Assembly: GCF_002995495.1 (NCBI RefSeq)
Contig: NZ_PVZV01000001.1
Location: forward strand, 744,001-808,000
From: Actinocorallia populi
Lineage (GTDB): Bacteria > Actinomycetota > Actinomycetes > Streptosporangiales > Streptosporangiaceae
Length of the DNA stretch: 64,000 nucleotides
Reading direction: 5' to 3'
The number at the start of each line of letters is the position of its first letter. Position 1 is the stretch's first letter. Shown here piece after piece: positions 1 to 64,000 of the stretch. The position numbers were made by a program, and so were the translations under genes. The notes below the pieces were generated by a model that was given only the letters and a program-made list of their open reading frames with translations, did no database searches and was not told where the DNA came from.

Positions 1-896
1 AAGGGAGCCCTTTCGACGTTGTCTGGATGCGCGCCGGTCAGGAAGTCGTAGTGGGCGTGGTCGGTCAGCCACGTGCCGACGTCCAGGCCGTAGGTGTAGG
101 CGTTGGTGTAGCTGGTGGAACCGCCGGCGGGGTTGGGGGCGTAGCCGGTGCCGGTGGGACTGCGCCGGTTGGTGGCCGCCAGGACCTGCTCGATGAAGTT
201 CTGGCCGGTGTAGTGGGCCGACAGCATGGCGTCGTACACGGTCCACCCGGCGGTGAACGCGCGTTCGTGCAGTATCTCCTCCCAGTGACGCTCGACTGCG
301 CCGGCCAGGTCGGGGCGCAGCAGCCGCACCTTGTACAGGTTGCAGTAGAGCCGTTGGAAGAACTTGCCGCGATCGCTCCGGTAGCCGAACAGTTCTTTGA
401 TGGTGTAGTGCGGGCTGATCATCTCCTTGGCCAGCTGCTGACCCCAGTCCGAGCGGTCGGCCAGGTAGGTGGCGAAAGGAACGCCGTCTTTGCCGGCATG
501 GGTGGGGAACAGGAAGCTGTAGTTCTCCCGGGCCAGGGAGATGAAGTCGGGATCGTCCGGTTTGAGACGCGCTTGTACGAAGGCTTGGGCCTTGACCTGG
601 TCAGCGGTGCGGGAGAAGCCATGGCCGGACACCAGCGCCAGCGACCAGGCCACCAGCGCGGCGGCCACATCGGCCACCCATGGCTGGGCGGCGGTTCTGA
701 GCGGTGGCGGTGCGTCGGGGAAGAAGACGTCGTGGACGGTCAGGCTGTTTTGCAGTTGAGCGGTGAACACCGTTCCGACGTGCGTACGGACTTGGGCGTC
801 ATCCATGCTGATCAGTCGGTCGAGGGTCACCATGTCCGGTGGCGGCTCGTACATCCCGGCTTCGAACGCGTCGAGGGTCGAGGACAGGGTGTCCAT
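1..896 (-). CDS. Unknown protein, C-terminus cut by window edge
   Basis: An open frame on the minus strand starts at the ATG at 896, with GGGAG about 7 bases upstream, and runs off the window (about 298 codons visible). It begins MDTLSSTLDAFEAG. There is no signal peptide and no clear membrane helix, and the protein looks mainly alpha-helical. Visible pieces include KELFGYRSDRGKFFQRLY and LLRPDLAGAVERHWEEI. I do not recognise the family. It is the third gene of a minus-strand cluster, 119 bases after the 137-aa protein gene at 1016-1429. The RP-x-L...W-x-E pattern also occurs in the 893-aa protein, so the two may share a helical module; that is a weak inference. Confidence 0.7.
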   Translation of the reverse strand, partial: MDTLSSTLDAFEAGMYEPPPDMVTLDRLISMDDAQVRTHVGTVFTAQLQNSLTVHDVFFPDAPPPLRTAAQPWVADVAAALVAWSLALVSGHGFSRTADQVKAQAFVQARLKPDDPDFISLARENYSFLFPTHAGKDGVPFATYLADRSDWGQQLAKEMISPHYTIKELFGYRSDRGKFFQRLYCNLYKVRLLRPDLAGAVERHWEEILHERAFTAGWTVYDAMLSAHYTGQNFIEQVLAATNRRSPTGTGYAPNPAGGSTSYTNAYTYGLDVGTWLTDHAHYDFLTGAHPDNVERAP

Positions 897-1015
897 GTGC
901 TGCTCCCGGAAAGTGAGTGGGTGACCAGGTACCGGCGTGCGTGTGTAGGCGCTTGAAAAGGGTTTGCGGCCACGTGGCGAGAGGGCCGCCGACGCGATGG
1001 CGCGGCGCGGATCGG

Positions 1016-1429
1016 TCACACCTGTCCGCGCCATTCGTAGGCCGGGGTGCCGGAGCGGTCGCTGCAGACGGCGGTCAATTGGCCGGTGAACGACCGGCCT
1101 GAAGCGCTGAGCGTCACGTGTCCGCTGAGGTAGAACTCCTCTTCTCCCTCTTCACCCTCTTCCCCGCAGACCAGGTCGGCTACATGGGACACGTCGAAGG
1201 CCACGGTGATGCCGCCGTCGCTGGCGTGGGTGGGGTGTGAGCAGTAGGCGGTGATGTCCTGGGCCCCGATGTGCATGCCCATCCGGGCTCTTCCCTGGGC
1301 GTCCAGTTCGGCAGTGAGGGTCAGCGGCAGCCCCTGCCGGTAGTCGTCGCCGCCGCGGCGAGCGGCTACCTGGGTTTCGTAGGTGACGCCGGGCGGCGCA
1401 GCGGCCCGGCGCTGCTCGGCCGGGGTCAT
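1016..1429 (-). CDS. Small beta-rich hypothetical protein
   Basis: 137 aa, starting MTPAEQRRAAAPPG. Its ATG overlaps the stop of the 893-aa gene as ATGA at 1426-1429, so the two are translationally coupled. The sequence looks like a single beta-sandwich: alternating strands such as LTLTAELDAQGRARMGM and HVTLSASGRSFTGQL. It has an acidic loop (GEEGEEGEEEFYL) and three Cys (in ITAYCSHP, LVCGEE and TAVCSDRS). There is no signal peptide or membrane segment. I do not recognise the family. Tight coupling to the large upstream protein suggests a partner, accessory or immunity-like role; this is inference only. Confidence 0.75.
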   Translation of the reverse strand: MTPAEQRRAAAPPGVTYETQVAARRGGDDYRQGLPLTLTAELDAQGRARMGMHIGAQDITAYCSHPTHASDGGITVAFDVSHVADLVCGEEGEEGEEEFYLSGHVTLSASGRSFTGQLTAVCSDRSGTPAYEWRGQV

Positions 1430-4107
1430 GCCGGGCCCGGGTTCGGCGGCGCGGTGGCGCTGCTCCATGCGTTGAGCGCCTTGGCCTGCGGTGAGGGCTC
1501 GGGCAGCGAGTCGACGAACTTGAGGCCCGCATCCTTCATGAAGTCCTCGACCGGGTTGGGGGGCTTGGAGAGCCACCAGCGGATCGCCATCACGACGATG
1601 CCGACCACCGCCAGAGCCGCGCCGAAGACCGGGATCATCACGCTGGAGAAGAAAAGGCCCGCCACTGTGGTGGCGGTGACGGCGAGGGAGATCGCGAAGT
1701 CCACCGCGGTCCACGCGATGTCCCGGCCGGACGTGATGGCGTCCAGCAAGGTGATGAACGACAGCACCGCCAGCGTCACGCTGACGGCTACGCCCAGCAG
1801 CTTCACAACGCCGGAGATCCAGCCCCCTGCGAAGATCTTGCCGAAGATGGTCTTCCCGAGGAGGGCCTTATCGGCTCCCAGTAGGCTCTTGATGTTCCGC
1901 CCGACTTTGGCGATCCATTCCATACCACCGATGATTTTGACCAGTGTTCCACCGATAACCGCGCGCAGCCCGGTGGAGACGGTCCTCTCGACGAGTTTGG
2001 CCCACGCCTCAAGGCCGGGTTTCACTATGAGTGCGAAGAATGCCTTCACGGCTTTGGCGGTGCCGACGAAGGTGCCGACAATGTTGGTGACCACTTCGGT
2101 GCGCTGCTTGGTGTTCATCTTCTCCCAGTTGCCTCCGGTCACGGACAGGACGGCGGAGACGACCGCCCCGCCCCAACTGGCGAGGGCGAAGACCTGACCC
2201 AGTGACTTCGCGAACTTCGCGATCTTTTGATGCTTTTCCAGGAATTTCCCGATCTTGTTCTTGATGTTGTTCATCTGGGTGAACTGCGATTTGGTTTTCA
2301 CGTTCTGCTGGCTGACGATGTACTGGGCGAGATCGGTGTCCACCGCGTTCTTGTTGTCATTGAAATATTTGATGATCTCGTCGATGCCGTTCTTGCGGAG
2401 ATCGTCGAGATCCGGAATCCTGCCATCGGCGATCTTCGTGAGAATGATCCGGATGTTATCGGGAATCCAGGATCTGACGAGATCGACGTCCTGATGGACG
2501 ATGTCCTGCGACAGATTACCGATGACTCCGGTCATCACCGCATTGCTGTAGAGGCCGGCCACCTCGCCCGTCGGGTCCAGGGCCAGCAGGAGCATCGAGT
2601 TCTGCTTGATGGTCCTGAGTGCGCCCTCCCGGGTGAGCGGGTTGGCGAAGGAATTGACCAGTGGAACGAAATCGGGATTGTCATCGCTGGTCGCATCTTC
2701 GTAGAACGCTTCGGCCCATTTCCGGCCACCGTCGGCGATGTAATCTTGAAGGCGGGGGCGGACGGCGAGATACGCCTCCATGTACAGGCCCTGATGCTGG
2801 AGATTGTAGCCTTCCTCGGCCGCGATCCCGGTGCGAAAGTAAGCCGCGAGTTTTTCCGCTTGCTCGGTATTCAGTCTCGTCTCCGGCTCGCCCGGCCCCG
2901 TGTACTGGTTGAAAGAGTTGGTCAAGTACGCCCGGCAGAACTCCTCATACCACTTATCTCCTTTATCGGCGAGTTCTTGCTGTGCCTTGGTCAGATGGGG
3001 CGGCCTTTGTCCCATGAACCTCGTCAGCCAGTCGCTTTCCGGCTGCTTCTTGCCCATGGCGTACTTCATGTTCCGTGTCAGGGCGCTGTTGATCAGCCCC
3101 TCCATTCCGGCCTGCTCGGCATCGGGAGGCGTCAGGAGGCTCAGTTCCATCAAGGTGAGGATGCTGGGGGTCGCCAGCACCGCGTGATCCGTCACGGTGT
3201 CGGCGGCAAGACCCGCCAGCGGGCCGCCTTCCTCGGCCGCGTCGGCGTAGAGGTGATCCGACGCGGCGCGCTCACACGGCCGGGCCGTCCACAGCCGCAC
3301 CTTTTCCGGCTCGGCGGTCTCCTCGTCGCCGCAGCGGGCGCGGACCGCGCCCGTACCCGCGGGAGACCTTTCCCGCGCATTGAAGGACAGTTCGGCCTGG
3401 GAGTAGAAGCCATCATCAACAAAGGAGCATTCGGTCTCAGAGGCGAAAATCTGCACCTGATAGGTGTTGTCGCCGAAAAACTTCGTCGACGCCTGGGACA
3501 GTTTCTGCATCTCTCCGGCGGCGTCCGCGAGCTTGTACTCCGGTTTCACCCTCCCTCTCTCGTCCAGCGTGTAACCGATCTCCAGCCGCCGGCCGGGCTC
3601 CCAGTCGTGCTCTGGCACGGAGCCGGGATCGTGTCCTGGCGCGTACAGCGACTTGGTGATCTCGGTGTCGTAGCAGCGGGGCTTGGCGACCCGGCCAGAG
3701 ACGCGGACGGTGACGGTCTCCTGCGCCGATGCCCCGACGCAGACCCAGCCCTCCAGTTCACCCTCCCCGTCCCGGAACAGCAGATCTCCGGCGCTGAAGT
3801 GCGCTTCCGTCTCCTGGACCCAGGAGATCCGGTCCCCCTCCCACCGAGCGGTGCGCAGCGGCACCTCCCCCAGGAAGATCTGGCCGGAGCACAAAGTGAT
3901 CGTCTGCATCCCCGCGATGGGCGCCGGCGCGGCGTCGTCAGCGTCGTCGCGAATCCCCATCACGTGATACTCGGCCTGGATCTCACGCAGGGACGAAGGC
4001 TTGGGCGGAGAGAGGGGCAAAGGAGTGCGCTCTGCGCCGCCCGGCCCGGTGTAGAGGGCCGCTTCCAGCGCGGCAGTGCTCAGCGGAAACGCAAAAGTAC
4101 TCGTCAT
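1426..4107 (-). CDS. 893-aa protein of unknown function with hydrophobic C-terminal region
   Basis: Start chosen at the ATG at 4107 (MTSTFAFPLSTAAL) because AGGGG lies about 10 bases upstream; the frame stays open upstream but the composition is not coding-like. Residues 1-230 look beta-rich with several Cys. Residues about 290-630 are helical and polar (KWYEEFCRAYL, RPRLQDYIADGGRKWAEA). Residues about 637-845 contain several hydrophobic or amphipathic helices (around 640-658, 766-791, 806-845), followed by a polar Pro-rich tail. There is no N-terminal signal. The layout resembles a soluble protein that can insert into membranes, but I recognise no toxin family. Much of the coding sequence is AT-richer than its surroundings (24 G/C of 60 at 2221-2280), suggesting horizontal origin. 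First gene of the three-gene cluster. Confidence 0.8.
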   Translation of the reverse strand: MTSTFAFPLSTAALEAALYTGPGGAERTPLPLSPPKPSSLREIQAEYHVMGIRDDADDAAPAPIAGMQTITLCSGQIFLGEVPLRTARWEGDRISWVQETEAHFSAGDLLFRDGEGELEGWVCVGASAQETVTVRVSGRVAKPRCYDTEITKSLYAPGHDPGSVPEHDWEPGRRLEIGYTLDERGRVKPEYKLADAAGEMQKLSQASTKFFGDNTYQVQIFASETECSFVDDGFYSQAELSFNARERSPAGTGAVRARCGDEETAEPEKVRLWTARPCERAASDHLYADAAEEGGPLAGLAADTVTDHAVLATPSILTLMELSLLTPPDAEQAGMEGLINSALTRNMKYAMGKKQPESDWLTRFMGQRPPHLTKAQQELADKGDKWYEEFCRAYLTNSFNQYTGPGEPETRLNTEQAEKLAAYFRTGIAAEEGYNLQHQGLYMEAYLAVRPRLQDYIADGGRKWAEAFYEDATSDDNPDFVPLVNSFANPLTREGALRTIKQNSMLLLALDPTGEVAGLYSNAVMTGVIGNLSQDIVHQDVDLVRSWIPDNIRIILTKIADGRIPDLDDLRKNGIDEIIKYFNDNKNAVDTDLAQYIVSQQNVKTKSQFTQMNNIKNKIGKFLEKHQKIAKFAKSLGQVFALASWGGAVVSAVLSVTGGNWEKMNTKQRTEVVTNIVGTFVGTAKAVKAFFALIVKPGLEAWAKLVERTVSTGLRAVIGGTLVKIIGGMEWIAKVGRNIKSLLGADKALLGKTIFGKIFAGGWISGVVKLLGVAVSVTLAVLSFITLLDAITSGRDIAWTAVDFAISLAVTATTVAGLFFSSVMIPVFGAALAVVGIVVMAIRWWLSKPPNPVEDFMKDAGLKFVDSLPEPSPQAKALNAWSSATAPPNPGPA

Positions 4108-4736
4108 GACCCATACCCCTAGCTCGCTCTTTCTGCGGTAGCGGCCTGCCCGAAAACGCAGGCAGGCGGATAACGCGCGCGTCCGCAGTGCTGATGCCGA
4201 CGGCGCACCCCGCGTTGCCCGTCGCCGCCACGACGCGGGACGTTCCAGCCCTGCGAGATCCACCCGGTGACCCTGCCCGTTGACCTGCCCAGAGCAGGCG
4301 GCGGCAAGCGCAGGCAAAGTCGACCGGCCGCAAGTTCGGTCATCACCGGATGGCCCGCCCGTAGCGTGGTCTATAGCGCGCCGAGAAGTACCGGTGACGC
4401 GCTCCATGCCTCGACACGCGATCGCAGAGAAAACGGAAGCGCAGAACAGTAGAGCGGACTGGGAAAAAATTCACCGATGCAGGGATCACCACGCTGTCCA
4501 GCGAGCGGGCCGTCGACACCCACCGTTTCCGCTGGCCGGCGTTGACCTTTCAGGGAAAGGGTCTGATATCGAAGAAAGCGGCGCTGGTCTTCGCGACGCG
4601 TTCTCCGGCGGCGTCAAGCGTCGTACTTCAGCGTGCCTGACGAAGCCCCCGAGCTCCCGGGACGGCCGTCATTCCCACGAGCTCGGCCACCGGCCGGCGG
4701 ACCCTGGCCGGGCCTCCAGGGCCGACTGCGACCGCG
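4108..4736. other. Gene-free stretch upstream of the 893-aa gene
   Basis: About 630 bases with no frame I would defend as a gene. The part nearest the 893-aa gene should carry its promoter and leader. A perfect 7-bp stem (4144-4150 with 4161-4167, A-rich loop) sits in that leader. The part around 4465 has an A-run (gggaaaaaattc). No tRNA-derived direct repeat, integrase remnant or insertion sequence was seen. Confidence 0.5.
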
Positions 4737-4781
4737 CATGAGGAAGCCCCGGCTCCCAAGAGGGACCGGGGCTTCCTCATG
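4737..4781. terminator. Strong bidirectional hairpin
   Basis: A perfect 16-bp outer stem (catgaggaagccccgg at 4737-4752 with its complement at 4766-4781) is extended by an inner tccc/ggga pairing around a small loop. It separates the accessory cluster side from the tRNA-Ser gene and has no U-tract on either side. Confidence 0.7.
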
Positions 4782-4816
4782 CCTGCCTGCGTGAGGGCCG
4801 GGTGGTGAAGCAAACA

Positions 4817-4850
4817 AGGGCCTCAGCTGCGGTCTCCCGCGCGAGGCCCT
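4817..4850 (-). terminator. Terminator of the tRNA-Ser gene
   Basis: An 8-bp stem (agggcctc at 4817-4824, gaggccct at 4843-4850) lies 23 bases past the tRNA 3' end. On the minus strand it is followed by TTGTTTG, a short T-rich tail typical of intrinsic termination. Confidence 0.65.
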
Positions 4851-4872
4851 CGTTACGTGCCCGGCGAGGCAC

Positions 4873-4960
4873 TGGCGGAGGATACGAGATTCGAACTCGT
4901 GAGGGCTTGCACCCAACACGCTTTCCAAGCGTGCGCCCTAGGCCACTAGGCGAATCCTCC
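4873..4960 (-). tRNA. tRNA-Ser, anticodon GGA
   Basis: On the minus strand the acceptor arm GGAGGAT (4960-4954) pairs with ATCCTCC (4883-4877). Discriminator G and an encoded CCA follow, ending at 4873. The anticodon stem CACGC/GCGTG encloses the loop TTGGAAA, giving anticodon GGA, which reads UCC and UCU. A long variable arm and the T-loop GTTCGAATC are present, as expected for serine tRNA. Confidence 0.95.
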
Positions 4961-4970
4961 GTCGGACAGC

Positions 4971-5294
4971 TTACCGGTTGTCGGGGAGTGGGCGGACCTC
5001 TATTACGGCTGACTTGGGGAGGGGGCCGTAGAGGTGGGGGTAGAGCTCGTCGGGGGAGTCGGGGGCCGGCTCGAAGCGGACGTCGAGGCGGCGGGGGTCG
5101 ATCGTCAGCAGGAGGAGGCCGGGGACGCCCTGGTAGTGGCGGGAGAGGACGCGGGCGACCTGGTCCTGGGTGGCCGAGCAGTGGATGAAACCCTCCTCCG
5201 CGAGGGTCTTGTCCAGGGTGGACATCGCGTAGGGAGTGGTTTCGGTCACACTGTCCCAGGCAGCGCGGGTGGTGATGTGAAAGATGTGGGACAT
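4971..5294 (-). CDS. DUF952 family protein
   Basis: 107 aa, starting MSHIFHITTRAAWD at the ATG at 5294. The family signature is clear: an N-terminal I-x-H-I-T segment, then EGFIHCSATQDQVARV, then a late D-E-L-Y-P-H-L-Y-G-P-L segment. The protein is a single cytoplasmic domain at the usual family length. Its biochemical role is not established; from memory the fold is related to ADP-ribosyltransferases, but I could not check this. It is divergent from the SRP RNA gene and only 10 bases from the end of tRNA-Ser. Upstream in-frame codons overlap the SRP RNA and were not used. Confidence 0.85.
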   Translation of the reverse strand: MSHIFHITTRAAWDSVTETTPYAMSTLDKTLAEEGFIHCSATQDQVARVLSRHYQGVPGLLLLTIDPRRLDVRFEPAPDSPDELYPHLYGPLPKSAVIEVRPLPDNR

Positions 5295-5343
5295 GGCACG
5301 GGACTGTACGCGGCCCGGGGGCTCATGCCATAGACTCGGGGCA

Positions 5344-5430
5344 GACCCCTCGCGTGGCGTCATCTTGTGAACCTCCCCAGGGCCGGAAGGCAGCAAGGAT
5401 AAGCAGGCTCTGGCGGGTGCGCGGGGGGTC
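5344..5430 (+). ncRNA. ffs: Signal recognition particle RNA (bacterial small SRP RNA)
   Basis: Contains the universally conserved SRP domain IV hairpin: CCAGGGCCGGAAGGCAGCA followed by AAGGATAAGCAGGCTCTGG, with the GGAA tetraloop and AGCAG/AAGCA internal loops. The ends pair (gacccctcgcg at 5344-5354 with cgcggggggtc at 5420-5430), and a TTTT run follows at 5432. A TAGACT at 5331-5336 is a plausible -10. Its position directly before dnaX is typical for actinobacteria. The RNA binds Ffh for co-translational membrane targeting. Confidence 0.95.
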
Positions 5431-5460
5431 CTTTTGCGTCAAGGACGGACGGGGCCCGTG

Positions 5461-7482
5461 ATGAGTCTTGCTCTCTACCGCAAGTACCGACCGGCCACCT
5501 TCGGCGAGCTGAAGGGCCAGGAGCACGTCGCCGAGCCGCTGCAGCAGGCGCTCCGCAACGGCCGGGTCAACCACGCCTACCTCTTCAGCGGGCCGCGCGG
5601 CTGCGGGAAGACGTCCAGCGCGCGGATCCTCGCCCGGTCGCTGAACTGCGAGCAGGGGCCGACCCCCGACCCGTGCGGGATCTGCGAGTCGTGCGTGGCG
5701 CTGGGGCCCGGCGGGACCGGCCACCTGGACGTGATCGAGATCGACGCCGCGTCGCACGGCGGTGTGGACGACGCCCGCGACCTGCGGGAGCGTGCCTTCT
5801 TCGCGCCGGTGTCGTCCCGGTTCAAGGTGTACATCATCGACGAGGCCCACATGGTCACCCGGGAGGGCTTCAACGCCCTGCTGAAGCTCGTCGAGGAGCC
5901 CCCGCCGCACCTGAAGTTCGTGTTCGCCACGACCGAGCCCGAGAAGGTCATCGGGACGATCCGGTCGCGCACCCACCACTACCCGTTCCGGCTGATCCCG
6001 CCCAAGACGCTGCAGGAGCTGCTGGAGGAGATCCTCCAGTCGGAGAAGGTCCCGTACGAGACGGCCGCGCTGCCGCTGGTCGTGCGGGCGGGCGCGGGCT
6101 CGGCCCGCGACTCGCTGTCGATCCTGGACCAGCTGCTCGCCGGGTCCGACGAGGCCGGCATCACCTACACGCGGGCCGTCTCCCTGCTGGGGTACACCGA
6201 CGCGGCGCTGCTGGACGAGGTCGTCGACGCGTTCGGCGCGCGCGACGGGGCCGCGGTGTTCGCGGCGATCGACCGGGTGATCGAGAGCGGCCAGGACCCG
6301 CGCCGCTTCACCGCCGACCTCCTCGGCCGGTTCCGCGACCTGGTGATCATGGCGAACGTCCCGGAGGCCACGCGCACCGGGCTGATCGACGGCCCCGCCG
6401 ACGAGCTGGAGCGCATGACGGCGCAGGCCGCGGCGATGGGCCCCGCCGACCTGGCGCGGGCCGCCGACCTGCTGCACACCGGGCTCACCGAGATGCGCGG
6501 GGCGACGTCGCCCCGGCTCCTGCTGGAGCTGATCTGCGCCCGGATCCTGCTGCCCGGCGCCTACACCGACGAGACGTCGCTGCTGGCCCGCATCGACCGG
6601 CTGGAGCGCAGCGGCCCCCCGATGGCGGCCGCCGCCCCGCGCGTCGAAGCACCTCCCGCGGCGTTCCAGCCGGTCTCCAGGGAGGCCGAGCCCCGTCCGC
6701 CCGCACCGGAACCGGCACCCCGTGCGCCCCAGAGAGCCGCAGAACCGGCTCCCCGCCCGCCGGTGGAACCCGCGCCCGAGCCCGCTCAGGCGCGCCCGGC
6801 TCCCCGGCAGGAGTCCAGGCCCGCCCCGTCCCGTCCGGCGGCGGACGACGGCTGGGGCGCCCCGGTCGCACAGGCGCCCTCGGCACCGGCCCCCGCGCCC
6901 GCCGCGGCGGCCTCCTCGGGCGCGATCGACGTGAGCGTCGTCCGGCAGCGCTGGCCGCAGATCCTCGAGGCGGTGCAGCGCAGGAGCCGTGTCGCCTGGA
7001 TGACGATCATGGAGGGCGTCGCTCCGGCGTCCGTGGACGGCAACCTGCTGACGATCGCGTTCGAGAACGACGGCAAGCGCAAGAACTTCACCATGGGCCG
7101 GCGTGAGGGCGTGCTGGCCGAGGTGCTTCGGGAGCAGCTCGGCGTGGACTGGCGGATCGACGCGGTGCTGGGCAGCGCGCTCCCGGCTCCGTCGGCGCGT
7201 CCGGCCGCCCCGCCTCCGCCGACGTGGGACCAGCCACGCCAGAGCCCCCAGCGTCCGGCTCCGGCCGGACCGCCCGCCCCGCAGGCCGTTCCGCAGGCCG
7301 CGCCGCCGGTGCCGCAGCCCTCCGAGCCGCTTCCGCCGCCGCCCGAGGCCCCGATGGGCGGCGACGACGACGATGTGGACGTCGAGGGCGACACGCTCGC
7401 GGCGAACGAGGCGGTGAGCGGTCTGGCGCTGCTCCAGCGGGAGCTCGGCGGCAGGGTGATCAGGGAGATCGACAATTCCTGA
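5461..7482 (+). CDS. dnaX: DNA polymerase III subunit gamma/tau
   Basis: 673 aa, starting MSLALYRKYRPATF. The ATG at 5461 directly follows a GTG at 5458; AAGGA lies about 15 bases upstream. This is the AAA+ clamp-loader ATPase of the replisome. Walker A GPRGCGKTSS is at residues 44-53. The zinc-binding Cys are C63, C72, C75 and C78. Walker B is in YIIDEAHM and sensor 1 in FATTEP. A long Pro/Ala-rich linker (about residues 390-490) precedes the tau-type C-terminal domain. I see no slippery-sequence signal for a separate gamma form. It heads the dnaX-ybaB-recR block. Confidence 0.97.
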   Translation: MSLALYRKYRPATFGELKGQEHVAEPLQQALRNGRVNHAYLFSGPRGCGKTSSARILARSLNCEQGPTPDPCGICESCVALGPGGTGHLDVIEIDAASHGGVDDARDLRERAFFAPVSSRFKVYIIDEAHMVTREGFNALLKLVEEPPPHLKFVFATTEPEKVIGTIRSRTHHYPFRLIPPKTLQELLEEILQSEKVPYETAALPLVVRAGAGSARDSLSILDQLLAGSDEAGITYTRAVSLLGYTDAALLDEVVDAFGARDGAAVFAAIDRVIESGQDPRRFTADLLGRFRDLVIMANVPEATRTGLIDGPADELERMTAQAAAMGPADLARAADLLHTGLTEMRGATSPRLLLELICARILLPGAYTDETSLLARIDRLERSGPPMAAAAPRVEAPPAAFQPVSREAEPRPPAPEPAPRAPQRAAEPAPRPPVEPAPEPAQARPAPRQESRPAPSRPAADDGWGAPVAQAPSAPAPAPAAAASSGAIDVSVVRQRWPQILEAVQRRSRVAWMTIMEGVAPASVDGNLLTIAFENDGKRKNFTMGRREGVLAEVLREQLGVDWRIDAVLGSALPAPSARPAAPPPPTWDQPRQSPQRPAPAGPPAPQAVPQAAPPVPQPSEPLPPPPEAPMGGDDDDVDVEGDTLAANEAVSGLALLQRELGGRVIREIDNS

Positions 7483-7555
7483 CGGCCTCGGGGTCGTATC
7501 GCTTTGCGGACGGACGCCGTAGGCTCGTAAGTCCGAGTCGTGGAGGGGATGACCA

Positions 7556-7900
7556 GTGGAACCCGGTGGCCAGCTTGATTTTCAAGCCCTGCTGCAGCAG
7601 GCGCAGAAGATGCAGGAGCAGCTGTTCGCCGCCCAGGAGGAGCTGGCGCGCGCGGAGGTGAAGGGCAGCGCGGGCGGCGGCCTGGTCACGGCGACCGTCA
7701 ACGGGCAGGGCGAGGTCGTGGAGATCGTCATCGATCCGAAGCTGATCGACGCCGACGACCCGGCGGAGGCGGCCGAGACCGTGGGCGACCTCGTCGTCGC
7801 GGCGATCCGCGAGGCGACCAACACCGCCGCGGAGCTGCAGCAGGAGAAGATGGGGCCGCTCACTCAGATGCCCGGAATGCCGGGATTGCCGGGGTTTTAA
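7556..7900 (+). CDS. ybaB: YbaB/EbfC family nucleoid-associated protein
   Basis: 114 aa from GTG 7556, preceded by GGAGGGG. The N-terminal helix [20 protein letters not shown] is followed by the family core (V-x-G-x-A-G-G-G-L-V-x-A-T-V-N-G). It ends in a Met/Pro/Gly-rich tail ([10 protein letters not shown]). The family forms small dimers that bind DNA and are almost always encoded between dnaX and recR, as here; recR begins 3 bases after the stop. Confidence 0.95.
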
Positions 7901-7902
7901 GT

Positions 7903-8502
7903 ATGTATGAAGGTGTCGTCCAGAACCTGATCGACGAGCTGGGGCGGTTGCCCGGCGTCGGGCCCAAAGGCGCGCAGCGCATCGCGTTCCACCTGCTCAA
8001 CGCCGATCCCGCCGATGTGAACCGGCTCGCCGACGCGCTGCGCGAGGTGAAGGACAAGGTCAGGTTCTGCCGGACCTGCGGGAACGTCGCGCAGGACGTC
8101 GAATGCCGGATCTGCCGTGACGTGCGGCGGGACCGGGCGGTCATCTGCGTGGTCGAGGAGTCCAAGGACGTCATCGCGATCGAGAAGACCCGCGAGTTCC
8201 GTGGCACGTATCACGTACTGGGAGGTGCGATCAGCCCGATCGAGGGGGTAGGTCCGGAAGACCTGCGGATCAGGGAACTGATGCAGCGGCTCGCCGACGG
8301 GGAGGTGACCGAGTTGATCCTCGCCACCGACCCCAACCTCGAAGGCGAGGCCACCGCGACGTACCTGGCCCGCCTGGTGAAACCGATGGACTTGAAGGTC
8401 ACCCGCCTGGCCAGTGGCCTACCGGTGGGCGGGGACCTCGAGTACGCCGACGAAGTCACGCTGGGACGCGCTTTCGAGGGACGGAGACTGCTCGATGTCT
8501 AA
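7903..8502 (+). CDS. recR: Recombination mediator protein RecR
   Basis: 199 aa, normal length. An N-terminal helix-hairpin-helix ([20 protein letters not shown]) is followed by a zinc finger with FCRTCG and CRIC. The Toprim domain includes VVEESKDV and the [15 protein letters not shown] segment. The C-terminal Walker-B-like [13 protein letters not shown] completes the family pattern. RecR loads RecA on SSB-coated gaps together with RecO. The last 8 bases overlap the DUF5063 gene, indicating coupling. Confidence 0.97.
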
Positions 8503-9055
8503 TGAGAACACCCCCAACGACTGGGCCGAGTTGGCAGGCCGCGTGGTCGTGCACGTGGAGAACTACCTGTCCGGCCTGGAGCGCTGCGCGCGCGGGGAGG
8601 GCGGCCAGCAGACGGTCTCCCTGCTCCTGCTGGAGGTCTCGCAGATCATGCTGGCCGGCGCGCAGCTCGGCGCCAGCCCCGACGTGGTGCTCCCCGACAA
8701 CTGGGAGCCCGAGATGAGCGAGGACCCCGACCTGGACGCCGTCCGCCAGGGGCTGGCCGAGCGCCTGGCCGTCGTGGACGAGTACACCGAGGTCTTCGAC
8801 CCCTACAAGGACCCGGAGCTGACGTCCTACCGGCTGTCCGACGACCTGGTGGACATCGCGTCCGACCTCGTCCACGGCCTGCGCCACTACCAGGCCGGGC
8901 GCCCGCTGGAGGCCCTGTGGTGGTGGCAGTACAGCTACCTCAACCACTGGGGCAACCACGGCGGCGCCGCCCAGCGCGCCCTGCACGCCGTCGTCTCCAA
9001 CGTCCGCCTCCAGGTGGCGGAGGAGAACGTCAACGAAGCCCTGGTCACCACCTGA
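8495..9055 (+). CDS. DUF5063 family protein
   Basis: 186 aa, starting [14 protein letters not shown] at the ATG at 8495 inside the end of recR. It is acidic and all-helical, with the family's conserved aromatic segment [19 protein letters not shown] near residues 142-160. There is no signal peptide. The function of DUF5063 is not known; the family commonly follows recR in actinomycetes, so it is probably a housekeeping companion. It closes the dnaX operon and is followed by a hairpin terminator. Confidence 0.88.
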
Positions 9056-9087
9056 GCCCGTCCTCCCGACGAGAGGTGTCGCCGCCT

Positions 9088-9113
9088 GCCACCGGGTGCG
9101 AGGACCCGGTGGC
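9088..9113. terminator. Bidirectional terminator between DUF5063 and nitroreductase genes
   Basis: A perfect 10-bp stem (gccaccgggt at 9088-9097, acccggtggc at 9104-9113) with a 6-base loop lies between two convergent genes. Confidence 0.75.
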
Positions 9114-9116
9114 GGC

Positions 9117-9548
9117 TCAGACCCGGTTCAGGATGACCACTGGAATATCCCGTTCGGCCTTCTCCTGGTACTTCGCGTACTGAGGGAAGAGGCCGACCAT
9201 CACCTCCCACAACGCGGGCTTCTCCGCCGCGGAGGCGGTGCGCGCCCGCGCGGTGAACTCCTCCTCCCGCACCTGCACCGTGACTTCCGGATCCGCGCTC
9301 AGGTTCCGGTACCAGCCGGGGTGCTCTTCGGCTCCGCCGTTGGACGCCACCAGGAGATAGCGGTCACCGTCCCGGCCGTAGATCAGCGCCGTCCGCCGCA
9401 GCAGCCCCGACCTGTGCCCCCGCGTGGTGAGCAGCAGCGTCGGCCAGCCCTGGTAGTCGTGCCCCTTCTTCCCGCCGCTCTCGACGTAGGTGCGGATGTG
9501 CGCGGCGACCCATCCGGTGGGGTTGTCGAAGACCTCTTCCGCCGTCAC
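9117..9548 (-). CDS. Deazaflavin (F420)-dependent nitroreductase family protein
   Basis: 143 aa, close to the usual Ddn-family length. Family features are PTLLLTTRGHRSGLLRRTAL, then YLLVASNGGAEEHPGWYRNL, then the VTVQVREEEF strand and the late LWEVMVGLFPQYAKYQ helix. Members use reduced F420 to reduce quinones or nitro compounds; the substrate cannot be read from sequence. Its ATG overlaps the stop of the upstream DUF6069 gene (ATGA at 9545-9548), so the two are co-translated and are probably controlled by the divergent MarR gene. Confidence 0.9.
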   Translation of the reverse strand: MTAEEVFDNPTGWVAAHIRTYVESGGKKGHDYQGWPTLLLTTRGHRSGLLRRTALIYGRDGDRYLLVASNGGAEEHPGWYRNLSADPEVTVQVREEEFTARARTASAAEKPALWEVMVGLFPQYAKYQEKAERDIPVVILNRV

Positions 9549-9979
9549 CGGCCCTCCCCGCGGGTCGTCCGCCAGAAGACGGGGATGAGGACGGCCCCGA
9601 CCGCGAGGTGCGCGAGCGCGAGCACCGCCTTGGTCCCGCCGGTCGCCTCCACGCCGGTCAGCGGCAGGAACGACACCGCCAGGACGGCCACGGCGACGGC
9701 CGTCCAGATCCGCGCGGCGTGGGAGGTCGCCCGCTCCAGGACGGCGAGCAGCGCCCAGCCCAGCAGCGCGGAGGCCAGCGAGAAGACGAGGAAGGCGCCC
9801 GCGCCGAGGTCGCGCGGCTCCTGACCGGGCTGTTCGACGACCAGCTCCTGGCCGAGCAGCGGCTCGCCCACCACCCAGACCGCGCCGGCCGCGACCACCG
9901 ATCCCGCCACCGCCAGCGCACGATCGCGGGTGCGGGCGCGCGCCCTGACGGCGGGGGCGCCGTCGGTCCGATCCACCAT
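9545..9979 (-). CDS. DUF6069-like four-helix membrane protein
   Basis: 144 aa with four hydrophobic segments: ALAVAGSVVAAGAVWVV, GAFLVFSLASALLGWALLAV, IWTAVAVAVLAVSFLPL and AVLALAHLAVGAVLIPVFW. The N-terminus is Arg-rich and the C-terminus basic. The pattern matches small DUF6069 integral membrane proteins that often sit beside MarR regulators; function unknown. It is first in a two-gene minus-strand operon, divergent from marR across a 112-base region holding two palindromic operators. Confidence 0.8.
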   Translation of the reverse strand: MVDRTDGAPAVRARARTRDRALAVAGSVVAAGAVWVVGEPLLGQELVVEQPGQEPRDLGAGAFLVFSLASALLGWALLAVLERATSHAARIWTAVAVAVLAVSFLPLTGVEATGGTKAVLALAHLAVGAVLIPVFWRTTRGEGR

Positions 9980-10002
9980 GCCAACTCCTTCAGAACCTTG
10001 AT

Positions 10003-10055
10003 GGTTCAGCTCCTGAACCTTTGGCGAGCATAGAGCATTAGTTCAGGACCTGAAC
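10003..10055. promoter_or_regulatory. Two palindromic operators in the MarR/DUF6069 divergent promoter
   Basis: GGTTCAG-CTC-CTGAACC lies at 10003-10019 and GTTCAGG-A-CCTGAAC at 10041-10055; both are perfect inverted repeats sharing the half-site GTTCAG. Their centres are about 37 bases apart. They sit between the divergent DUF6069 and marR start codons, where a MarR dimer would repress both directions. Confidence 0.8.
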
Positions 10056-10091
10056 AGTCAAGTTGGTGAAGTTGTCCTTTATGCTGGTGAG

Positions 10092-10547
10092 ATGAGTGCG
10101 GAAGCCGACCCGATCACGGACGAGCTGAGCGAACTGGTCTTCCAGGTCGCCGGGCGGCTGCGCGGCGGCTTCAACGCCGCCGCGGCGGAACTGGGACTCC
10201 CGCCCGCGCAGGCGCTCCTGCTGGCCAACCTGTCGGCCCCGACCCCGATGCGCGAACTGGCCGTCTGGCTGTCCTGCGAGCCCTCGAACGTGACGGGGAT
10301 CGTCGACGGCCTGGAACGCCGCGGCCTGGTCGCCCGCCGTCCCTACCCCGCCGACCGCCGGGTCAAGTACGTCGTCCTCACCGAGGAGGGCGAGCGCGGC
10401 CGCGCGGAGCTGCGCGCCCGCAGCCAAGCCCAGGCCCGCGCCCTCTTCGCGTCCCTCGACGCGGACAAGGAGCATCTGCGCGACCTGCTCGCCGCCGTCG
10501 TGGCCGGAGCGCCGGCCCCCGACGAGGCCCAGATCCCCCGCCGCTGA
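10092..10547 (+). CDS. MarR family transcriptional regulator
   Basis: 151 aa with the winged-helix core: the recognition-helix segment CEPSNVTGIVDGLERRGLVARR, then the wing PADRRVKYVVLTEEG. Length is typical. Members are dimeric repressors that release DNA on binding phenolic or oxidant ligands. It is divergent from the DUF6069/nitroreductase operon and separated from it by two matching palindromes, so autoregulation plus control of the reductase is the likely job. The effector is not deducible. Confidence 0.92.
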   Translation: MSAEADPITDELSELVFQVAGRLRGGFNAAAAELGLPPAQALLLANLSAPTPMRELAVWLSCEPSNVTGIVDGLERRGLVARRPYPADRRVKYVVLTEEGERGRAELRARSQAQARALFASLDADKEHLRDLLAAVVAGAPAPDEAQIPRR

Positions 10548-10709
10548 GACCGCTCCGCCTCCGAAGCGGCACCGGACACGTCCGGACGGCGTGCCGGTTC
10601 CCTCGAGAGCGACGGGACGTCCTCGGGGCTTTCCGCAGAGCGCGGCGGCGGCCTCCCCGCGCTCGGAAAACATGAGCGAATGTAGTTTCGGTGCTGTCAT
10701 CATGGTGCG

Positions 10710-11654
10710 ATGGTCGCGGTAGCGGAAAATGCCACCAAGCAGGGCATGCTGGGGTTCGCCCTGGTCTCGGCGCTGGCGTTCGGCAGCTCGGGGATCGCGG
10801 CCAAGCCGCTGATCTCGGCAGGGCTGGCACCGACGCACGTGGTGTGGTTGCGGGTCGCCGGAGCGGCGCTGGTGCTGTCGCCGCTGGCCTGGCGGCACCG
10901 GGCGCTGCTGCGGGAGCGCCCCGCCCTGCTCGCCGGGTTCGCGCTGCTGGGCATCGCGGGCGTGCAGGCGTTCTACTTCGCGGCGCTGTCGCGCATCCCC
11001 GTGGGCGTCGCGCTGCTGGTGGAGTACCTCGGACCGGTGATCGTGCTCGGCTGGGTGCGGTTCGTGCGGGGCCGCCCGGTGACAGGACGCGCGGTGCTGG
11101 GCGTGGTGCTGGCCGTCGCCGGCCTCGCCTGCGTGGTCGAGGTGTGGGCGGGTCTGGGTTTCGACCCCGTGGGACTGGCGTTCGCGTTGTGCGCGGCGGG
11201 CTGCCAGGCCGGGTACTTCCTGCTGGTCGACCGGGGCGGCGGCGACGAACCCGATCCCGTCGGGCTGATCGTCTACGGCTTCCTCATCGGCGCGGCACTG
11301 CTGACCGTGATCACCCGCCCGTGGGAGATGGACTTCACGGTGCTGAAGGGCGCCGTCGAGATGGGAGGCGGGTCGGTGCCCGCTCTCCTGCTGTGGGTGT
11401 ATCTCGTGCTGGTCGCGACGGTCTTCGCCTACGCGACGGGCGTCGTGTCGGTGCGGGGCCTGTCCGCCCAGGTCGCGGGCGTGGTCGCCTGCCTGGAGGC
11501 CGTCGTCGCGGTGGCGCTCGGCTGGATCGTGCTCGGCGAGCACCTGTCGGGTCTGCAGCTCTTCGGCGGGGCGCTGGTCCTGACCGGGGCCTTCGTCGCC
11601 CAGACGACGGCCCCGGCCGGGGCCGACCTTTCGAAGGAACCGGCCGGCGCCTGA
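10710..11654 (+). CDS. EamA/DMT family transporter
   Basis: 314 aa with ten predicted membrane helices arranged as two EamA repeats. The first starts GFALVSALAFGSSGIAAKPL; the second ends in the conserved CLEAVVAVALGWIVLGEHLSGLQ block. This drug/metabolite transporter superfamily exports amino acids or small metabolites; the substrate is not evident. It stands alone, converging on the CU044_5270 gene, with a 7-base gap. Start ATG at 10710; the upstream ATG at 10701 is out of frame. Confidence 0.92.
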   Translation: MVAVAENATKQGMLGFALVSALAFGSSGIAAKPLISAGLAPTHVVWLRVAGAALVLSPLAWRHRALLRERPALLAGFALLGIAGVQAFYFAALSRIPVGVALLVEYLGPVIVLGWVRFVRGRPVTGRAVLGVVLAVAGLACVVEVWAGLGFDPVGLAFALCAAGCQAGYFLLVDRGGGDEPDPVGLIVYGFLIGAALLTVITRPWEMDFTVLKGAVEMGGGSVPALLLWVYLVLVATVFAYATGVVSVRGLSAQVAGVVACLEAVVAVALGWIVLGEHLSGLQLFGGALVLTGAFVAQTTAPAGADLSKEPAGA

Positions 11655-11661
11655 CCGGGCA

Positions 11662-12549
11662 TCAGGCCGGAGGCGTGTCGGTCCATCCGACCTCGTAGAA
11701 GACGGTCTTCTGCACCAGTGTTTGGCCCTCTCTTGTCTCCACGCGCTCCATCGCCAGAACGATGCCGGTCTCCGGGTCGATGATCAGCTTCTCCCAGGTG
11801 CCGCCGTAGGTGATGCGCAGAACGGTGCCTTCCCGCCCGGCGGGGTCTCGCTGCGTCCCCAACGACTCGGCCTCGGGAAGACCGGCAAGGGAGCGGAAAG
11901 CCGCGGCCCGAACCCGTGGCGGGGCGGGTTGGTCGGCGAGCAGGCTCAACATGCAGGTCGCCGTGAACAGCTTTCGGTCCTGGGGAAGGATCGGTCCGAT
12001 GCCGTTGTGCGTCGCCAGCCGGTGGAGCCGGGCGTACAGGGCATCCGGATCCGTGGGCAGCTCGGCGAGCTGCCGGTAGGTGATCTCTTTATGGCATAGC
12101 GTGAATTTTCCGCCTGTCCGGAACTTCCGGAGCGGTTCCTTCGCCGACTTCATCCAGGCGAGACCGTCGGTGGTGGTCCAAGACTCGCGTTCACCGGTGG
12201 AGTGGGGGTCGGGTTTGTTGTAGTCCTGACCGAGGAAGGAGAAGGCCCTGACGTGCCAGTACTTTCCCGTTTCGGTAGGGGTCGTCTCCGCCCGTTCGGC
12301 CGCCGCGAGGAGGATCGTCGCCGCGTCGGTGGGCGGTTCTGCTGGGACGGGGCCGCCGAAGCCCGACACGACGACGGCCGCCGCCACTCCACCCGCGACG
12401 AGCGCGGTGAACCCTCCGCCGAACAGCAGGCCGCGGCTCGGCCGCCGCCTCGGGCTCTCCCGGCGGAGCCGTAGCCTGCCCGCCGCGACGGTCTCCGCGG
12501 ACGGTGCGGGCTTGGTGAGCAGTTCCGCGATCAGTTCGGCTTCCCTCAT
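11662..12549 (-). CDS. CU044_5270 family membrane-anchored protein, sigma-factor partner
   Basis: 295 aa. A cytoplasmic N-terminus (MREAELIAELLTKPAPS then AAGRLRLRRES) precedes one membrane helix (GGFTALVAGGVAAAVVVSGF, about residues 45-65) and an extracellular domain of about 220 aa. The latter has the family traits: a W-T-T-D-G-x-x-W-like segment, LPTDPDALYARL, and a late VLRITYGGTWEKLIIDPETG strand set. It overlaps the sigma gene by ATGA (12546-12549). Such proteins accompany ECF sigma factors and may act as anti-sigma factors or sensors; that role is inferred from position. Confidence 0.85.
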   Translation of the reverse strand: MREAELIAELLTKPAPSAETVAAGRLRLRRESPRRRPSRGLLFGGGFTALVAGGVAAAVVVSGFGGPVPAEPPTDAATILLAAAERAETTPTETGKYWHVRAFSFLGQDYNKPDPHSTGERESWTTTDGLAWMKSAKEPLRKFRTGGKFTLCHKEITYRQLAELPTDPDALYARLHRLATHNGIGPILPQDRKLFTATCMLSLLADQPAPPRVRAAAFRSLAGLPEAESLGTQRDPAGREGTVLRITYGGTWEKLIIDPETGIVLAMERVETREGQTLVQKTVFYEVGWTDTPPA

Positions 12550-13088
12550 CTCTCCTCCAGGACGTCGCGGAGCTTCGCGCGGCCGCGGCTGAGCCGGGAG
12601 CCGACCGTTCCGTACGAGACTCCGAGCGCTTCGGCGATCTCCTCATGGGTGAGCTGCCCGAGTGCGAGCAGCAGGAGCACGTCCCGCTCACCCCGGTTCA
12701 GTTTGGTGAGCGCGTGTGCCAGCCGGGGTCGCAGTGCCTGCGCCGAGACCGCCGCGACGACCTGGCCTTCGTGGCTGTCGGCGTCGGGCTCGGTCCCCGC
12801 TCGAGCCAGTGCCCGGTAGTGCCGCAGCTCGTCTCTGCGGTGCCGCCTGACGAGGTTGGTCGCGACACCGAAGAGCCACGGCCGGAGCGAACCGCGTGCC
12901 GGGTCGAATCTCCGGCGGTTGCGAAACGCGACGAGGAACGTCTCGGCCGCCAGGTCGTCGGCGGCCTGGACGTCGACGCGCCCCGCGACGTAGCGGTAGA
13001 CGTCGTGGAAGTACCGGTCGTAGACGGCCGTGAACTCCTCAGGTCCGCCGTGCAGCGCCTCGCTGAGCTCACCGGTCGCCTCGCCCAT
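12546..13088 (-). CDS. ECF-type RNA polymerase sigma factor
   Basis: 180 aa from ATG 13088 (MGEATGELSEAL), chosen because GGAGAGGCGG precedes it; an in-frame ATG at 13121 lacks a ribosome site and lies deeper in the neighbouring gene. Region 2 contains YDRYFHDVYRYVAGR and DDLAAETFLVAFRNR. Region 4 contains LNRGERDVLLLLALGQLTHEEIA and VSYGTVGSRLSRGRAKLR. It is coupled to the downstream membrane partner, forming one of three sigma/membrane modules in this window. It overlaps the end of the acyltransferase gene by 20 bases. Confidence 0.92.
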   Translation of the reverse strand: MGEATGELSEALHGGPEEFTAVYDRYFHDVYRYVAGRVDVQAADDLAAETFLVAFRNRRRFDPARGSLRPWLFGVATNLVRRHRRDELRHYRALARAGTEPDADSHEGQVVAAVSAQALRPRLAHALTKLNRGERDVLLLLALGQLTHEEIAEALGVSYGTVGSRLSRGRAKLRDVLEER

Positions 13089-14274
13089 CCGGCACCGCCT
13101 CTCCAGCAGTGATCTGCTCATGCTTGTACTTGTCCGGAACCCCTGTCCGCTTTCCCGCGCGCCGTCCGAGGCGTTGGAAGGGCTGCTCGACCAGGTCGTG
13201 GCAGAGGACGCTGAGCACGACGGAGATCGGGAGGACGACGGCGAGGACGAGCCAGAAGTCGCCCAGGAAATAGGGGCGTCCGGTCAGCCGGTACCAGGCC
13301 ATCAGGACGGGCATGTGCCACAGGAACAGCCCGTAGGAGATGCGGCCGCACCCCGTGAGGAGGCGGTTGCCGAGCAGGACGCGGTTGAAGGTCCGGTCCG
13401 GGGCGATGGCGGCGGGGGCGACGGCCGCGCATGCGACGAGCGGGGTGAGGACGGTGGCCACCAGGTACTGGTGGGGGGTCTGCGGGCCGGAGAGCGGCGT
13501 GGTCAGCGGCGTCGAGAGAAGGGCCAGGCCGCAGAGTGCGGCCACCCAGCCGAGGCCCGGGAAGGCCGCGATCCGTGCGGCGGCCCGGCCGGGGCGTTCG
13601 GCTGCGACGGCGAGGGCCATCCCCAGTGCGAAATGCACGAAGGAGCGGGGCAGCAGGTGTTCGGCGTAGAAGACGAACCGGAGGTCGGCGACGTAGCGCA
13701 GAGTCGCCGTCCACACCACGGACGCCACGGCCAGGCCGGACAGGACGGCGAGCAGCCGCCGCGCCGAGCCCCGGCCCCAGCGGTGCATCCCCCGGGCGAG
13801 CAGGGGCAGCAGCAGGTAGAAGCAGACCTCGACGGACAGGCTCCAGAGCATGAGGAGGCTCGTGCCCTCCCACCAGCGGCCGGGATCGTAGGGGTGGGTG
13901 AGGGTGAGGAACTCCAGCCAGATGAGCGGGCGTTCCGCCTGAGGTGACTCCGACAGCCAGAACGCCACCGGGAGCACGAGCCAGTAGGCGGGGAGGATGC
14001 GAAGAGCCCGGCGCTGGAAGTAGTGCCTGACATCGGGAAAGCCGGTGCCGTTCAGCGTGGCCCGCGCGAACGGCCGGTAGAGCAGGAGTCCCGACAGGAT
14101 GAAGAAGAGCGGCACCCCGATGCTGCCGGTCCCCAGCATCCGCCAGCCGAACTCCTCGTACCAGACGACCCCTGTCACGTCGCCCACGTGGACCCAGACG
14201 ACGAGCAGAATGGCGATGCCCCGCAGCCCGTCCAGGGCGGCGAGGTGGTCGTTCCTTCTCGGCGGCCCGCTCAC
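13069..14274 (-). CDS. Acyltransferase family 3 (OafA-like) membrane protein
   Basis: 401 aa with about ten membrane helices. The N-terminal signature LAALDGLRGIAILLVVWVHV carries the conserved LDGLRG and the H of the first helix. Other family pieces are FFILSGLLLYRPFA, YFQRRALRILPAYW and LWSLSVEVCFYLL. Members transfer acyl (usually acetyl) groups to surface glycans or lipids at the membrane. The end overlaps the sigma gene by 20 bases, so they may be one transcript. The acceptor is unknown. Confidence 0.93.
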   Translation of the reverse strand: MSGPPRRNDHLAALDGLRGIAILLVVWVHVGDVTGVVWYEEFGWRMLGTGSIGVPLFFILSGLLLYRPFARATLNGTGFPDVRHYFQRRALRILPAYWLVLPVAFWLSESPQAERPLIWLEFLTLTHPYDPGRWWEGTSLLMLWSLSVEVCFYLLLPLLARGMHRWGRGSARRLLAVLSGLAVASVVWTATLRYVADLRFVFYAEHLLPRSFVHFALGMALAVAAERPGRAAARIAAFPGLGWVAALCGLALLSTPLTTPLSGPQTPHQYLVATVLTPLVACAAVAPAAIAPDRTFNRVLLGNRLLTGCGRISYGLFLWHMPVLMAWYRLTGRPYFLGDFWLVLAVVLPISVVLSVLCHDLVEQPFQRLGRRAGKRTGVPDKYKHEQITAGEAVPDGRGDR

Positions 14275-14335
14275 CGGGCCATGGTGATCGTTCCTGCCGA
14301 GCTTTTTCGGAAATGGGTTGATTAACAGGAAAAGC

Positions 14336-14370
14336 TCCCGGACCTGATATGTCAGATGTCAGGTCCGGGA
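14336..14370 (-). terminator. Intrinsic terminator of the secreted propeller-like gene
   Basis: A perfect 12-bp stem (tcccggacctga at 14336-14347, tcaggtccggga at 14359-14370). On the minus strand it is followed by GCTTTTCC, a short T-run. Confidence 0.8.
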
Positions 14371-14408
14371 AGATGACGGATGTCAGATTCGCCGGTCCGC
14401 GGAACGCC

Positions 14409-15560
14409 TCAGCGGAAGGTGGTGACGAAGGACTTGAGGTTCTTGTCCTTGTTCTCGCCGGTGTACAGAAGGCCGTTGGGGAGGACGGTCAGCCGGGTGG
14501 ACCAGGAGAGCGGAGGATAGAGGTACTCCTGCTTCCAGACGCCGTCGTCCAGGAGGTAGGCGTGGCTCGCCGGGGCACCCGAGGCGCCGCTCTGGGAGTC
14601 GGTGCCCCAGATGCGTCCCTGTGCGTCCTGGACCTGGGGCATGGCGTCGGAGGGCAGCTCCTGCCAGGCCGAGCCGTCCCAGTGCAGGAGCCCCCGGTAG
14701 GTGCTGAGCCAGGGGCCGCCGACCTCGGCGGACGGATAACTGCTGTTCCGGTACCCGGCGGGATAGGGGACCGTCGTCCAGGCCGAGCCGTCCCACAGGG
14801 CGAGGCCGTTCGTCGTGGTGATCCAGCCGGTGTTCGGGCCGGTCGGCCTGAATCCCTTGTAGGCGTGTCCCGGCGGCAGGTCGACCGTCTTCCACGCGGT
14901 GCCGTCGAAGTGCTTCACGAGCGGGGTCCCCATGGCCCACGCCTCGCCGGACGGGTACGACCTGAGGTCGTACACGTCCATCCCGAGGTCGTGGATCGTC
15001 CAGGCTCCGTCCTTCAGCCGGGAGACCTTGCCGCCCTCGGCGAGCCAGACGCCGCCCGTGTCGACGGACAGGCTGCGGGCGGACACGGTCTCCGCCGCGT
15101 TGGGGGTGGTGACCTTCGTCCACTTCCCGCCGTTCCAGTGCGCGAGGTAGGTGGTCCCCCTCCGCTTGTCGGTGTGGTGGTAGCCGCTGACCCAGACGTC
15201 CGTGGGGGACACGGCGTCCACGTCCTGGAGTGCTCCCTCGCCGGTCAGGCCGGGAGTGGTGAAGTTCTTCCAGGACGAGCCGTCGAACCGCTGGAGCAGA
15301 GGCTTGGGCGGAATGTCGATGAGGACCGTCTCCGGGGAGCCCGGCGTGGCCCCCGGAATGCTGGAGTACTTCTCGCGCTGGAATCCGACCGCCCAGGCTC
15401 CGCCGTCCCCGGTGCCCTCCACGTCCACGAATTCCCGGTTCGGCCCGAACGTGAAGGCCGGCTCCACCGGCACCCAGGACTCCCCCGCCTGCGCCGGGAC
15501 GGGGGCGGCCAGCAGCCCCGCGACGACCACGCCCACGCTCACGATCCGCTGTGTTCTCAT
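14409..15560 (-). CDS. Secreted beta-propeller-like protein
   Basis: About 383 aa from ATG 15560 (MRTQRIVSVGVVVAG); a GTG at 15569 would add three residues. A clear Sec signal ends APVPAQA-GES. The mature part is built of repeated short blades of the type W-x-G-s-x-W with turns: QRFDGSSWKNFT, HWNGGKWTKV, HFDGTAWKTV, LWDGSAWTTV, HWDGSAWQEL. That repetition suggests a six- or seven-bladed propeller acting outside the cell. No enzyme motif is visible. It is a single gene with its own terminator. Confidence 0.85.
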   Translation of the reverse strand: MRTQRIVSVGVVVAGLLAAPVPAQAGESWVPVEPAFTFGPNREFVDVEGTGDGGAWAVGFQREKYSSIPGATPGSPETVLIDIPPKPLLQRFDGSSWKNFTTPGLTGEGALQDVDAVSPTDVWVSGYHHTDKRRGTTYLAHWNGGKWTKVTTPNAAETVSARSLSVDTGGVWLAEGGKVSRLKDGAWTIHDLGMDVYDLRSYPSGEAWAMGTPLVKHFDGTAWKTVDLPPGHAYKGFRPTGPNTGWITTTNGLALWDGSAWTTVPYPAGYRNSSYPSAEVGGPWLSTYRGLLHWDGSAWQELPSDAMPQVQDAQGRIWGTDSQSGASGAPASHAYLLDDGVWKQEYLYPPLSWSTRLTVLPNGLLYTGENKDKNLKSFVTTFR

Positions 15561-15696
15561 GCCCTGCACTCTTCTGTTCGGCAGGCCGAATTTCTTGTCA
15601 GGCGGTGAATAAGCGGATAAGCGGAAATCTCCGGTCCCTGGACAACGGGAATGTTTTTGTCCACCACGCTTTCGGCGGATTCCTTGGGGCGGTGAC

Positions 15697-16038
15697 TCAG
15701 CCCAGCAGGCCGAGGATCAACCGGACCGACGCCTCCACACTGCGGAGTTCGCCGGGTGCCAGCGTCCCCAGCTTTCGGCGCAGTCTGGGTTTTGCGACCG
15801 TGTGCAGATCGGTGCAGTTGACATAAGACTCGTCATACTTGGTCAGCCCGGCCTCCTTTCCTACGGGCACGTGTGTCGTCGAGGGGCCCGCGGTTCCGGT
15901 GATCACTGCGACCGTCATCGCGGAGAGCGGTGCGGCGATCCGGTTGGCGGTGAGAACGACGACCGGATGAGGACCGATGGGAGCAGGCAGGGCACAGGCC
16001 CACACCTCTCCCCTCAGAGCCGTGCCGGGGCTCACCAT
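15697..16038 (-). CDS. MazF/PemK-family toxin (type II toxin-antitoxin)
   Basis: 113 aa. The family signature is ALRGEVWACALPAPIGPHPVVVLTANRI (GEVW plus the P-V-V-V-L-T strand), a T-x-V-P-V-G-K-E-A-G-L segment, a YVNCTDLHTVAK block and a C-terminal helix. Members are mRNA interferases. It overlaps the preceding antitoxin-like gene by 7 bases, the usual antitoxin-first order. Cleavage specificity cannot be predicted from this reading. Confidence 0.88.
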   Translation of the reverse strand: MVSPGTALRGEVWACALPAPIGPHPVVVLTANRIAAPLSAMTVAVITGTAGPSTTHVPVGKEAGLTKYDESYVNCTDLHTVAKPRLRRKLGTLAPGELRSVEASVRLILGLLG

Positions 16039-16352
16039 TCCAGATCGTCGACGGCTTCGAGTTCGGCGTCACCGGGAGGTGTCACGCCTTCGGGAAGCGG
16101 CGCCTGCGCCTCTTGGTAGAAGGCGCGGATCTCTTCGGCCGCCGCAAGTTCCGTCGCTTCCCGGGTCAGGAGGCGCAATCCCTCGCGCAGGGCATCCGAG
16201 GTCGACTCCAGGTTCAGCGTGCGCATCGTCTCACGCAGTGTGTCCATTTCGTCCGGCCTGAGCCGAACCTGGGCAAGCTTGCCCGGACCTTGTCCTCGAG
16301 AGTGCTTGTGCCGACGGGCGCTCGGCTTCTGAGCTGCTTCCGAACCCACCAT
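16032..16352 (-). CDS. Ribbon-helix-helix antitoxin partner of MazF-like toxin
   Basis: About 106 aa from ATG 16352; the next codon GTG 16349 has the better spacing from GGAG and could be the real start. The N-terminus is basic (PSARRHKHSRGQG). The DNA-binding part LAQVRLRPDEMDTLRETM followed by SDALREGLRLL fits a ribbon-helix-helix fold. The acidic C-terminal tail (ELEAVDDLEW) would wrap the toxin. An ACAGCTGT palindrome at 16369-16376, just upstream, is a candidate autoregulatory operator. Confidence 0.82.
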   Translation of the reverse strand: MVGSEAAQKPSARRHKHSRGQGPGKLAQVRLRPDEMDTLRETMRTLNLESTSDALREGLRLLTREATELAAAEEIRAFYQEAQAPLPEGVTPPGDAELEAVDDLEW

Positions 16353-16505
16353 CTCTCCATTCTGTCGTACAGCTGTCTTACGTTTAGTGTGTTCCCGCGT
16401 GTTCCGCATGTCAATCGGGGGGCCGGACGGTCGGAGATCCACGAGGACGGGAGCACGGGGCGGACCGTGGGCACGGGATTCCGGTCGGCTCGCAGGAGGT
16501 GCCGC

Positions 16506-17016
16506 TCAGAGCCGTGCCGACTGCTCGGAGCCGCTCTTCGGTGTGATGGCCGGGCAGGCGCACCCTTCCAGCTCCCACCGGATCACCGAGTGGGCCGGTC
16601 GCCGTTCGAACTCCAGTGTCCCCGGGCACAGCATCGCCACCACGGCCAGTCCTCGCCGGGACTCCACCAGGTCCGCCACGTCCGTCACGCGTTCCACCGG
16701 GGCGCTCAGGAGCCGTTCGATCTCCAGGAGAACCGGGAGCGACACCTCCGGGACGGAGTTCACGGGGGTCGCGCGTTGTACCAGCACGCCTCTCACCAGG
16801 CCTGCGCTCGTGCGTCACGATCACCCTCACCAGCCCGCCGCCGCCGTGCTCGGCGGCGTTCGCGAGAAGCTCGGAGAAGACCAGCACGCAGTCGTCACGC
16901 AGTGGGCAGGTCGGCGGCAGCACCTTTCGCAGCCAGGAGCGTCCCGCTCGCACCTGTTCCAGTTCGGCGGGGAAGACCCGCTCCACCGTGAGGCCGCCCA
17001 CCGATTCCGCCGTCAC
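16506..17016 (-). pseudogene. ATP-binding (HATPase_c, anti-sigma-regulator-like) protein with frameshift
   Basis: The first part reads from GTG 17016: TAESVGGLTVERVFPAELEQ, then VLVFSELLANAAEHGGGG, the N-box of GHKL ATPases. After VTHER near 16803 the frame breaks. The rest of the domain continues in another frame (AGLVRGVLVQ, then LVESRRGLAVVAML) to a stop at 16506. Restoring one base around GAGCGCAGGCC joins them into one protein of about 170 aa. The start overlaps the upstream 78-aa gene as GTGA (17013-17016). This is either a real frameshift mutation or a sequencing error. Such ATPases usually neighbour XRE/DUF397 genes, as here. Confidence 0.75.
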
Positions 17017-17249
17017 CGGTCGTCCCGCGACGGCTCGGCCTCGGTCAGGATCTGATGCTCCAGCTCCTCTCGCAGCCGTTCGGCCGTGTCCTCGATCAGA
17101 GTGCAGGCGAGACCCCTGCCGTGCTCCTCCCCGCTCAGCCGCCCGCCTCCGCGCCGAGTCGCCTTCCACCATCGCGCCGGTCCCGAAAGCCGACTGATGC
17201 ACCAATCGGGATAGTCCTCTGAAAGCCTTTCGACTTCCCGCTCGTCCAT
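17013..17249 (-). CDS. Small hypothetical protein in XRE/DUF397 locus
   Basis: 78 aa, starting MDEREVERLSEDYPDWCISR at ATG 17249 with AAGGG upstream. It is short and charged, with no membrane segment. An aromatic N-terminal helix (YPDWCISRLSGPARWWKATRR) is followed by a helical C-terminus (LIEDTAERLREELEHQI). I do not know its function; short proteins of this type are common beside actinomycete XRE/ATPase genes. It is coupled by GTGA to the frameshifted ATPase gene and divergent from the XRE regulator. Confidence 0.72.
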   Translation of the reverse strand: MDEREVERLSEDYPDWCISRLSGPARWWKATRRGGGRLSGEEHGRGLACTLIEDTAERLREELEHQILTEAEPSRDDR

Positions 17250-17396
17250 GCCCGGATCCCTTGTTCTTTCGACCGCGTTTCCGTGACGAGGCTCACATGA
17301 AGGGCTACTGTGGGCAACGAACCGCAGGTGCACCGTGGTGCCACCCGCTTCAAGATCCATTGAACCGTCATGCCGGTACGCCCTCGGGAGTGGCTC

Positions 17397-18215
17397 ATGA
17401 CCGCGCAGCCCGAACCCTCCCGGGACCCTGCCATCAAGGGGTTCGCCATCGCCCTCGGCGCCTTTCGCGTCAAGGCGGGAATGGGCAAGAAGGAACTCGC
17501 CGAGAAACTCGGCTACACCCCCGCCTACGTCAGCCAGGTGGAGGCGGCGAAGAACGTTCCTTCGATGAAGTTCGCCGAAGACCTCAACACGCTTTTCGAC
17601 ACCGAGGCGTTCACCGAGCTTCGGCAGAACATCACGGACTCCAAGGGAAACAGCATATTTCCGCCTGGCTTCACGGATCTCCTGGAGCGGGAGGCCGTTG
17701 CATCGACCATTTATATTTTCTCGGCCATGGTCGTTCACGGGCTTTTTCAGACCCCGGAATACGCCTACGAGATCCTCAAGTCGGGGCGGGCGTCGGATGA
17801 GATCGAGCAGCTCGTGGCGAAACGCCTGAGCAGGCAGAGCCTCCTGGTCAGGGAGAGTCCCCCTCAGATCGTCGCGGTGTTCGATGAAGGATGTATCCGG
17901 AGGGCCATTGGCGGTACAGCGGTGATGAAGAGCCAGGTGGAGCATCTCATCGAGCTTGCGGCGAGGCCGAATATCATGCTGCAGGTTGTCCCTTCCTCTG
18001 CCGGATCGTATCTTGGTGTCATGGGCGCTTTCATCATGATGGAATTCGATGAGGCGCCCGGCGTGGTGTACACAGAGGATTATGTGGGAGTGAATCTGGC
18101 GAACCATCCCGCGGTTGTACGGGAGTACAAAATCAGCTTGAACCTGATCAGGGCATCTGCCTTGTCCGTGGATGATTCCATGAAGCTTCTTCGTGCGGTA
18201 CGGGAGGATCTGTGA
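17397..18215 (+). CDS. XRE family regulator with DUF5753 domain
   Basis: About 272 aa from ATG 17397 (MTAQPEPSRDPAIKG), preceded by GGGAG; ATG 17370 would add nine residues. The helix-turn-helix occupies residues about 15-65 (ALGAFRVKAGMGKKELAEKLG, then YVSQVEAAKNVPS). The DUF5753 domain follows, with VVHGLFQTPEYAYEIL and a late VVPSSAGSYLGVMGAF. Family members regulate development or secondary metabolism and act together with a DUF397 protein. The GTGA overlap with the next DUF397 gene confirms the pair. Confidence 0.93.
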   Translation: MTAQPEPSRDPAIKGFAIALGAFRVKAGMGKKELAEKLGYTPAYVSQVEAAKNVPSMKFAEDLNTLFDTEAFTELRQNITDSKGNSIFPPGFTDLLEREAVASTIYIFSAMVVHGLFQTPEYAYEILKSGRASDEIEQLVAKRLSRQSLLVRESPPQIVAVFDEGCIRRAIGGTAVMKSQVEHLIELAARPNIMLQVVPSSAGSYLGVMGAFIMMEFDEAPGVVYTEDYVGVNLANHPAVVREYKISLNLIRASALSVDDSMKLLRAVREDL

Positions 18216-18418
18216 AGCGTAATGACCGCTCTGATTTCTACTGGCGCAAGAGCACCTACAGCGGGCCTACCGGTGGAGACTGCGTCGAACTCGCAGGCGC
18301 TCCCAGCATGGTGGCGATACGGGACTCCAAGAATCCTGAACTCCCTCATCTGACGTTCGGTCGGGTGGCTTTCAGCAGACTGGTGCGGAAGATCCGCTCG
18401 GGGCAGCACGACCTGTAG
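18212..18418 (+). CDS. DUF397 protein, first copy
   Basis: 68 aa from GTG 18212, overlapping the XRE stop. It has the DUF397 signature: FYWRKSTYSGPTGGDCVELA, then VAIRDSKNPELPHLTF and a terminal helix. DUF397 proteins are small partners of the adjacent XRE/DUF5753 regulator; some XRE/DUF397 pairs behave as toxin-antitoxin-like modules. Confidence 0.92.
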   Translation: MKRNDRSDFYWRKSTYSGPTGGDCVELAGAPSMVAIRDSKNPELPHLTFGRVAFSRLVRKIRSGQHDL

Positions 18419-18433
18419 GCCACCGGAGGGCTT

Positions 18434-18640
18434 ATGAATTCCCTGAGTCCGCAGGTCGCCCGGTGGCGTAAGAGCTCTTACAGCGGGCCCACCGGCGGCG
18501 AGTGCGTCGAGCTCGCCGTCCTGCCCGCAGGGGTGCTCGTGCGGGATTCCAAGAACCCCGATGCCGCTCACCTGACGTTCGGATGTGCCGTGTTCGGCGG
18601 GCTGGTTCGGGGGATGCGGGCGGGGCGGCACCGTCCGTAG
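18434..18640 (+). CDS. DUF397 protein, second tandem copy
   Basis: 68 aa, starting MNSLSPQVARWRKSSYSGP with GGAGG upstream of ATG 18434. It carries the same signature as the preceding gene (SYSGPTGGECVELA, VLVRDSKNPDAAHLTF) and the same length, so the two arose by tandem duplication. The N-terminus and terminal helix have diverged, leaving room for different partner choice. Confidence 0.9.
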   Translation: MNSLSPQVARWRKSSYSGPTGGECVELAVLPAGVLVRDSKNPDAAHLTFGCAVFGGLVRGMRAGRHRP

Positions 18641-18796
18641 GCGCGGAGCGGGGAGCGGGCTCGGGCGTCGGGGTGGGGCTCAGAGAGCGTTCCGGCCTCG
18701 GAGGTAGGCGAGGACGGCGAGGACCTCGTGCTCGCGGGGCCAGCTCCGAGGCTCCCTGTGACGGGTCCCTGGACGGCGGGCCCGTCCGCCGGATCG

Positions 18797-19609
18797 TCAG
18801 ATGACGTCCCAGGGTTCTACGAGGCGGAAAGGGACGCCGAAAGGGTCCTTGACGGCGGCGATACGGCCCCAGGGAAGGTCCTGAGCGCCTTCGGGGTGAG
18901 CCCTGCCGCCGGATCCGGCCAGGAGCTCCACCGACTTGCGGGCGTCTTCGACGGCGAAGTAGGTGAGCCAGGCGGTTCCGTCGGGAAGGCCGACGGAACC
19001 CCGCATCTCCTCAAGGTGCCGGCGGCCTTCTTCGTCCGCCCCGTCCAGTTCTTCGAGGAGCTCGGGGAACACGATCGAGGCGACGGTGTGGCCGTCGGGG
19101 CGGATCAGGTCGCCGGTGTCGCCGCGGCGGGGCGGACGGTAGCCGAAGACCGTTCGGTAGAAGGCCAGGGCGTGTTCCTGTTCGAGGGCGGGGAGCTCGT
19201 TGAAGATGAGGGTGCCGGGGCCGTTGACGAGCCGGGTTCCGACGAGCTCCTTGCCCTGCCACAGGCCGAAGCGGGCGCCGAGTACGTCGGTCACCACGGC
19301 TGCCCGGCCGCGTTCTCCGGCCTCGTGCGGCGGCCGGACGACCCGTCCTCCGGCGGCGCTCACCCGTTCGGCCGTGTGGTCGCAGTCGTCGGTGGCGAAG
19401 AAGACCGTCCATTCCGGGCCGTCCGCCAGGGGCCGGATCGCGGCGACCGGCAGGCCGTCAAGGAGGCACAGATCGTCCTCGAAGGTCCAGCCGAACAGGG
19501 TTCCGTAGAACGTCCTGGCCCGCTCGGGATCCGGCACGCTCAGTTCCAGCCAGGACGGTGTTCCCTCAGGGGGCGCGGCGTTGACCTGATCATGCATTTT
19601 TTCGCTCAT
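18797..19609 (-). CDS. VOC (glyoxalase/bleomycin-resistance) family protein with two domains
   Basis: About 270 aa from ATG 19609 (MSEKMHDQVNAAPPEG). It has two tandem VOC modules. The first contains PSWLELSVPDPERARTFYGTLFGW and ends with DVLGARFGLWQ. The second contains LIFNELPALEQEHALAFYRTVFGYR and ends with KDPFGVPFRLVEPWD. Two-module VOC proteins are usually metal-dependent enzymes or binding proteins; the substrate is unknown. It is a single gene, divergent from ask across about 220 bases. Confidence 0.88.
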   Translation of the reverse strand: MSEKMHDQVNAAPPEGTPSWLELSVPDPERARTFYGTLFGWTFEDDLCLLDGLPVAAIRPLADGPEWTVFFATDDCDHTAERVSAAGGRVVRPPHEAGERGRAAVVTDVLGARFGLWQGKELVGTRLVNGPGTLIFNELPALEQEHALAFYRTVFGYRPPRRGDTGDLIRPDGHTVASIVFPELLEELDGADEEGRRHLEEMRGSVGLPDGTAWLTYFAVEDARKSVELLAGSGGRAHPEGAQDLPWGRIAAVKDPFGVPFRLVEPWDVI

Positions 19610-19832
19610 GCCGGCATGTTTTCGAGCCCCAGCAGATTTCCGGGGAGGACACACGCCCGCCGGAGGAATTCCCGGCACGGACGGGACCTGGGTCCCAGAC
19701 CTTCGGAACTGCGCAGCTCAGGGGCGGGCACCGCGGCGGAGGCCGAGGATAACCGGATGAAAGGGCAGGGAACGTCCTTGATAGATTCGATGGGTCAAGC
19801 TACACCCCCGATCTACTGAGGAGCGCCCTACC

Positions 19833-21097
<1,265 letters not shown>

Positions 21098-21101
<4 letters not shown>

Positions 21102-22153
21102 GCCGCAAGCCCACTCTGGCCGTCGTCGGCGCGACCGGCGCCGTCGGCACCGTCATGCTCGGCATCCTGTCCGAGCGCGAGGACGTCTACGGCGAGATCC
21201 GCCTGATCGCCTCCCCGCGCTCCGCCGGCAAGAAGCTGACCGTCCGCGGTGAGGAGGTCGTCGTCCAGGCGCTCGCGCCCGAGGTCTTCGACGGTGTCGA
21301 CATCGCGATGTTCGACGTGCCGGACGAGGTGTCCGCGCAGTGGGCGCCGATCGCCGCCGAGCGCGGCGCGATCGCCGTCGACAACTCCGGCGCCTTCCGG
21401 ATGGACCCGGACGTCCCGCTGGTGGTGCCCGAGGTCAACCCGGACGCCGCCAGGTCCCGTCCGAAGGGGATCATCTCCAACCCGAACTGCACCACCCTCT
21501 CGATGATCGTCGCGCTGGGGGCGCTGCACCGCGAGTACGGCCTGGCCGAGCTGGTCGTCGCGTCCTACCAGGCGGCGTCCGGCGCGGGCCAGGAGGGCAT
21601 CGACACCCTCTACTCGCAGCTGGAGAAGGTCGCCGGGAACCACGGGCTGGGCCAGCGCGCCGGCGACGTGCGCGAGGCCGTCGGCACCGAGGGGCCGTTC
21701 CCCGCCCCGCTGGCGCTGAACGTGGTGCCGTGGGCGGGCTCCCTCAAGGACGGCGGCTGGTCGTCGGAGGAGCTCAAGGTCCGCAACGAGTCCCGCAAGA
21801 TCCTCGACCTGCCCGGTCTGCGGGTCAGCGCGACCTGCGTGCGGGTCCCGGTCGTCACCACCCACTCGCTGGCCGTCCACGCGGTCTTCGAGCGGGAGGT
21901 CGACCAGAAGGCCGCCCAGGACGTGCTGGCGTCCGCGCCGGGCGTCGTCCTGCACGACGACCCCGCCTCGTACGTGTTCCCGACGCCGGGCGACGTCGTC
22001 GGCACCGACCCCACCTGGGTCGGCCGGGTCCGCCGCTCGCTGGACGACCCCAAGGCGCTCGACCTCTTCCTGTGCGGTGACAACCTGCGCAAGGGCGCGG
22101 CGCTGAACACCGCCCAGATCGCCGAACTCGTCGCAGCCGAGTTCACCGCCTGA
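21098..22153 (+). CDS. asd: Aspartate-semialdehyde dehydrogenase
   Basis: 351 aa, typical length. The N-terminal NADP-binding motif is [16 protein letters not shown]. The catalytic Cys lies in [11 protein letters not shown], and the downstream substrate segment [15 protein letters not shown] follows. Arg and His residues typical of the family are in [17 protein letters not shown]. It reduces aspartyl phosphate to aspartate semialdehyde. It is coupled to ask by ATGA and followed by a strong terminator. Confidence 0.97.
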
Positions 22154-22165
22154 CACAGGGCGCGC

Positions 22166-22197
22166 AAGGCCCGGTCCCTCCGCAGGGGCCGGGCCTT
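22166..22197 (+). terminator. Terminator of the ask-asd operon
   Basis: A 9-bp stem (aaggcccgg at 22166-22174, ccgggcctt at 22189-22197) with further GC pairing toward the loop lies 12 bases past the asd stop. Confidence 0.8.
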
Positions 22198-22207
22198 CGC
22201 CGTTCCC

Positions 22208-22239
22208 GGGAATGTCGGCGGATCTCCGTAGACTCGGGG
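22208..22239 (+). promoter_or_regulatory. Conserved promoter block, copy 1
   Basis: The sequence gggaatgtcggcggatctcc followed by gtagactcgggg is repeated almost exactly before the next paralogous gene (23706-23736). TAGACT at 22229-22234 is a likely -10. Conservation between the paralogues suggests that the promoter was duplicated with the gene and kept. Confidence 0.6.
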
Positions 22240-22268
22240 TGCCCCCGCCAGGGTCAAGGAGAGCAAGA

Positions 22269-23657
22269 GTGAGCAGGCGGACGGATTACCTGGAGCATCC
22301 GGGAAGCGGAAGCGGTGCCAAGTTCTACGAGGTGGTGCGGGTCGGACCCCGCGTGACGGTCACCTACGGGCGGGTCGGGAAGGCAGGGCGGACCAGGACG
22401 GTCGAGCACGCCACCGAGCGGGAGGCCGTCGCCGACGCCGCGCACAAGGTCTACGACAAGATCATCTATGGGCGGTACGTACGGACCGCGAAGGGCGCCG
22501 GCATCGGACGTCCCCCGCAGGCGCCCGTCCTCTGGCGGTTCGGCGGCGGATCCCGCGCGTTCGGGCTCTTCGCCGACGAACGGGGCTGCTGGGTCGGCAA
22601 CCAGTGGGGCGAGGTGTACAGGCTCCACCACGACGGCACGGTGTCCGCCCGGTTCCAGCTGCCCGCCGGGGTGAAGTGCATCGTCGCCGACGGCTTCTGG
22701 ATCTACGCGGGCTGCGACGACGGCAGGGTGTACGACCTCGGTGGCAAGGTGCCCCGCGTGGCGTACGAGCTCGCTGAGGGCGTCGGCGTCTACTGGCTCG
22801 ACGTCGACGACGGGACGCTCGGCGTCTCCCTGAAGAACGGCCGGGTCGCCGTCGTCGATCATGAAGGGGAGCTCCAGTGGTCCCGTGCGGGTGAGGGACG
22901 CGAGGCGTGGATGGTGCGCTGCGCCGGGGACGCCCTGTACTACGGCGATTCGCACGGGGTCGGTCGCCTCCAGGCCGGGGACGGGTCTCCCGTCTGGCAC
23001 GTCCGGCTGCCGAGCGAGGTCCTGTTCGGCTGGCAGGAGCGCGATTCCCTCTACGTCGGGACGAAGAAGAACGAGGTGTACCGGCTCGCCAAGGACACCG
23101 GCGCCCAGGAGGTGGTCTACCCGTGCGACGCCTCTGTTTTCTCCTGCACCTCCGCACCCGACGGGCGTCACGTCTTCGCCGGTGACAACGACTCGTCCAT
23201 CTACTGCTTCGACGAGCTCGGCGAGCGGCTGTGGAAGCTCGCCACCGGCTGCGGCTCGGCGTACTCGATGCAGTACCACGACGGCAGGCTCTACATCGCC
23301 ACCACGACCGGCACCCTGGCCTGCATCGACGTCACGGAGGAAGCCGTCCTGGCCGCCAGGGGAGGGGTGGTCCCCCGGGCCGCGGACGTCGAGACCGCCG
23401 AGGTGCCGGACGGGATCGAACCCAGCACGGTCCTGGAGACCGCCACCTCGGCGGACGAAGGGGTGGTCCTGGAGTGCTTCGAGGACGGCTCCCGCACGCG
23501 GATCCGGGTGGTCTCCCCGGGATACGACCCCTCCTGGAACGTCCAGTTCCCCAAGGGCGTCCGCGAGCCCGGCGCCCGCTACCTCGTCGAGGGCGTCCGC
23601 CCCGCCGTCCGGGGCGGCTTCTACCGCGCCTACGGCGACATCCGCCGCCTCCGCTGA
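22269..23657 (+). CDS. WGR-domain and beta-propeller protein, copy 1
   Basis: 462 aa from GTG 22269, with AAGGAG 7 bases upstream. Residues about 1-75 form a WGR domain (KFYEVVRVGPRVTVTYGRVG; the W-G-R core is replaced by Y-G-R). A propeller of short blades follows, about residues 95-385, with repeats like CWVGNQWGEVYRL, IYAGCDDGRVYDL and VFAGDNDSSIYCFDELG. The last 65 residues are a separate conserved domain (VVLECFEDGSRTRIRVVSPG, then GGFYRAYGDIRRLR). There is no signal or membrane helix. WGR domains occur in PARPs and bind nucleic-acid ends; a sensor or scaffold role here is inference. Tandem paralogue downstream. Confidence 0.85.
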   Translation: MSRRTDYLEHPGSGSGAKFYEVVRVGPRVTVTYGRVGKAGRTRTVEHATEREAVADAAHKVYDKIIYGRYVRTAKGAGIGRPPQAPVLWRFGGGSRAFGLFADERGCWVGNQWGEVYRLHHDGTVSARFQLPAGVKCIVADGFWIYAGCDDGRVYDLGGKVPRVAYELAEGVGVYWLDVDDGTLGVSLKNGRVAVVDHEGELQWSRAGEGREAWMVRCAGDALYYGDSHGVGRLQAGDGSPVWHVRLPSEVLFGWQERDSLYVGTKKNEVYRLAKDTGAQEVVYPCDASVFSCTSAPDGRHVFAGDNDSSIYCFDELGERLWKLATGCGSAYSMQYHDGRLYIATTTGTLACIDVTEEAVLAARGGVVPRAADVETAEVPDGIEPSTVLETATSADEGVVLECFEDGSRTRIRVVSPGYDPSWNVQFPKGVREPGARYLVEGVRPAVRGGFYRAYGDIRRLR

Positions 23658-23705
23658 CGCCTTCGCCTTCACCGGAGCCGCATGTAAGGGGCCGTCCTCG
23701 TTCGC

Positions 23706-23736
23706 GGGAATGTCGGTGGATCTCCCTAAGCTGGGG
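23706..23736 (+). promoter_or_regulatory. Conserved promoter block, copy 2
   Basis: gggaatgtcggtggatctcc followed by ctaagctgggg matches the block upstream of the first WGR gene. TAAGCT at 23727-23732 occupies the place of TAGACT in copy 1. AAGGAG and the start codon follow at similar spacing. Confidence 0.6.
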
Positions 23737-23761
23737 CCACCCCTCGATCAAGGAGAAGCGG

Positions 23762-25192
23762 ATGAGCACGCAGACGGACTACCTGGAGCTCTCGGAGGAC
23801 GGTGGCGGCGCCCACAAGTTCTACGAGGTGGTGAGGTCCGGCACGCGTGTGACGATCACCTACGGCCGGATCGGCGCCCCCGGCACGGCCAAGACCACCG
23901 ACTTCCCCACCGAGGCCAAGGCGGTCGCCGCCGCGGCGAAGAAGGTGGCCGAGAAGGTGCGCAAGGGGTACGCGCCGGCCGTGCGAGGGGTGCGGCAGGC
24001 GCGGTCGGTGACCCGGCGGCCGGCGGCCGTCAGCCACCGCTCGTCCGCCCGCCAGGCGCCCGTCCTGTGGCGGTTCTCCAGCGGCGCCTCGGCGTTCGGG
24101 ATCTTCGTGGACGAGGAGCGCTGCTGGGTCGGCAACCAGCGCGGCGACGTGTTCACCGTCCTGCACGACGGCACGGTCTCCGCGCGGTTCCGGCTGCCCG
24201 ACGGCGTCAAGTGCATCGTCGCCGACGACTTCTGGATCTACGCGGGCTGCGACGACGGCAAGGTGTACGACCTCAGCGGCAAGGTCCCGCGCGTGGCGTA
24301 CGAGATCGCCGACGACGTCGACATCTACTGGCTCGACATCAGCGACGGGATGCTCGGCGTCTCCGACAAGAACGGCCAGGTCACCGCCATCGACCACGAG
24401 GACGAGTTCCAGTGGTCCCGCAACGCCCAGGGCTCCTCGGCCTGGATGGTGCGGTGCGAGGCCGACGACGTCTACTACGGCGACTCGTGGGGCGTCAGCC
24501 GCTTCCGCGCCAAGGACGGCGCGCCCGTCTGGAGCACGCCGCTGCCGGGCAGCGTGCTGTTCGGCTGGCAGGAGCGCACCGCCGTCTACGCCGGGACCAG
24601 CAGCAACCAGGTGCACCGCATCGCCAAGACCAACGGCGCCAGGGGCACGGTCTACCAGTGCGACGCCGCCGTCTTCTCCTGCGCCACCGCGCCCGACGGG
24701 CGCTACGTCTTCGCGGGCGACAACAGCTCCTCCATCTACTGCTTCGACCAGTCCGGCGAGCGGCTGTGGAAGCTCGCCACCGGCTGCGGATCGGCGTACT
24801 CCATGCAGTACCTCGACGACCGGCTCTACATCGTCACCACCAACGGCACCCTGGCCTGCATCGACGCCACCGAGGAGGCCATCCGCGCCGCCCAGCAGGG
24901 CACCGTTCCCGAGGCCGTCGACATCAAGGCCGCCAGCACCCTGGCCACCGTCGAGCCCACCGCCACCGTGGAGATCGTCGACTCCGCGGACGGCGGCATC
25001 GTCCTGGAGTGCTACGAGGACGGCTCCCGCCTGCGCGTCCGCGTCGTCTCCTCCGGCTACGACCCCACCTGGCGCGTGCAGTTCCCCAAGGAGATCCGCG
25101 AGCCCGGCGCCCGCTACATCGTCGAGGGCGTCCGCTCCTCCGCCCGGGGGGGCTTCTACCGCGCCTACGGCGACATCCGCCGCCTCCGCTGA
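23762..25192 (+). CDS. WGR-domain and beta-propeller protein, copy 2
   Basis: 476 aa from ATG 23762, with AAGGAG upstream. Its architecture is the same as the gene before it: WGR-like domain (KFYEVVRSGTRVTITYGRIG), a longer basic linker with paired Arg (VRQARSVTRRPAAVSHR), the propeller, and the same C-terminal domain ending GGFYRAYGDIRRLR. The propeller aligns with the first copy with almost no gaps. The main difference is the linker, which could change the spacing between the WGR and propeller domains. No enzyme motif is visible. Recent tandem duplication with both copies intact suggests dosage or heteromer use. Confidence 0.85.
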   Translation: MSTQTDYLELSEDGGGAHKFYEVVRSGTRVTITYGRIGAPGTAKTTDFPTEAKAVAAAAKKVAEKVRKGYAPAVRGVRQARSVTRRPAAVSHRSSARQAPVLWRFSSGASAFGIFVDEERCWVGNQRGDVFTVLHDGTVSARFRLPDGVKCIVADDFWIYAGCDDGKVYDLSGKVPRVAYEIADDVDIYWLDISDGMLGVSDKNGQVTAIDHEDEFQWSRNAQGSSAWMVRCEADDVYYGDSWGVSRFRAKDGAPVWSTPLPGSVLFGWQERTAVYAGTSSNQVHRIAKTNGARGTVYQCDAAVFSCATAPDGRYVFAGDNSSSIYCFDQSGERLWKLATGCGSAYSMQYLDDRLYIVTTNGTLACIDATEEAIRAAQQGTVPEAVDIKAASTLATVEPTATVEIVDSADGGIVLECYEDGSRLRVRVVSSGYDPTWRVQFPKEIREPGARYIVEGVRSSARGGFYRAYGDIRRLR

Positions 25193-25229
25193 CACCCCCG
25201 GCCCGGCCGAACGCCCTCACCGGCGGCGA

Positions 25230-25245
25230 TGTTCCACGTGAAACC
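25230..25245. promoter_or_regulatory. parS-like chromosome partition site
   Basis: tgttccacgtgaaacc matches the ParB-binding parS consensus tGTTNCACGTGAAACa at 15 of 16 positions, including the whole CACGTG core and both arms. It lies in the 146-base gap before the S9 peptidase gene. I found no second copy by eye in the window. Confidence 0.75.
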
Positions 25246-25338
25246 CCGTTCCGGGAGCCTGAGCGGGGGCCGGGCTCCCGGAGATCCGCCCGTGGCTGAA
25301 GGCGCGAGGGACGGCGCCTCGTGGGATAGACATGGAAC

Positions 25339-27096
25339 ATGAGCGACGAGCGGTGGAAGCAGCGGTTTCGGGCGGCGCGGGTGAGTCTCCCGGGATGGGC
25401 GCGGGAGGCTCCCGAGCGGGCGGTCTTCCGGTCCAACGTCAGCGGGACCTGGGAGATCTACACCTGGGACCGGGGCACGGGGGAGCAGCGGCAGGCGACG
25501 AGTCGGCCGAACGGGACGCTGATGGGCGGGCTCGACCCGTACGGGCGGGAGCTGTGGTGGTTCGCCGACACCGACGGCGACGAGTTCGGGGTGTGGATGC
25601 GCCAGCCGTTCGAGGGCGGGGAGGCGGTGGCCGCGACACCGCTGGAGCCGTCCTACCCGGCGGGGCTGGCGCTGGGGCGCAGCGGCCGGGTGCTGGTCGG
25701 GCGGAGCGGCAAGCACGGCACGTCGGTGCACCTGATCGACCCCGGGCAGGAGCCCGTGACGATCTACGAGCACGCGGAGAACGCCTACCTGGGCGGGCTC
25801 TCCCGTGACGAGCGGCTGATCGCGATCGGGCACAGCGAGCACGGGGACAGCCGCCACCCGGCGCTGCGGATCCTGCGCCCGGACGGCTCGCCCGTCGCGG
25901 AGTTGTGGGACGGGCCGGGCAAGGGCGTGGGGCCGTCCGGTTTCTCCCCCGTGGAAGGCGACCCGCGGCTGCTGGTCGACCACGAGCGGCGCGGCAGGGA
26001 GGAGCTCCTCCTCTGGAACCCGCTGACCGGCGAGGAGCAGGAGCTGGTCTTCGACCTGCCCGGCGAGGTCGGCGCCAGCTGGTTCCCCGACGGGAGCGCC
26101 CTGCTGGTCTCGCACGGCTACGAGGCGCGCGACGAGCTGTTCCGCTACGACCTCTCGACCGGCGAGCTGGCGCGGATCGACACCCCGCGCGGCTGCCTCG
26201 GCGGGGCCACCGCCCGCCCGGACGGCACCGTCGAGTACAGCTTCACCTGCGCGGCCGAGCCGCCGGTGATCCGCTCCACCACGGGCGCGGTGGTGCTGAC
26301 CCCGCCCGGCGAGCCCGCCCCGCCGTCCGTCCCGGTGGAGGACCTGTGGGTCGACGGGCCCGGCGGGCGGATCCACGCGCTGGTGTCCAGGCCGGCGGGC
26401 GAGGGCCCGTTCCCGACGGTCTTCGACGTGCACGGCGGCCCCACCGCGCAGGACGTCGACGCCTTCAACCCCGGCACCGCCGCCTGGATCGACCACGGGT
26501 TCGCGGTCGTCCAGGTCAACTACCGGGGCTCCACCGGCTACGGCTCGGCCTGGCGCGACGCCCTGGAGGAGAAGGTCGGCCTGATCGAGCTCGAGGACAT
26601 CAAGGCCGTCCGCGACCGGGTCGTCGAGACGGGCCTCGCCGACCCGGACAAGCTGGTCCTGGCGGGCGGCTCGTGGGGCGGCTACCTCACCCTGCTCGGC
26701 ATCGGCACCCGGCCCGACGACTGGTCCGTCGCCGTCTCGGCCGTCCCCGTCGCCGACTACGTGGCGGCGTACGAGGACGAGATGGAGGCGCTCCAGGCCT
26801 TCGACCGCTCCCTGTTCGGCGGTTCCCCCGCGGAGGTGCCGGACAAGTACCGCGAGTCGTCTCCGATCACCTACGTCGACGCGGTGAAGGTCCCGGTCCT
26901 GATCCTCGCCGGGGAGAACGACCCGCGCTGCCCCATCCGCCAGATCGACAACTACCTGGCACGGCTCGCCGACCGGGGCGTCCCCCACGAGACCTACCGC
27001 TACGACGCCGGGCACGGTTCCCTCGTCGTCGAGGAGCGCATCAGGCAGACCGAAGCCGAGATCACCTTCGCCCGCAAGGCCCTCGGCCTCCTGTGA
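25339..27096 (+). CDS. S9 family peptidase (prolyl oligopeptidase type)
   Basis: 585 aa, cytoplasmic (no signal peptide). An N-terminal seven-bladed propeller of about 330 aa precedes an alpha/beta hydrolase domain. The catalytic triad is readable: S445 in GGSWGG, D528 in GENDPRC, H559 in AGHGS. The oxyanion region FDVHGGPTAQD is present. Members cleave short peptides or acyl-peptides. It is a single gene after the tandem WGR pair and the parS-like site, with a strong terminator behind it. Start ATG 25339. Confidence 0.93.
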   Translation: MSDERWKQRFRAARVSLPGWAREAPERAVFRSNVSGTWEIYTWDRGTGEQRQATSRPNGTLMGGLDPYGRELWWFADTDGDEFGVWMRQPFEGGEAVAATPLEPSYPAGLALGRSGRVLVGRSGKHGTSVHLIDPGQEPVTIYEHAENAYLGGLSRDERLIAIGHSEHGDSRHPALRILRPDGSPVAELWDGPGKGVGPSGFSPVEGDPRLLVDHERRGREELLLWNPLTGEEQELVFDLPGEVGASWFPDGSALLVSHGYEARDELFRYDLSTGELARIDTPRGCLGGATARPDGTVEYSFTCAAEPPVIRSTTGAVVLTPPGEPAPPSVPVEDLWVDGPGGRIHALVSRPAGEGPFPTVFDVHGGPTAQDVDAFNPGTAAWIDHGFAVVQVNYRGSTGYGSAWRDALEEKVGLIELEDIKAVRDRVVETGLADPDKLVLAGGSWGGYLTLLGIGTRPDDWSVAVSAVPVADYVAAYEDEMEALQAFDRSLFGGSPAEVPDKYRESSPITYVDAVKVPVLILAGENDPRCPIRQIDNYLARLADRGVPHETYRYDAGHGSLVVEERIRQTEAEITFARKALGLL

Positions 27097-27134
27097 CCAG
27101 AGTCCTCCCGGCTCCCGCCCGGAGCCGCGACACC

Positions 27135-27161
27135 GGCCCCGCCTCCCGCGGAGGCGGGGCC
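27135..27161 (+). terminator. Terminator of the S9 peptidase gene
   Basis: An 11-bp perfect stem (ggccccgcctc at 27135-27145, gaggcggggcc at 27151-27161) with a 5-base loop lies 38 bases past the stop. Confidence 0.8.
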
Positions 27162-27390
27162 GCACGTGGGGTCGGCGCCGCAGAGGGCGCCGCCTGCCGC
27201 TGATTCCGGTGGCGCAAAGCCCGGGTGGCTCGGGCGAGGATGATCGAGGCGGCGTGCCGGTCCCTCCGGGCGGGGCTCTCGCGCTGCGGCGACAGATCCG
27301 TGAGACCGCCTTGGAAACCACTGGTCACGACTTCGGCATCCGTCGGGGCCGCAGGGCCGGTGGCCGGTGTTCGGTGATCGGCCGTCGCGG

Positions 27391-27626
27391 TCAGGCCGGA
27401 GGCTTCGCGGCGGTGAGGGGCCGGTACCGCACATCGGCGACCGCGGTGGGGTCTCCTTCGCCGGTTCGGTGGAGGCGGATCGGGGCTCCGCCGGGGTTGT
27501 CGTACAGCCGGATGCCCTCGCCGACCAGTCCATCTCGTGGTCCGGTTCCGCCACGAAACCGTCCAGCGACATCGTGAAGTGGGCGAGGGCCTTCCCGCCC
27601 GCGGTCTGCGGCTCGGTGTCGCTCAT
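27391..27626 (-). pseudogene. RibD/dihydrofolate-reductase-like gene with large internal deletion
   Basis: From ATG 27626 the frame reads the N-terminus of a RibD-C/DHFR-like reductase (GKALAHFTMSLDGFVAEPD, then HEMDW). At about 27524 it jumps, out of frame, to that family's C-terminal end (GEGIRLYDNPGGAPIRLHRT, then VADVRYRPLT) and stops at 27391. The middle of the usual protein of roughly 180 aa is missing, so no active enzyme can be made. It is divergent from an HxlR regulator across a palindromic operator, a common pairing for intact versions. Confidence 0.82.
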
Positions 27627-27646
27627 CGTCAACTCCCGCATCCTGC

Positions 27647-27659
27647 TTGCATTTTGCAA
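27647..27659. promoter_or_regulatory. HxlR operator candidate
   Basis: The inverted repeat TTGCA-ttt-TGCAA lies in the divergent promoter between the reductase remnant and the HxlR gene. Such short AT-rich palindromes are typical HxlR-family binding sites. Confidence 0.6.
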
Positions 27660-27722
27660 TCGGTTAGGGTGACGCCAGGCCATCCGGTAGCGGAACGCAA
27701 CCGGTTCGAAGGAGGGGTGCGG

Positions 27723-28208
27723 GTGGTGGAGTCGGCGCGTTCGGGTTGCCCGATCAACGCCGCGGTCGAGGCGTTCGGCGACGGCTGGAGCCTGCTGGTG
27801 CTGCGGGACGTGATGTTCGGGAACCGGCGCTACTTCCGGGAACTGCTGGCCGGCTCCGAGGAGAAGATCGCCTCCAACATCCTGGCCGACCGCCTGAAGC
27901 GGCTGGTGAACGCCGGCCTGCTGACCAGGGAGGACGCGGGGCCGGGCAGGCGGGCCGCCTACAGCCTGACCGAGGCGTCCATCCGGCTCGTGCCGGTCTT
28001 CGCGCAGCTCGGCGAGTGGGGGCTGCACCACCGCCCGACCACGCGGCGGCTGCGGGTGCGCGCGGAACTGCTCGCAGCGGGCGGGCCGGACCTGTGGAAC
28101 GAGTTCATGGCGGAGCTGCGGACCCTCCACCTCGGCGAACCGGCGCCGGAAAGGGACGGCCCCGGCGTCATGGAGCGTCTCGCCCAGGCCTACGAGGCCG
28201 CGCTCTGA
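27723..28208 (+). CDS. HxlR family transcriptional regulator
   Basis: 161 aa from GTG 27723 (or GTG 27726), with GGAGGGG just upstream. Family core: SGCPINAAVEAFGDGWSLLV with the conserved Cys, then RYFRELLAGSEEKIASNIL, RLKRLVNAGLL and the wing GRRAAYSLTEA. The usual family length is 100-160 aa. HxlR proteins are redox- or electrophile-responsive winged-helix dimers. Its presumed main target, the divergent reductase, has decayed, so the regulator may now be an orphan. Confidence 0.9.
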   Translation: MVESARSGCPINAAVEAFGDGWSLLVLRDVMFGNRRYFRELLAGSEEKIASNILADRLKRLVNAGLLTREDAGPGRRAAYSLTEASIRLVPVFAQLGEWGLHHRPTTRRLRVRAELLAAGGPDLWNEFMAELRTLHLGEPAPERDGPGVMERLAQAYEAAL

Positions 28209-28254
28209 CGCCCTGTCGCGGTGACCTGGCGCGGTCCGCCGCCGCCCGTACGCC

Positions 28255-28929
28255 TCAGGCGCGGACGCTGCGGATGATGTCGACGAGCTCCCGGGTGACG
28301 GAGCGGAAGCCGGGGAGGCGGGACATGCCGACCATCTTGTTGACCAGGGGGACGGTGCGGTCGACGAGGAGGTAGGTCTTGCGGCAGCCGGGGGAGCCGT
28401 CGTGGACCCAGTACAGGACGATGCCCATGGAGTAGAGCCACAGGAGTTCGGGGAGCTCCTGGCGGAAGTCGGGGTCGAGGCGCAGGTCGGTGGAGCCGTC
28501 GACGACGGCGCGGTAGAGGGAGACGGCGGCTTCGCGGGCGGGGCCGGACTCGGAGCTGAACGGGCTGAGCGGGCTGGTGGGCTCGGCCGCGAGCTTGAAG
28601 AACTTCCCGGCGAACTCGTGGTAGGGCACCATCGTGTCGACGCGGGCGCGCAGCACGCCCAGCAGCCGCCGTGAGAACTCGCTCTCGCGGGCCAGGACGG
28701 CCTTGCAGGCGGCGTTGTGCGACTCCTGGAGCTCGTCGTAGTAGGCCTGGATCAGCTCTTCCTTGGAGCCGAAGTAGTAGTAGGCGTTGCCGACGGAGAC
28801 CCCTGCCTCCTTGGCGATCGCCCGCATGGTCGTCGCGTCGTAGCCGCGTTCCCGGAACAACCGCAGCGCCGTCTCCACGATCAGTTCCCTGGTCTGCTCC
28901 GACCGGCCGACGGCCTTGGGCTCGTTCAC
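28255..28929 (-). CDS. TetR family transcriptional regulator
   Basis: 224 aa from GTG 28929 (NEPKAVGRSEQTRELIVETA). The N-terminal helix-turn-helix reads ALRLFRERGYDATTMRAIA followed by VSVGNAYYYFGSKEELIQAYY. The C-terminal ligand domain is all-helical. TetR proteins are dimeric repressors. No obvious target is adjacent: upstream lies the repeat-rich gap, downstream the converging HxlR gene. Confidence 0.93.
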   Translation of the reverse strand: MNEPKAVGRSEQTRELIVETALRLFRERGYDATTMRAIAKEAGVSVGNAYYYFGSKEELIQAYYDELQESHNAACKAVLARESEFSRRLLGVLRARVDTMVPYHEFAGKFFKLAAEPTSPLSPFSSESGPAREAAVSLYRAVVDGSTDLRLDPDFRQELPELLWLYSMGIVLYWVHDGSPGCRKTYLLVDRTVPLVNKMVGMSRLPGFRSVTRELVDIIRSVRA

Positions 28930-29012
28930 TCCCCCACTCTAGGCCGCACGGCACGCCGGGCGGAGGCCTCCCGCCCCGCTGCGGCCCCAAGGAAGCCCCG
29001 CATCCGCCCCTG

Positions 29013-29218
29013 CCGCGGCCGGGTCCGGACTCCGGTCCCGGTGCCCGCGGCGGCGGCGGCCGGTCTGATGGCTCCCGGTGTGGTGCACGGCAGCGGTGTT
29101 CGTCAGTACGGAAGCTCCGCGGCCGGGTCCGTGGGCTTCGGTTCCGGCGTCTGCGGCGGCGGCCGGTCTGACGGCCTCCGGTGTGGTGAACGGCAGCGGT
29201 GCTCGTCAGCACGGAGAC
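29013..29218. repeat. Two-copy tandem repeat of about 104 bp in a gene-free gap
   Basis: The 390-base gap 28930-29318 holds no convincing gene. Within it, ccgcggccgggtccg starts at 29013 and again at 29117. Each is followed by the same landmarks: cggcggcggccggtctga, ccggtgtggtg and acggcagcggtg. The copies differ at scattered positions, so this is an old tandem duplication. Function unknown. Confidence 0.75.
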
Positions 29219-29318
29219 AGGTCGCAGGGCGCCTGCCGGTGGCTGGACCGGACGTTCGGCGGATCGCAGCGGTGACCGCCGGGTGCGGGTCCGGTCGTCC
29301 TCGTGGTGCTGAAGGCGG

Positions 29319-30257
29319 TCAGTTCGTGGCGAAGGGGGCGCTGCCGTCGCCGATCTCGGGGGGCAGGGGGGTGGGGACGCGGCGGGCGTTCGCCTCGGGG
29401 ACGAGGGTGGTGTGCACGACGCGGGCGACGCGTTCGATGGCGGTGATGCCGTGGGCGAGGGTGGGGTTGTCGTGGGTGAGGACGGCCATCAGGTAGTCGC
29501 GGCGGTCGTTGCCGAAAATCCCCAGGCTGTGGACGCGCCAGCCGTGGGTGGAGCGGGGGAGCCAGCCGTTCTTCACGCGGACGTCCACCTGGGTGGAGGC
29601 CCCGGCGGGGGTGCCCCAGCGCTGGCTCGAGATCACCTGCGACATGAGCCTCAGCAGGTGGCGGCGGGACCTCGCGGTCAGGACGTCGCCTTCACGGGTC
29701 AAGGTGAGCAGCAGCCGGAGCTGGTCCACGGCGGTGATGCGGGTGAGGCCCCAGTGGCCGCCGGGATCGAGGCGGGTGGCGCGCATGCCGACGGCGTTCA
29801 GGAGGCGCTGGATCCGGGTGCGGCCGAGCTGCCGCCACAGGACGGTGGTGGCGTCGTTGTCGGAGCGGGTGATGGCCGCGTGGGCCAGCGACCTCTCCCG
29901 GGCGGTCAGCTCCCGCTTCTGCTGCTGGGCGGTGCGCAGCAGCGCGGCGACGACGGCGACCTTGATCGTGCTGGCCGAGTCGTAGCGCCGTCCCGAGCCG
30001 TAGTAGCAGCCGATCTGCCGTTCGCGGTCGTACAGCGCGAACGACATGGTGCCGGAGCGGCCCCTGACGGCCTTGCGCAGCCGCGTCTCCAGCCGTTCGG
30101 CGGCCTCGGGGGAGTCCTCCGAGGAGCAGTTGACCGGCCACGTGCGGGGCTTGGAGGCGGCCGCCGCCGCGGGTGCGGCGGCGAAGAAGCCCGCCACCAG
30201 GACACCGGAGACGGCTCCGGCGGCGGCGGTACGGCTGATGGCGCGGAACACGGGCAC
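29319..30257 (-). CDS. Secreted class A beta-lactamase-fold serine hydrolase
   Basis: 312 aa from GTG 30257, with GGGAGAGG upstream. A signal peptide (about residues 1-35, ending AAPAAAAA) is present. Penicillin-recognising motifs are the S-x-x-K motif in DSASTIKVAVVAALL, the SDN motif in ITRSDNDAT, and K-x-G as VRVKNGW in place of KTG. I could not identify the class A general-base Glu in the omega loop, so true beta-lactamase activity is doubtful. It may be an esterase, peptidase or envelope enzyme. Confidence 0.85.
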   Translation of the reverse strand: MPVFRAISRTAAAGAVSGVLVAGFFAAAPAAAAASKPRTWPVNCSSEDSPEAAERLETRLRKAVRGRSGTMSFALYDRERQIGCYYGSGRRYDSASTIKVAVVAALLRTAQQQKRELTARERSLAHAAITRSDNDATTVLWRQLGRTRIQRLLNAVGMRATRLDPGGHWGLTRITAVDQLRLLLTLTREGDVLTARSRRHLLRLMSQVISSQRWGTPAGASTQVDVRVKNGWLPRSTHGWRVHSLGIFGNDRRDYLMAVLTHDNPTLAHGITAIERVARVVHTTLVPEANARRVPTPLPPEIGDGSAPFATN

Positions 30258-30289
30258 CGGCCTCTCCCACGACAGTCGAGATGATCACT

Positions 30290-31045
30290 CTACGGTCGCG
30301 GCGCCGGAGACTGAACTCGTCCGGCGAGGAATTCCGTCCAGGTCCGGCTGCCGCCCGGCTCGGACGCCAGGTGCAGGCCCTCCCGGAAGGCACGGCCGAC
30401 CTCGCCGGGGAGCCGCACCGGCAGCAGGGCCCGCCGCTTGCCGGTGATGTCCAGGTAGGTGCGGGCCATGTGCCGCGCGTCGAGCACCTCCGGACCGCCC
30501 AGGTCGGGGACCCGGCCGGCGGGGGAATCGAGGGCCAGCTCGGCGAGCCGCGCGGCGACCTCCTCCACGGCGACGGGCTGGCAGGAGGTCCCCGTCGGCG
30601 CGACGAGGACGGGCCCGCGGCTCAGGGCGTCGAAGAAGGAGGCGACGAACCCGTGGAACTGGGTGGCGCGCAGGATCGTGTACGGCCGCCCGGAGCCCTC
30701 GATCATCCGCTCCGCGGCCAGCTTGGTCCGGTAGTAGGCGTAGGGGTGCCGGTCGATGCCGACGATCGAGACGTACACCAGGTGGGCGTCCGGCCGCGCG
30801 GCCTCCAGCAGCGTCCGCGTCTGCACCAGGTCCGCGCCCTTCTTGAACGGTTCGCTGGCCAGGTGCACGATCGTGCCGGCCTCGCCGAGCACGGCGGGCC
30901 CCGACGCGAGGTCGCCCACGTGCCAGGTGACGCCGTCCCCCTGCCGCGGCCTGCGGCTGAGCCCGTGGACGTCGGCGCCCTCCCGGGCCAGCGCTCGCAC
31001 CAGGGGGGCGCCCAGGCTCCCGGACGCACCGGTCACGATGATCAT
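30290..31045 (-). CDS. Atypical SDR / NmrA-like NAD(P)H-binding protein
   Basis: 251 aa. The N-terminal Rossmann motif is MIIVTGASGSLGAPLV (TGxxGxxG). The middle keeps LVYVSIVGIDRHPYAYYRTK with the family Y-x-x-x-K-like arrangement and YTILRATQFHGF. Members are oxidoreductases or redox sensors. It lies downstream of the ECF41 sigma gene with a 47-base gap. Its ribosome site (GAGAGGAG) is embedded in a perfect hairpin, and an ECF41-like promoter overlaps the end of the sigma gene. Confidence 0.9.
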   Translation of the reverse strand: MIIVTGASGSLGAPLVRALAREGADVHGLSRRPRQGDGVTWHVGDLASGPAVLGEAGTIVHLASEPFKKGADLVQTRTLLEAARPDAHLVYVSIVGIDRHPYAYYRTKLAAERMIEGSGRPYTILRATQFHGFVASFFDALSRGPVLVAPTGTSCQPVAVEEVAARLAELALDSPAGRVPDLGGPEVLDARHMARTYLDITGKRRALLPVRLPGEVGRAFREGLHLASEPGGSRTWTEFLAGRVQSPAPRP

Positions 31046-31048
31046 GAT

Positions 31049-31082
31049 GTTCTCCTCTCGGCGGGTCTGCAGAGAGGAGAAC
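31049..31082 (-). promoter_or_regulatory. Hairpin sequestering the SDR ribosome-binding site
   Basis: On the minus strand, GTTCTCCTCTC (31082-31072) is perfectly complementary to GAGAGGAGAAC (31059-31049), with a 12-base loop. The 3' arm contains the Shine-Dalgarno AGGAG 6-9 bases before the ATG at 31045. In a full-length transcript the 11-bp stem would hide the ribosome site. Confidence 0.75.
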
Positions 31083-31106
31083 CGGACAGCCCTCAGGAAT
31101 GTGACA
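31081..31106 (-). promoter_or_regulatory. Candidate ECF41-type promoter for the SDR gene
   Basis: TGTCACA (31106-31100) is the published ECF41 -35 element. It lies in the last codons of the sigma gene and is followed after 15 bases by CGGT (31084-31081), a partial match to the -10 CGTC. Transcription would begin inside the first arm of the hairpin covering the SDR ribosome site. Confidence 0.5.
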
Positions 31107-31956
31107 ACCGCCGGCCCAGCAGGCGAAGTTTTTCGGGATTCAGCACCGTCCGCAGTCCGGCGACGCCCTCGGCGCCGAACTCGACCAGCGTGACCGTGAA
31201 CAGCTCCCCGTCCCGCAAGGCGGCCAGCGCGACCTCCCCGTTGAGCTCGGTGACGACGAGCTCCGCGTCTTCCAGCTGCCGCAGGATCCCCAGGACGTAC
31301 CGGAGCACCTTCGCCCGCCCGGCGATCGGGCGCAGCGCCGCCCGCACCCGTCCGCCCCCGTCGGCCCAGGCGGTGACGTCGGCGGCGAACAACGAGGTCA
31401 GCCCCGTCATGTCCCCTTCGAGCGCCGCCCCCAGGAACCGTTCCACGAGCCGTTTCTGCTCCTCCGCCGAGGGCGTGAACCGGGCGCGGTCGCCCAGCCG
31501 CCGCCGCGCCCTGCTGTGCAGCTGCCGCGTGTTGGCGTCCGTGAGGTCGAGGAATTCCGCGATCTCACGGTGCGAGTACCCGAACGCCTCCTTGAGCACG
31601 AACACCGCCCGCTCCGCCGGCGTGAGCCGCTCCATCAGCGTCAGCAGCGCGTACGAGACGGTGTCCCGCAACTCCACGGGGTCGTCGTCGGTGAAGACGG
31701 GCTCGGGCAGCCACGGCCCGGTGTACGACTCCCGCCGCACCCGCGCCGATCCCAGCTCGTTCAGGCAGAGGTTGCTCACCACCTTGGCGAGCCAGGCCTC
31801 CGGATGCTCGACGCCCTCCGCCCGGACCCACCGGAAGTAGGCGTCCTGGACGAGGTCTTCGGCGTCCTGCCGCGACCCGAGCATGCGGTAGGCGAGCGCG
31901 ACCAGCCGGGGCCGCTGCCGCTCGAACACCTCGTCGATCCCGTCCACGCCGCTCAC
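31093..31956 (-). CDS. sigJ: ECF41 (SigJ-like) sigma factor with SnoaL-like C-terminal domain
   Basis: 287 aa. Region 2 is FERQRPRLVALAYRMLGSRQ, then DAEDLVQDAYFRWVRAE. Region 4 is LTPAERAVFVLKEAFGYSHR, then LTDANTRQLHSRARRRL. The extra C-terminal domain of about 110 aa carries the hallmark ECF41 motif W-A-D-G-G-G-R-V-R-A-A and a late NPEKL-like segment. That domain replaces a separate anti-sigma factor and modulates activity. ECF41 genes usually control a neighbouring oxidoreductase, here the SDR. Confidence 0.93.
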   Translation of the reverse strand: MSGVDGIDEVFERQRPRLVALAYRMLGSRQDAEDLVQDAYFRWVRAEGVEHPEAWLAKVVSNLCLNELGSARVRRESYTGPWLPEPVFTDDDPVELRDTVSYALLTLMERLTPAERAVFVLKEAFGYSHREIAEFLDLTDANTRQLHSRARRRLGDRARFTPSAEEQKRLVERFLGAALEGDMTGLTSLFAADVTAWADGGGRVRAALRPIAGRAKVLRYVLGILRQLEDAELVVTELNGEVALAALRDGELFTVTLVEFGAEGVAGLRTVLNPEKLRLLGRRLSHS

Positions 31957-31984
31957 CCTAATACGGGGCGTTCGCTCGCCACGG

Positions 31985-32578
31985 TCAGCGGACGATGTCC
32001 TCGCGCATGGCGGTGAAGGTCCGGCCGACCTCGGTGAAGTCCGTGTCCGCGGCCGCCGCGCCGGAGAAGGCGATCACGCCCGCGGTGCTCTCGTCGGACC
32101 AGGAGCACAGGACCATGCCGGCTTCGGGGGTCTGCGTCCAGCCGCAGTCCGTCCTGCCGCCGAGGGGGCCGGGATCGACGGCTTTCGCGGCCGCCGCGAA
32201 GTCACCGACCGGATCGATCTCCTTGACGAGGTGCAGCCGCCGCTCCTCCGACCGTCCGGGCGCGGCGTCGGTGGCCAGGACGACCGTGTGTTCCAGGATG
32301 TCGTCGGGATCGACGCCGGGCGCACGGTAGAGCGCGGCGAGGAAGCTCTGGCCGGGGGCGGGCTCGCCGAGGTTGTAGACGTCGTCGACGAACCTGGAGC
32401 GCACGAGCCCGCCCGCCTCCTCCGGCTGGGTGATGCGCCGCTCCGCCCGCGGCGGCTGCGACTGCTTCGGCTCCGAGGGCTCGGGGCGTTCGGCGCCCCC
32501 GCACCCGGTGAGCAGCGCCGCGGCGAGCCCCACCGCGGCGAGCCGCACCGCGCCGAGAAGCCCTCTTCGTCCGTCCAC
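31985..32578 (-). CDS. Putative lipoprotein
   Basis: 197 aa from GTG 32578, which has AGGAGG 6 bases upstream; an in-frame ATG at 32614 lacks one. The signal peptide ends with the lipobox LLTGC (Cys about residue 26). A Pro/Glu/Gln-rich linker follows (ERPEPSEPKQSQPPRAE), then a domain of about 150 aa with two Cys (DCGWTQTPEAGMVLCSW). I recognise no family. It may monitor the envelope, given the neighbouring sigma factor, but that is speculation. Confidence 0.82.
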   Translation of the reverse strand: MDGRRGLLGAVRLAAVGLAAALLTGCGGAERPEPSEPKQSQPPRAERRITQPEEAGGLVRSRFVDDVYNLGEPAPGQSFLAALYRAPGVDPDDILEHTVVLATDAAPGRSEERRLHLVKEIDPVGDFAAAAKAVDPGPLGGRTDCGWTQTPEAGMVLCSWSDESTAGVIAFSGAAAADTDFTEVGRTFTAMREDIVR

Positions 32579-32682
32579 GCCGCGCCTCCTCAAGCCGATG
32601 TGCCGCCATCCCACCGGGGAGCACTCGGAAGACAGAAGGGCGCCTTGTCCTTTTCCGGCCGGGACTTTCCCGGCAGGCGTCC

Positions 32683-32710
32683 GGGTCCGGCACCGGCCGG
32701 CGCCGGACCC
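32683..32710 (-). terminator. Hairpin downstream of the desaturase gene
   Basis: A 9-bp stem (gggtccggc at 32683-32691, gccggaccc at 32702-32710) lies 28 bases past the desaturase stop. No T-run follows, so termination strength is uncertain. Confidence 0.5.
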
Positions 32711-32737
32711 GGCGCGCTTCGGACGGGCCGTCCGGGG

Positions 32738-33829
32738 TCACGGGAGGGAGAGGCGGATGATCTTCTTCCAGGTGGAGGTGATCTGGCCGGTGAGGGTGTC
32801 GGTGTTGTAGGGCAGGTCGTACTTCTCGCAGAGGGCGCGGATGCGGGGGGCGACCTCGGCGTAGCGGTTGCTGGGCAGGTCGGGGAAGACGTGGTGTTCG
32901 ATCTGGTGGCTGAGGTTGCCGGTGGCCAGGTGCATCAGGGGGCCGCCGGAGATGTTGGCGGAGCCGAGGATCTGGCGGACGTACCACTCGCCCTTGGTCT
33001 CGTTCTCCAGCTGGTCGGAGGGGAAGACCTCGGCGCCGTCGGGGAAGTGCCCGCAGAAGATGACCAGGTTCGACCAGACGTTGCGGACGATGTTGGCGGT
33101 GAAGTTCGCGGCCAGGACGGGCAGGGCCGCGCCGACGGGGAGGGCGAGCAGGGGGAAGGCCACGTAGTCCTTCAGGACCTGCCTGCGGACCTTGCGGCCG
33201 ATGGCCTTGAGCTGCGCGCGGGTCTCCGAGCGGGGCTTGCTGCCGTTGCGGACGTTCTCGATCTCCAGGTCGTGCAGCGCGACCCCGTACTCGAAGAACA
33301 TCGCCAGCAGCGCGGCGTAGACGGGCTGGCCGAGCCGCCAGGGCGTCCACTTCTGCTCGGGGGTGATGCGCAGGACCGCGTAGCCGATGTCGCGGTCCTT
33401 GCCGAGGACGTTGGTGTAGGTGTGGTGGATGTAGTTGTGGGAGTGCTTCCACTGCTCGGCGGGTGAGGTGTTGTCCCATTCCCAGGTGGTGGAGTGGATC
33501 TTCGGGTCGCGCATCCAGTCCCACTGGCCGTGCATGACGTTGTGCCCGATCTCCATGTTCTCCAGGATCTTGGCCGCGGACAGGGCGGCCGTCCCGGCGA
33601 TCCAGGCGGGCGGGAACCAGCCGGCGAACAGGATGGCCCGGCCGCTGAGCTCCAGGCCGCGCTGCAGCTTGATGACGCTGCGGATGTAGCGGGCGTCCTT
33701 CTCCCCGCGGGAGGCCAGCAGCTCCTCGCGCAGCGTCTCCAGCTCGTCGCCGATGGCCTCGATGTCCTCGGGGGTGAGGTGGGCGGTGGACGGGGTGAGC
33801 GGACGGCGGGGCAGGGTGGCGATGCTCAT
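32738..33829 (-). CDS. Membrane fatty acid (acyl-CoA) desaturase
   Basis: 363 aa from ATG 33829 (MSIATLPRRPLTPS). The three histidine boxes of di-iron desaturases are intact: HNVMHG, HSHNYIHH and HQIEHH. Membrane helices flank them. Overall it resembles actinobacterial DesA3-type stearoyl-CoA delta-9 desaturases, which insert a double bond into acyl chains using electrons from a ferredoxin-type reductase. That reductase is encoded 16 bases upstream in the same operon. A 20-bp palindrome before the reductase probably controls both. Confidence 0.94.
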   Translation of the reverse strand: MSIATLPRRPLTPSTAHLTPEDIEAIGDELETLREELLASRGEKDARYIRSVIKLQRGLELSGRAILFAGWFPPAWIAGTAALSAAKILENMEIGHNVMHGQWDWMRDPKIHSTTWEWDNTSPAEQWKHSHNYIHHTYTNVLGKDRDIGYAVLRITPEQKWTPWRLGQPVYAALLAMFFEYGVALHDLEIENVRNGSKPRSETRAQLKAIGRKVRRQVLKDYVAFPLLALPVGAALPVLAANFTANIVRNVWSNLVIFCGHFPDGAEVFPSDQLENETKGEWYVRQILGSANISGGPLMHLATGNLSHQIEHHVFPDLPSNRYAEVAPRIRALCEKYDLPYNTDTLTGQITSTWKKIIRLSLP

Positions 33830-33845
33830 GTCGGTCGTCCTTTCG

Positions 33846-34823
33846 TCAGAGGTCGATTTCGCAGGGACCGGCGGGGGCGGACACGCACGTCTGCACGAGG
33901 TCGCCCGGGTCGCCGTGGACCTGCCCGTTTCGCAGGTCGCGGACCTTGCCGGAGGTGAGTTTCCCGACGCAGCTGAAGCAGATCCCCATGCGGCAGCCGC
34001 TGGGAAGCAGCGCGCCCGCGGCCTCCCCGGCGTCGAGGATCGGCCCGGAGGTCTCGGCGGTGACACCGCTGCGGGTGAAGGCGACCTCGCCGCCCTCCCC
34101 GACGGCCGTTGAGACGAGACGGAACCGTTCGGTCCTGACGGACGGGAAGTGCTCCTCGAGCGCCCGCAGCATCTCCTCGGGACCGCAGGCGTAGATCTGG
34201 CGCTCGTCCAGGTCGGGAACGAGCTTTTCGAGCATGGACGGCTCCAGCCGCCCTTCCTTGCGGGTGTGCCGTTCGATGAACCGGAGGCCGTCCATGCGGC
34301 GCAGTTCCGGCCCGAAGATGACGGACGGCCGCGACGGCGCGCTGTGGACGAGCACCGCGTCACGCACCCCGGCGCGGAGCATGGACATCACGGGGGTGAT
34401 GCCGCTGCCGGCCGTCACGAACAGCGGCTTTCCCTGCTCGGGCGGCAGCACGAAGTCGCCTTCAGGCTCGCCGAGCGCCACGATCGTGCCGGGCCGGGTG
34501 CGGTGTACCAGGTGTTCCGACACCAGCCCCTGCGCCTTCACGGTGATCTGCAACGTTCCGGGAGCGCCGGAGAGGGAGTAGCTGCGCCAGTGGCGGATCC
34601 CGTCGATGTCGACGCCGACGCGCATCCACTGGCCGGGCCGGTGCTCCCGCAGGCCGATGCCGGGCCGGATGGTCAGGGTGGCGGTGTCGGCGGTCTCCCG
34701 GCGGACGCCCACGACCCTGCCGCGCGTCTCGCTGGTCGACCAGAGCGGGTTGAACAGGCTCAGGTAGTCGTCGGGCAGCAGCGGTGTGGTGAGGGCGGAC
34801 AGGACTCGGGTCAGGACGGTCAT
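33846..34823 (-). CDS. Ferredoxin reductase fused to 2Fe-2S domain, desaturase electron donor
   Basis: 325 aa. The FAD-binding part contains HWRSYSLSGAPGTLQITVKA (R-x-Y-S). The NAD(P)-binding part contains FVTAGSGITPVMSMLRA and the late YACGPEEML. The C-terminal plant-type 2Fe-2S domain has the Cys spacing C-x4-C-x2-C in SGCRMGICFSCVG plus a final Cys in VQTCVSAP. This layout matches the oxidoreductase paired with DesA3 in mycobacteria. It is first in the operon; the desaturase start is 16 bases after its stop. Confidence 0.93.
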   Translation of the reverse strand: MTVLTRVLSALTTPLLPDDYLSLFNPLWSTSETRGRVVGVRRETADTATLTIRPGIGLREHRPGQWMRVGVDIDGIRHWRSYSLSGAPGTLQITVKAQGLVSEHLVHRTRPGTIVALGEPEGDFVLPPEQGKPLFVTAGSGITPVMSMLRAGVRDAVLVHSAPSRPSVIFGPELRRMDGLRFIERHTRKEGRLEPSMLEKLVPDLDERQIYACGPEEMLRALEEHFPSVRTERFRLVSTAVGEGGEVAFTRSGVTAETSGPILDAGEAAGALLPSGCRMGICFSCVGKLTSGKVRDLRNGQVHGDPGDLVQTCVSAPAGPCEIDL

Positions 34824-34840
34824 CGGAGCCTCCCAGAAAC

Positions 34841-34860
34841 TTACGCTTACGTAACCGTAA
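34841..34860. promoter_or_regulatory. 20-bp operator palindrome of the desaturase operon
   Basis: TTACGCTTAC-GTAACCGTAA is an inverted repeat with one mismatched pair, centred on TTACGTAA. It sits 18 bases before the reductase start codon. The form is typical of TetR-family lipid regulators; no such regulator lies beside it. Confidence 0.75.
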
Positions 34861-34931
34861 CCACGGCGGCGGGGAGACCGTCACCCCTGCGGCCTGTGCG
34901 TTCCCTCACAGGCCGTACCTAGACTGACCCG

Positions 34932-35612
34932 ATGCACAAGCGCGTCACCTCGGCGGCCTTCTGGTCGCTGCTGGCGGTACTGGTCGTGCTGGGGGAGACG
35001 GCCAGCTTCATCGCCCACGGGCAGAAGGACCAGGCCGTCTATTTCACGAACCAGAGCAACGTCTACCTGGGGATCGTCGCGGCCCTCGCCGGCTGGCGGC
35101 TATGGAGTGGAAGACGAGAGTTGTCGCTGTCCGTACTCACTTCGGCCATATTGTTCATCTGCATCACCGGGCTCGTGTACAACATCGTGCTGGCGCCGAC
35201 CGCCGGGCCCAAACACGGGTACGCGGCCTTCAGCAACGCCGTTCTGCACCTCGCGACCCCCGTCCTGGGGCTGCTCGGCTGGCTGGTGTTCGCAAGGCAC
35301 GGGTCCCTGCGCTACGTCCACGCGCTCATATGGCTCGTCTACCCGCTCGGCTATTTCGCCTTCGCGATCGTCCGTGGGGTCTTCGTCACATCGGGGGACC
35401 TGCGCTACCCCTACCCCTTCCTGGACGTGGTGAAGCTCGGTTACGCAGGGGTGGCGACGAACGCCGTCACCTACGCCACACTGTTCTTCCTCCTCGGCGC
35501 CATTCTCGTGACAGCCGACCGGTTGCTCGGCAGGATCGGGAGCGCAGTCCCTGGTGAGCCGGGACGCGCGGACACTAACGTTCCCTGCGTTACCCCGATG
35601 CCGAAGAGGTGA
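34932..35612 (+). CDS. Pr6Pr family membrane protein
   Basis: 226 aa with about six membrane helices. Family cues are VYFTNQSNVYLGIVAALAGW near the first loop and ITGLVYNIVLAPTAGPKHGY in the middle. The PLGYFAFAIVRG helix and the YPYPFLDVVKLGY loop complete the pattern. Members are membrane proteins of unknown function found in many actinobacteria. It is divergent from the desaturase operon, so the palindrome in between could affect both directions. The short lipoprotein gene follows 4 bases after its stop. Confidence 0.85.
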   Translation: MHKRVTSAAFWSLLAVLVVLGETASFIAHGQKDQAVYFTNQSNVYLGIVAALAGWRLWSGRRELSLSVLTSAILFICITGLVYNIVLAPTAGPKHGYAAFSNAVLHLATPVLGLLGWLVFARHGSLRYVHALIWLVYPLGYFAFAIVRGVFVTSGDLRYPYPFLDVVKLGYAGVATNAVTYATLFFLLGAILVTADRLLGRIGSAVPGEPGRADTNVPCVTPMPKR

Positions 35613-35616
35613 AGAA

Positions 35617-35826
35617 ATGCGCAGGCTCGCTCTCTCCGTTGCCGCGCTCGCGGTGGTCGCGAGCGGCCTCACCGCCTGCTCCGACAAGACGGAGCGCTGG
35701 TGCGAACACGATGCCACCGACACGGTCGTGGCCGACAGCTTCTGCGAGAAGAAAACCTCGGGCTACGACTGGGAGGAAGGCTCCTCCGGCGGCACGAAGG
35801 TGAAGAAGAAGTCGAAGAAGAAGTAG
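35617..35826 (+). CDS. Small Lys-rich putative lipoprotein
   Basis: 69 aa, starting MRRLALSVAALAVVASG with GAGG upstream. A lipobox LTAC places the lipid-anchored Cys at about residue 21, leaving a mature part of about 49 aa. That part contains two more Cys (RWCEH, SFCEKK) and a strongly basic tail (KVKKKSKKK). The tail suggests contact with anionic wall polymers or lipids; this is inference. No family recognised. Confidence 0.78.
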   Translation: MRRLALSVAALAVVASGLTACSDKTERWCEHDATDTVVADSFCEKKTSGYDWEEGSSGGTKVKKKSKKK

Positions 35827-35834
35827 ACGCAAGA

Positions 35835-35861
35835 CCCCCGCCTCGTCGCGCGAGGCGGGGG
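35835..35861. terminator. Bidirectional terminator between convergent genes
   Basis: An 11-bp perfect stem (cccccgcctcg at 35835-35845, cgaggcggggg at 35851-35861) with a 5-base loop lies between the small lipoprotein gene and the lipase gene. Confidence 0.85.
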
Positions 35862-35877
35862 CACGAAGGGGCGCCCG

Positions 35878-37149
35878 TCAGAAGAGCGGGCAGTTGCCGA
35901 TCATCAACTTGCCGGCGAACCGGTCGGAGATCCAGTCGGTGACGTCCTTCTTGGCCATGCCGTCGGTCAGCAGGTGCTCACCGGGGTAGTTGTTCTTGAA
36001 CTGGGTGGGGATCCCGGCCTTGCAGTACAGCCGCCGTGTCTCCTCCTGGGTCTCCACCGGGATGATCTCCTCCAGCGCGCCCCGGTACTGGAACGTCGGG
36101 AACTTGATCTTCCACTTGGCGCCGGACCAGCGGCCGCCGATGCCGACGCCCAGCTTCTGCTCCTCCACGGCCTGGCCCCACGAGAGGCCGCCGGGGTCCT
36201 TCAGCTCGTACAGCTCGTCCAGCGAGTACCCCTCGGTGGTGAAGCTCTCGACCTTCTTGCCGAGGAACGCGCCGAGCGTGCCGAACAGGCAGTTCTCCTT
36301 GACGTCCTGGACGGCCTTGCGGCCCGTGTCGTTCATCAGCTCGTCGAACGGCAGGGTCGGGTAGGCCTCGTGCAGGCCGACGACCGCGTCGGCGAGGAAG
36401 CCGGCGAAGGGGCCGCCGTTCAGCTTCGCCGCCGTCATCTTCAGGTCGCCCGGCACCCCGCCGGCCGCGGCGCCGACGACCTTCAGCTCGGGCGCGTAGG
36501 AGGAGGCGACCTGCGCCGCCCACAACGAGGCCGCGCCGCCCTCGGAGTAACCGGAGATGGCGACCTCGCCCTGCGGGCTGAGCGTGCCGCCGGGGATCTG
36601 CCGCGAGGTCCGGACGATGTCCAGCAGGGAGTGCCCGGCGTTCTGGCCGATCATGTACGTGTGGACGCTCCCGTCGACGTAGCCCATGCCGTCGGTGGCG
36701 GCGACGGCGAAGCCCGCCTTGAGGAACTCGGCGATCTGGTCGCCCTCGTAGGCGTCCTGGTAGGCGCCGGTCATCTGCTTGGAGAAGGCGCACTGCGGCC
36801 CGGAACCGAGCGTGCCGGGGTTGAACGCGACGGTCGGGCGGTGCGCGCTCCTGGTCCACGCGGCGGTGGGGATCGCCACGAATCCGGTCACGGGGACCTT
36901 CTTCCCCCGCAGGTCGGAGGAGACGTAACGCACCTGGTAGGCCTTCATCGGGATCCTGCCGGGCACATGCGGCAGGGTCACCTCGCGGCAGGCGATGAGT
37001 TCGCCGTGCGCCGCGGAGAGCGGGGCGGCGGGGGCGAAGATCTCGCCCTCGGAGGCGGTGCATCCGGGCGGTGCCGCGGCGGCGGTACCCGGCGCCATCA
37101 GCGCCGAGGCGGTCACCAGGGCGGCGGTGAGGAGAGAAAGGCGTTTCAT
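35878..37149 (-). CDS. Secreted lipase (LIP family)
   Basis: 423 aa from ATG 37149. The signal peptide is MKRLSLLTAALVTASALMAP...AAAA. The alpha/beta hydrolase nucleophile elbow is GYSEGG (within EVAISGYSEGGAASLWAAQ). Family features include TVAFNPGTLGSGPQC, VAATDGMGYVDG and a late FPTFQYRGALEEIIP. Such enzymes hydrolyse lipid esters outside the cell. The C-terminal ILPxF-like end is NYPGEHLLTDGM. It is a single gene, divergent from a PucR-type regulator that may control it. Confidence 0.9.
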   Translation of the reverse strand: MKRLSLLTAALVTASALMAPGTAAAAPPGCTASEGEIFAPAAPLSAAHGELIACREVTLPHVPGRIPMKAYQVRYVSSDLRGKKVPVTGFVAIPTAAWTRSAHRPTVAFNPGTLGSGPQCAFSKQMTGAYQDAYEGDQIAEFLKAGFAVAATDGMGYVDGSVHTYMIGQNAGHSLLDIVRTSRQIPGGTLSPQGEVAISGYSEGGAASLWAAQVASSYAPELKVVGAAAGGVPGDLKMTAAKLNGGPFAGFLADAVVGLHEAYPTLPFDELMNDTGRKAVQDVKENCLFGTLGAFLGKKVESFTTEGYSLDELYELKDPGGLSWGQAVEEQKLGVGIGGRWSGAKWKIKFPTFQYRGALEEIIPVETQEETRRLYCKAGIPTQFKNNYPGEHLLTDGMAKKDVTDWISDRFAGKLMIGNCPLF

Positions 37150-37375
37150 GCGCACACTCCAGGGGGTGGGGACCTGCCAAGGAATGTCCGCCAGGCCGGA
37201 GCCCGCTAGGTATGCGGACGGCGGAGAAAATCCTCCGCCCGTCTCGTCGCCGGTTGAGTGGAACGGCTGGTCAGGGGAGGTGCGGCAGGCCTTATCAACT
37301 TCTGACAAAGGGTCGGCCCGCTCACAGCATCACGCTGAGTTTCGCCTTCGCCACAGCGGATCTACCGTCACGAAC

Positions 37376-38623
37376 GTGACGCTGACGTATGACAACCAGG
37401 AGCTGGTGGCCGAACCCTGGCGGAATGTGCCGAGGGAGGAGGCCGAATGGATGCGTCCCCACCTTCCGACCCTTCTCAGGGTGATGGTGCAGGGCGTGCA
37501 GCGCCATGTGCCGGAGTACGCCCGGCCCGGCGACCCCGTCTACGAGACGATCGTGACGCTGGCGGTCGAGCACGCGATGGAGCACTTCGTCGCGCTGATC
37601 GCCGATCCCGACGTCTCCTGGAAGGACGTCCACCAGGTCTACTTCGACGTCGGCTACGGCGAGGCCGTCGAGGGGAGGAGCCTGGAGCACCTGCAGAACG
37701 CGATGCGGGTGACGTCCCGGATCGCCTGGCGCCACCTGTCGGTGGAGGCCGGGCGGCTCGGCAAGTCACACACGCTCATCACGCTGCTCGCCGAGGCCAA
37801 CTTCGCCTTCCTGGACGAGCTGGTCTCGGCCGCCTCGCACGGTTACGCCAGGGCGCGCGAGAAGGCGGCAGGCGAACGGGAGCAGCGCCGGGGGCGGCTG
37901 CTCAGCCTGCTGCTCGTCGACCCTCCGGCGACTCCCGAGGTGCTCAGGGAGCAGTCGGCGCTGGCCGGGTGGCCGCTGCCGCAGCGCCTGGCGGTGGTCG
38001 TGCTGCTGCCCCGCCAGGGCGGCGGCGGGGAGGGCCCCGCCGGACTGCCGCCGCACCTGCTGAGCGGGCACGACCAGGGGGCCCTCTGCCTGGTGGTGCC
38101 CGATCCGGACGGTCCGGGCCGGGTGGACGAGCTGGCGGCCCACCTCGCCGGCTGGACCGGCGCGATGGGCCCGGCCGTGCCGGTCGACCGGGCCGCGACG
38201 TCGTTGCGGTGGGCCCGCAGCACCCTGGAGCTCATCACGTCCGGGGTGGTCACGGGCCGGGGCACCCGCAGGTCGGGTTTCCTCGTCCGGGCGGAGGAGC
38301 ACTTCCCCGCGCTGCTGCTGCAGGAGGGCGGGGCGCTGGCCTCGCTGGTGGCGGCGCGCCGGCTCGCGCCGCTGACCAGGGCGGGCGAGAAGCAGGGGCT
38401 GCGGCTGGCCGTCACCCTGCTGGAGTGCCTGAAGAACGGTTTCAACGCCACCGGGGCGGCCGCCGCGTTGTGCGTGCACCCGCAGACCGTCCGGTACCGG
38501 CTGGGGCAGCTGCAGGAGATCTTCGACTTCGACTTCGAGGACCCCGAGGTCAGGCTGGAGCTGATGCTGCTGCTCCAGGTGTGGATCCGCGCGGCGGGGA
38601 AAGGCGGAGAAGTCAGCGTTTAG
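37376..38623 (+). CDS. PucR-type regulator with C-terminal HTH
   Basis: About 415 aa from GTG 37376 (VTLTYDNQELVAEPWRN); the ribosome site is weak, so the start is uncertain. The N-terminal half is a helical ligand-sensing domain. The C-terminus is the typical PucR/CdaR helix-turn-helix FNATGAAAALCVHPQTVRYR followed by LGQLQEIFDFD. Members sense metabolites and activate catabolic or envelope genes. It is divergent from the secreted lipase across 226 bases, which contain a small ggcgga/tccgcc hairpin near 37220-37239. Confidence 0.88.
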   Translation: MTLTYDNQELVAEPWRNVPREEAEWMRPHLPTLLRVMVQGVQRHVPEYARPGDPVYETIVTLAVEHAMEHFVALIADPDVSWKDVHQVYFDVGYGEAVEGRSLEHLQNAMRVTSRIAWRHLSVEAGRLGKSHTLITLLAEANFAFLDELVSAASHGYARAREKAAGEREQRRGRLLSLLLVDPPATPEVLREQSALAGWPLPQRLAVVVLLPRQGGGGEGPAGLPPHLLSGHDQGALCLVVPDPDGPGRVDELAAHLAGWTGAMGPAVPVDRAATSLRWARSTLELITSGVVTGRGTRRSGFLVRAEEHFPALLLQEGGALASLVAARRLAPLTRAGEKQGLRLAVTLLECLKNGFNATGAAAALCVHPQTVRYRLGQLQEIFDFDFEDPEVRLELMLLLQVWIRAAGKGGEVSV

Positions 38624-38633
38624 ACTCCCCGGC

Positions 38634-39362
38634 ATGCGTACCGTCGCCCCCCTCGTCCTGGCGGTGCTCGCCACCGTCCTGTCCGTTCCGGCCCCCGCCC
38701 AAGCGGCCGGGCCGCTGACCGTCCGCGCCGCGAAGGCGTATGGCAAGCCGGTCATCCTTCCCGGCAAGAAGACGAAGGTCCCGGTGAAGATCGCGGTCAC
38801 CGGCACGCGGATCACCGACGTCGACGTGACCCTCGAACGGGCGGGCGGCCGGGGGTTCGCGCTGGTCAGCGATCTGAAGCGGGTCTCGGGGACCGCGGGG
38901 GACGGCGTCTGGCGGGGGACCGCCGTGTTCGACCGGAACGACTGGGGCGGCAGCTACACGATCGAGGTCGCCGCCACGGACGGGACCTCCGCGAACGCCT
39001 ACCACGACTTCCGGGTGGTGGCCTTCAAGGGCGCGGTGAAGATCCGCAGGGCCGCCAGGCTCAACGTGGCCGCCGCGCCGGACTCCGTCCGCAAGGGGGC
39101 CAAGGTCCGGGTCCACGGCGTGCTGCGGGCGCTGGGGAGGAAGGGCACGTACGCGCCGTTGAAGCGGCAGCGGGTCGAGATCTGGTTCAGGCCCAAGGGC
39201 AAGAAGAAGGGCACCCGGATCGCGGTCGTCTCGACGGACGCGAAGGGGCGCTACTCGCGCCTGTTCACCGCCAGGAAGGACGGCACCGTCGCGGCACGGT
39301 ACAAGGGCACCGACGTCTGGCAGCAGAAGGTGACGGGCTGGAAGGACATCGACGTACGCTGA
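38634..39362 (+). CDS. Secreted Ig-like repeat protein, paralogue of 43280-44011
   Basis: 242 aa with a signal peptide ending APAQAAG. Two beta-sandwich modules follow. The second has the pattern of carboxypeptidase-regulatory or filamin-type folds (VRKGAKVRVHGVL, KRQRVEIWFRPKGKKKG, DAKGRYSRLFTARKDGTV). The protein is very Lys/Arg-rich. No enzyme motif is visible. It is closely similar in layout and length to the 243-aa protein at 43280. Role outside the cell unknown; possibly wall-associated. It starts 11 bases after the PucR gene. Confidence 0.82.
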   Translation: MRTVAPLVLAVLATVLSVPAPAQAAGPLTVRAAKAYGKPVILPGKKTKVPVKIAVTGTRITDVDVTLERAGGRGFALVSDLKRVSGTAGDGVWRGTAVFDRNDWGGSYTIEVAATDGTSANAYHDFRVVAFKGAVKIRRAARLNVAAAPDSVRKGAKVRVHGVLRALGRKGTYAPLKRQRVEIWFRPKGKKKGTRIAVVSTDAKGRYSRLFTARKDGTVAARYKGTDVWQQKVTGWKDIDVR

Positions 39363-39366
39363 GCCC

Positions 39367-40170
39367 ATGCTGACGTTGATGGCCGTACACGCCCACCCCG
39401 ACGACGAAGTGATCAGTACCGGCGGTGTACTCGCCAAGGCCGCGGCCGCCGGGATCCGCACGGTGCTCGTGACCTGCACCAACGGCGAGCAGGGGGACGC
39501 CCCGGGAGGGGTGAAGCCGGGGGAGCCGGGCCACGACCCCGCAGCCGTCCGCGCCCTGCGGCTCGGCGAGCTGGAGAAGTCCGCGGAGCTGCTCGGCATC
39601 GAGCATGTGGAACTGCTGGGCTACGCCGATTCCGGAATGGACGGCTGGGAGGCCAACCAGGCCGCCGACTCCTTCACCAACGTCGACTTCGACGCGGCGA
39701 CGGGCAGGCTCGCGGAGTTGATGGAGAAGTACCGCCCCCAGGTGGTCGTCACCTATGACGAGAACGGGGGTTACGGGCATCCCGACCACATCCAGGCGCA
39801 CCGGATCGCGGTCGCGGCCACCGAGAAGACCGGCATCCCGGACAAGCTCTACTACACGGCGGTTCCCCAGTCGGGGCTCCAGGTGATGTTCGACTACCTC
39901 AAGTCCAGCGGGCTGGCCGAGGAGTGGGGCATGACCGAGCCGATGGACTTCGGCGTCTCCGACGACGTCATCACCACGACGGTCGACGTCGAGCAGTACG
40001 CGGAGGCCAAGGTCAAGGCGCTGCAGGCGCACGCCAGCCAGTCCGACAGCATCTTCCTGCTGATGCTCCCCGAGGACGCGAAGCCGCTGGTCTTCGGCTC
40101 GGAGTCGTTCATCCGGGTGCGTGGCGACGGACCGGACAAAGAGGACGATCTATTCGCCGGTCTGTCCTGA
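39367..40170 (+). CDS. PIG-L family deacetylase (mycothiol-type amidase/deacetylase)
   Basis: 267 aa. The zinc-binding AHPDDE motif is at residues 9-14 and the second site is in GYGHPDHIQAH. In-family cues are VTCTNGEQGDAPGG, LRLGELEKSAELLG and the loop GYADSGMDGW. This resembles MshB/Mca, which deacetylate GlcNAc-inositol or cleave mycothiol S-conjugates. Mca and MshB cannot be told apart here. It starts 5 bases after the secreted protein gene, and a SAM-IV riboswitch begins just beyond its stop. Confidence 0.92.
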   Translation: MLTLMAVHAHPDDEVISTGGVLAKAAAAGIRTVLVTCTNGEQGDAPGGVKPGEPGHDPAAVRALRLGELEKSAELLGIEHVELLGYADSGMDGWEANQAADSFTNVDFDAATGRLAELMEKYRPQVVVTYDENGGYGHPDHIQAHRIAVAATEKTGIPDKLYYTAVPQSGLQVMFDYLKSSGLAEEWGMTEPMDFGVSDDVITTTVDVEQYAEAKVKALQAHASQSDSIFLLMLPEDAKPLVFGSESFIRVRGDGPDKEDDLFAGLS

Positions 40171-40190
40171 GGCTTGCTATCCTCCCCCCG

Positions 40191-40304
40191 AGGTCATGAG
40201 TGCCAGCGCCAAACCCCGGTTCGCTGGCCGCCAACCCCCCTTCCGCGGCGGGGTGGCCCGGGTGACGACCTGGCCGGACGCGCAGGGCGTCCGGCAAGCG
40301 CGGA
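40191..40304 (+). ncRNA. SAM-IV riboswitch
   Basis: The element matches the SAM-IV aptamer layout. P1 is formed by aggtca...tgacgacct (40191 to 40271). The core has tgagtgccagcgccaaacccc, here split by the P2 loop, and ggccgccaacccccc. The pairing gcggcggggtggcccggg follows. A 3' hairpin gccggacgc/gcgtccggc and the tail caagcgcgg complete it. It lies between the PIG-L gene and a class V aminotransferase-like gene, the known genomic setting of this actinobacterial class. It binds S-adenosylmethionine and turns genes off. Confidence 0.88.
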
Positions 40305-40320
40305 TCCCGCCGGATGACTC

Positions 40321-40345
40321 CCGGGGATCCCCCGATCCCCGGAGG
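40321..40345 (+). promoter_or_regulatory. Expression-platform hairpin overlapping the ribosome site
   Basis: A 9-bp perfect stem (ccggggatc at 40321-40329, gatccccgg at 40334-40342) has a 4-base loop. The last two bases of its 3' arm are the first bases of the Shine-Dalgarno GGAGG (40341-40345). Formation of this hairpin would block translation of the gene at 40353. Confidence 0.65.
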
Positions 40346-40352
40346 CTGTGCC

Positions 40353-41027
40353 ATGTCCGTTCTCACCCGCGTCCCGACCACCGCCGAACCCGTCCGCACG
40401 GCGTCCGCCGTGGCAGGTGACCTCGAGCGGGCGCGGGAGACCGTCCGCGCGTTCCTCGGAGGGCCGCAGGCCGTCGTCTTCACCGGTGACGCCGCCGACG
40501 CGTTCCGGCTGCTGGCGCGGGCTCTTCCCGCGCCGGCGGCCGCGGTGGTGTTCGAGCCGGGGCGGCTGCCGTGGCGCAACACCGTGCGGCTGCCCGTTCC
40601 CGCGGAACCGATCGAGGCGCTGAGGTCCGCCGGCGAGGCGCTGCGTGCCTGTCCGCAGGGACCGCGCCTGCTCGTCGTCCCCGCGGCCTCTCCCGTGACG
40701 GGCGAGCCGTGGCCCGTCCGAGAGCTCGCCGATCTGGCGCACCGCCACGGGGCCCGGATCGCGGTGGACGCGGTGGGCCCCGCCGCGCTTCGCCCGCAGG
40801 ACGCCCGTGACCTCGACTACGTGGTGCTGTCGGGGCAGGAACCGCCGTTCCAGGCGGGTGTCCTGGCCGGGCGTGCGGACTGGTTGCGGGCCGCGCGCCC
40901 CGGGGACGTCCGCCGCGCGGGTATCGCGGACGCCGAGCGGCGCCACGAGGCGGAGCCGCCGAACGTGCGCGGGATGCTCGCACTGGCCGCCGCCTGCGAG
41001 ACGCTCATCGACCGGAACGGACGATGA
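40353..41027 (+). CDS. Degenerate class V aminotransferase-like protein lacking the PLP lysine
   Basis: 224 aa from ATG 40353 with GGAGG upstream; intact relatives are about 400 aa. Recognisable parts are TVRAFLGGPQAVVFTGDAAD, VRELADLAHRHGARIAVDA and QAGVLAGRADWL. Where relatives have the PLP-binding SGHK(L/M) motif, this protein has LSGQEPPF, so the catalytic lysine is gone. After ADWL it skips to PPNVRGMLALAAACETL, so most of the C-terminal domain is missing too. It is unlikely to be an active aminotransferase. It keeps an intact reading frame and a SAM-IV riboswitch, so it may have a binding or regulatory role. Confidence 0.85.
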   Translation: MSVLTRVPTTAEPVRTASAVAGDLERARETVRAFLGGPQAVVFTGDAADAFRLLARALPAPAAAVVFEPGRLPWRNTVRLPVPAEPIEALRSAGEALRACPQGPRLLVVPAASPVTGEPWPVRELADLAHRHGARIAVDAVGPAALRPQDARDLDYVVLSGQEPPFQAGVLAGRADWLRAARPGDVRRAGIADAERRHEAEPPNVRGMLALAAACETLIDRNGR

Positions 41028-41087
41028 CCTTGCCCGTGCCCGCCCGCCGTACCACTATGAGACGGCATGAGCAGCGCTTGATCACGG

Positions 41088-42302
41088 ATGTTCCGAGAGC
41101 GGGGTGGGCCGTTGCGTGCCGAAGTGAACGTCGAGTGGCCCGAAGAACCCCTGCCGGCCCTCGGGGATCCGGCGGGGCTGCCCCTGGAACGGCTGATGGG
41201 GGAGCTTCCCGCGCTGTGGCCGCTGCTCTCGGAGAGCGTCATGAGGACGGGGCCGGGCTTCCTGTGGCCGGGGTCGTTGCGCTGGGGGCCGGAGCAGGGC
41301 TGGCAGATCCTGTGCGTTCCGCCGTACGGGGCCGGAGAGGAGCCCGTCCCGGAGACGCCGGGAGCGCGGGCGCGTGACGTCTGGTCGGTGATCTGCGGGC
41401 TCGTCACGCTCGCCGTCGGACGGGCCCCGCGCGACCTCACGGACACGCTGATGCTGCTGGAACTGCACGCGGGCCGGGTCCCGCACGGCCTGGACGCGGT
41501 GGTGCGCGCGCTGCTGGCGGGCAACGACCCCGGCGGGGTGGTGGCGGCCGTGACCCGTCCGTGGGGAGAGGGCGTCTCGGTGCGGATGGCCGCCGAGACG
41601 GGAGTGGGGTCGCGAAAGGCCAAGGGCGACCCCGAGTGGGACAACGAAGACGCGTTCGCCGCCGTCCGCAGTGTGGACGACGTGGTCGTGCTGGCCGTCT
41701 GCGACGGCGTGACGGGGCCCGGGGACGGGTCCGGGGCGCGTGCGGCGCGTGCGGCGGTCGCCGCGTTGAAGGAGTACTTCACCACCGCGTACGACCTTGA
41801 GGAAGCGCTGGAGGCGGCCGAGGCGGCCGTGATCGGTCAGGGGCGCGGGGCGTCCACGGCGCTGCTCGCGGCGATCCGCCCGGACGGGAGGACGGCCCTG
41901 CTCTCGGTGGGGGACAGTCCGGCGTGGCTGGTGCGGATGCTGCCGTTCGGCGGGCGGACGGCCTTCCGCCTCAACCCCGACCAGACGGTGCTCGCCGAAT
42001 CCCTGCTCACCGACCCTTCGGCGACGATGGGCGGCTCCATCCTGCTCGGCAACCTCGGCGGGTACGCCGACCAGCCGTTCCTGGCGGAGGTGCAGACCGT
42101 GCCCGGCGACATGCTCGTGCTGCTCAGCGACGGCGCCGCCCTCGGCGAGGAGGACTGGTTCGCGGGAGACCTGGTGGAGCTGACGGGCCTGCACCAGTCG
42201 GCGGCGGCACTGGCCGCCGCGCTGGTCGGCAGGGCCGAGCGCCTCGGCGGCCTGGACAACGCCACCGCCCTGGTCGCCGAGATCCGCCCGGCGGGCCGTT
42301 GA
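41088..42302 (+). CDS. PP2C-like phosphatase domain with unusual N-terminal region
   Basis: 404 aa from ATG 41088 (start uncertain; no strong ribosome site). Residues about 1-150 are an unrecognised domain. From about residue 160 the PPM/PP2C fold is visible: DNEDAF, VVLAVCDGVTG (metal-binding D-G), a GASTALLAAI strand, LLSVGDSPAWLVR, VLLSDGAAL and the final LDNATALVAEI. These Asp residues coordinate the two metals in Ser/Thr phosphatases. It could oppose the kinases encoded 3 kb downstream; that link is inference. It converges on the metallophosphoesterase gene with a 4-base gap. Confidence 0.8.
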   Translation: MFRERGGPLRAEVNVEWPEEPLPALGDPAGLPLERLMGELPALWPLLSESVMRTGPGFLWPGSLRWGPEQGWQILCVPPYGAGEEPVPETPGARARDVWSVICGLVTLAVGRAPRDLTDTLMLLELHAGRVPHGLDAVVRALLAGNDPGGVVAAVTRPWGEGVSVRMAAETGVGSRKAKGDPEWDNEDAFAAVRSVDDVVVLAVCDGVTGPGDGSGARAARAAVAALKEYFTTAYDLEEALEAAEAAVIGQGRGASTALLAAIRPDGRTALLSVGDSPAWLVRMLPFGGRTAFRLNPDQTVLAESLLTDPSATMGGSILLGNLGGYADQPFLAEVQTVPGDMLVLLSDGAALGEEDWFAGDLVELTGLHQSAAALAAALVGRAERLGGLDNATALVAEIRPAGR

Positions 42303-42306
42303 GCCG

Positions 42307-43128
42307 TCAGAGCACGACCCGGGGCAGCCGCGGGGGCCGCGGGCGCTTCTTCCACTCCCTGGGGTAGCCGAGCGAGACCTCCTCGAAGCGCACGCCGTCG
42401 TAGCGGGTCTCGCGCGGGATGTGCAGGTGCCCGTAGATCATCGTCTTGACGTTGAAGCGGCGGTGCCAGTCGGCGGTGGCCGTCGTCCCGCACCACTGCG
42501 CGAACTCCGGATACCACAGGACGTCCATGGGGTCGCGGACCAGCGGGTAGTGGTTGACCAGGACGAGCGGGACGTCGGGGTCGCAGGCGGCCAGCCGCCG
42601 CTCCGTCAGCGCCACGCGGGCCGCGCACCACGCCTCGCGGCTCGGGTACGGGTCGGGGTGCAGCAGCCGCTCGTCGGTGCAGACGACGCCCGTCTCCATC
42701 GCGTACGCGAGCCCCTCCTCCTTGGTCGTGCAGCCGGGGGGAAGGAAGGTGTAGTCGTACAGGAGGAAGAGGGGGGCGATGCGGACGGGCCCGCCTTCCC
42801 CCTCCCACAGGGGGTAGGGGTCCTCCGGGGTGAGCACCCCCAGCCGCCTGCACAGCTCGACGAGGTGCTCGTAGCGCGCCACGCCGCGCAGGCCGTCCGC
42901 GCCGTCCCGGACCGTCCACAGTTCGTGGTTGCCGGGGACCCAGACGACCCGCGCGAACTTCTCCGCGAGGAGCGAGAGCGCCCATTCGATGTCCGAGACC
43001 TTGTCGGCCACGTCCCCGGCGACGATCAGCCAGTCGTCCGGCGTCGTCGGCGTCAGTTTCGCGGTGATCTCGCGGTTCTCCTCGTAGGAGACGTGGAGGT
43101 CGCTCACCGCCAGCAGCTTCGGCGTCAC
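42307..43128 (-). CDS. Metallophosphoesterase
   Basis: 273 aa from GTG 43128 (TPKLLAVSDLHVSYEEN). The calcineurin-like metal motifs are readable: D-x-H in SDLHVS, G-D in IVAGDVADK, G-N-H-E in VPGNHELW, H in LVNHYPL and G-H-x-H in IYGHLHIPRE. Members hydrolyse phosphodiesters or phosphomonoesters, often nucleotides; the substrate is unknown. It is a single gene, transcribed toward the PP2C gene. Confidence 0.93.
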   Translation of the reverse strand: MTPKLLAVSDLHVSYEENREITAKLTPTTPDDWLIVAGDVADKVSDIEWALSLLAEKFARVVWVPGNHELWTVRDGADGLRGVARYEHLVELCRRLGVLTPEDPYPLWEGEGGPVRIAPLFLLYDYTFLPPGCTTKEEGLAYAMETGVVCTDERLLHPDPYPSREAWCAARVALTERRLAACDPDVPLVLVNHYPLVRDPMDVLWYPEFAQWCGTTATADWHRRFNVKTMIYGHLHIPRETRYDGVRFEEVSLGYPREWKKRPRPPRLPRVVL

Positions 43129-43279
43129 CCGTCCATGATGCGGCACTCCGTCCCCTTCCTGAAGGGCAGGTCCGCCGGGAGGAAAAGCGGGTCTCTGTGT
43201 CAGGTGATTCAACTTTGAACCAGTTGTGGCGCTTGAGTCGGGAACCGACCGTTCCCCGCCGCAGATGCTGGAGTGACCG

Positions 43280-44011
43280 ATGAAGCGCGAAACCGGGCTC
43301 GCCCTCGTGCTGTCCGCCGTGATCGCCGTTCCACTGGCCGCCGTTCCCGTCCAGGCCGCCGCACCGGCGGAGGAGCGCCGCGCCCCGTCCATCCGCGTCA
43401 CGCCGGATCCGGCGCTGATCCGCGCCGACCGCGCCACGTGGCTCGACGTCACCGCGGACTTCGAGGGGCCGCGCGACTTCTACGAGGACGTCGTGCTGGT
43501 GGAGATGAAGGCCGACCGCGGTGTCGGTTACAACTACCTCAACCTCACCGACCCCGAGAACGACGGGGTGTGGACGGGCCGCATCAAGTTCGACGCCTTC
43601 AACGCGGTGCCGGGAACGTGGCGGGTGGAGTCGTCGGCCATCGACGAGGCCACCGGTGACGACGTCGAAGGTCCGGCCGGGACCTTCTCCTTCCGGGCCG
43701 CCACCAGGCTGGCCGTGACGGTCAAGTCCAAGGTGGTGCACAAGGGCGGAAAGCTGAAGGTCGGCGGCGGGCTCCGCGGCGTCGCGGTGGCCGGCGGGTA
43801 CGAGGGGCTCGCCCGGCAGCGGGTGAAGATCTACTACCGGCCCGCGGGCAGGGCGAAGTGGGTGCTGGCGGCCGGTGTGAAGACGAACGGCGCGGGCCGG
43901 TTCACCAAGGTCTTCCGGCCGAAGAAGGGCGGCTCCCTGCGCCTCGTGTGGCCGGGCGACGGGCGCTACGCCCCCGCGAAGTCCAAGATCATCAAGTTCC
44001 GGGTGGGCTGA
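43280..44011 (+). CDS. Secreted Ig-like repeat protein, paralogue of 38634-39362
   Basis: 243 aa with a signal peptide (MKRETGLALVLSAVIAVPLA...QAA). Two beta-sandwich modules follow the same plan as the protein at 38634. The second module again reads VHKGGKLKVGGGLRG, ARQRVKIYYRPAG, NGAGRFTKVFRPKKGG. The N-terminal module is longer in loops with aromatic residues (DFYEDVVLVEM). It is rich in Lys and has no enzyme motif. The two paralogues are 4 kb apart with unrelated genes between them. Confidence 0.82.
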   Translation: MKRETGLALVLSAVIAVPLAAVPVQAAAPAEERRAPSIRVTPDPALIRADRATWLDVTADFEGPRDFYEDVVLVEMKADRGVGYNYLNLTDPENDGVWTGRIKFDAFNAVPGTWRVESSAIDEATGDDVEGPAGTFSFRAATRLAVTVKSKVVHKGGKLKVGGGLRGVAVAGGYEGLARQRVKIYYRPAGRAKWVLAAGVKTNGAGRFTKVFRPKKGGSLRLVWPGDGRYAPAKSKIIKFRVG

Positions 44012-44124
44012 CCGGCTCCGGGTGTTCTCTGGGTTTGCGTCGATTTGGCGGGTGGGCTGGCTTACGCAGAGCGGGCGTCGGGCACGCCTACGGCACATCC
44101 AAGATCGACGAAGGGGTTCCTAGC

Positions 44125-44409
44125 ATGCTCAAGATGATGCGCAAGAGTGGTGTCAGCTCGCAGATGCTCTTCACTGCGGGATTCGTGTCGATCGGACTGA
44201 CCGTCGCGTCCTGGATGCTGTCCAAGAAGGCGGAGGCCGCGGGGATCGAGCGGGCCGACCACTGGGGGATCTTCATCGGGGAGTGGGCGCCCACCTTCTT
44301 CGCTCTGGGCACCGCGATGCGACTGGAGGAGCACTGGAGCGGCGAGGACGTGGAGGACGTGTACGGGCGTGAGGGCATGCGCACCGGCACGGCCATGCCG
44401 GTCGGCTAG
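44125..44409 (+). CDS. Small two-helix membrane protein
   Basis: 94 aa, starting MLKMMRKSGVSSQMLFTAG at ATG 44125 with AAGGGG upstream. Two hydrophobic helices (MLFTAGFVSIGLTVASWML and WGIFIGEWAPTFFALGTAM) are followed by a short charged tail (EDVEDVYGREG). I do not recognise the family. It is a single gene with a strong terminator 17 bases past its stop. Confidence 0.78.
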   Translation: MLKMMRKSGVSSQMLFTAGFVSIGLTVASWMLSKKAEAAGIERADHWGIFIGEWAPTFFALGTAMRLEEHWSGEDVEDVYGREGMRTGTAMPVG

Positions 44410-44425
44410 CGGCCCGCGGGTGTGC

Positions 44426-44455
44426 GGCCCCGTCCCGGTGCGCCGGGACGGGGCC
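44426..44455. terminator. Bidirectional terminator
   Basis: A 13-bp perfect stem (ggccccgtcccgg at 44426-44438, ccgggacggggcc at 44443-44455) with a 4-base loop lies between the small membrane protein and the convergent universal stress gene. Confidence 0.85.
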
Positions 44456-44463
44456 TTCCGCGT

Positions 44464-45336
44464 TCAGGAGCCGGAGTGGACGACCGCCACGGGGCCCTGG
44501 GCCTGCTGGAGCACGGCGTGGCTGACCGAGCCCAGGCGCAGCCCGGAGAAGCCGCCGTGGCCGCGCGCCCCCACGACCAGCAGGGCCGCGCGCACGGTCG
44601 CGGCGGACAGCGCCTCGGTGGGCGTGCGGCCCTGGACGACCTGCTCGACGACGGGCACGGTCGGGTACTTCCGCTTCCACGGGGCCAGTGACTCGACGAG
44701 GAGCCGCATGCCCTCCTGGTCGACGGACACCTCGCTGTAGGAGGCCGGGCGCGCGGCGCGCGGCGCCGCCGAGTGCTCCCAGACGTGGAGGGCGCGCACC
44801 CCGGCCTGGCGCGTGGCCGCGGCCTCCAGCGCGAACCCGACGGCGTTCATGGAGGCCTCGGAGCCGTCCACCCCCACGACGACCTCGGCATGCCGGGGCT
44901 CGGGGTCGGTGTGATGGGGCACCACGACCACCGGGCAGGTGGCGTGCTCGGCCACCTGGCGGCTCACCGAGCCGAGCATGATGCCGCTGAAGGCGCCCGT
45001 CCCCCGGGAGGCGACCGCCAGGAGAACGGCGTCGTGCGCCTCCTCCAGCAGGGTGCGGGGCACGTGGCCGATGCCGAGGCGGGTGGAGACCTCCACCTCG
45101 GGCGCGCGCTCGCGGGCGCGCTCCTCGGCGAGTTCCAGGACGTGCAGGGCCGCGGCCTCGGGCCGGGCGGCGTCCAGGCCGGGTTCGGGCGGTGCTCCGG
45201 CGCTGTACTCCCAGCGCAGGGCGATGTGCACGATCCGCACCGGCGACCGCCGGTACCGCGCCTCGTCGACCGCCCAGTCCACGGCCTGCAGGGCTTCGGA
45301 CGAGCCGTCCACGCCCACCACGATGGGCCGAGTCAT
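44464..45336 (-). CDS. Universal stress protein with two Usp domains
   Basis: 290 aa from ATG 45336. Two tandem Usp modules each begin with the strand-D-G-S pattern (PIVVGVDGSSEALQAVDW and EVVVGVDGSEASMNAVGFA). The ATP-binding loops G-x2-G-x9-G-S are present (ASRGTGAFSGIMLGSVSRQ and ARGHGGFSGLRLGSVSHA). Such tandem proteins bind ATP and respond to stress or hypoxia. It is divergent from the kinase operon. Confidence 0.95.
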   Translation of the reverse strand: MTRPIVVGVDGSSEALQAVDWAVDEARYRRSPVRIVHIALRWEYSAGAPPEPGLDAARPEAAALHVLELAEERARERAPEVEVSTRLGIGHVPRTLLEEAHDAVLLAVASRGTGAFSGIMLGSVSRQVAEHATCPVVVVPHHTDPEPRHAEVVVGVDGSEASMNAVGFALEAAATRQAGVRALHVWEHSAAPRAARPASYSEVSVDQEGMRLLVESLAPWKRKYPTVPVVEQVVQGRTPTEALSAATVRAALLVVGARGHGGFSGLRLGSVSHAVLQQAQGPVAVVHSGS

Positions 45337-45463
45337 GTCCGCACCCCCGTCACTGCCGCCGGATGGCCTGGTTCCGTATCGAACCCCTACCCGTAACGCA
45401 GGGTTATCACCCTCTTTGGGGGAATTGTGATTACCGACCGTGATCTTGAATAGGATGCCTGGC

Positions 45464-47098
45464 GTGAAGGCGGAGGACGGCGGGAACAGGCTGGCGGGGC
45501 GGTACCTGCTGCTCGAGGCCCTGGGCAGCGGCGGCATGGGCACCGTCTGGCGGGCCAGGGACGAGACGCTCGGCCGCGAGGTGGCGGTCAAGGAGCTGCG
45601 GTTCGACGCCGAGTACGACGACGCCCTGCGCGAGGAGGCCCGCACCCGCGCGGTCCGCGAGGCCCAGGCCGCGGCGCGGCTCCGGCACCCCGGCATCATC
45701 ACGGTGCACGACGCCTTCCTCGAGGACGGCCGCCCGTGGATCGTCATGCAGCTCCTGGACGGGGCCTCCCTCGACAAGGTGCTGGAGCGGCAGGGCCCCC
45801 TGCCGCCCGAGCGGGTGGCCGGGATCGGCGCGGAGGTGCTGGCGGCGCTGGAGGCCGCGCACGCCGAGGGCGTCCTGCACCGCGACATCAAGCCCGCGAA
45901 CATCTTCCTGACCGCGAACGGCCGGGCGGTCCTCACCGACTTCGGCATCGCGACCGTCGAGGGCCAGGCGACGATCACCCGTTCCGGCATGCTGGTCGGC
46001 TCGCCCGGACACATCGCGCCGGAACGGCTGCGCGGCGAGAAGGCGGGCCCGCAGTCGGACCTGTGGTCGCTGGCCGGCACCCTCTACCGGCTGGTCGAGG
46101 GGCGCGCGCCGTTCCCCGGCGACAGCCACGTCGCGGTGCTGGCCGCGGTGCTCACCGGCGACCCCGTCCCGCCCGTCCGGGCCGGCGGGCTGGGCCCGCT
46201 GCTCGTCCACATGCTCGCCCGCGACCCCCTGGCCCGGCCCGATCCGTCCGTGGTCCGGCGGGCGCTGGAACGGGCCGCCGCCGGAGAGGCCACGGGGGAG
46301 ATCGCGCTTCCGGCCGCGCCGCCGCCGCGGGCGCCTTTCGAGGCGCCCACCGCCCCCGCCCCGGTGCGCAAGGCCGGGCGGAACCCGGGCCTGCTCCTGG
46401 CGGGCGCCGCGGTCGCGACCGCGGCGCTCGCGCTCACCGCCACCGTCGTGGTCGTGATGGACGAACGCTCCCCGGCCGTCGTGACGGGCGGCACGCCGAC
46501 GCCCTCCGGGACCTCGACACCGACCGCGCCCCCGGCGCCCGCCGTGCCCGGGAACGAGGCGAGGTTCACCGTGCCGGTGGACTTCTGCTCGCTGGTGCCG
46601 GTGGAACGGGTACGGGAGATCATCCCGAACTACCCCCGTGCCGAGGGCAAACCCTCTGGCGACTCCGGTGACGCGGCCTGCTCCTGGGACGCGCCCGGCT
46701 CGGGCGTCTCGGTGGAGGTCGAGTCGGGCTCCGAAGGCCGGGACCCCTGGTCGGGGACGTCGCCGAGCCAGGCCGGCGACGTCTACCGGTTCTGGCTCCG
46801 CGCCAGGACCGACGGAAGCGACAAGATCATCTGGCACTACGAGGGCATCGGCGGCGAGCGGATGACCTCCGGGCCGTCCACCAAGGCCGTGGAGGTGAAG
46901 GGCCTGGGCGAGGAGGCCTTCGTCTACGACGTCTACGGGCGGCTGGGTGCGCAGATGAGCAAGGTGTACGCCAGGATCAGCAATCTCGTCTTCCAGGTCA
47001 CCTACGCGGACGTGACGAACCAGAAGAGCAAGAAGAAGATCCGCCAGAACGCGCTGCAGATGGCGCGCTGGGTCGCCGAGGCACTGGACGAGAGCTGA
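45464..47098 (+). CDS. Transmembrane Ser/Thr protein kinase, active (gene 1 of 4)
   Basis: About 544 aa from GTG 45464; ATG 45455 is an alternative. All Hanks motifs are present: glycine loop GSGGMGTVW, ATP Lys K43 (VAVKE), HRDIKPAN (D141), DFG 159-161 and GSPGHIAPE. A Pro-rich linker leads to one membrane helix at about 309-331. An extracellular domain of about 190 aa starts near VDFCSLVPVERV and has a second Cys in AACSWDAP, resembling DUF3558-type lipoprotein domains. A signal outside the cell would thus regulate the kinase. It heads a four-gene series; the next gene starts 2 bases after its stop. Confidence 0.93.
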   Translation: MKAEDGGNRLAGRYLLLEALGSGGMGTVWRARDETLGREVAVKELRFDAEYDDALREEARTRAVREAQAAARLRHPGIITVHDAFLEDGRPWIVMQLLDGASLDKVLERQGPLPPERVAGIGAEVLAALEAAHAEGVLHRDIKPANIFLTANGRAVLTDFGIATVEGQATITRSGMLVGSPGHIAPERLRGEKAGPQSDLWSLAGTLYRLVEGRAPFPGDSHVAVLAAVLTGDPVPPVRAGGLGPLLVHMLARDPLARPDPSVVRRALERAAAGEATGEIALPAAPPPRAPFEAPTAPAPVRKAGRNPGLLLAGAAVATAALALTATVVVVMDERSPAVVTGGTPTPSGTSTPTAPPAPAVPGNEARFTVPVDFCSLVPVERVREIIPNYPRAEGKPSGDSGDAACSWDAPGSGVSVEVESGSEGRDPWSGTSPSQAGDVYRFWLRARTDGSDKIIWHYEGIGGERMTSGPSTKAVEVKGLGEEAFVYDVYGRLGAQMSKVYARISNLVFQVTYADVTNQKSKKKIRQNALQMARWVAEALDES

Positions 47099-47100
47099 CC

Positions 47101-48537
47101 GTGCAAGCGAAGATCGCCGGACGTTACGCCGTCCTCCACAGCCTGGGGACGCACCTTCACCTCGCCTACGACGAGCGGACGGGCGGCCAGGCGTTCCTGC
47201 GCGAAGTGCCTCTCCCGCCCGAACTGGCCGATGACGAGCGCAGCACACTGGCCGAACACGTCATCCGGGAGGCCGCGGCGGCGAGCCGCGTCCGGCATCC
47301 GGCCATCGTGCCCGTCCTCGACGCCGTCCTGCACGAGGGCAAGCCGTGGATCGTCACGCCACCGATCAACGGGCAACCGCTCACAGCCTGCTTCGGCGCG
47401 CTCTCCCCGCAGCAGACGGCCGCGCTCGGCGCGGACCTGGCCGGGGCCCTCAGCGCCGCGCACACGCTGGGAGTGCTGCACGGGGACGTGCAGCCGGCGA
47501 ACGTCTGGCTGACCCCGGACGGGCGGGGACTGCTCACCGGGTTCGGTACGGGGGTGTCCGCCCGCTCCCAGGCCGCCTCTTCGATCGGCACACCGGGTTT
47601 CGCCGCACCCGAGAAGACGACGAATCCGGTGCCGTCATCCGATCTGTGGTCACTCGGCGCGACCCTCTACCTCGCGGTCGAAGGCGTTCCGCCCTTTCCC
47701 GGAAACAGCCCTATGGAGGTGCTGAGCGCGGTGTTGTCGGCCGAGCCGCGCCCACCGGAGAAGGCGGGCGACCTCGGCCCCGTCCTGCTGGCGCTGCTGG
47801 CCAAGGACCCCGCGCAGCGGCCTGCCGAAGTCGAGGACGACCTCGTACGTCTCGCCCGTCCCGCCTCGGGTGAGAACAGGACGGTGGCGATGCGTCCGAG
47901 GACGTTCGCCCTGCTGGCCGCGTGCGCCGCGGTGGCGATCGCATCGGTGACGGCGACCGCCACGGCGCTGCTCACCGCACCGGAGGCCCCGGTGTCCTTC
48001 AAGAAACCCGCCACGGCCACTGATCCCGGCAAGTTCGGCACGTCTCCCCGCGCCTGCGATCTGCTCACCGACGCGCAGGCGGGAGAGCTCGTTCCGGACT
48101 TCGACCGGCAGGAGTACACGCCCTCAGGTCTGCCTCTGGGCGCCCAATGCACGCTCAGCAACGACAAACTGACGGTCAAGATCGAGCTCTCGCACTACAA
48201 GCCGGGCCCGCTCGGCGGCGGCCCCGAGACCGCTCGCGAGTTCCTGGCCGGTCTGAAGGCCGACGCCACCCGGGAAGGGTCGTCGAGCAGGACCGTCTCC
48301 CAGGTGCGAGATCTGCCGGAGGCGGGTGAGCAGGGCATCGCCTACAACGAGCAGCGGACGGACGGCTCCCGGTACATCGGGCATGCGGCGGTCGCCGTCA
48401 GCAACCTCGCCGCCACCATCGAGTGCGCCAAGGAGGACGTCGAGGAGGCGGAGAAGGACCGGGTCACGCAGGAGCTGGGCTCCTGTGCGGAGAAGACGGC
48501 GGGCTGGCTGGGCGAGTCGCTGAAGCGGACGGGATGA
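47101..48537 (+). CDS. Transmembrane pseudokinase with the same architecture (gene 2 of 4)
   Basis: 478 aa from GTG 47101. The kinase fold is clear (HPAIVPVLDAVLHEGKPWIV, SSDLWSLGATLYLAVEG) but catalytic residues are lost. There is no glycine loop (HSLGTHLHLAY). Arg34 stands where the ATP Lys should be (AFLREV). HRDxKPAN has become HGDVQPAN, and DFG has become GFG at 147-149. One membrane helix lies at about 268-292. The extracellular domain again begins with Cys (RACDLLTDAQAGELV) and carries three more Cys (AQCTLSND, IECAKEDV, GSCAEK). It probably acts as a regulatory partner of the flanking active kinases. Its stop overlaps the next start (ATGA). Confidence 0.9.
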   Translation: MQAKIAGRYAVLHSLGTHLHLAYDERTGGQAFLREVPLPPELADDERSTLAEHVIREAAAASRVRHPAIVPVLDAVLHEGKPWIVTPPINGQPLTACFGALSPQQTAALGADLAGALSAAHTLGVLHGDVQPANVWLTPDGRGLLTGFGTGVSARSQAASSIGTPGFAAPEKTTNPVPSSDLWSLGATLYLAVEGVPPFPGNSPMEVLSAVLSAEPRPPEKAGDLGPVLLALLAKDPAQRPAEVEDDLVRLARPASGENRTVAMRPRTFALLAACAAVAIASVTATATALLTAPEAPVSFKKPATATDPGKFGTSPRACDLLTDAQAGELVPDFDRQEYTPSGLPLGAQCTLSNDKLTVKIELSHYKPGPLGGGPETAREFLAGLKADATREGSSSRTVSQVRDLPEAGEQGIAYNEQRTDGSRYIGHAAVAVSNLAATIECAKEDVEEAEKDRVTQELGSCAEKTAGWLGESLKRTG

Positions 48538-49811
48538 ACCCGATGACGATACCGACGACACTGATGGGCCGTTACCGGCTGCTCCAGCCGCTGGACGAGG
48601 CACAGACCGCCTGGCGGGCGATGGACGAGCTGCTGCACCGCGACGTCATGGTGCGCAGGATCGCCGACGAGGAGCTGCCCGCCGTCCGTGCCGCGACGGC
48701 GCTGAGGCATTCCTCCGCCGTCATCGTCCACGACGTCGTCACCGAGGACGGCGGGGCATGGGCCGTCACCGAGCCGGTCGAGGCCTTCGAGACCGGAGGA
48801 GTCCTCTCCGAAGAGCAGGCCACCGAACTCGGCCTGGAACTGCTGGACGCGCTGACCACGGCACACGCGCTGGGCGTGGTGCACGGCGGCGTCCAGCCGT
48901 CGTCGGTCGTACGGTCCTCCGACGGGCGGGTCAAGCTCCTGGGATTCGGGATGAGCCGTCCGTACGGGGCTTACCTGCCGCCCGAAGCCGAACGGACCCC
49001 CGCCTCCGACCTGTGGGGGCTCGCCGCGACGCTCTCCACGCTGCTCGAAGGAAGGTCGCCGTACCCCACCGCGGAGGCGATCCGGTACGGGCAGGTCCTG
49101 CCTCCGATGCGCGCCCCCCGGCTCGGGGCGGTGCTGCTGCCACTGCTGAACCCGGACCCGACGGCCCGGCCCGGCGCGTCCGGGCTGCGCAGAGAGCTGA
49201 AAGCGTGCCTTCCGAAGCGACGGAAGGCCGGTGAGCCGTGGCGGTTCCGTCCGCTGGTGCTCGGGCTGATGGCCGCCGCTCTCGCCGTCGTGCTCGTGCC
49301 CGTAACGATCAGCCTGGTGAAACCGGATCCGCCGCAGGGGGCGACGAGGGACTTCACGAGCCTGCCCGACCCCTGCACCCTGCTGACCGGCGAGCAGGTG
49401 GAGCAGCTGGTCGTCACACCGAAGGAAGGGCAGCCGGGCGAGCAGGGCGTGTGCACCTGGAGCTCCGACGCAGGGCTGCCGAGCGCGCTGCGCTTCGATC
49501 TGCGGGTCGAGGTGGAGCTCAGCGACGACCCGCGCGGGAGGCTCGACGGGGAACGCAACACCATCGGGCTGCTCGCGTCGGCGGACTCGGTCCCCGGCCT
49601 GGGCGAGGAGGCTTTCCTGAAGAAGGAGGCGTTCCAGAGCTCGAGAGGGTCGGGATTCACGCGGATGACCGTGGCCTTCCGGATGGGCGACGCGGTGGGG
49701 ATCGTCGAGGTTCGGCGCAGCAGCAAAAGCGACGAAGCGGGTGAAGAGCGGGTGAAGAACGCCGCCCTCCGGGGCGCGTACTGGGTGGCAGAGGCGATGC
49801 ACCGTGGCTGA
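48534..49811 (+). CDS. Transmembrane pseudokinase, more degenerate (gene 3 of 4)
   Basis: 425 aa from ATG 48534, overlapping gene 2 as ATGA. The kinase-like fold is recognisable (RYRLLQPLDEAQTAWRAMDE, DLWGLAATLSTLLEGRSPYP). The Lys position is Arg41 (VMVRRI), the HRD motif is HGGVQPSS with its Asp gone, DFG is GFG at 137-139, and the APE and activation loop are shortened. One membrane helix lies at about 240-262. The extracellular domain has the same start as its neighbours: DPCTLLTGEQVEQLV with a second Cys in GVCTWSSD. Catalysis is not credible. The preserved fold and extracellular domain argue for a scaffolding or sensing role. Confidence 0.9.
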   Translation: MNPMTIPTTLMGRYRLLQPLDEAQTAWRAMDELLHRDVMVRRIADEELPAVRAATALRHSSAVIVHDVVTEDGGAWAVTEPVEAFETGGVLSEEQATELGLELLDALTTAHALGVVHGGVQPSSVVRSSDGRVKLLGFGMSRPYGAYLPPEAERTPASDLWGLAATLSTLLEGRSPYPTAEAIRYGQVLPPMRAPRLGAVLLPLLNPDPTARPGASGLRRELKACLPKRRKAGEPWRFRPLVLGLMAAALAVVLVPVTISLVKPDPPQGATRDFTSLPDPCTLLTGEQVEQLVVTPKEGQPGEQGVCTWSSDAGLPSALRFDLRVEVELSDDPRGRLDGERNTIGLLASADSVPGLGEEAFLKKEAFQSSRGSGFTRMTVAFRMGDAVGIVEVRRSSKSDEAGEERVKNAALRGAYWVAEAMHRG

Positions 49812-51351
49812 GGGAACGCTGCTGGCCGGACGGTACCGGCTGGAGAGCCGCCTCGGACAGGGCGGCATGGCCGACGTCTGGCGGGCGCGGGACGAGTTCC
49901 TCGGCCGGACCGTCGCGGTCAAGGAGGTGCGGCTGCCGTCCGGGCTCGACGCCGGGCAGCGCGCCGACTTCTGCGAACGCCTCCTGCGGGAGGCGCGCGC
50001 CGCCGCGGCACTGCCCCACCCGTCCATCATCACGGTGCACGACGTGCTCCAGGCCGGCGACCGGCCGTGGATCGTGATGGACCTCATCAACGGGCCGTCC
50101 CTGGAGCACGTCCGGGTCGAACGGGGTCCGCTGCCGCCCGAACGCGTCGCCGAGATCGGCCTGCAACTGCTGGAAGCACTGTGCCTGGCGCACGAACGCG
50201 GCATCCTGCACCGGGACGTGAAGCCGGCGAACGTCCTGCTCAGCGGGGACCGGGCGATCCTCACCGACTTCGGCATCGCCACACTCTCCGGCGACCACCG
50301 GCTGACCTCGGCCGAGGGGATCATCGGCTCGCCCGGTTACATGGCGCCCGAACGGCTCCAGGACGGGCACGGCGCGGGACCTTCGTCCGACCTGTGGTCC
50401 CTCGGCGCGACCCTGTACGCGCTCGTCGAGGGCCGCCGCCCGTTCGAGAAGCCCAACGCACTGGCGATGCTCGGGGCCGTCCTGACCGAGGACGTGCCGC
50501 CTCCTCGGCTGGCCGGTCCGGTGCTCGGGCCCGTGCTCACGGCGATGATGGACCGCCACCCGCACCAGAGGCCGGTGCCCGCGGAGATCCGGCGCGCCTT
50601 CGAGACGGTGGCGGGAGTGACCCCGTCCGTCATGCCGCGTCCTCCTTCGGTCTTTCCCGGCGGCCCTCCGGTTTTTCCCGGGGACGCTCCGACCGTTCCG
50701 GGGACGCCGCCTCCACCGCGACGGGGAGGGCTGCTGTTCGCCGGAGCTGGAGGCCTGGTCGTCGTGCTGCTGGCCGTCGCGGGGTATCTCCTCTTCCGGC
50801 CGGACGCGTCCCGGCAGGAAAAGGAACCCCCTTCGCCGCCTGTCGCCGTACCTTCCGCGAGCTTCACCGCAGTGCCCGACGATCCCTGCACGCTGCTCAC
50901 CTCCGAGCAGTCGGAAGGGCTGGTGGGCTCCTCCTCCGGCAGTCCCAAGGACTCCGTCACCTGCGTCTGGAGCGCCAGTGAGGGCAGGCTCCAGATCAAG
51001 GCGCGGTTCCTGGAACCGCGGGGGGACAAGTCCGGGGAGGAACTCGCCAGGGACACCTTCGCACTCCTCAAGCGGCAGGCCACGGGCTCTTCGGGGATCG
51101 GCGCCGATCCCGCCGTCACCGCCGTGGACTCCGCTCCCCGCGACCTGCCGGGCCTGGGAGACGAGGCCTTCACGAAGGAGTCCACCGTGAGCGGCTCGTT
51201 CGCCGGTGCCGCGTCCTTCGTCCAGGTGCGCTCCGGAAGGCTCCTGCTGGAGATCGAGTACCACCTGAGCGGGGTGTCGGAGGTGTCGGCGACCATGCGG
51301 AGCACTCCGGAGCGTGCCGCGCGCCAGGTCCTGGAGAACCTCGGGGCCTGA
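49804..51351 (+). CDS. Transmembrane Ser/Thr protein kinase, active (gene 4 of 4)
   Basis: 515 aa from GTG 49804, overlapping gene 3 by 8 bases. It has the complete motif set: GQGGMADVW, K40 (VAVKE), HRDVKPAN (D138), DFG 155-157 and GSPGYMAPE. A Pro-rich linker with PPSVFPGGPPVFPGD precedes the membrane helix at about 309-331. The extracellular domain begins DPCTLLTSEQSEGLV and has a second Cys in VTCVWSASEG, matching the domains of genes 1-3. The four genes therefore look like one duplicated family that kept kinase activity only at the ends. A sigma-factor gene follows. Confidence 0.93.
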   Translation: MAEGTLLAGRYRLESRLGQGGMADVWRARDEFLGRTVAVKEVRLPSGLDAGQRADFCERLLREARAAAALPHPSIITVHDVLQAGDRPWIVMDLINGPSLEHVRVERGPLPPERVAEIGLQLLEALCLAHERGILHRDVKPANVLLSGDRAILTDFGIATLSGDHRLTSAEGIIGSPGYMAPERLQDGHGAGPSSDLWSLGATLYALVEGRRPFEKPNALAMLGAVLTEDVPPPRLAGPVLGPVLTAMMDRHPHQRPVPAEIRRAFETVAGVTPSVMPRPPSVFPGGPPVFPGDAPTVPGTPPPPRRGGLLFAGAGGLVVVLLAVAGYLLFRPDASRQEKEPPSPPVAVPSASFTAVPDDPCTLLTSEQSEGLVGSSSGSPKDSVTCVWSASEGRLQIKARFLEPRGDKSGEELARDTFALLKRQATGSSGIGADPAVTAVDSAPRDLPGLGDEAFTKESTVSGSFAGAASFVQVRSGRLLLEIEYHLSGVSEVSATMRSTPERAARQVLENLGA

Positions 51352-51459
51352 TGCGGGCCTGATGCGGGCCTGAGAAAAGTCGTTCTTGTGAAGCAGCAAC
51401 CCTGATGGGGTGTGCGTCTCCTTCATGTGGAGAGCGAACATGCGATCAGGTGGAGTGCG

Positions 51460-51957
51460 GTGATCACCGAGGCGTCACCCGCGCTGCCCGCGTTCTACCG
51501 CGAGCACCAGACGGGGCTGGTCCGGCTGGCGATGATGCTCGTCGGTGACGAGGCGACCGCCGAAGACGTGGTCCAGGACGTGTTCGTCCGGCTCCACCGG
51601 AACACGCCGTCGTTGCGGGATGAGCAGAAACTCCTCGCCTACGTGCGTTCCGCGGTGCTCAACGGCTGCCGGTCGGTGCTGCGCCGCCGGAAACTCATCC
51701 GCCGGCACGCCGAACGGTACGAGCCCCCGGCCTGGTCGGCGGAGTCGCAGGCGATGCTCGGGGAGGACCACCGCGAGGTGATGCGCGCCCTGCACCGGCT
51801 GCCTCGGCGGCAGCGGGAGGTGCTGGTGCTGCGGTTCTACGCCGACCTGCCGGACGAGGAGATCGCCACGACACTGCGGATCCGCCCCTCCACCGTCCGC
51901 TCCACCATGTCCCGGGCCCTGTCCGCCCTCGAACGAGAACTGGGGGACGCCTCATGA
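51460..51957 (+). CDS. ECF-type sigma factor
   Basis: 165 aa from GTG 51460 (ITEASPALPAFYREHQ), with GGAG 6 bases upstream. Region 2 is LVRLAMMLVGDEATAEDVVQ, then DVFVRLHRN. Region 4 is LHRLPRRQREVLVLRFYADL, then EIATTLRIRPSTVRSTMSRA. Its stop overlaps the start of the next gene (ATGA), which encodes a membrane protein likely to control it. Its position right after the kinase series suggests it could be a phosphorylation-linked output; that is only inference. Confidence 0.92.
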   Translation: MITEASPALPAFYREHQTGLVRLAMMLVGDEATAEDVVQDVFVRLHRNTPSLRDEQKLLAYVRSAVLNGCRSVLRRRKLIRRHAERYEPPAWSAESQAMLGEDHREVMRALHRLPRRQREVLVLRFYADLPDEEIATTLRIRPSTVRSTMSRALSALERELGDAS

Positions 51958-53156
51958 ACGTCGAAGACCGGCTCAAGGCGGCCCTCCAGGGGACCGCGAA
52001 ACTGGTGGAGGACCGGCCGCGGCCACTGCCCGCCGCTCCCCGCAGGCAGGGACTCCCGCGGTTCATGCCCGCCTGGGCGGCCCTCGTCGTCGCCCTCGTC
52101 GTGCTGGGACCGTTCGTCCTGCCGGACGGAGAACCCGACGCGCCGATCCCGATGAGCTCGCCGAGCCTCGCCATCGGGACGGCACCGGAGGTCTACGTGG
52201 CGGTCTATGGCGCAACGGAGAACCGGAAATCCCGCTTCGAGATTCGTTCGACCGCCACAGGAGAGCTACGGCAGATCAATGAGGCGGGCAACGGGGAGAG
52301 CTTCGTGTCCATCGCCGCCATCCCGGATGACGGGGGGAAGGAGGGTAACTCCTTCTACCTTCTGACCCGCCTGGGCGCAGGCACCCAACCCAGATGTACG
52401 CAATACACGGTCTACCGCATCCAGATCTCAACCGATGGCAATTTCAGCAGTTGGGGAACGAACTCCATCACGTTCGAGGCGTTGGATGGCACGCCCGCGA
52501 ACCTGGCGACCAACTCGAAGGGCGACCAGATCGCCTACTCGTATGAGGGTTGCGGCCGGAAGGTGAGGGAGGGAGGCATTGAAACCCACATCGGTGATGG
52601 CCTGTCCGGAGAGCAGCGGATCGCCCACCATTGGGCGGGGACCACTACGAGCTGGTACGCGGACAAGCTGGTACGGAACCTCGCTTACTCCCCGGACGGG
52701 CGGACGTTGGCGGCCTTCCTGCAGTCCCGCGACGCCAAGGACGGAGGGGCGCCCAGCGCGCAACTCCGGTTTACCAACGTGGGGAATCCTCATTCGGGCT
52801 TCACCGACGAGAGGGAGAACGAAATCGCGTTGGGGGCCGATAATGGTTTCGGCCTGGTCAACGCGATGTTCTCTCCCGATGGAAAGAGGATCGTCGCGCT
52901 GCGGAGCGAGTCACGGCAGTTCGTCAGGGAGTACAAGGTCACAGGGCTTCCCCTGCCCCGCGCCGGAGGAGGGCCCCGCTCTCTGGGTTCTCTGAAGCTG
53001 TCTGTCGATCACCCCGCGAATCTGCACGTTCTGATGGAGCAGCATCCGTCAAGCGAGGCACTGCTCTTTCAGGTCGGAGACACGACATTCCTGCATATCG
53101 GGCAGCAGAGCCACATCATCGCGATAGGCGAAGCGCCTTCGGACCTCGCCTGGTGA
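51954..53156 (+). CDS. Membrane-anchored propeller-like partner of the sigma factor
   Basis: 400 aa. A short cytoplasmic N-terminus (MNVEDRLKAALQGTAKLVED) precedes one membrane helix (AWAALVVALVVLGPFVL, about 40-57). An extracellular part of about 340 aa has propeller-like repeats (VRNLAYSPDGRTLAAFLQSR, then VNAMFSPDGKRIVALRSES). The N-terminal helix starting NVEDRLKAAL is typical of proteins encoded with sigma factors that bind them at the membrane. An anti-sigma role is inferred. Part of the coding sequence (about 52200-52900) is less GC-rich than its neighbours. Confidence 0.82.
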   Translation: MNVEDRLKAALQGTAKLVEDRPRPLPAAPRRQGLPRFMPAWAALVVALVVLGPFVLPDGEPDAPIPMSSPSLAIGTAPEVYVAVYGATENRKSRFEIRSTATGELRQINEAGNGESFVSIAAIPDDGGKEGNSFYLLTRLGAGTQPRCTQYTVYRIQISTDGNFSSWGTNSITFEALDGTPANLATNSKGDQIAYSYEGCGRKVREGGIETHIGDGLSGEQRIAHHWAGTTTSWYADKLVRNLAYSPDGRTLAAFLQSRDAKDGGAPSAQLRFTNVGNPHSGFTDERENEIALGADNGFGLVNAMFSPDGKRIVALRSESRQFVREYKVTGLPLPRAGGGPRSLGSLKLSVDHPANLHVLMEQHPSSEALLFQVGDTTFLHIGQQSHIIAIGEAPSDLAW

Positions 53157-53227
53157 TCTCCGTCTTCTGATCTCGTCCACCCCGAGCCGGTGACCGGCTT
53201 TCGCATGCCCAAAATCAAGGGGAATCC

Positions 53228-54826
53228 GTGGCTATTGTCCTGGAAAAGGATGGAATAGGCGTTCCTTCGGAGCGTGCGTCGCGAGGGCACCGCACGCTCC
53301 GGTGGCTGCTGCTCGGCTGGCTCGCCCAGGCCGCGTTCCGGTTCGGGCTGGCCTGGCACCGGCTGGGGCCGAACGCCCACCCCGACGAGGCCGGGTATCT
53401 CGTCGCGGCGCGGCTGCTGGCCGGCGGGCCGGGCGCCGACCTGTCCGGGCACACCTTCTACCAGGGCGGATACCCGCTGCTGCTGACCCCGGTCTTCTGG
53501 GCGGCCGGCGATCCCGTCCTGGCGTACCGGCTCGTCATGCTGGTCAACGCCCTGATCGGAGCGCTGGCCTTCCCCCTGGCGTACCTGGCGCTCAAACGGC
53601 TGGGGAACGCGAGCCTGCCGCTGGCCTGGGCGGCCGCGCTGCTGCCCGCCGTCGTCATCTTCGGCCGGCACGCCCTGGCGGACACGGTCCTCCCCGTGGC
53701 CGTCCTCGCCTGGCTGCTGATGCTCGACCGGTTCTTCCAGGGCCGAGGCTCCGCGCTGCCCGCGAGCCTGCTCGCCTGCTTCGCCTGCGCGGTCCACTCG
53801 CGAGGCTCCGTCCTCCTCGCCGTCCACGTCGTCGCCCTGCTGCTGATGGCGCGCAGGAGCCGGCCGCCCGCGCTCGCGGGTCTCGCCGTCACGGGCCTCG
53901 GATACCTGGCGGCCGACCGGCTCAACGCCTTCCTGCTCGCGGAGCTCTACCCGTCCGGGGCGCTCGACCTCGGCGGCAACCTCCGCGACCGGCTCCTCAG
54001 CCTCGACGGCCAGGCATGGGCGCTGTCCGGCGCGGCGGGCCAGATCTGGTACCTGATCACGTCGACGTGGGGCCTGGCGGGCGCGGGCCTGGTCGTCGTG
54101 GTCACCGCCGCGGTGCGCCGCAACCCCACGGCCCTGGCGCTGTGCGCCATCACCTTCGGCATCGCCTACGCCTCCATGGCCGCGCTCCCGGACGAGAACC
54201 GCGTCGGCAACTTCGCCTACGGGCGCTACCTGAGCTGCGTCGCCCTGGCCTACGCGCTCGTCGGGCTCCGCGCGCTCACCGACCACAGAGCCGTCCTCGG
54301 CGCGGTCGTGATCCTGACCGCCACCGCCCAGACCGTCACGCTGTACGCGGGCCCGAGGTTGGACAGTGCGGTGTTCATCCCCTTCGACTTCCCCGAGGTC
54401 ATCTTCCTGACCCGCGACTCCGACTCCCTGGAACTCGGCCTCGCCACCGCGTCGGCCACGGCTCTGCTCGCCGTCTTCGCCCTCGTCCGCAGACCGGTCA
54501 TCGTCCTCGCGCTCGTCAACCTGGTGGCCCTGGTGAGCATCACGCGCCCCCTCCTGGTGGAGCAGAGACCCGACCCGGGCCTGCCGGAAGGCGGTGTCCT
54601 GACCGAACGGACCGTGCCCTGGCAGGTCAGGGCGGCGCTGTACCACCAGGTCTCCTGGACGAAGATCGGCTGGTACGACCGGGGACGGCGGCTCCCGTCC
54701 GACGCGTGCACGGTCTTCGTCCCCTGGCCGACCGGGACGCCCGTCGAACGGACCTGGCCGGAGCACCCGCCGACCTGGCAGGCGGCACCGGGCCCCGCCG
54801 GCACCGCCGCCTGGACGTGCCGCTGA
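53228..54826 (+). CDS. GT-C-type membrane glycosyltransferase-like protein
   Basis: 532 aa from GTG 53228, preceded by AAGGGG. About 11-12 membrane helices. The first extracellular loop has the D-E pair typical of GT-C enzymes (NAHPDEAGYLVAARLL), followed by GHTFYQGGYPLLLTP. The C-terminal part is a soluble region of about 100 aa with aromatic residues (TKIGWYDRGRR). GT-C enzymes transfer sugars from polyprenyl phosphates to proteins or glycans outside the membrane. Donor and acceptor are unknown. No close partner gene; a sigma gene follows. Confidence 0.85.
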   Translation: MAIVLEKDGIGVPSERASRGHRTLRWLLLGWLAQAAFRFGLAWHRLGPNAHPDEAGYLVAARLLAGGPGADLSGHTFYQGGYPLLLTPVFWAAGDPVLAYRLVMLVNALIGALAFPLAYLALKRLGNASLPLAWAAALLPAVVIFGRHALADTVLPVAVLAWLLMLDRFFQGRGSALPASLLACFACAVHSRGSVLLAVHVVALLLMARRSRPPALAGLAVTGLGYLAADRLNAFLLAELYPSGALDLGGNLRDRLLSLDGQAWALSGAAGQIWYLITSTWGLAGAGLVVVVTAAVRRNPTALALCAITFGIAYASMAALPDENRVGNFAYGRYLSCVALAYALVGLRALTDHRAVLGAVVILTATAQTVTLYAGPRLDSAVFIPFDFPEVIFLTRDSDSLELGLATASATALLAVFALVRRPVIVLALVNLVALVSITRPLLVEQRPDPGLPEGGVLTERTVPWQVRAALYHQVSWTKIGWYDRGRRLPSDACTVFVPWPTGTPVERTWPEHPPTWQAAPGPAGTAAWTCR

Positions 54827-54899
54827 AGAAAAAGGGAACCACCCGGCGGGCGGCGACCGAGTACAGGGTGATCACGCCCCCGCGAGAGGATCACCCCCC

Positions 54900-55511
54900 A
54901 TGACCGTGCCACCCGCGCTCGCCGAGGAGGAGCACGACTCCTCCCCCGGCGACGCGTCGCTGATAGCGGAGTCGCTGGCGGACCCCGAACGGTTCGCGCT
55001 GCTCTTCGACCGGCACGCCGACGACATCCACCGGTACGTCTCCCGGCGGCTGGGGCCGGACCTCGCCGACGACGTCGTCTCCGACACCTTCCTCACCGCG
55101 TTCCGCAAACGCGCCTCCTACGACCTGTCCCGCCGGGACGCCCGGCCCTGGCTGTACGGCATCGCCTCCCGGCTGATCCGCGCGAACCGCCGCGCCGAGA
55201 ACCGCCGCAACCGCCTCCTCGCCCGCACGCCCGCCCCCGAACCCGAGTCGTTCGACGAGCGCAGCGCCGCCCGCGTCACCTCCGCCCAGCTCCAGCCCCG
55301 CCTGGCCGAGGTGCTCACCGCCCTGTCCGCCACCGACCGCGACCTGCTGCTGCTCGTGGCCTGGGCTGATCTCACCTACGAAGAGTGCGCCGCCGCGCTC
55401 GGCATGCCCCTCGGAACCGTCCGCTCCAAACTCCACCGCGTCCGCGCCAAGATCCGCCGCGCCTTCGGCGGCGTCGACCCCACCGGCACGAGCGAGAAGG
55501 GCACGTCATGA
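54900..55511 (+). CDS. ECF-type sigma factor
   Basis: 203 aa, starting MTVPPALAEEEHDSSPGD at ATG 54900. Region 2 is FALLFDRHADDIHRYVSRRL, then LADDVVSDTFLTAFRKRASY. Region 4 is LSATDRDLLLLVAWADLTYE, then LGMPLGTVRSKLHRVRAKIR. The stop overlaps the next gene as ATGA (55508-55511). It pairs with a CU044_5270-type membrane protein, as does the sigma gene at 12546-13088, so this two-gene module occurs twice in the window. Confidence 0.93.
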   Translation: MTVPPALAEEEHDSSPGDASLIAESLADPERFALLFDRHADDIHRYVSRRLGPDLADDVVSDTFLTAFRKRASYDLSRRDARPWLYGIASRLIRANRRAENRRNRLLARTPAPEPESFDERSAARVTSAQLQPRLAEVLTALSATDRDLLLLVAWADLTYEECAAALGMPLGTVRSKLHRVRAKIRRAFGGVDPTGTSEKGTS

Positions 55512-56575
55512 CCGCCGACGAGATCGAGATCTTCCGCGACGCCCGGCCCGAGGCCGCCCCCTACGACCCGTTCAGCAAGGCCCGCGCCCGCGCCCGCCTC
55601 CTCGACGGCCCCGGCCCGGCCCCGCGCCACCGCTTCCGCTGGGTCCTCGTCACCTCGATCGCCACGGCGGGCGCACTGGCCGCAGGACTGCTCTTCCTGA
55701 ACACGACGGAACCCGCGGGGACCGAGCCGAAAATGGTCCTGTCGTCCCTCCAGCCGGTGAGCGCCGCCGCGTACCTGGAGGAATTCGCGAGGATCGTCGA
55801 AAAGCGACCGGAAATCCGCCCCCGACCGCACCAGTGGCTTTACAAGAAGACCCGCATCAAGGACAGCGCCGCCTCCTATGAGCATGTCGCTGAATCCTGG
55901 ATGCGGCTCGACGGCCGGATGGCGGCCTCGCCGAACGGCCCCGAACGCAAGATCGTCCTCGACGAACAACATCCGCGGAAGAACGAGCAGACCCCACTCA
56001 AGCGGTACGACCGGCTGCGCACGCTCTCCACGGATCCAGAAAAACTCCTGGCCAGAGCCTACAAAGCCGTGGACGACGGCTTCGCCGAGAAGAAGGCGGC
56101 GATCGAAAAAATGCAGAACCCCTACAGGGACTTCGAGGCAGGAGAACTCAAGGAACACATGATGGAGGACAACCGGCACCACGCCGCCTACCATCGGCTC
56201 GCCGAGCTTTTCGAAGGCGTCCTGACTCCGCCGCGACTCCATGCGGCGGCCTTCCGGGCCATCGCGAAGATACCCGGCGTCGAGGTGCTGCCCGAGGGCA
56301 CCGACCTGCTCGGTCGGCCGGTCGTGACCGTCGCCCGGATGAACCAGTACGGCCTCAGACACGAGTACCTGCTCGATCCCGCGACCTACGTGAGCCTAGG
56401 CCAGGGTGCCGTGGTGGTCCGCAACGATCTGAGAAAGCGTTCCGGTGGGGCGGCTCTGGGAAAGGACGGGCAGATAACCCCGTTTCCCATACGAGTGCGG
56501 CCGATCGGGGAGAGTTCGTACGAGCTCCGAGAGTACGCGGGCATCGTCGACGAGGCGGGCCAGCTGCCTCGCTGA
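55508..56575 (+). CDS. CU044_5270-like membrane-anchored sigma partner
   Basis: 355 aa from ATG 55508 (MTADEIEIFRDARPEAAPYD). A cytoplasmic N-terminus of about 45 aa (ARARARLLDGPGP) precedes one membrane helix (WVLVTSIATAGALAAGLLFL) and an extracellular domain of about 285 aa. The latter has a Q-W-L-Y-K-K-T strand, a charged helical insert (EKKAAIEKMQNPYRDFEAG) and the late LRHEYLLDPATYVSLGQ, matching the family end. It is coupled to the preceding sigma gene. It probably holds or senses for that sigma factor; this is inferred from arrangement. Confidence 0.85.
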   Translation: MTADEIEIFRDARPEAAPYDPFSKARARARLLDGPGPAPRHRFRWVLVTSIATAGALAAGLLFLNTTEPAGTEPKMVLSSLQPVSAAAYLEEFARIVEKRPEIRPRPHQWLYKKTRIKDSAASYEHVAESWMRLDGRMAASPNGPERKIVLDEQHPRKNEQTPLKRYDRLRTLSTDPEKLLARAYKAVDDGFAEKKAAIEKMQNPYRDFEAGELKEHMMEDNRHHAAYHRLAELFEGVLTPPRLHAAAFRAIAKIPGVEVLPEGTDLLGRPVVTVARMNQYGLRHEYLLDPATYVSLGQGAVVVRNDLRKRSGGAALGKDGQITPFPIRVRPIGESSYELREYAGIVDEAGQLPR

Positions 56576-56677
56576 CCTGAAGTGCGCGGACCGCGTGCCT
56601 GGTGGGCTCTGAGTCCGGGACGTGATCGGCGGGTAGTTCTTCCTTCTCCCCTGGTGCGGGGAAGAAGGAGGACAGAC

Positions 56678-57385
56678 ATGGGGGAGGCCCTGCTCTGGGG
56701 TGCGGTCGCGGCCTCGTCGCTGGTGATCGGGGCGCTGCTCGGGCTGGTGGGGAGGTGGCCGCGGCGAACGGTCGGGCTGGTGCTCGCCTTCGGGGCGGGG
56801 GCGCTGATCTCGGCGGTGGCGTTCGAGCTGGCGCAGGAGGGGGCACGGGTCGGCGGGACGGGCGCGATGGCGGTCGGGCTCGCCGCCGGGGCCCTGACCT
56901 ACTACCTGCTCGACGGGGTGATCGAGCGGATGGAGGCGCGCCGGTCCGCCGCGGCGGGGGCGGGCCCGGCGCTGGCGCTCGGCGCGGTGCTCGACGGGAT
57001 CCCCGAGCAGCTCGTCCTCGGGGTCGGCCTCGCCACCGGCACGGGCGTGAGCGTCGGGCTGCTGGTCGCGGTGTTCGTGTCGAACCTGCCCGAGGCGATC
57101 GGCTCCGCGAACGAGATGCGCGCCGCGGGCCACCCGGCCCGGGACATCCGGCTGATGTGGCTCGGCGTCGCGCTGCTCTGCGTCCTGGCCACCGTCGCGG
57201 GCCACGGCCTCGCCGACGTGACGACGGGCCCGTGGAACGGCGCCATCGACGGGTTCGCCGCGGGCGCGACCCTCGTCATGCTGATCGACTCGATGATCCC
57301 CACCGCCGCCGAACGCGCGGGCCGCCCCGCGGGCCTGGCCGCCATGCTCGGCTTCGCCCTGGGCACCGCCCTCTCCTCGTTCTGA
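56678..57385 (+). CDS. ZIP family metal transporter
   Basis: 235 aa from ATG 56678 with AAGGAGG upstream. Eight membrane helices are predicted. The metal-binding helices are LALGAVLDGIPEQLVLGVGL (D-G-x-P-E-Q) and VFVSNLPEAIGSANEMRAAG (N-x-P-E). This pattern identifies ZIP-type (GufA/ZupT-like) transporters for zinc or other divalent metals. The His usual in helix IV is replaced by D-G, so the metal preference may differ. It converges on the FUSC gene with a 9-base gap. Confidence 0.9.
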   Translation: MGEALLWGAVAASSLVIGALLGLVGRWPRRTVGLVLAFGAGALISAVAFELAQEGARVGGTGAMAVGLAAGALTYYLLDGVIERMEARRSAAAGAGPALALGAVLDGIPEQLVLGVGLATGTGVSVGLLVAVFVSNLPEAIGSANEMRAAGHPARDIRLMWLGVALLCVLATVAGHGLADVTTGPWNGAIDGFAAGATLVMLIDSMIPTAAERAGRPAGLAAMLGFALGTALSSF

Positions 57386-57394
57386 GCCCGTGCC

Positions 57395-58501
57395 TCACCC
57401 GGTGGGGGGTGGCGGGACGGCCGGGTCGTCCTTGCCGGAGCGCACCGCGGCGAGGGCCCCGCTGGGATCGGAGCCGGTGAACATCAGGAGGTCCACGGCG
57501 ACCATCCGCGCGGCCATGACAGCGGTGGCCAGAAAGGGATGCGAGGCCGGGGGCGTCTCCCCGAGCGGCCGTACGGCGTCGAGTGCCCTTTCGGAGGCCG
57601 CCTGCCGGCACGCCTGGTCGGCAGGGTCGTCGGCCAGCCCGCCGATCGCCTCGCCCAGACCCCGCAGGACGGGGGCGAACCGCTCGCGCTCCCCGTCGGA
57701 GAGGGCGAAGGCGGCGCGGATGAGGAGGATGCAGCTGGCGTTGAGGAGGTTGAGCAGGCGGGCGCTCTCCCCCTCGGAGCTGACGCGTTCCCGCAGGGAG
57801 CGCCGGAGGGGGACGCGCTGGGCGATGCGGCGGCTGAAGAGACGCGCCTGCGCGAGGGCGGAGAGCTGGTCGCTGTCCTCCCACAGGTGTTCCTGCGCCT
57901 GCCTGGCGGCGTCCTCGTCGTCGTCTTCCAGGGCGCGGGCCGCGGCGTCCAGCCCCGAGGCGAGTTCGGCGAGCGCGGCCTTCACCGACCGCCGCAGCAG
58001 GCGGACCGGGTCCGGCGGGAAGATGAGCTGGACGACCACGAGCGCGACGCCCGCGCCGATCAGCGCGTCGACGAGCCGCTGCCAGCCCGCCGCGCCGCTC
58101 GCGAAGACGAGGGTGAGCACCGCGGACGAGGCCGCCTGCATCAACATGGTCCGGGCGGAGTGGAGGGCGGCGGCGGTCATCATCGCGAGGAACACCGAGA
58201 TCGGCATCGCCCACAGGGTGCTCCCCAGCACGAACAGGACGAGGTCCGCCACCACGATCCCCACGACGACGCCCAGCACCAGCCGCACGGCCGTCGTCCC
58301 CCGCTCGCCCCGCGCCGCCGTCAACGCCACCATGGCCGAGATCGGCGCGAAGAACGGCCGCGGATGCCCCGCTACGTGCACCGCGATCACCCACGCCACG
58401 GTCGCGGCGAGCGCGGTCTGGAGCACCTGCCATCCCTGGGCCCCCATCCGCCGCCGCGCCCGCGACCAGGCGTCCCGCCCCCACCGGAACACCTTCCCCA
58501 T
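57395..58501 (-). CDS. FUSC/aromatic acid exporter-like membrane protein
   Basis: 368 aa from ATG 58501 (MGKVFRWGRDAWSRAR), with GGGGAAAGG immediately upstream. An N-terminal block of about six membrane helices has the FUSC signature HPRPFFAPISAMVALTAARG, then GTTAVRLVLGVVVGI. A cytoplasmic helical region of about 200 aa follows (KAALAELASGLDAAARALED). Members are thought to export aromatic or other organic acids. It is a single gene. Confidence 0.9.
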   Translation of the reverse strand: MGKVFRWGRDAWSRARRRMGAQGWQVLQTALAATVAWVIAVHVAGHPRPFFAPISAMVALTAARGERGTTAVRLVLGVVVGIVVADLVLFVLGSTLWAMPISVFLAMMTAAALHSARTMLMQAASSAVLTLVFASGAAGWQRLVDALIGAGVALVVVQLIFPPDPVRLLRRSVKAALAELASGLDAAARALEDDDEDAARQAQEHLWEDSDQLSALAQARLFSRRIAQRVPLRRSLRERVSSEGESARLLNLLNASCILLIRAAFALSDGERERFAPVLRGLGEAIGGLADDPADQACRQAASERALDAVRPLGETPPASHPFLATAVMAARMVAVDLLMFTGSDPSGALAAVRSGKDDPAVPPPPTG

Positions 58502-58606
58502 CCTTTCCCCGTACCCGCGCCGCCCCGCGTCACGCGACCGTCCACAGGCCGGGCGCGGCGGCGGCGGACGGCGGGTGGCGTCGAGGGCGGGGCCGCTACG
58601 CGTCGC

Positions 58607-58703
58607 TCTCACCGGACCCGCCGGAAGCGGGCCAGCCTGAAGTCCTTGAGGGAGCCCTGCAGCCGCCCGATGTCTCACCGGACCCGGCGGAAGCGGGTCA
58701 GCC
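58607..58703. repeat. Direct repeat of 31 bp around the end of the GGCT-like gene
   Basis: tctcaccggacccgccggaa at 58607 continues to 58637 and recurs at 58673-58703 with two differences. Each copy contains a cccgc/gcggg mini-hairpin. The second copy overlaps the last codons and stop of the gene at 58698-59183; the first lies in the 196-base gap before the FUSC gene. A role as transcript end signal is possible. Confidence 0.7.
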
Positions 58704-59183
58704 CCGGTGGGACGCGTAACGATGGCGCCAGGAGGTGCAGCGGTCGACGTAGGACGCGAGGTGGCGCTGGGTGAACTCGTCGGAGGACCAGGGGGCCGGG
58801 AGGATCTCGGTCTCCGGGCCGCAGACGTAGGCCCAGCCGTGGTGGCCGTTGGACAGGGCGAGCTGGTGGAGGTCGTAGAGGGGGTCCTCGAAGGCGTCCA
58901 GGAGCCGCCACTCCTGCGGGGACAGATCGGTGATCAGGCAGCCGGACGCCGTGGCGATGGCGGTGATCAGACCCGGGTAGACGTGGTTGGGCAGGGCGGT
59001 GGCCCGCCAGCCGGGGGCCTGGGCGGGGATGAGGGACGGCACCCTGCCCAGCAGGGCGAAGAGGACCTCAGGGAACTGCAGCGGCCCGTAGACGAACAGG
59101 ACGTCCGGGGCCACCGACAGGCGGTCCTGCGGGGTGAAGTCCGGCGAGTTCGGCCGGGGTGAGCGGGGCTCGGTATAGGGCAT
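58698..59183 (-). CDS. Gamma-glutamylcyclotransferase-like (AIG2/GGCT fold) protein
   Basis: 161 aa from ATG 59183, or about 138 aa if GTG 59114 is used. The fold signature is DVLFVYGPLQFPEVLFALLG (Y-G-x-L), with LPNHVYPGLITAI (Y-P-x-L) and the catalytic-type acid in LLDAFEDPLYD. Members cyclise gamma-glutamyl peptides or repair related adducts. With the longer start it overlaps the preceding gene by 116 bases, which is unusual. GAGAAGG upstream supports that start. Confidence 0.85.
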   Translation of the reverse strand: MPYTEPRSPRPNSPDFTPQDRLSVAPDVLFVYGPLQFPEVLFALLGRVPSLIPAQAPGWRATALPNHVYPGLITAIATASGCLITDLSPQEWRLLDAFEDPLYDLHQLALSNGHHGWAYVCGPETEILPAPWSSDEFTQRHLASYVDRCTSWRHRYASHRG

Positions 59184-60255
59184 GGAAGACCTTCTCGATC
59201 ACCTTGGTGTCGGCTTCGGCGAGGGCGGCGAACCAGTCGAGGCCGGCCGGGTAGGCCCACAGGTAGGAGCGTAGGGACGGGTCGGCGCCGCGGTCGGAGA
59301 GCTGGTCGGCGATGGTCCGGTCGCTCCACCACGGCACGCGGGAGCGGGCGTGGTCGGCGCACGCGGCGGGGTCGGCGCCGTCGCCGACGGCCAGGTGGAG
59401 TTCGGCGCGGACGAGCTGCACGTAGTGGTCCAGCCGGACGCGGGCGGTCAGGACGGGGTCGTCGGCGGCCACGAACAGGGGCATCGCCTGGGCCGGTCCC
59501 TCCAGGGCCACCTGGTAGGGGACGTGGACGGACAGCAGCCGCGGCCACGGGGCCCCGGCGCCGTGCGCGCCGATCCCGACGCTCTGCAGGCCGTGGCCCA
59601 GGACCTCGTGGAGCGCGAACCGGCGGACGCCCGCCTCGGTGAAGCGGGCGTTGGCGAGGTTGAGGCGCAACCGGATCCGCTCGCCCGCCCCGTCGAGCCA
59701 GAACGCCCAGTAGGCGTCCACCTCGACGGTCTCGATGGTGAGGGTGTAGGAGGCCGTGGCCCCGGTGAGGGCGCGGACGGCGGGTTCGTAGTGCTCGGCG
59801 GCCCGCCGGATGGCCTCACCCGCCTCCTCGGCGGGAAGGGGGACCTCGACCCGCTCCAGCTCGTCGGCGGTCGCCGCCCCCCAGGAAACTCCCAGGGACT
59901 CCAGCGCCGCGCGAGCCCGCTCACCCCGTTCGACGACGTACTCCTCCGGCCACCCGGCCGCCGCACACCCCTGCGTGGCGCGGACATACTCGTCCAACGG
60001 ACGATGTTCCCCCAGAAGTGCCCCGAGATAGGCCAGATCTCCGTCCAACCGCGCGGCCACCGCCCCGGACGCCCGCCCGCGCAGCTCCCGCAACCGCCGG
60101 TAGACGTCCAGCCTGTCCGGAGCGGGCACGATCTGCGCATCCGTGGGCGCGCAGTCGAAGTCGATGACGGGCTCACCCCCGCGCCCGCGCTCGAGGGCGT
60201 CCCAGGCCCGGAGCACGGTCTCAGCCTCGTCACGCAGATTCACGGGCACATCCAT
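59068..60255 (-). CDS. HExxxH-motif protein, putative metallopeptidase
   Basis: 395 aa from ATG 60255 (MDVPVNLRDEAETVLRA). A helical N-terminal part is followed by a domain with FALHEVLGHGLQSVG, an HExxxH zinc-type motif that recalls the HExxxH carboxypeptidases (DUF1704/MATCAP type). A strand YTLTIETVEVDAYWAFWLDG and a late helical part with WWSDRTIADQLSDRG are also seen. No signal peptide. The last 30 codons are Pro/Gly-rich and overlap the next gene. I assign a peptidase only tentatively, since the rest of the sequence is unfamiliar. Confidence 0.75.
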   Translation of the reverse strand: MDVPVNLRDEAETVLRAWDALERGRGGEPVIDFDCAPTDAQIVPAPDRLDVYRRLRELRGRASGAVAARLDGDLAYLGALLGEHRPLDEYVRATQGCAAAGWPEEYVVERGERARAALESLGVSWGAATADELERVEVPLPAEEAGEAIRRAAEHYEPAVRALTGATASYTLTIETVEVDAYWAFWLDGAGERIRLRLNLANARFTEAGVRRFALHEVLGHGLQSVGIGAHGAGAPWPRLLSVHVPYQVALEGPAQAMPLFVAADDPVLTARVRLDHYVQLVRAELHLAVGDGADPAACADHARSRVPWWSDRTIADQLSDRGADPSLRSYLWAYPAGLDWFAALAEADTKVIEKVFHALYRAPLTPAELAGLHPAGPPVGGPGRPVRLRAAAVP

Positions 60256-60367
60256 CGCGATGTGATGGCCATGGGGCCGCAGTCGTCCCCGAACTATAAC
60301 CCGTTCGCGATCATTTTTTGATCTCCCCCGTCCCCTGGCGGCCAGGAGGTCGCCACGGAGCCGGACC

Positions 60368-60622
60368 CTAGAAGCCGCCCACGACACCGCCGCCCGGAAG
60401 GTGGTGACCGTCCCTGCGCTGCCCGTTCTCGACATGGGGGTGGGGCATGGGGTGCTGCGGATAGGGCATGGGGTGCTGCGTGTGAGGCATCGGGGGCATG
60501 GGAGGCGGCGCGTAGGGCATCGGGGCCTGCCGGGAACTCTTGGCGATGACGATGACGAGGACCGCCACCACCGCCGCCAGCCCGACGCCGGCGACTCCGA
60601 GGATGAGCACAAGAGAGATCAT
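60368..60622 (-). CDS. Small membrane protein with Met-Pro-His repeats
   Basis: 84 aa from ATG 60622, with GGAGG upstream. One N-terminal membrane helix (MISLVLILGVAGVGLAAVVA...) is followed by a low-complexity tail of MP(Y/H)-type repeats: MPYAPPPMPPMPHTQH, then PMPYPQHPMPHPH. A Gly-rich end (PGGGVVGGF) follows. The tail is rich in Met and His and could bind copper or other metals; no family is recognised. The protein would sit in the membrane with the tail exposed on one side. Confidence 0.78.
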   Translation of the reverse strand: MISLVLILGVAGVGLAAVVAVLVIVIAKSSRQAPMPYAPPPMPPMPHTQHPMPYPQHPMPHPHVENGQRRDGHHLPGGGVVGGF

Positions 60623-60741
60623 GAGAACCGTCCTCCAGAGGGATCCGCAAATGGTCAAGGATCCTCCCACAGCACGTTCGACGGCATAAGAGACGCTTTG
60701 AACGGGCCACAGATGAAAACCAGAGGCGAGTCGCCCCGACC

Positions 60742-61212
60742 TCACTCGGTCGGCCGCTCACCCGCCTCCGTGATCCGGGTGACCTGGAGGTCGGAGAAGA
60801 CCAGGGTCAGGTCGTGGGCGTTGGTCTCGATGCGGACCTCGTGGAAGTCGATGCCGAGGGCGGCGGTCCAGCGCCGGGCCGGGGGCGAGTCGGCGACGAT
60901 CGTCGCTCCGGGGTAGAGGGAGTGCCATTTGACCCCCCAGACGTACCCGTCCAGGTCGACGCCGGTCGCGTAGTCGGTGAGCCGGTCGTCCAGGGAGCGG
61001 GCCCAGATTTCGGGGGAGACGGTCGTCTCACAGCGCGCGTGGACGCAGTACCGGAACAGGTAGCGCAGGTCTGCGGGAGGGATGCCGGTCGACGGGTCGG
61101 CCGTGACGTGCACGATCACCTCGTAGTCGCGCATGTAGTCCACGAAACCGTGATGGCCGACCGCACCGTCGAAGATCTCGTCCAGCGCCCGCTGAAGCTC
61201 TGAGACATCCAT
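60742..61212 (-). CDS. YxiG-like domain protein
   Basis: 156 aa, starting MDVSELQRALDEIFDGAVG. Family-type features are HGFVDYMRDYEVIVHVTADP, YLFRYCVHARCETTV, then YATGVDLDGYVWGVKWHSLYP and a final NAHDLTLVFSDLQV. There is no signal or membrane segment. Proteins of this kind are found in many actinobacteria and in Bacillus YxiG; function is unknown, though some occur near toxin loci. It is a single gene. Confidence 0.8.
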   Translation of the reverse strand: MDVSELQRALDEIFDGAVGHHGFVDYMRDYEVIVHVTADPSTGIPPADLRYLFRYCVHARCETTVSPEIWARSLDDRLTDYATGVDLDGYVWGVKWHSLYPGATIVADSPPARRWTAALGIDFHEVRIETNAHDLTLVFSDLQVTRITEAGERPTE

Positions 61213-61313
61213 ACTCCGGTCCCACCTCTGTCATCGCCGGGCCGTTCCCCTCCAGCCTGCCACCTCGGCCGCATCGAGGACCCCTGTCGGATGCGGCTGC
61301 CATCATCGGTGAA

Positions 61314-62564
61314 CTAGGCCTGGCGCTTTTCCTGAGCCACGGCCGTCTCGTACAGCGGTATCACCACGCGCATTCCGGTCCCCTCGGTGCGGTCCGTCAG
61401 CTGGAGGGTCCCGGCGTGCGCGGCGGCGATGTCGCGGGCGATGGCCAGGCCGAGGCCGGAGCCGCCGCTGTCGCGGGCGCGGGCGTGGTCGAGCCGGGCG
61501 AACCGGTCGAAGACCGTGTGCCGGTGCTCGTCGGGGATGCCGGGGCCGTCGTCGGTGATCAGCAGTACGGCCGCGCCGTCCCGGGCGTTCAGGCGGACGG
61601 CCACGGTCGTGCGGGCGTGCCGTACGGCGTTGTCGACGAGGTTGGCGACCAGGCGTCTCAGGCGGCCGGGCGAACCGTGGACGAGGAGGTCGGGGGCCAG
61701 GTCCATGATGACCTTGACGTCGGGCCGGGGCCGCTGCTGCGCCGCCTCCTCGGCGACGATCTGGGCGAGGTCGACCTCCTCGTGCCGGGCCGGCTCGCCC
61801 GCGTCGAGCCTGGCCAGGAGCAGCAGGTCCGTGGTGAGCGACTGCAGCCGTTCCACGTCGGCCAGCGCCTGGGAGGCGAGCGGCGACGGGTCGGCCAGCT
61901 CGAGGCGGGTGCGCAGGATCGTCAGGGGGCTGCGCAGCTCGTGCGCGGCGTCGGCGACGAACTGCCTGTGCGCCTCGACCGCGCTCTGGAGCCGGTCGAG
62001 GGTGCCGTTGACGGTCCGCGCCAGCGCCCGGATCTCGTCGCGGGCACGGGGCTCGGGGACCCGCTCGTGCAGGTCGTTCGCGGTGATGTCGGCGACCTTC
62101 GCACGGATCGCGGAGACCGGTTTCAGCGCCCGGCCGACGGCCGCCCAGGTGAGCAGGGCGACCAGGCCGAGCAGCAGCGGGACGCCCGGGGCGAGCAGGC
62201 GGCGCAGGGTCTCCAGGGCCTCCCGTGCGAAGACGAGTGAGGCCCTCCCCTGGACGGTGACGGGCCCGTCGGCGGTCGGCACGGTCTGCTCGACGACCAG
62301 ATGGCCGCCGGCGCGGTCCGTCCAGGCCGTGGTGAAGGACGGGCCGCCGTCCAGGACCTGGGTTCCGGTGTTCTCGGGGACCGACGCGGTCCCGTGCTCG
62401 GTGACGGCCGTCGCCGCCGCCGCGGCGTTGGCCTCGGCCTCCTGGCGGGTGCTCCTCTCCAGGCTCGCGTGCAGGGCCGAGAACAGCGCGAAGGAGGCCA
62501 GGGCGAGGGCGACGGCCACGGTGAGCGTCGCCGCGAGGGTGGCTCTCAGCCGGACGCCCATCAT
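61314..62564 (-). CDS. Sensor histidine kinase
   Basis: 416 aa. Two membrane helices (about 9-29 and 140-160) flank an extracellular sensor of about 110 aa. HAMP follows (ALKPVSAIRAKVADITANDL), then the phosphoacceptor H-box HELRSPLTILRTRLE. The ATPase boxes are NLVDNAVRHA, ITDDGPGIP and GSGLGLAIARDIAAAH. Length and order are typical of OmpR-linked kinases. Its ATG overlaps the response regulator stop (ATGA at 62561-62564), so the two are co-translated. Confidence 0.95.
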   Translation of the reverse strand: MMGVRLRATLAATLTVAVALALASFALFSALHASLERSTRQEAEANAAAAATAVTEHGTASVPENTGTQVLDGGPSFTTAWTDRAGGHLVVEQTVPTADGPVTVQGRASLVFAREALETLRRLLAPGVPLLLGLVALLTWAAVGRALKPVSAIRAKVADITANDLHERVPEPRARDEIRALARTVNGTLDRLQSAVEAHRQFVADAAHELRSPLTILRTRLELADPSPLASQALADVERLQSLTTDLLLLARLDAGEPARHEEVDLAQIVAEEAAQQRPRPDVKVIMDLAPDLLVHGSPGRLRRLVANLVDNAVRHARTTVAVRLNARDGAAVLLITDDGPGIPDEHRHTVFDRFARLDHARARDSGGSGLGLAIARDIAAAHAGTLQLTDRTEGTGMRVVIPLYETAVAQEKRQA

Positions 62565-63229
62565 GCCTCCAGCCGGTAGCCGACGCCGCGGACGGTGACC
62601 AGCGAGGACCTGCCGAACGGTTTGTCGATCTTGCGGCGGAGGGCGCTGATGTAGACGTCCACCACGTTGGAGTCGCCGTCGAAGGCGAAGTCCCAGGCCT
62701 TCTCCAGGAGGTCGCCGCGGCTGACGACCTGGCCCGGATGCCGGGCGAGATGGTGCAGGATCGCGAACTCCTTCGGCGTCAGGGAGATCCTGACGTCGCC
62801 GCGGCTGCAGCGCATCCCGGCCGGATCGACACGGAGGTCGCCGAGGGTGAGGACGGCCGGCCGCTCGGCCGCCCCCCGGCGCAGCAGGGCGCGCAGCCTG
62901 GCCAGGAGGACGACGAACGAGAACGGCTTGGACAGGAAGTCGTCGGCCCCGGTGTCGAGCGCCTCGGCCTCGTCGTGTTCGCCGTTCTTGGCGGTCAGCA
63001 TCAGGATCGGCGTCCAGACCTCCAGCTCGCGCAGCCGCTCGCAGACCGCGTAGCCGTTCAGCTCGGGGAGCATCACGTCCAGGATGACCACGTCATAGGG
63101 GTTCTCGGACGCCATCCACAACCCCTCCCGGCCGTCGAAGGCGAGGTCGACCGCGAAGCCCTCGCGGCCCAGGCCGTCCTTCAGCAGGTCGGCGAGCCGG
63201 AGTTCGTCTTCCACCACGAGTACGCGCAC
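62561..63229 (-). CDS. OmpR-family response regulator
   Basis: 222 aa from GTG 63229. The receiver has the acidic pair VVEDE, phosphoacceptor Asp51 in VVILDVMLPELNG and the conserved Lys in LSKPFSF. The C-terminal winged helix contains ISLTPKEFAILHHLARHPGQ, then VVDVYISALRRKIDK and VRGVGYRL. It is upstream of its histidine kinase in one operon. It is divergent from the small secreted protein gene at 63355, a likely direct target. Confidence 0.96.
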   Translation of the reverse strand: MRVLVVEDELRLADLLKDGLGREGFAVDLAFDGREGLWMASENPYDVVILDVMLPELNGYAVCERLRELEVWTPILMLTAKNGEHDEAEALDTGADDFLSKPFSFVVLLARLRALLRRGAAERPAVLTLGDLRVDPAGMRCSRGDVRISLTPKEFAILHHLARHPGQVVSRGDLLEKAWDFAFDGDSNVVDVYISALRRKIDKPFGRSSLVTVRGVGYRLEA

Positions 63230-63354
63230 GTCGAGAAGCGTGCTCGAACCCGCCTAAAGCCACCATGAAGATCATCTCCGTGGCCTTCACCGTGGCTTCA
63301 GGGTCCGCCCGCCAGTCTCGGGGGCGTCCATCACCGCAACTCGGGAGGATTCCC

Positions 63355-63750
63355 ATGAAGAAGATCGTTCTCGGCGGCGCCCTGCTCGGCGCGGGGCTGG
63401 GTCTGGCGGCTCTGGTCGGGCTGTCCGGCACGGCCTCCGCCGGGACCCCCTCGCCCGCGCCGAAGGTCACGGTCGACTGCTCGGCCGAGGTCGTGCCCCC
63501 CGCAGGCGCCCACGTCGAGGGGTTCAAGGCGAAGCCCGGCGAGAGCGGCCGTGCCGAGCACGGCTCCGCCACCGCGAAGCCCGAGGGCGGCCTGCACCCG
63601 CAGGGCGCCACCCACTCCACCGCCGAGGTCAAGGACGGCAGGCTCTACATCGACGGCGAGGAGCGGCCGCTGCCCGACGACTGCGTCGAGGGCGGCCCGA
63701 TGACCGTCGCCATCACCGAAGGAGCGGACACGGCCACCAAGGCTCCCTGA
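63355..63750 (+). CDS. Small secreted protein, possible target of the two-component system
   Basis: 131 aa from ATG 63355, with GGGAGG upstream. The signal peptide is MKKIVLGGALLGAGLGLAAL...ASAG. The mature part of about 95 aa has two Cys (VDCSAEVV, DDCVEGG) that could form a disulfide, and a His/Gly/Glu-rich middle (GLHPQGATHSTAEVKDG). No family recognised. It is divergent from the response regulator across 125 bases and followed by a strong terminator. Control by the two-component system is inferred from position. Confidence 0.8.
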   Translation: MKKIVLGGALLGAGLGLAALVGLSGTASAGTPSPAPKVTVDCSAEVVPPAGAHVEGFKAKPGESGRAEHGSATAKPEGGLHPQGATHSTAEVKDGRLYIDGEERPLPDDCVEGGPMTVAITEGADTATKAP

Positions 63751-63763
63751 GCGTTCCGCAGGA

Positions 63764-63796
63764 CGGGCCCGGTCCCACGGCGGCGGACCGGGCCCG
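63764..63796 (+). terminator. Terminator of the small secreted protein gene
   Basis: A 12-bp perfect stem (cgggcccggtcc at 63764-63775, ggaccgggcccg at 63785-63796) with a 9-base loop lies 14 bases past the stop. Confidence 0.8.
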
Positions 63797-64000
63797 CCCA
63801 GAAGCGGCGAGCGCCCCGTCCGGAAACAGGGGGTGCGTTCCATGGCCGTGTGCGTGGTGGAGCGCCGCCGTGAGGAAGCAAGAGGACGGCGTCGCGATGG
63901 CGACCGCGAGTTCCGCGCTCAGCCGGAGACGGAGGCCGGGAAGCGCGAGGGGACCCGGCTCGACGTGTGGTGGCGGCCTCCGACCGCCTGCGCTCCCCGC
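63797..64000. other. Window edge, no assignable gene
   Basis: The last 204 bases have an open frame from ATG 63841 to the window edge, rich in Arg and Glu, without a ribosome site or recognisable motif. It may be the start of a gene or non-coding; it cannot be decided here. Confidence 0.3.

Follow-up and report, generated by a model that had tools for sequence, protein, structure and literature searches.

The window, that is, the whole 64,000-nucleotide stretch of Actinocorallia populi DNA analyzed here, carries an operon of four genes (G1 to G4) whose products probably form a hetero-oligomeric receptor kinase, in which the pseudokinases would serve recognition and probably allostery. The evidence consists of sequence comparisons, which revealed conservation of the four-gene set, loss of catalytic residues in two members, purifying selection on the dead domains, retention of a dimer face and, in relatives, exchange of an ectodomain cassette. 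From these patterns we infer complex formation, allosteric activation, a ligand and the direction of signaling.

Gene organization and domain plan

The four genes had been described in the first-pass annotation as consecutive and of one kinase-helix-ectodomain layout, which was borne out by the coordinates (Table 1), motifs, helices and the C-x-L motif. Each protein has an N-terminal kinase domain, a single strong hydrophobic helix (at residues of approximately 314-332 in G1 and 269-287 in G2) and an ectodomain of approximately 160-210 residues. The first-Cys motif C-[SDT]-L-[LV]-[TP] was present in all four window ectodomains, and the second Cys forms part of CTL in G2 and of a C-x-W motif in the other three. 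The G2 ectodomain contains two further C-terminal Cys, and this second Cys pair was also found in its orthologue in G001, a genome of the same genus (locus L039). G1 and G2 are separated by 2 bases, while G2 and G3 overlap by 4 bases (ATGA) and G3 and G4 by 8 bases. The spacing was as annotated, and the overlaps make translational coupling of the four genes plausible; the fixed protein ratio deduced from it goes beyond this. The genome hosting the operon is 8.25 Mb in size.

Table 1. Genes and ectodomains of the operon, with positions in the window
Feature	Position	Strand	Basis
G1 (class c1), active receptor Ser/Thr kinase, 544 aa	45464..47098	+	Catalytic motifs, Pfam match
G2 (class c2), pseudokinase, 478 aa	47101..48537	+	Motif losses, PF00069 match
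G3 (class c3), pseudokinase, 425 aa	48534..49811	+	Motif losses
G4 (class c4), active receptor Ser/Thr kinase, 515 aa	49804..51351	+	Catalytic motifs
G1 ectodomain	46550..47095	+	Predicted model, PknH sensor 4ESQ nearest solved fold
G3 ectodomain	49311..49808	+	Comparison with same-genus orthologue

Two active kinases and two pseudokinases

Motif alignment confirmed the annotation that the first and fourth genes keep Lys, HRD and DFG. G1 has VAVK, HRDIK and DFG, G4 has VAVK, HRDVK and DFG, and both retain the alpha-C Glu; with the beta-3 Lys, the HRD Asp and the DFG Asp in place, they were assigned as active Hanks-type Ser/Thr kinases (PF00069 E-values of 7.6e-45 and 2.8e-43, respectively). 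The motifs of G2 read AFLR (Lys to Arg), HGDVQ and GFG, and those of G3 VMVR (Lys to Arg), HGGVQ and GFG. These substitutions agreed with the annotated ones, and further damage was found: the glycine loop is deleted in G2, which keeps the alpha-C Glu, while in G3 the alpha-C Glu is replaced by Val and the activation segment is deleted. As both still matched PF00069 above the cut-off (7.6e-21 for G2) and had lost at least one of the Lys, HRD Asp and DFG Asp within a kinase fold, they were classified as pseudokinases. Residual nucleotide binding by G2 is possible, given its HGD and alpha-C Glu. The losses are not due to chance, because the other kinases of the fetched loci keep both Asp (24/24) and the Lys (23/24, the sole exception being cut by the locus end). 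The same active-dead-dead-active order with the same types of substitution was detected in G001.

Distribution and gene order

A survey of 299 sampled Streptosporangiaceae genomes with a profile of the G2 ectodomain detected strong orthologues (E < 1e-57) in 34 genomes of 12 genera, including Streptosporangium, Planomonospora, Planobispora, Microtetraspora and Thermocatellispora. Among the sampled genomes outside the family, the G1 ectodomain gave weak matches only (E of approximately 1e-9 to 1e-11), all of them in a single further family. The fetched clusters were sorted by ectodomain class (c1 to c4). The order c1-c2-c3-c4 was restricted to the window genus; other genera have c1-c2-c4-c3, so that the usual order across relatives is active1-dead2-active4-dead3. 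The active-dead-dead-active synteny for which the first-pass annotation had suggested a search was thus found in both clusters of the window genus and gave way to active-dead-active-dead elsewhere.

The classes c1, c2 and c4 were supported in the ectodomain tree (97, 91 and 94, respectively) and c3 was not resolved, so that treating the window c3 as an orthologue of the remaining c3 genes is the weakest link of this account. The kinase-domain tree broadly agreed with the ectodomain tree and had long pseudokinase branches. Four membrane helices and four ectodomain classes were constant across the clusters while the kinase domains varied, and the set is defined by the ectodomain classes rather than by kinase states. 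The hetero-oligomeric receptor proposed in the first-pass annotation is consistent with such a co-inherited set (34 clusters, 12 genera). Some genomes do without the full set: two of Streptosporangium (L098 and L100) have lost c3 or retain no more than a remnant of it, and c3 and c4 were both gone in Planomonospora L107 and L112, where only a dead c1 and c2 remain.

Conserved partner genes beside the operon were sought as well and rejected. An ECF sigma gene lies downstream in the window and is absent in G001, and SURF1/DUF3817 genes and a two-component pair flank the operon in other genera.

Fate of each kinase domain

All catalytic residues were kept in c4 (32/32), and c1 retained the Lys in 31, the HRD Asp in 32 and the DFG Asp in 33 of 34 sequences. 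The c2 position varied in form. The N-lobe was missing in 28 of the 30 sequences with any kinase part, four more clusters in two genera (L113-L116) had no kinase domain at all, the protein of the window genus was bilobal yet dead, and in two genera c2 was active with all motifs (g4-type and g78 clusters; L053, L117-L122 and L124). The position therefore runs from active through bilobal dead and halved to absent kinase, with the helix and the ectodomain staying. In the c2 C-lobes, HGD was mostly retained and the APE Glu was present in 29/30. The c3 sequences retained the Lys in 1/30, the alpha-C Glu in 0/30, the HRD Asp in 0/30 and the DFG Asp in 1/30, the activation segment was usually lost too, and the kinase domain was lacking in the g4 clusters L119-L122 and L124.

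The persistence of kinase-less c2 and c3 subunits in these operons indicates that the membrane-anchored ectodomain is functional in its own right. An N-lobe interface is ruled out for c2 in most genera, and general gating by the G2 kinase fold is untenable, given the orthologues of G2 in which the N-lobe or the entire kinase domain is missing.

Purifying selection on the dead domains

Both G2 and G3 were free of frameshifts and internal stops. In close pairs, the median dN/dS of the kinase part was 0.35 for c1, 0.42 for c2, 0.37 for c3 and 0.27 for c4, as calculated by the Nei-Gojobori method, which is biased at such G+C and serves for between-class comparisons only. The corresponding ectodomain values were 0.45, 0.51, 0.75 and 0.71, where that of c3 refers to pairs of the same type, as different c3 types are not allelic copies and their dN/dS is not meaningful as a rate. 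The dead kinase domains were thus constrained nearly as strongly as the active ones (0.37-0.42 vs. 0.27-0.35). Between the window and G001, a pair whose divergence is too great for absolute dN/dS values, the dead kinase domains shared 64% (G2) and 59% (G3) identity and the ectodomains 45% and 33%, respectively.

These comparisons indicate that the two pseudokinases are under purifying selection and have been kept for long across at least 12 genera. Damage to every catalytic motif in G2 and G3 and the loss or truncation of c3 in a few genomes are what decaying relics of a tandem duplication would leave, but the frames were open in 34 genomes, the dead domains were constrained and the same substitutions were conserved in two species of the window genus, which makes decay very improbable. 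Pseudogenization was rejected on the open frames and the constraint. The first-pass annotation had taken the middle genes to be kept intact, naming frameshifts and a dN/dS near 1 as signs to the contrary; the former view was upheld, and the latter signs were not seen.

Dimer face of subunit 3

The window G3 keeps R13, L34 and D67, the equivalents of PknB R10 (which we take to be an N-lobe dimer contact), L33 and D76. Across the c3 sequences, the equivalents were conserved in 30/30, 29/30 and 30/30, respectively, and they were present in all c1 (34/34) and all c4 (32/32), while G2 of the window has R, T and D, with Thr at the L33 position. The residues for a PknB-type back-to-back N-lobe dimer are therefore found in c1, c4 and c3. 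Because most active kinases share these residues, the argument rests on their survival in c3, where catalysis was lost. N-lobe dimerization activates PknD and PknB (PMC3601408), and the dimer of the MviN pseudokinase is formed by the matching residues L750 and D793 (PMC12599244). The c3 subunit may accordingly pair with c1 or c4 through the N-lobe face, and gating of the active kinases by its pseudokinase fold is plausible. The annotated view that the pseudokinases gate their active neighbors is thus tenable for G3 and fails as a general rule for G2.

Two other roles of the dead subunits were weighed. They could be inhibitors or decoys, which hold the active subunits off until a ligand binds or compete for substrates; the c3 N-lobe face and the retained c2 C-lobe are compatible with this, although the sequence is equally silent on activation and inhibition and the known pairing of PknB and PknD through the N-lobe activates (PMC3601408), and we consider such a role unlikely. 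They could also be carriers of ectodomains only, with the kinase remnant as a topology anchor or stable base and with subunits 1 and 4 activated by ligand-induced clustering of the ectodomains. The repeated loss of the N-lobe or the entire kinase domain in c2, the kinase-less c3 of the g4 clusters and the definition of the set by ectodomain classes speak for this somewhat doubtful possibility, against which the remaining kinase parts are constrained (0.37-0.42), those of the window genus are better conserved than the ectodomains, and the dimer face is kept in c3.

Cassette exchange of the c3 ectodomain

The c3 ectodomains of 19 genomes of Streptosporangium, Planomonospora and Planobispora could be sorted into four types, which were roughly 25-35% identical to one another, while most of the pseudokinase parts in the same genomes were more than 70% identical. 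Types 1 and 4 each occurred in all three genera. On a tree of the remaining parts of the operon, the type changed 8 times, compared with a mean of 8.0 for shuffled labels, and a single clade for type 4 was rejected (p-AU 1.5e-5). In the pairs L101/L104 and L091/L092, the nucleotide identity was approximately 0.9 in the pseudokinase, approximately 0.5 over about 600 bp of the ectodomain and mostly 0.8-0.97 downstream, with a sharp boundary at either end; in other c3 pairs, the downstream sequence differed as well. A silent genomic reservoir of cassettes was rejected, as a second copy of another c3 type was found elsewhere in none of 12 genomes. In same-type pairs, the dS of the ectodomain (0.58) exceeded that of the kinase part (0.42), which suggests that the types are old rather than recently imported. 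The ectodomain dS of c4 was raised too.

The c1 and c2 ectodomains followed the operon backbone, and the exchange was mainly confined to c3. The c3 type did not covary with residues in the other ectodomains, so specific contacts between ectodomains gain no support. Exchange was observed in these three other genera, and the window genus, represented by two clusters, is too small a sample to judge; the window species is presumed to behave like its relatives. Ligand sensing by the pseudokinases, as stated in the first-pass annotation, gained indirect support from this swapping in relatives and from the moderate resemblance of the G1 ectodomain model to the PknH sensor, described below.

The variability may alternatively reflect escape from phages attaching to the receptor, with an ordinary signaling operon whose c3 ectodomain is merely an exposed target. 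This explanation seems improbable, since exchange occurred mainly in one of four similar ectodomains while c1 and c2 followed the backbone, even though c3 types that are random on the species tree and the high ectodomain dN/dS of c3 (0.75) and c4 (0.71) are expected for a surface target under diversifying selection. A further and more tentative step from the receptor proposed here is that the pseudokinase subunit is an exchangeable recognition module, in which old ectodomain types, shared across genera by recombination, sit on a constant allosteric pseudokinase. If so, the operon would resemble self-recognition or immune-type loci, with a pseudokinase switching conserved active partners.

Proposed receptor

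The preferred reading is that the four products assemble into a single hetero-oligomeric receptor kinase in the membrane, with catalysis supplied by subunits 1 and 4, which would turn binding into phosphorylation. Subunits 2 and 3 would be receptor subunits without catalytic activity, maintained chiefly because of their extracellular domains. In addition, the intact PknB-type N-lobe face of subunit 3 may enable it to bind an active subunit and switch it allosterically. As relatives exchange the outer domain of subunit 3 between lineages while its cytoplasmic part stays constant, this subunit most likely carries variable recognition (of a ligand, a neighbor or a phage). Subunit 3 is hence the best candidate for both the variable recognition part and the allosteric partner, with subunit 2 mainly an ectodomain subunit.

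Receptor kinases, sensors resembling that of PknH and pseudokinases of actinobacteria are all known. The open-licence papers searched yielded no account of a conserved operon that combines active and dead paralogues and in which a pseudokinase bears an exchangeable ectodomain. Bacterial pseudokinases are common, with roles mostly unknown (PMC12599244). The clusters provide a natural series (active, bilobal pseudokinase, half-kinase, none) at one orthologous receptor position with the active partners encoded alongside, so that regulation of active kinases by bacterial pseudokinases via the N-lobe face can be tested directly. The c3 exchange suggests that these filamentous soil bacteria possess a polymorphic receptor for recognition, of a kind not found described in the papers searched.

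Structure models and relation to known systems

The model of the G1 ectodomain, built with 36 sequences, had a mean pLDDT of 84. Its best Foldseek match was the PknH sensor 4ESQ (E 1.6e-4, probability 1.00) with a TM-score of only 0.47 and 8% identity, followed by TiME, PsbP and EagT6; a sequence-level PDB match to this ectodomain was not found. The G3 model had a bilobal kinase fold closest to PknB (TM 0.63-0.72, depending on the target) and an ectodomain whose elements follow the order seen in that of G1. Both residues of the near-universal Cys pair (C-x-L and C-x-W) were missing from L097 and L108, a joint loss that a disulfide would lead one to expect. DUF3558 (PF12079), against which the first-pass annotation had proposed to search, matched all four window ectodomains in the first-Cys region with scores of 32.1, 19.0, 24.3 and 26.5, all below the gathering score of 34.1 bits.

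M. tuberculosis PknH resembles G1 in its cytoplasmic Hanks kinase, one helix and globular ectodomain, but is treated as a stand-alone receptor (PMC3601408), unlike the multi-kinase operon of the window. MviN/ActPs3 (PMC12599244) resembles c3 in that three catalytic motifs are degraded, the activation loop is deleted, a helix follows the domain C-terminally and the dimer-face residues are kept. The first three of these features were all found in G3, whereas c3 differs from MviN/ActPs3 in carrying a sensor ectodomain and adjoining active paralogues. Membership of c3 in the MviN sequence group was not supported, as a search of the PDB with the c3 profile did not return MviN among its 60 best matches, in which PknB came first and the closest solved relatives were the active PknB and PknA. 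ActPs2 (PMC12599244) shares with G2 and G3 the Arg for the beta-3 Lys and a helix after the kinase domain, but has Asn in HRD and an activation-loop insertion of approximately 250 residues; with HGD in G2, HGG and a deletion in G3 and the insertion absent, neither was assigned to it. G1 and G4 scored 240 and 225 bits against NF033483 (Stk1/PknB PASTA kinases), below the cut-off of 450 and with the kinase domain only; unlike these proteins they have no PASTA repeats, and they share the kinase-domain lineage.

Divergence and exchange of the ectodomains

In several close pairs of loci, such as L093/L099, the synonymous divergence (dS) of the c4 ectodomain (the class of the active kinase G4) was 2-4 times that of the kinase part, as exemplified by values of 0.53 and 0.11, respectively. 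This elevated dS hints that divergent ectodomain alleles may have been exchanged in c4 as well as in c3, the class of the pseudokinase G3.

Among the c3 genes, cassette-like exchange of the ectodomain with a constant pseudokinase part was observed in the pairs L094/L097, L095/L102, L101/L104 and L091/L092, and the ectodomain types were common to three genera (Streptosporangium, Planomonospora and Planobispora). The Cys pair invariant in other c3 ectodomains was missing as a unit in L097 and L108.

Operon neighbors and cluster variants

The genes adjacent to the operon and individual features of related loci are listed below. The sigma factor gene and the gene overlapping it were absent beside the cluster in G001, the second genome of the genus.

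Location of neighboring genes and of c2 and c3 features
Feature	Locus	Position	Strand	Remark
Universal stress protein, two-domain	window	44464-45345	-	divergent from G1
SigE-family ECF sigma factor	window	51460-51957		just downstream of cluster
Protein with a single hydrophobic segment; WD40-like matches weak	window	51954-53156		overlaps sigma factor gene
c3 remnant	L100	5645-6126		internal deletion
c2 without N-lobe	L049	7605-10145		
c2 without N-lobe	L040	9145-10749		

The two tabulated c2 proteins possessed very long, Pro/Gly-rich cytoplasmic linkers joining the C-lobe to the helix. The gene for c3 was missing in L098. The clusters of Planomonospora sp. ID82291 (L107) and P. parontospora (L112) were reduced to c1 and c2, and c1 was itself dead (VAVRE, HRG); these clusters therefore lacked any active kinase. 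Related clusters in L041, L043, L046 and L057 harbored two active kinases, c1 and c4-like; the third ORF, after these two, encoded a similar ectodomain and lacked a kinase domain.
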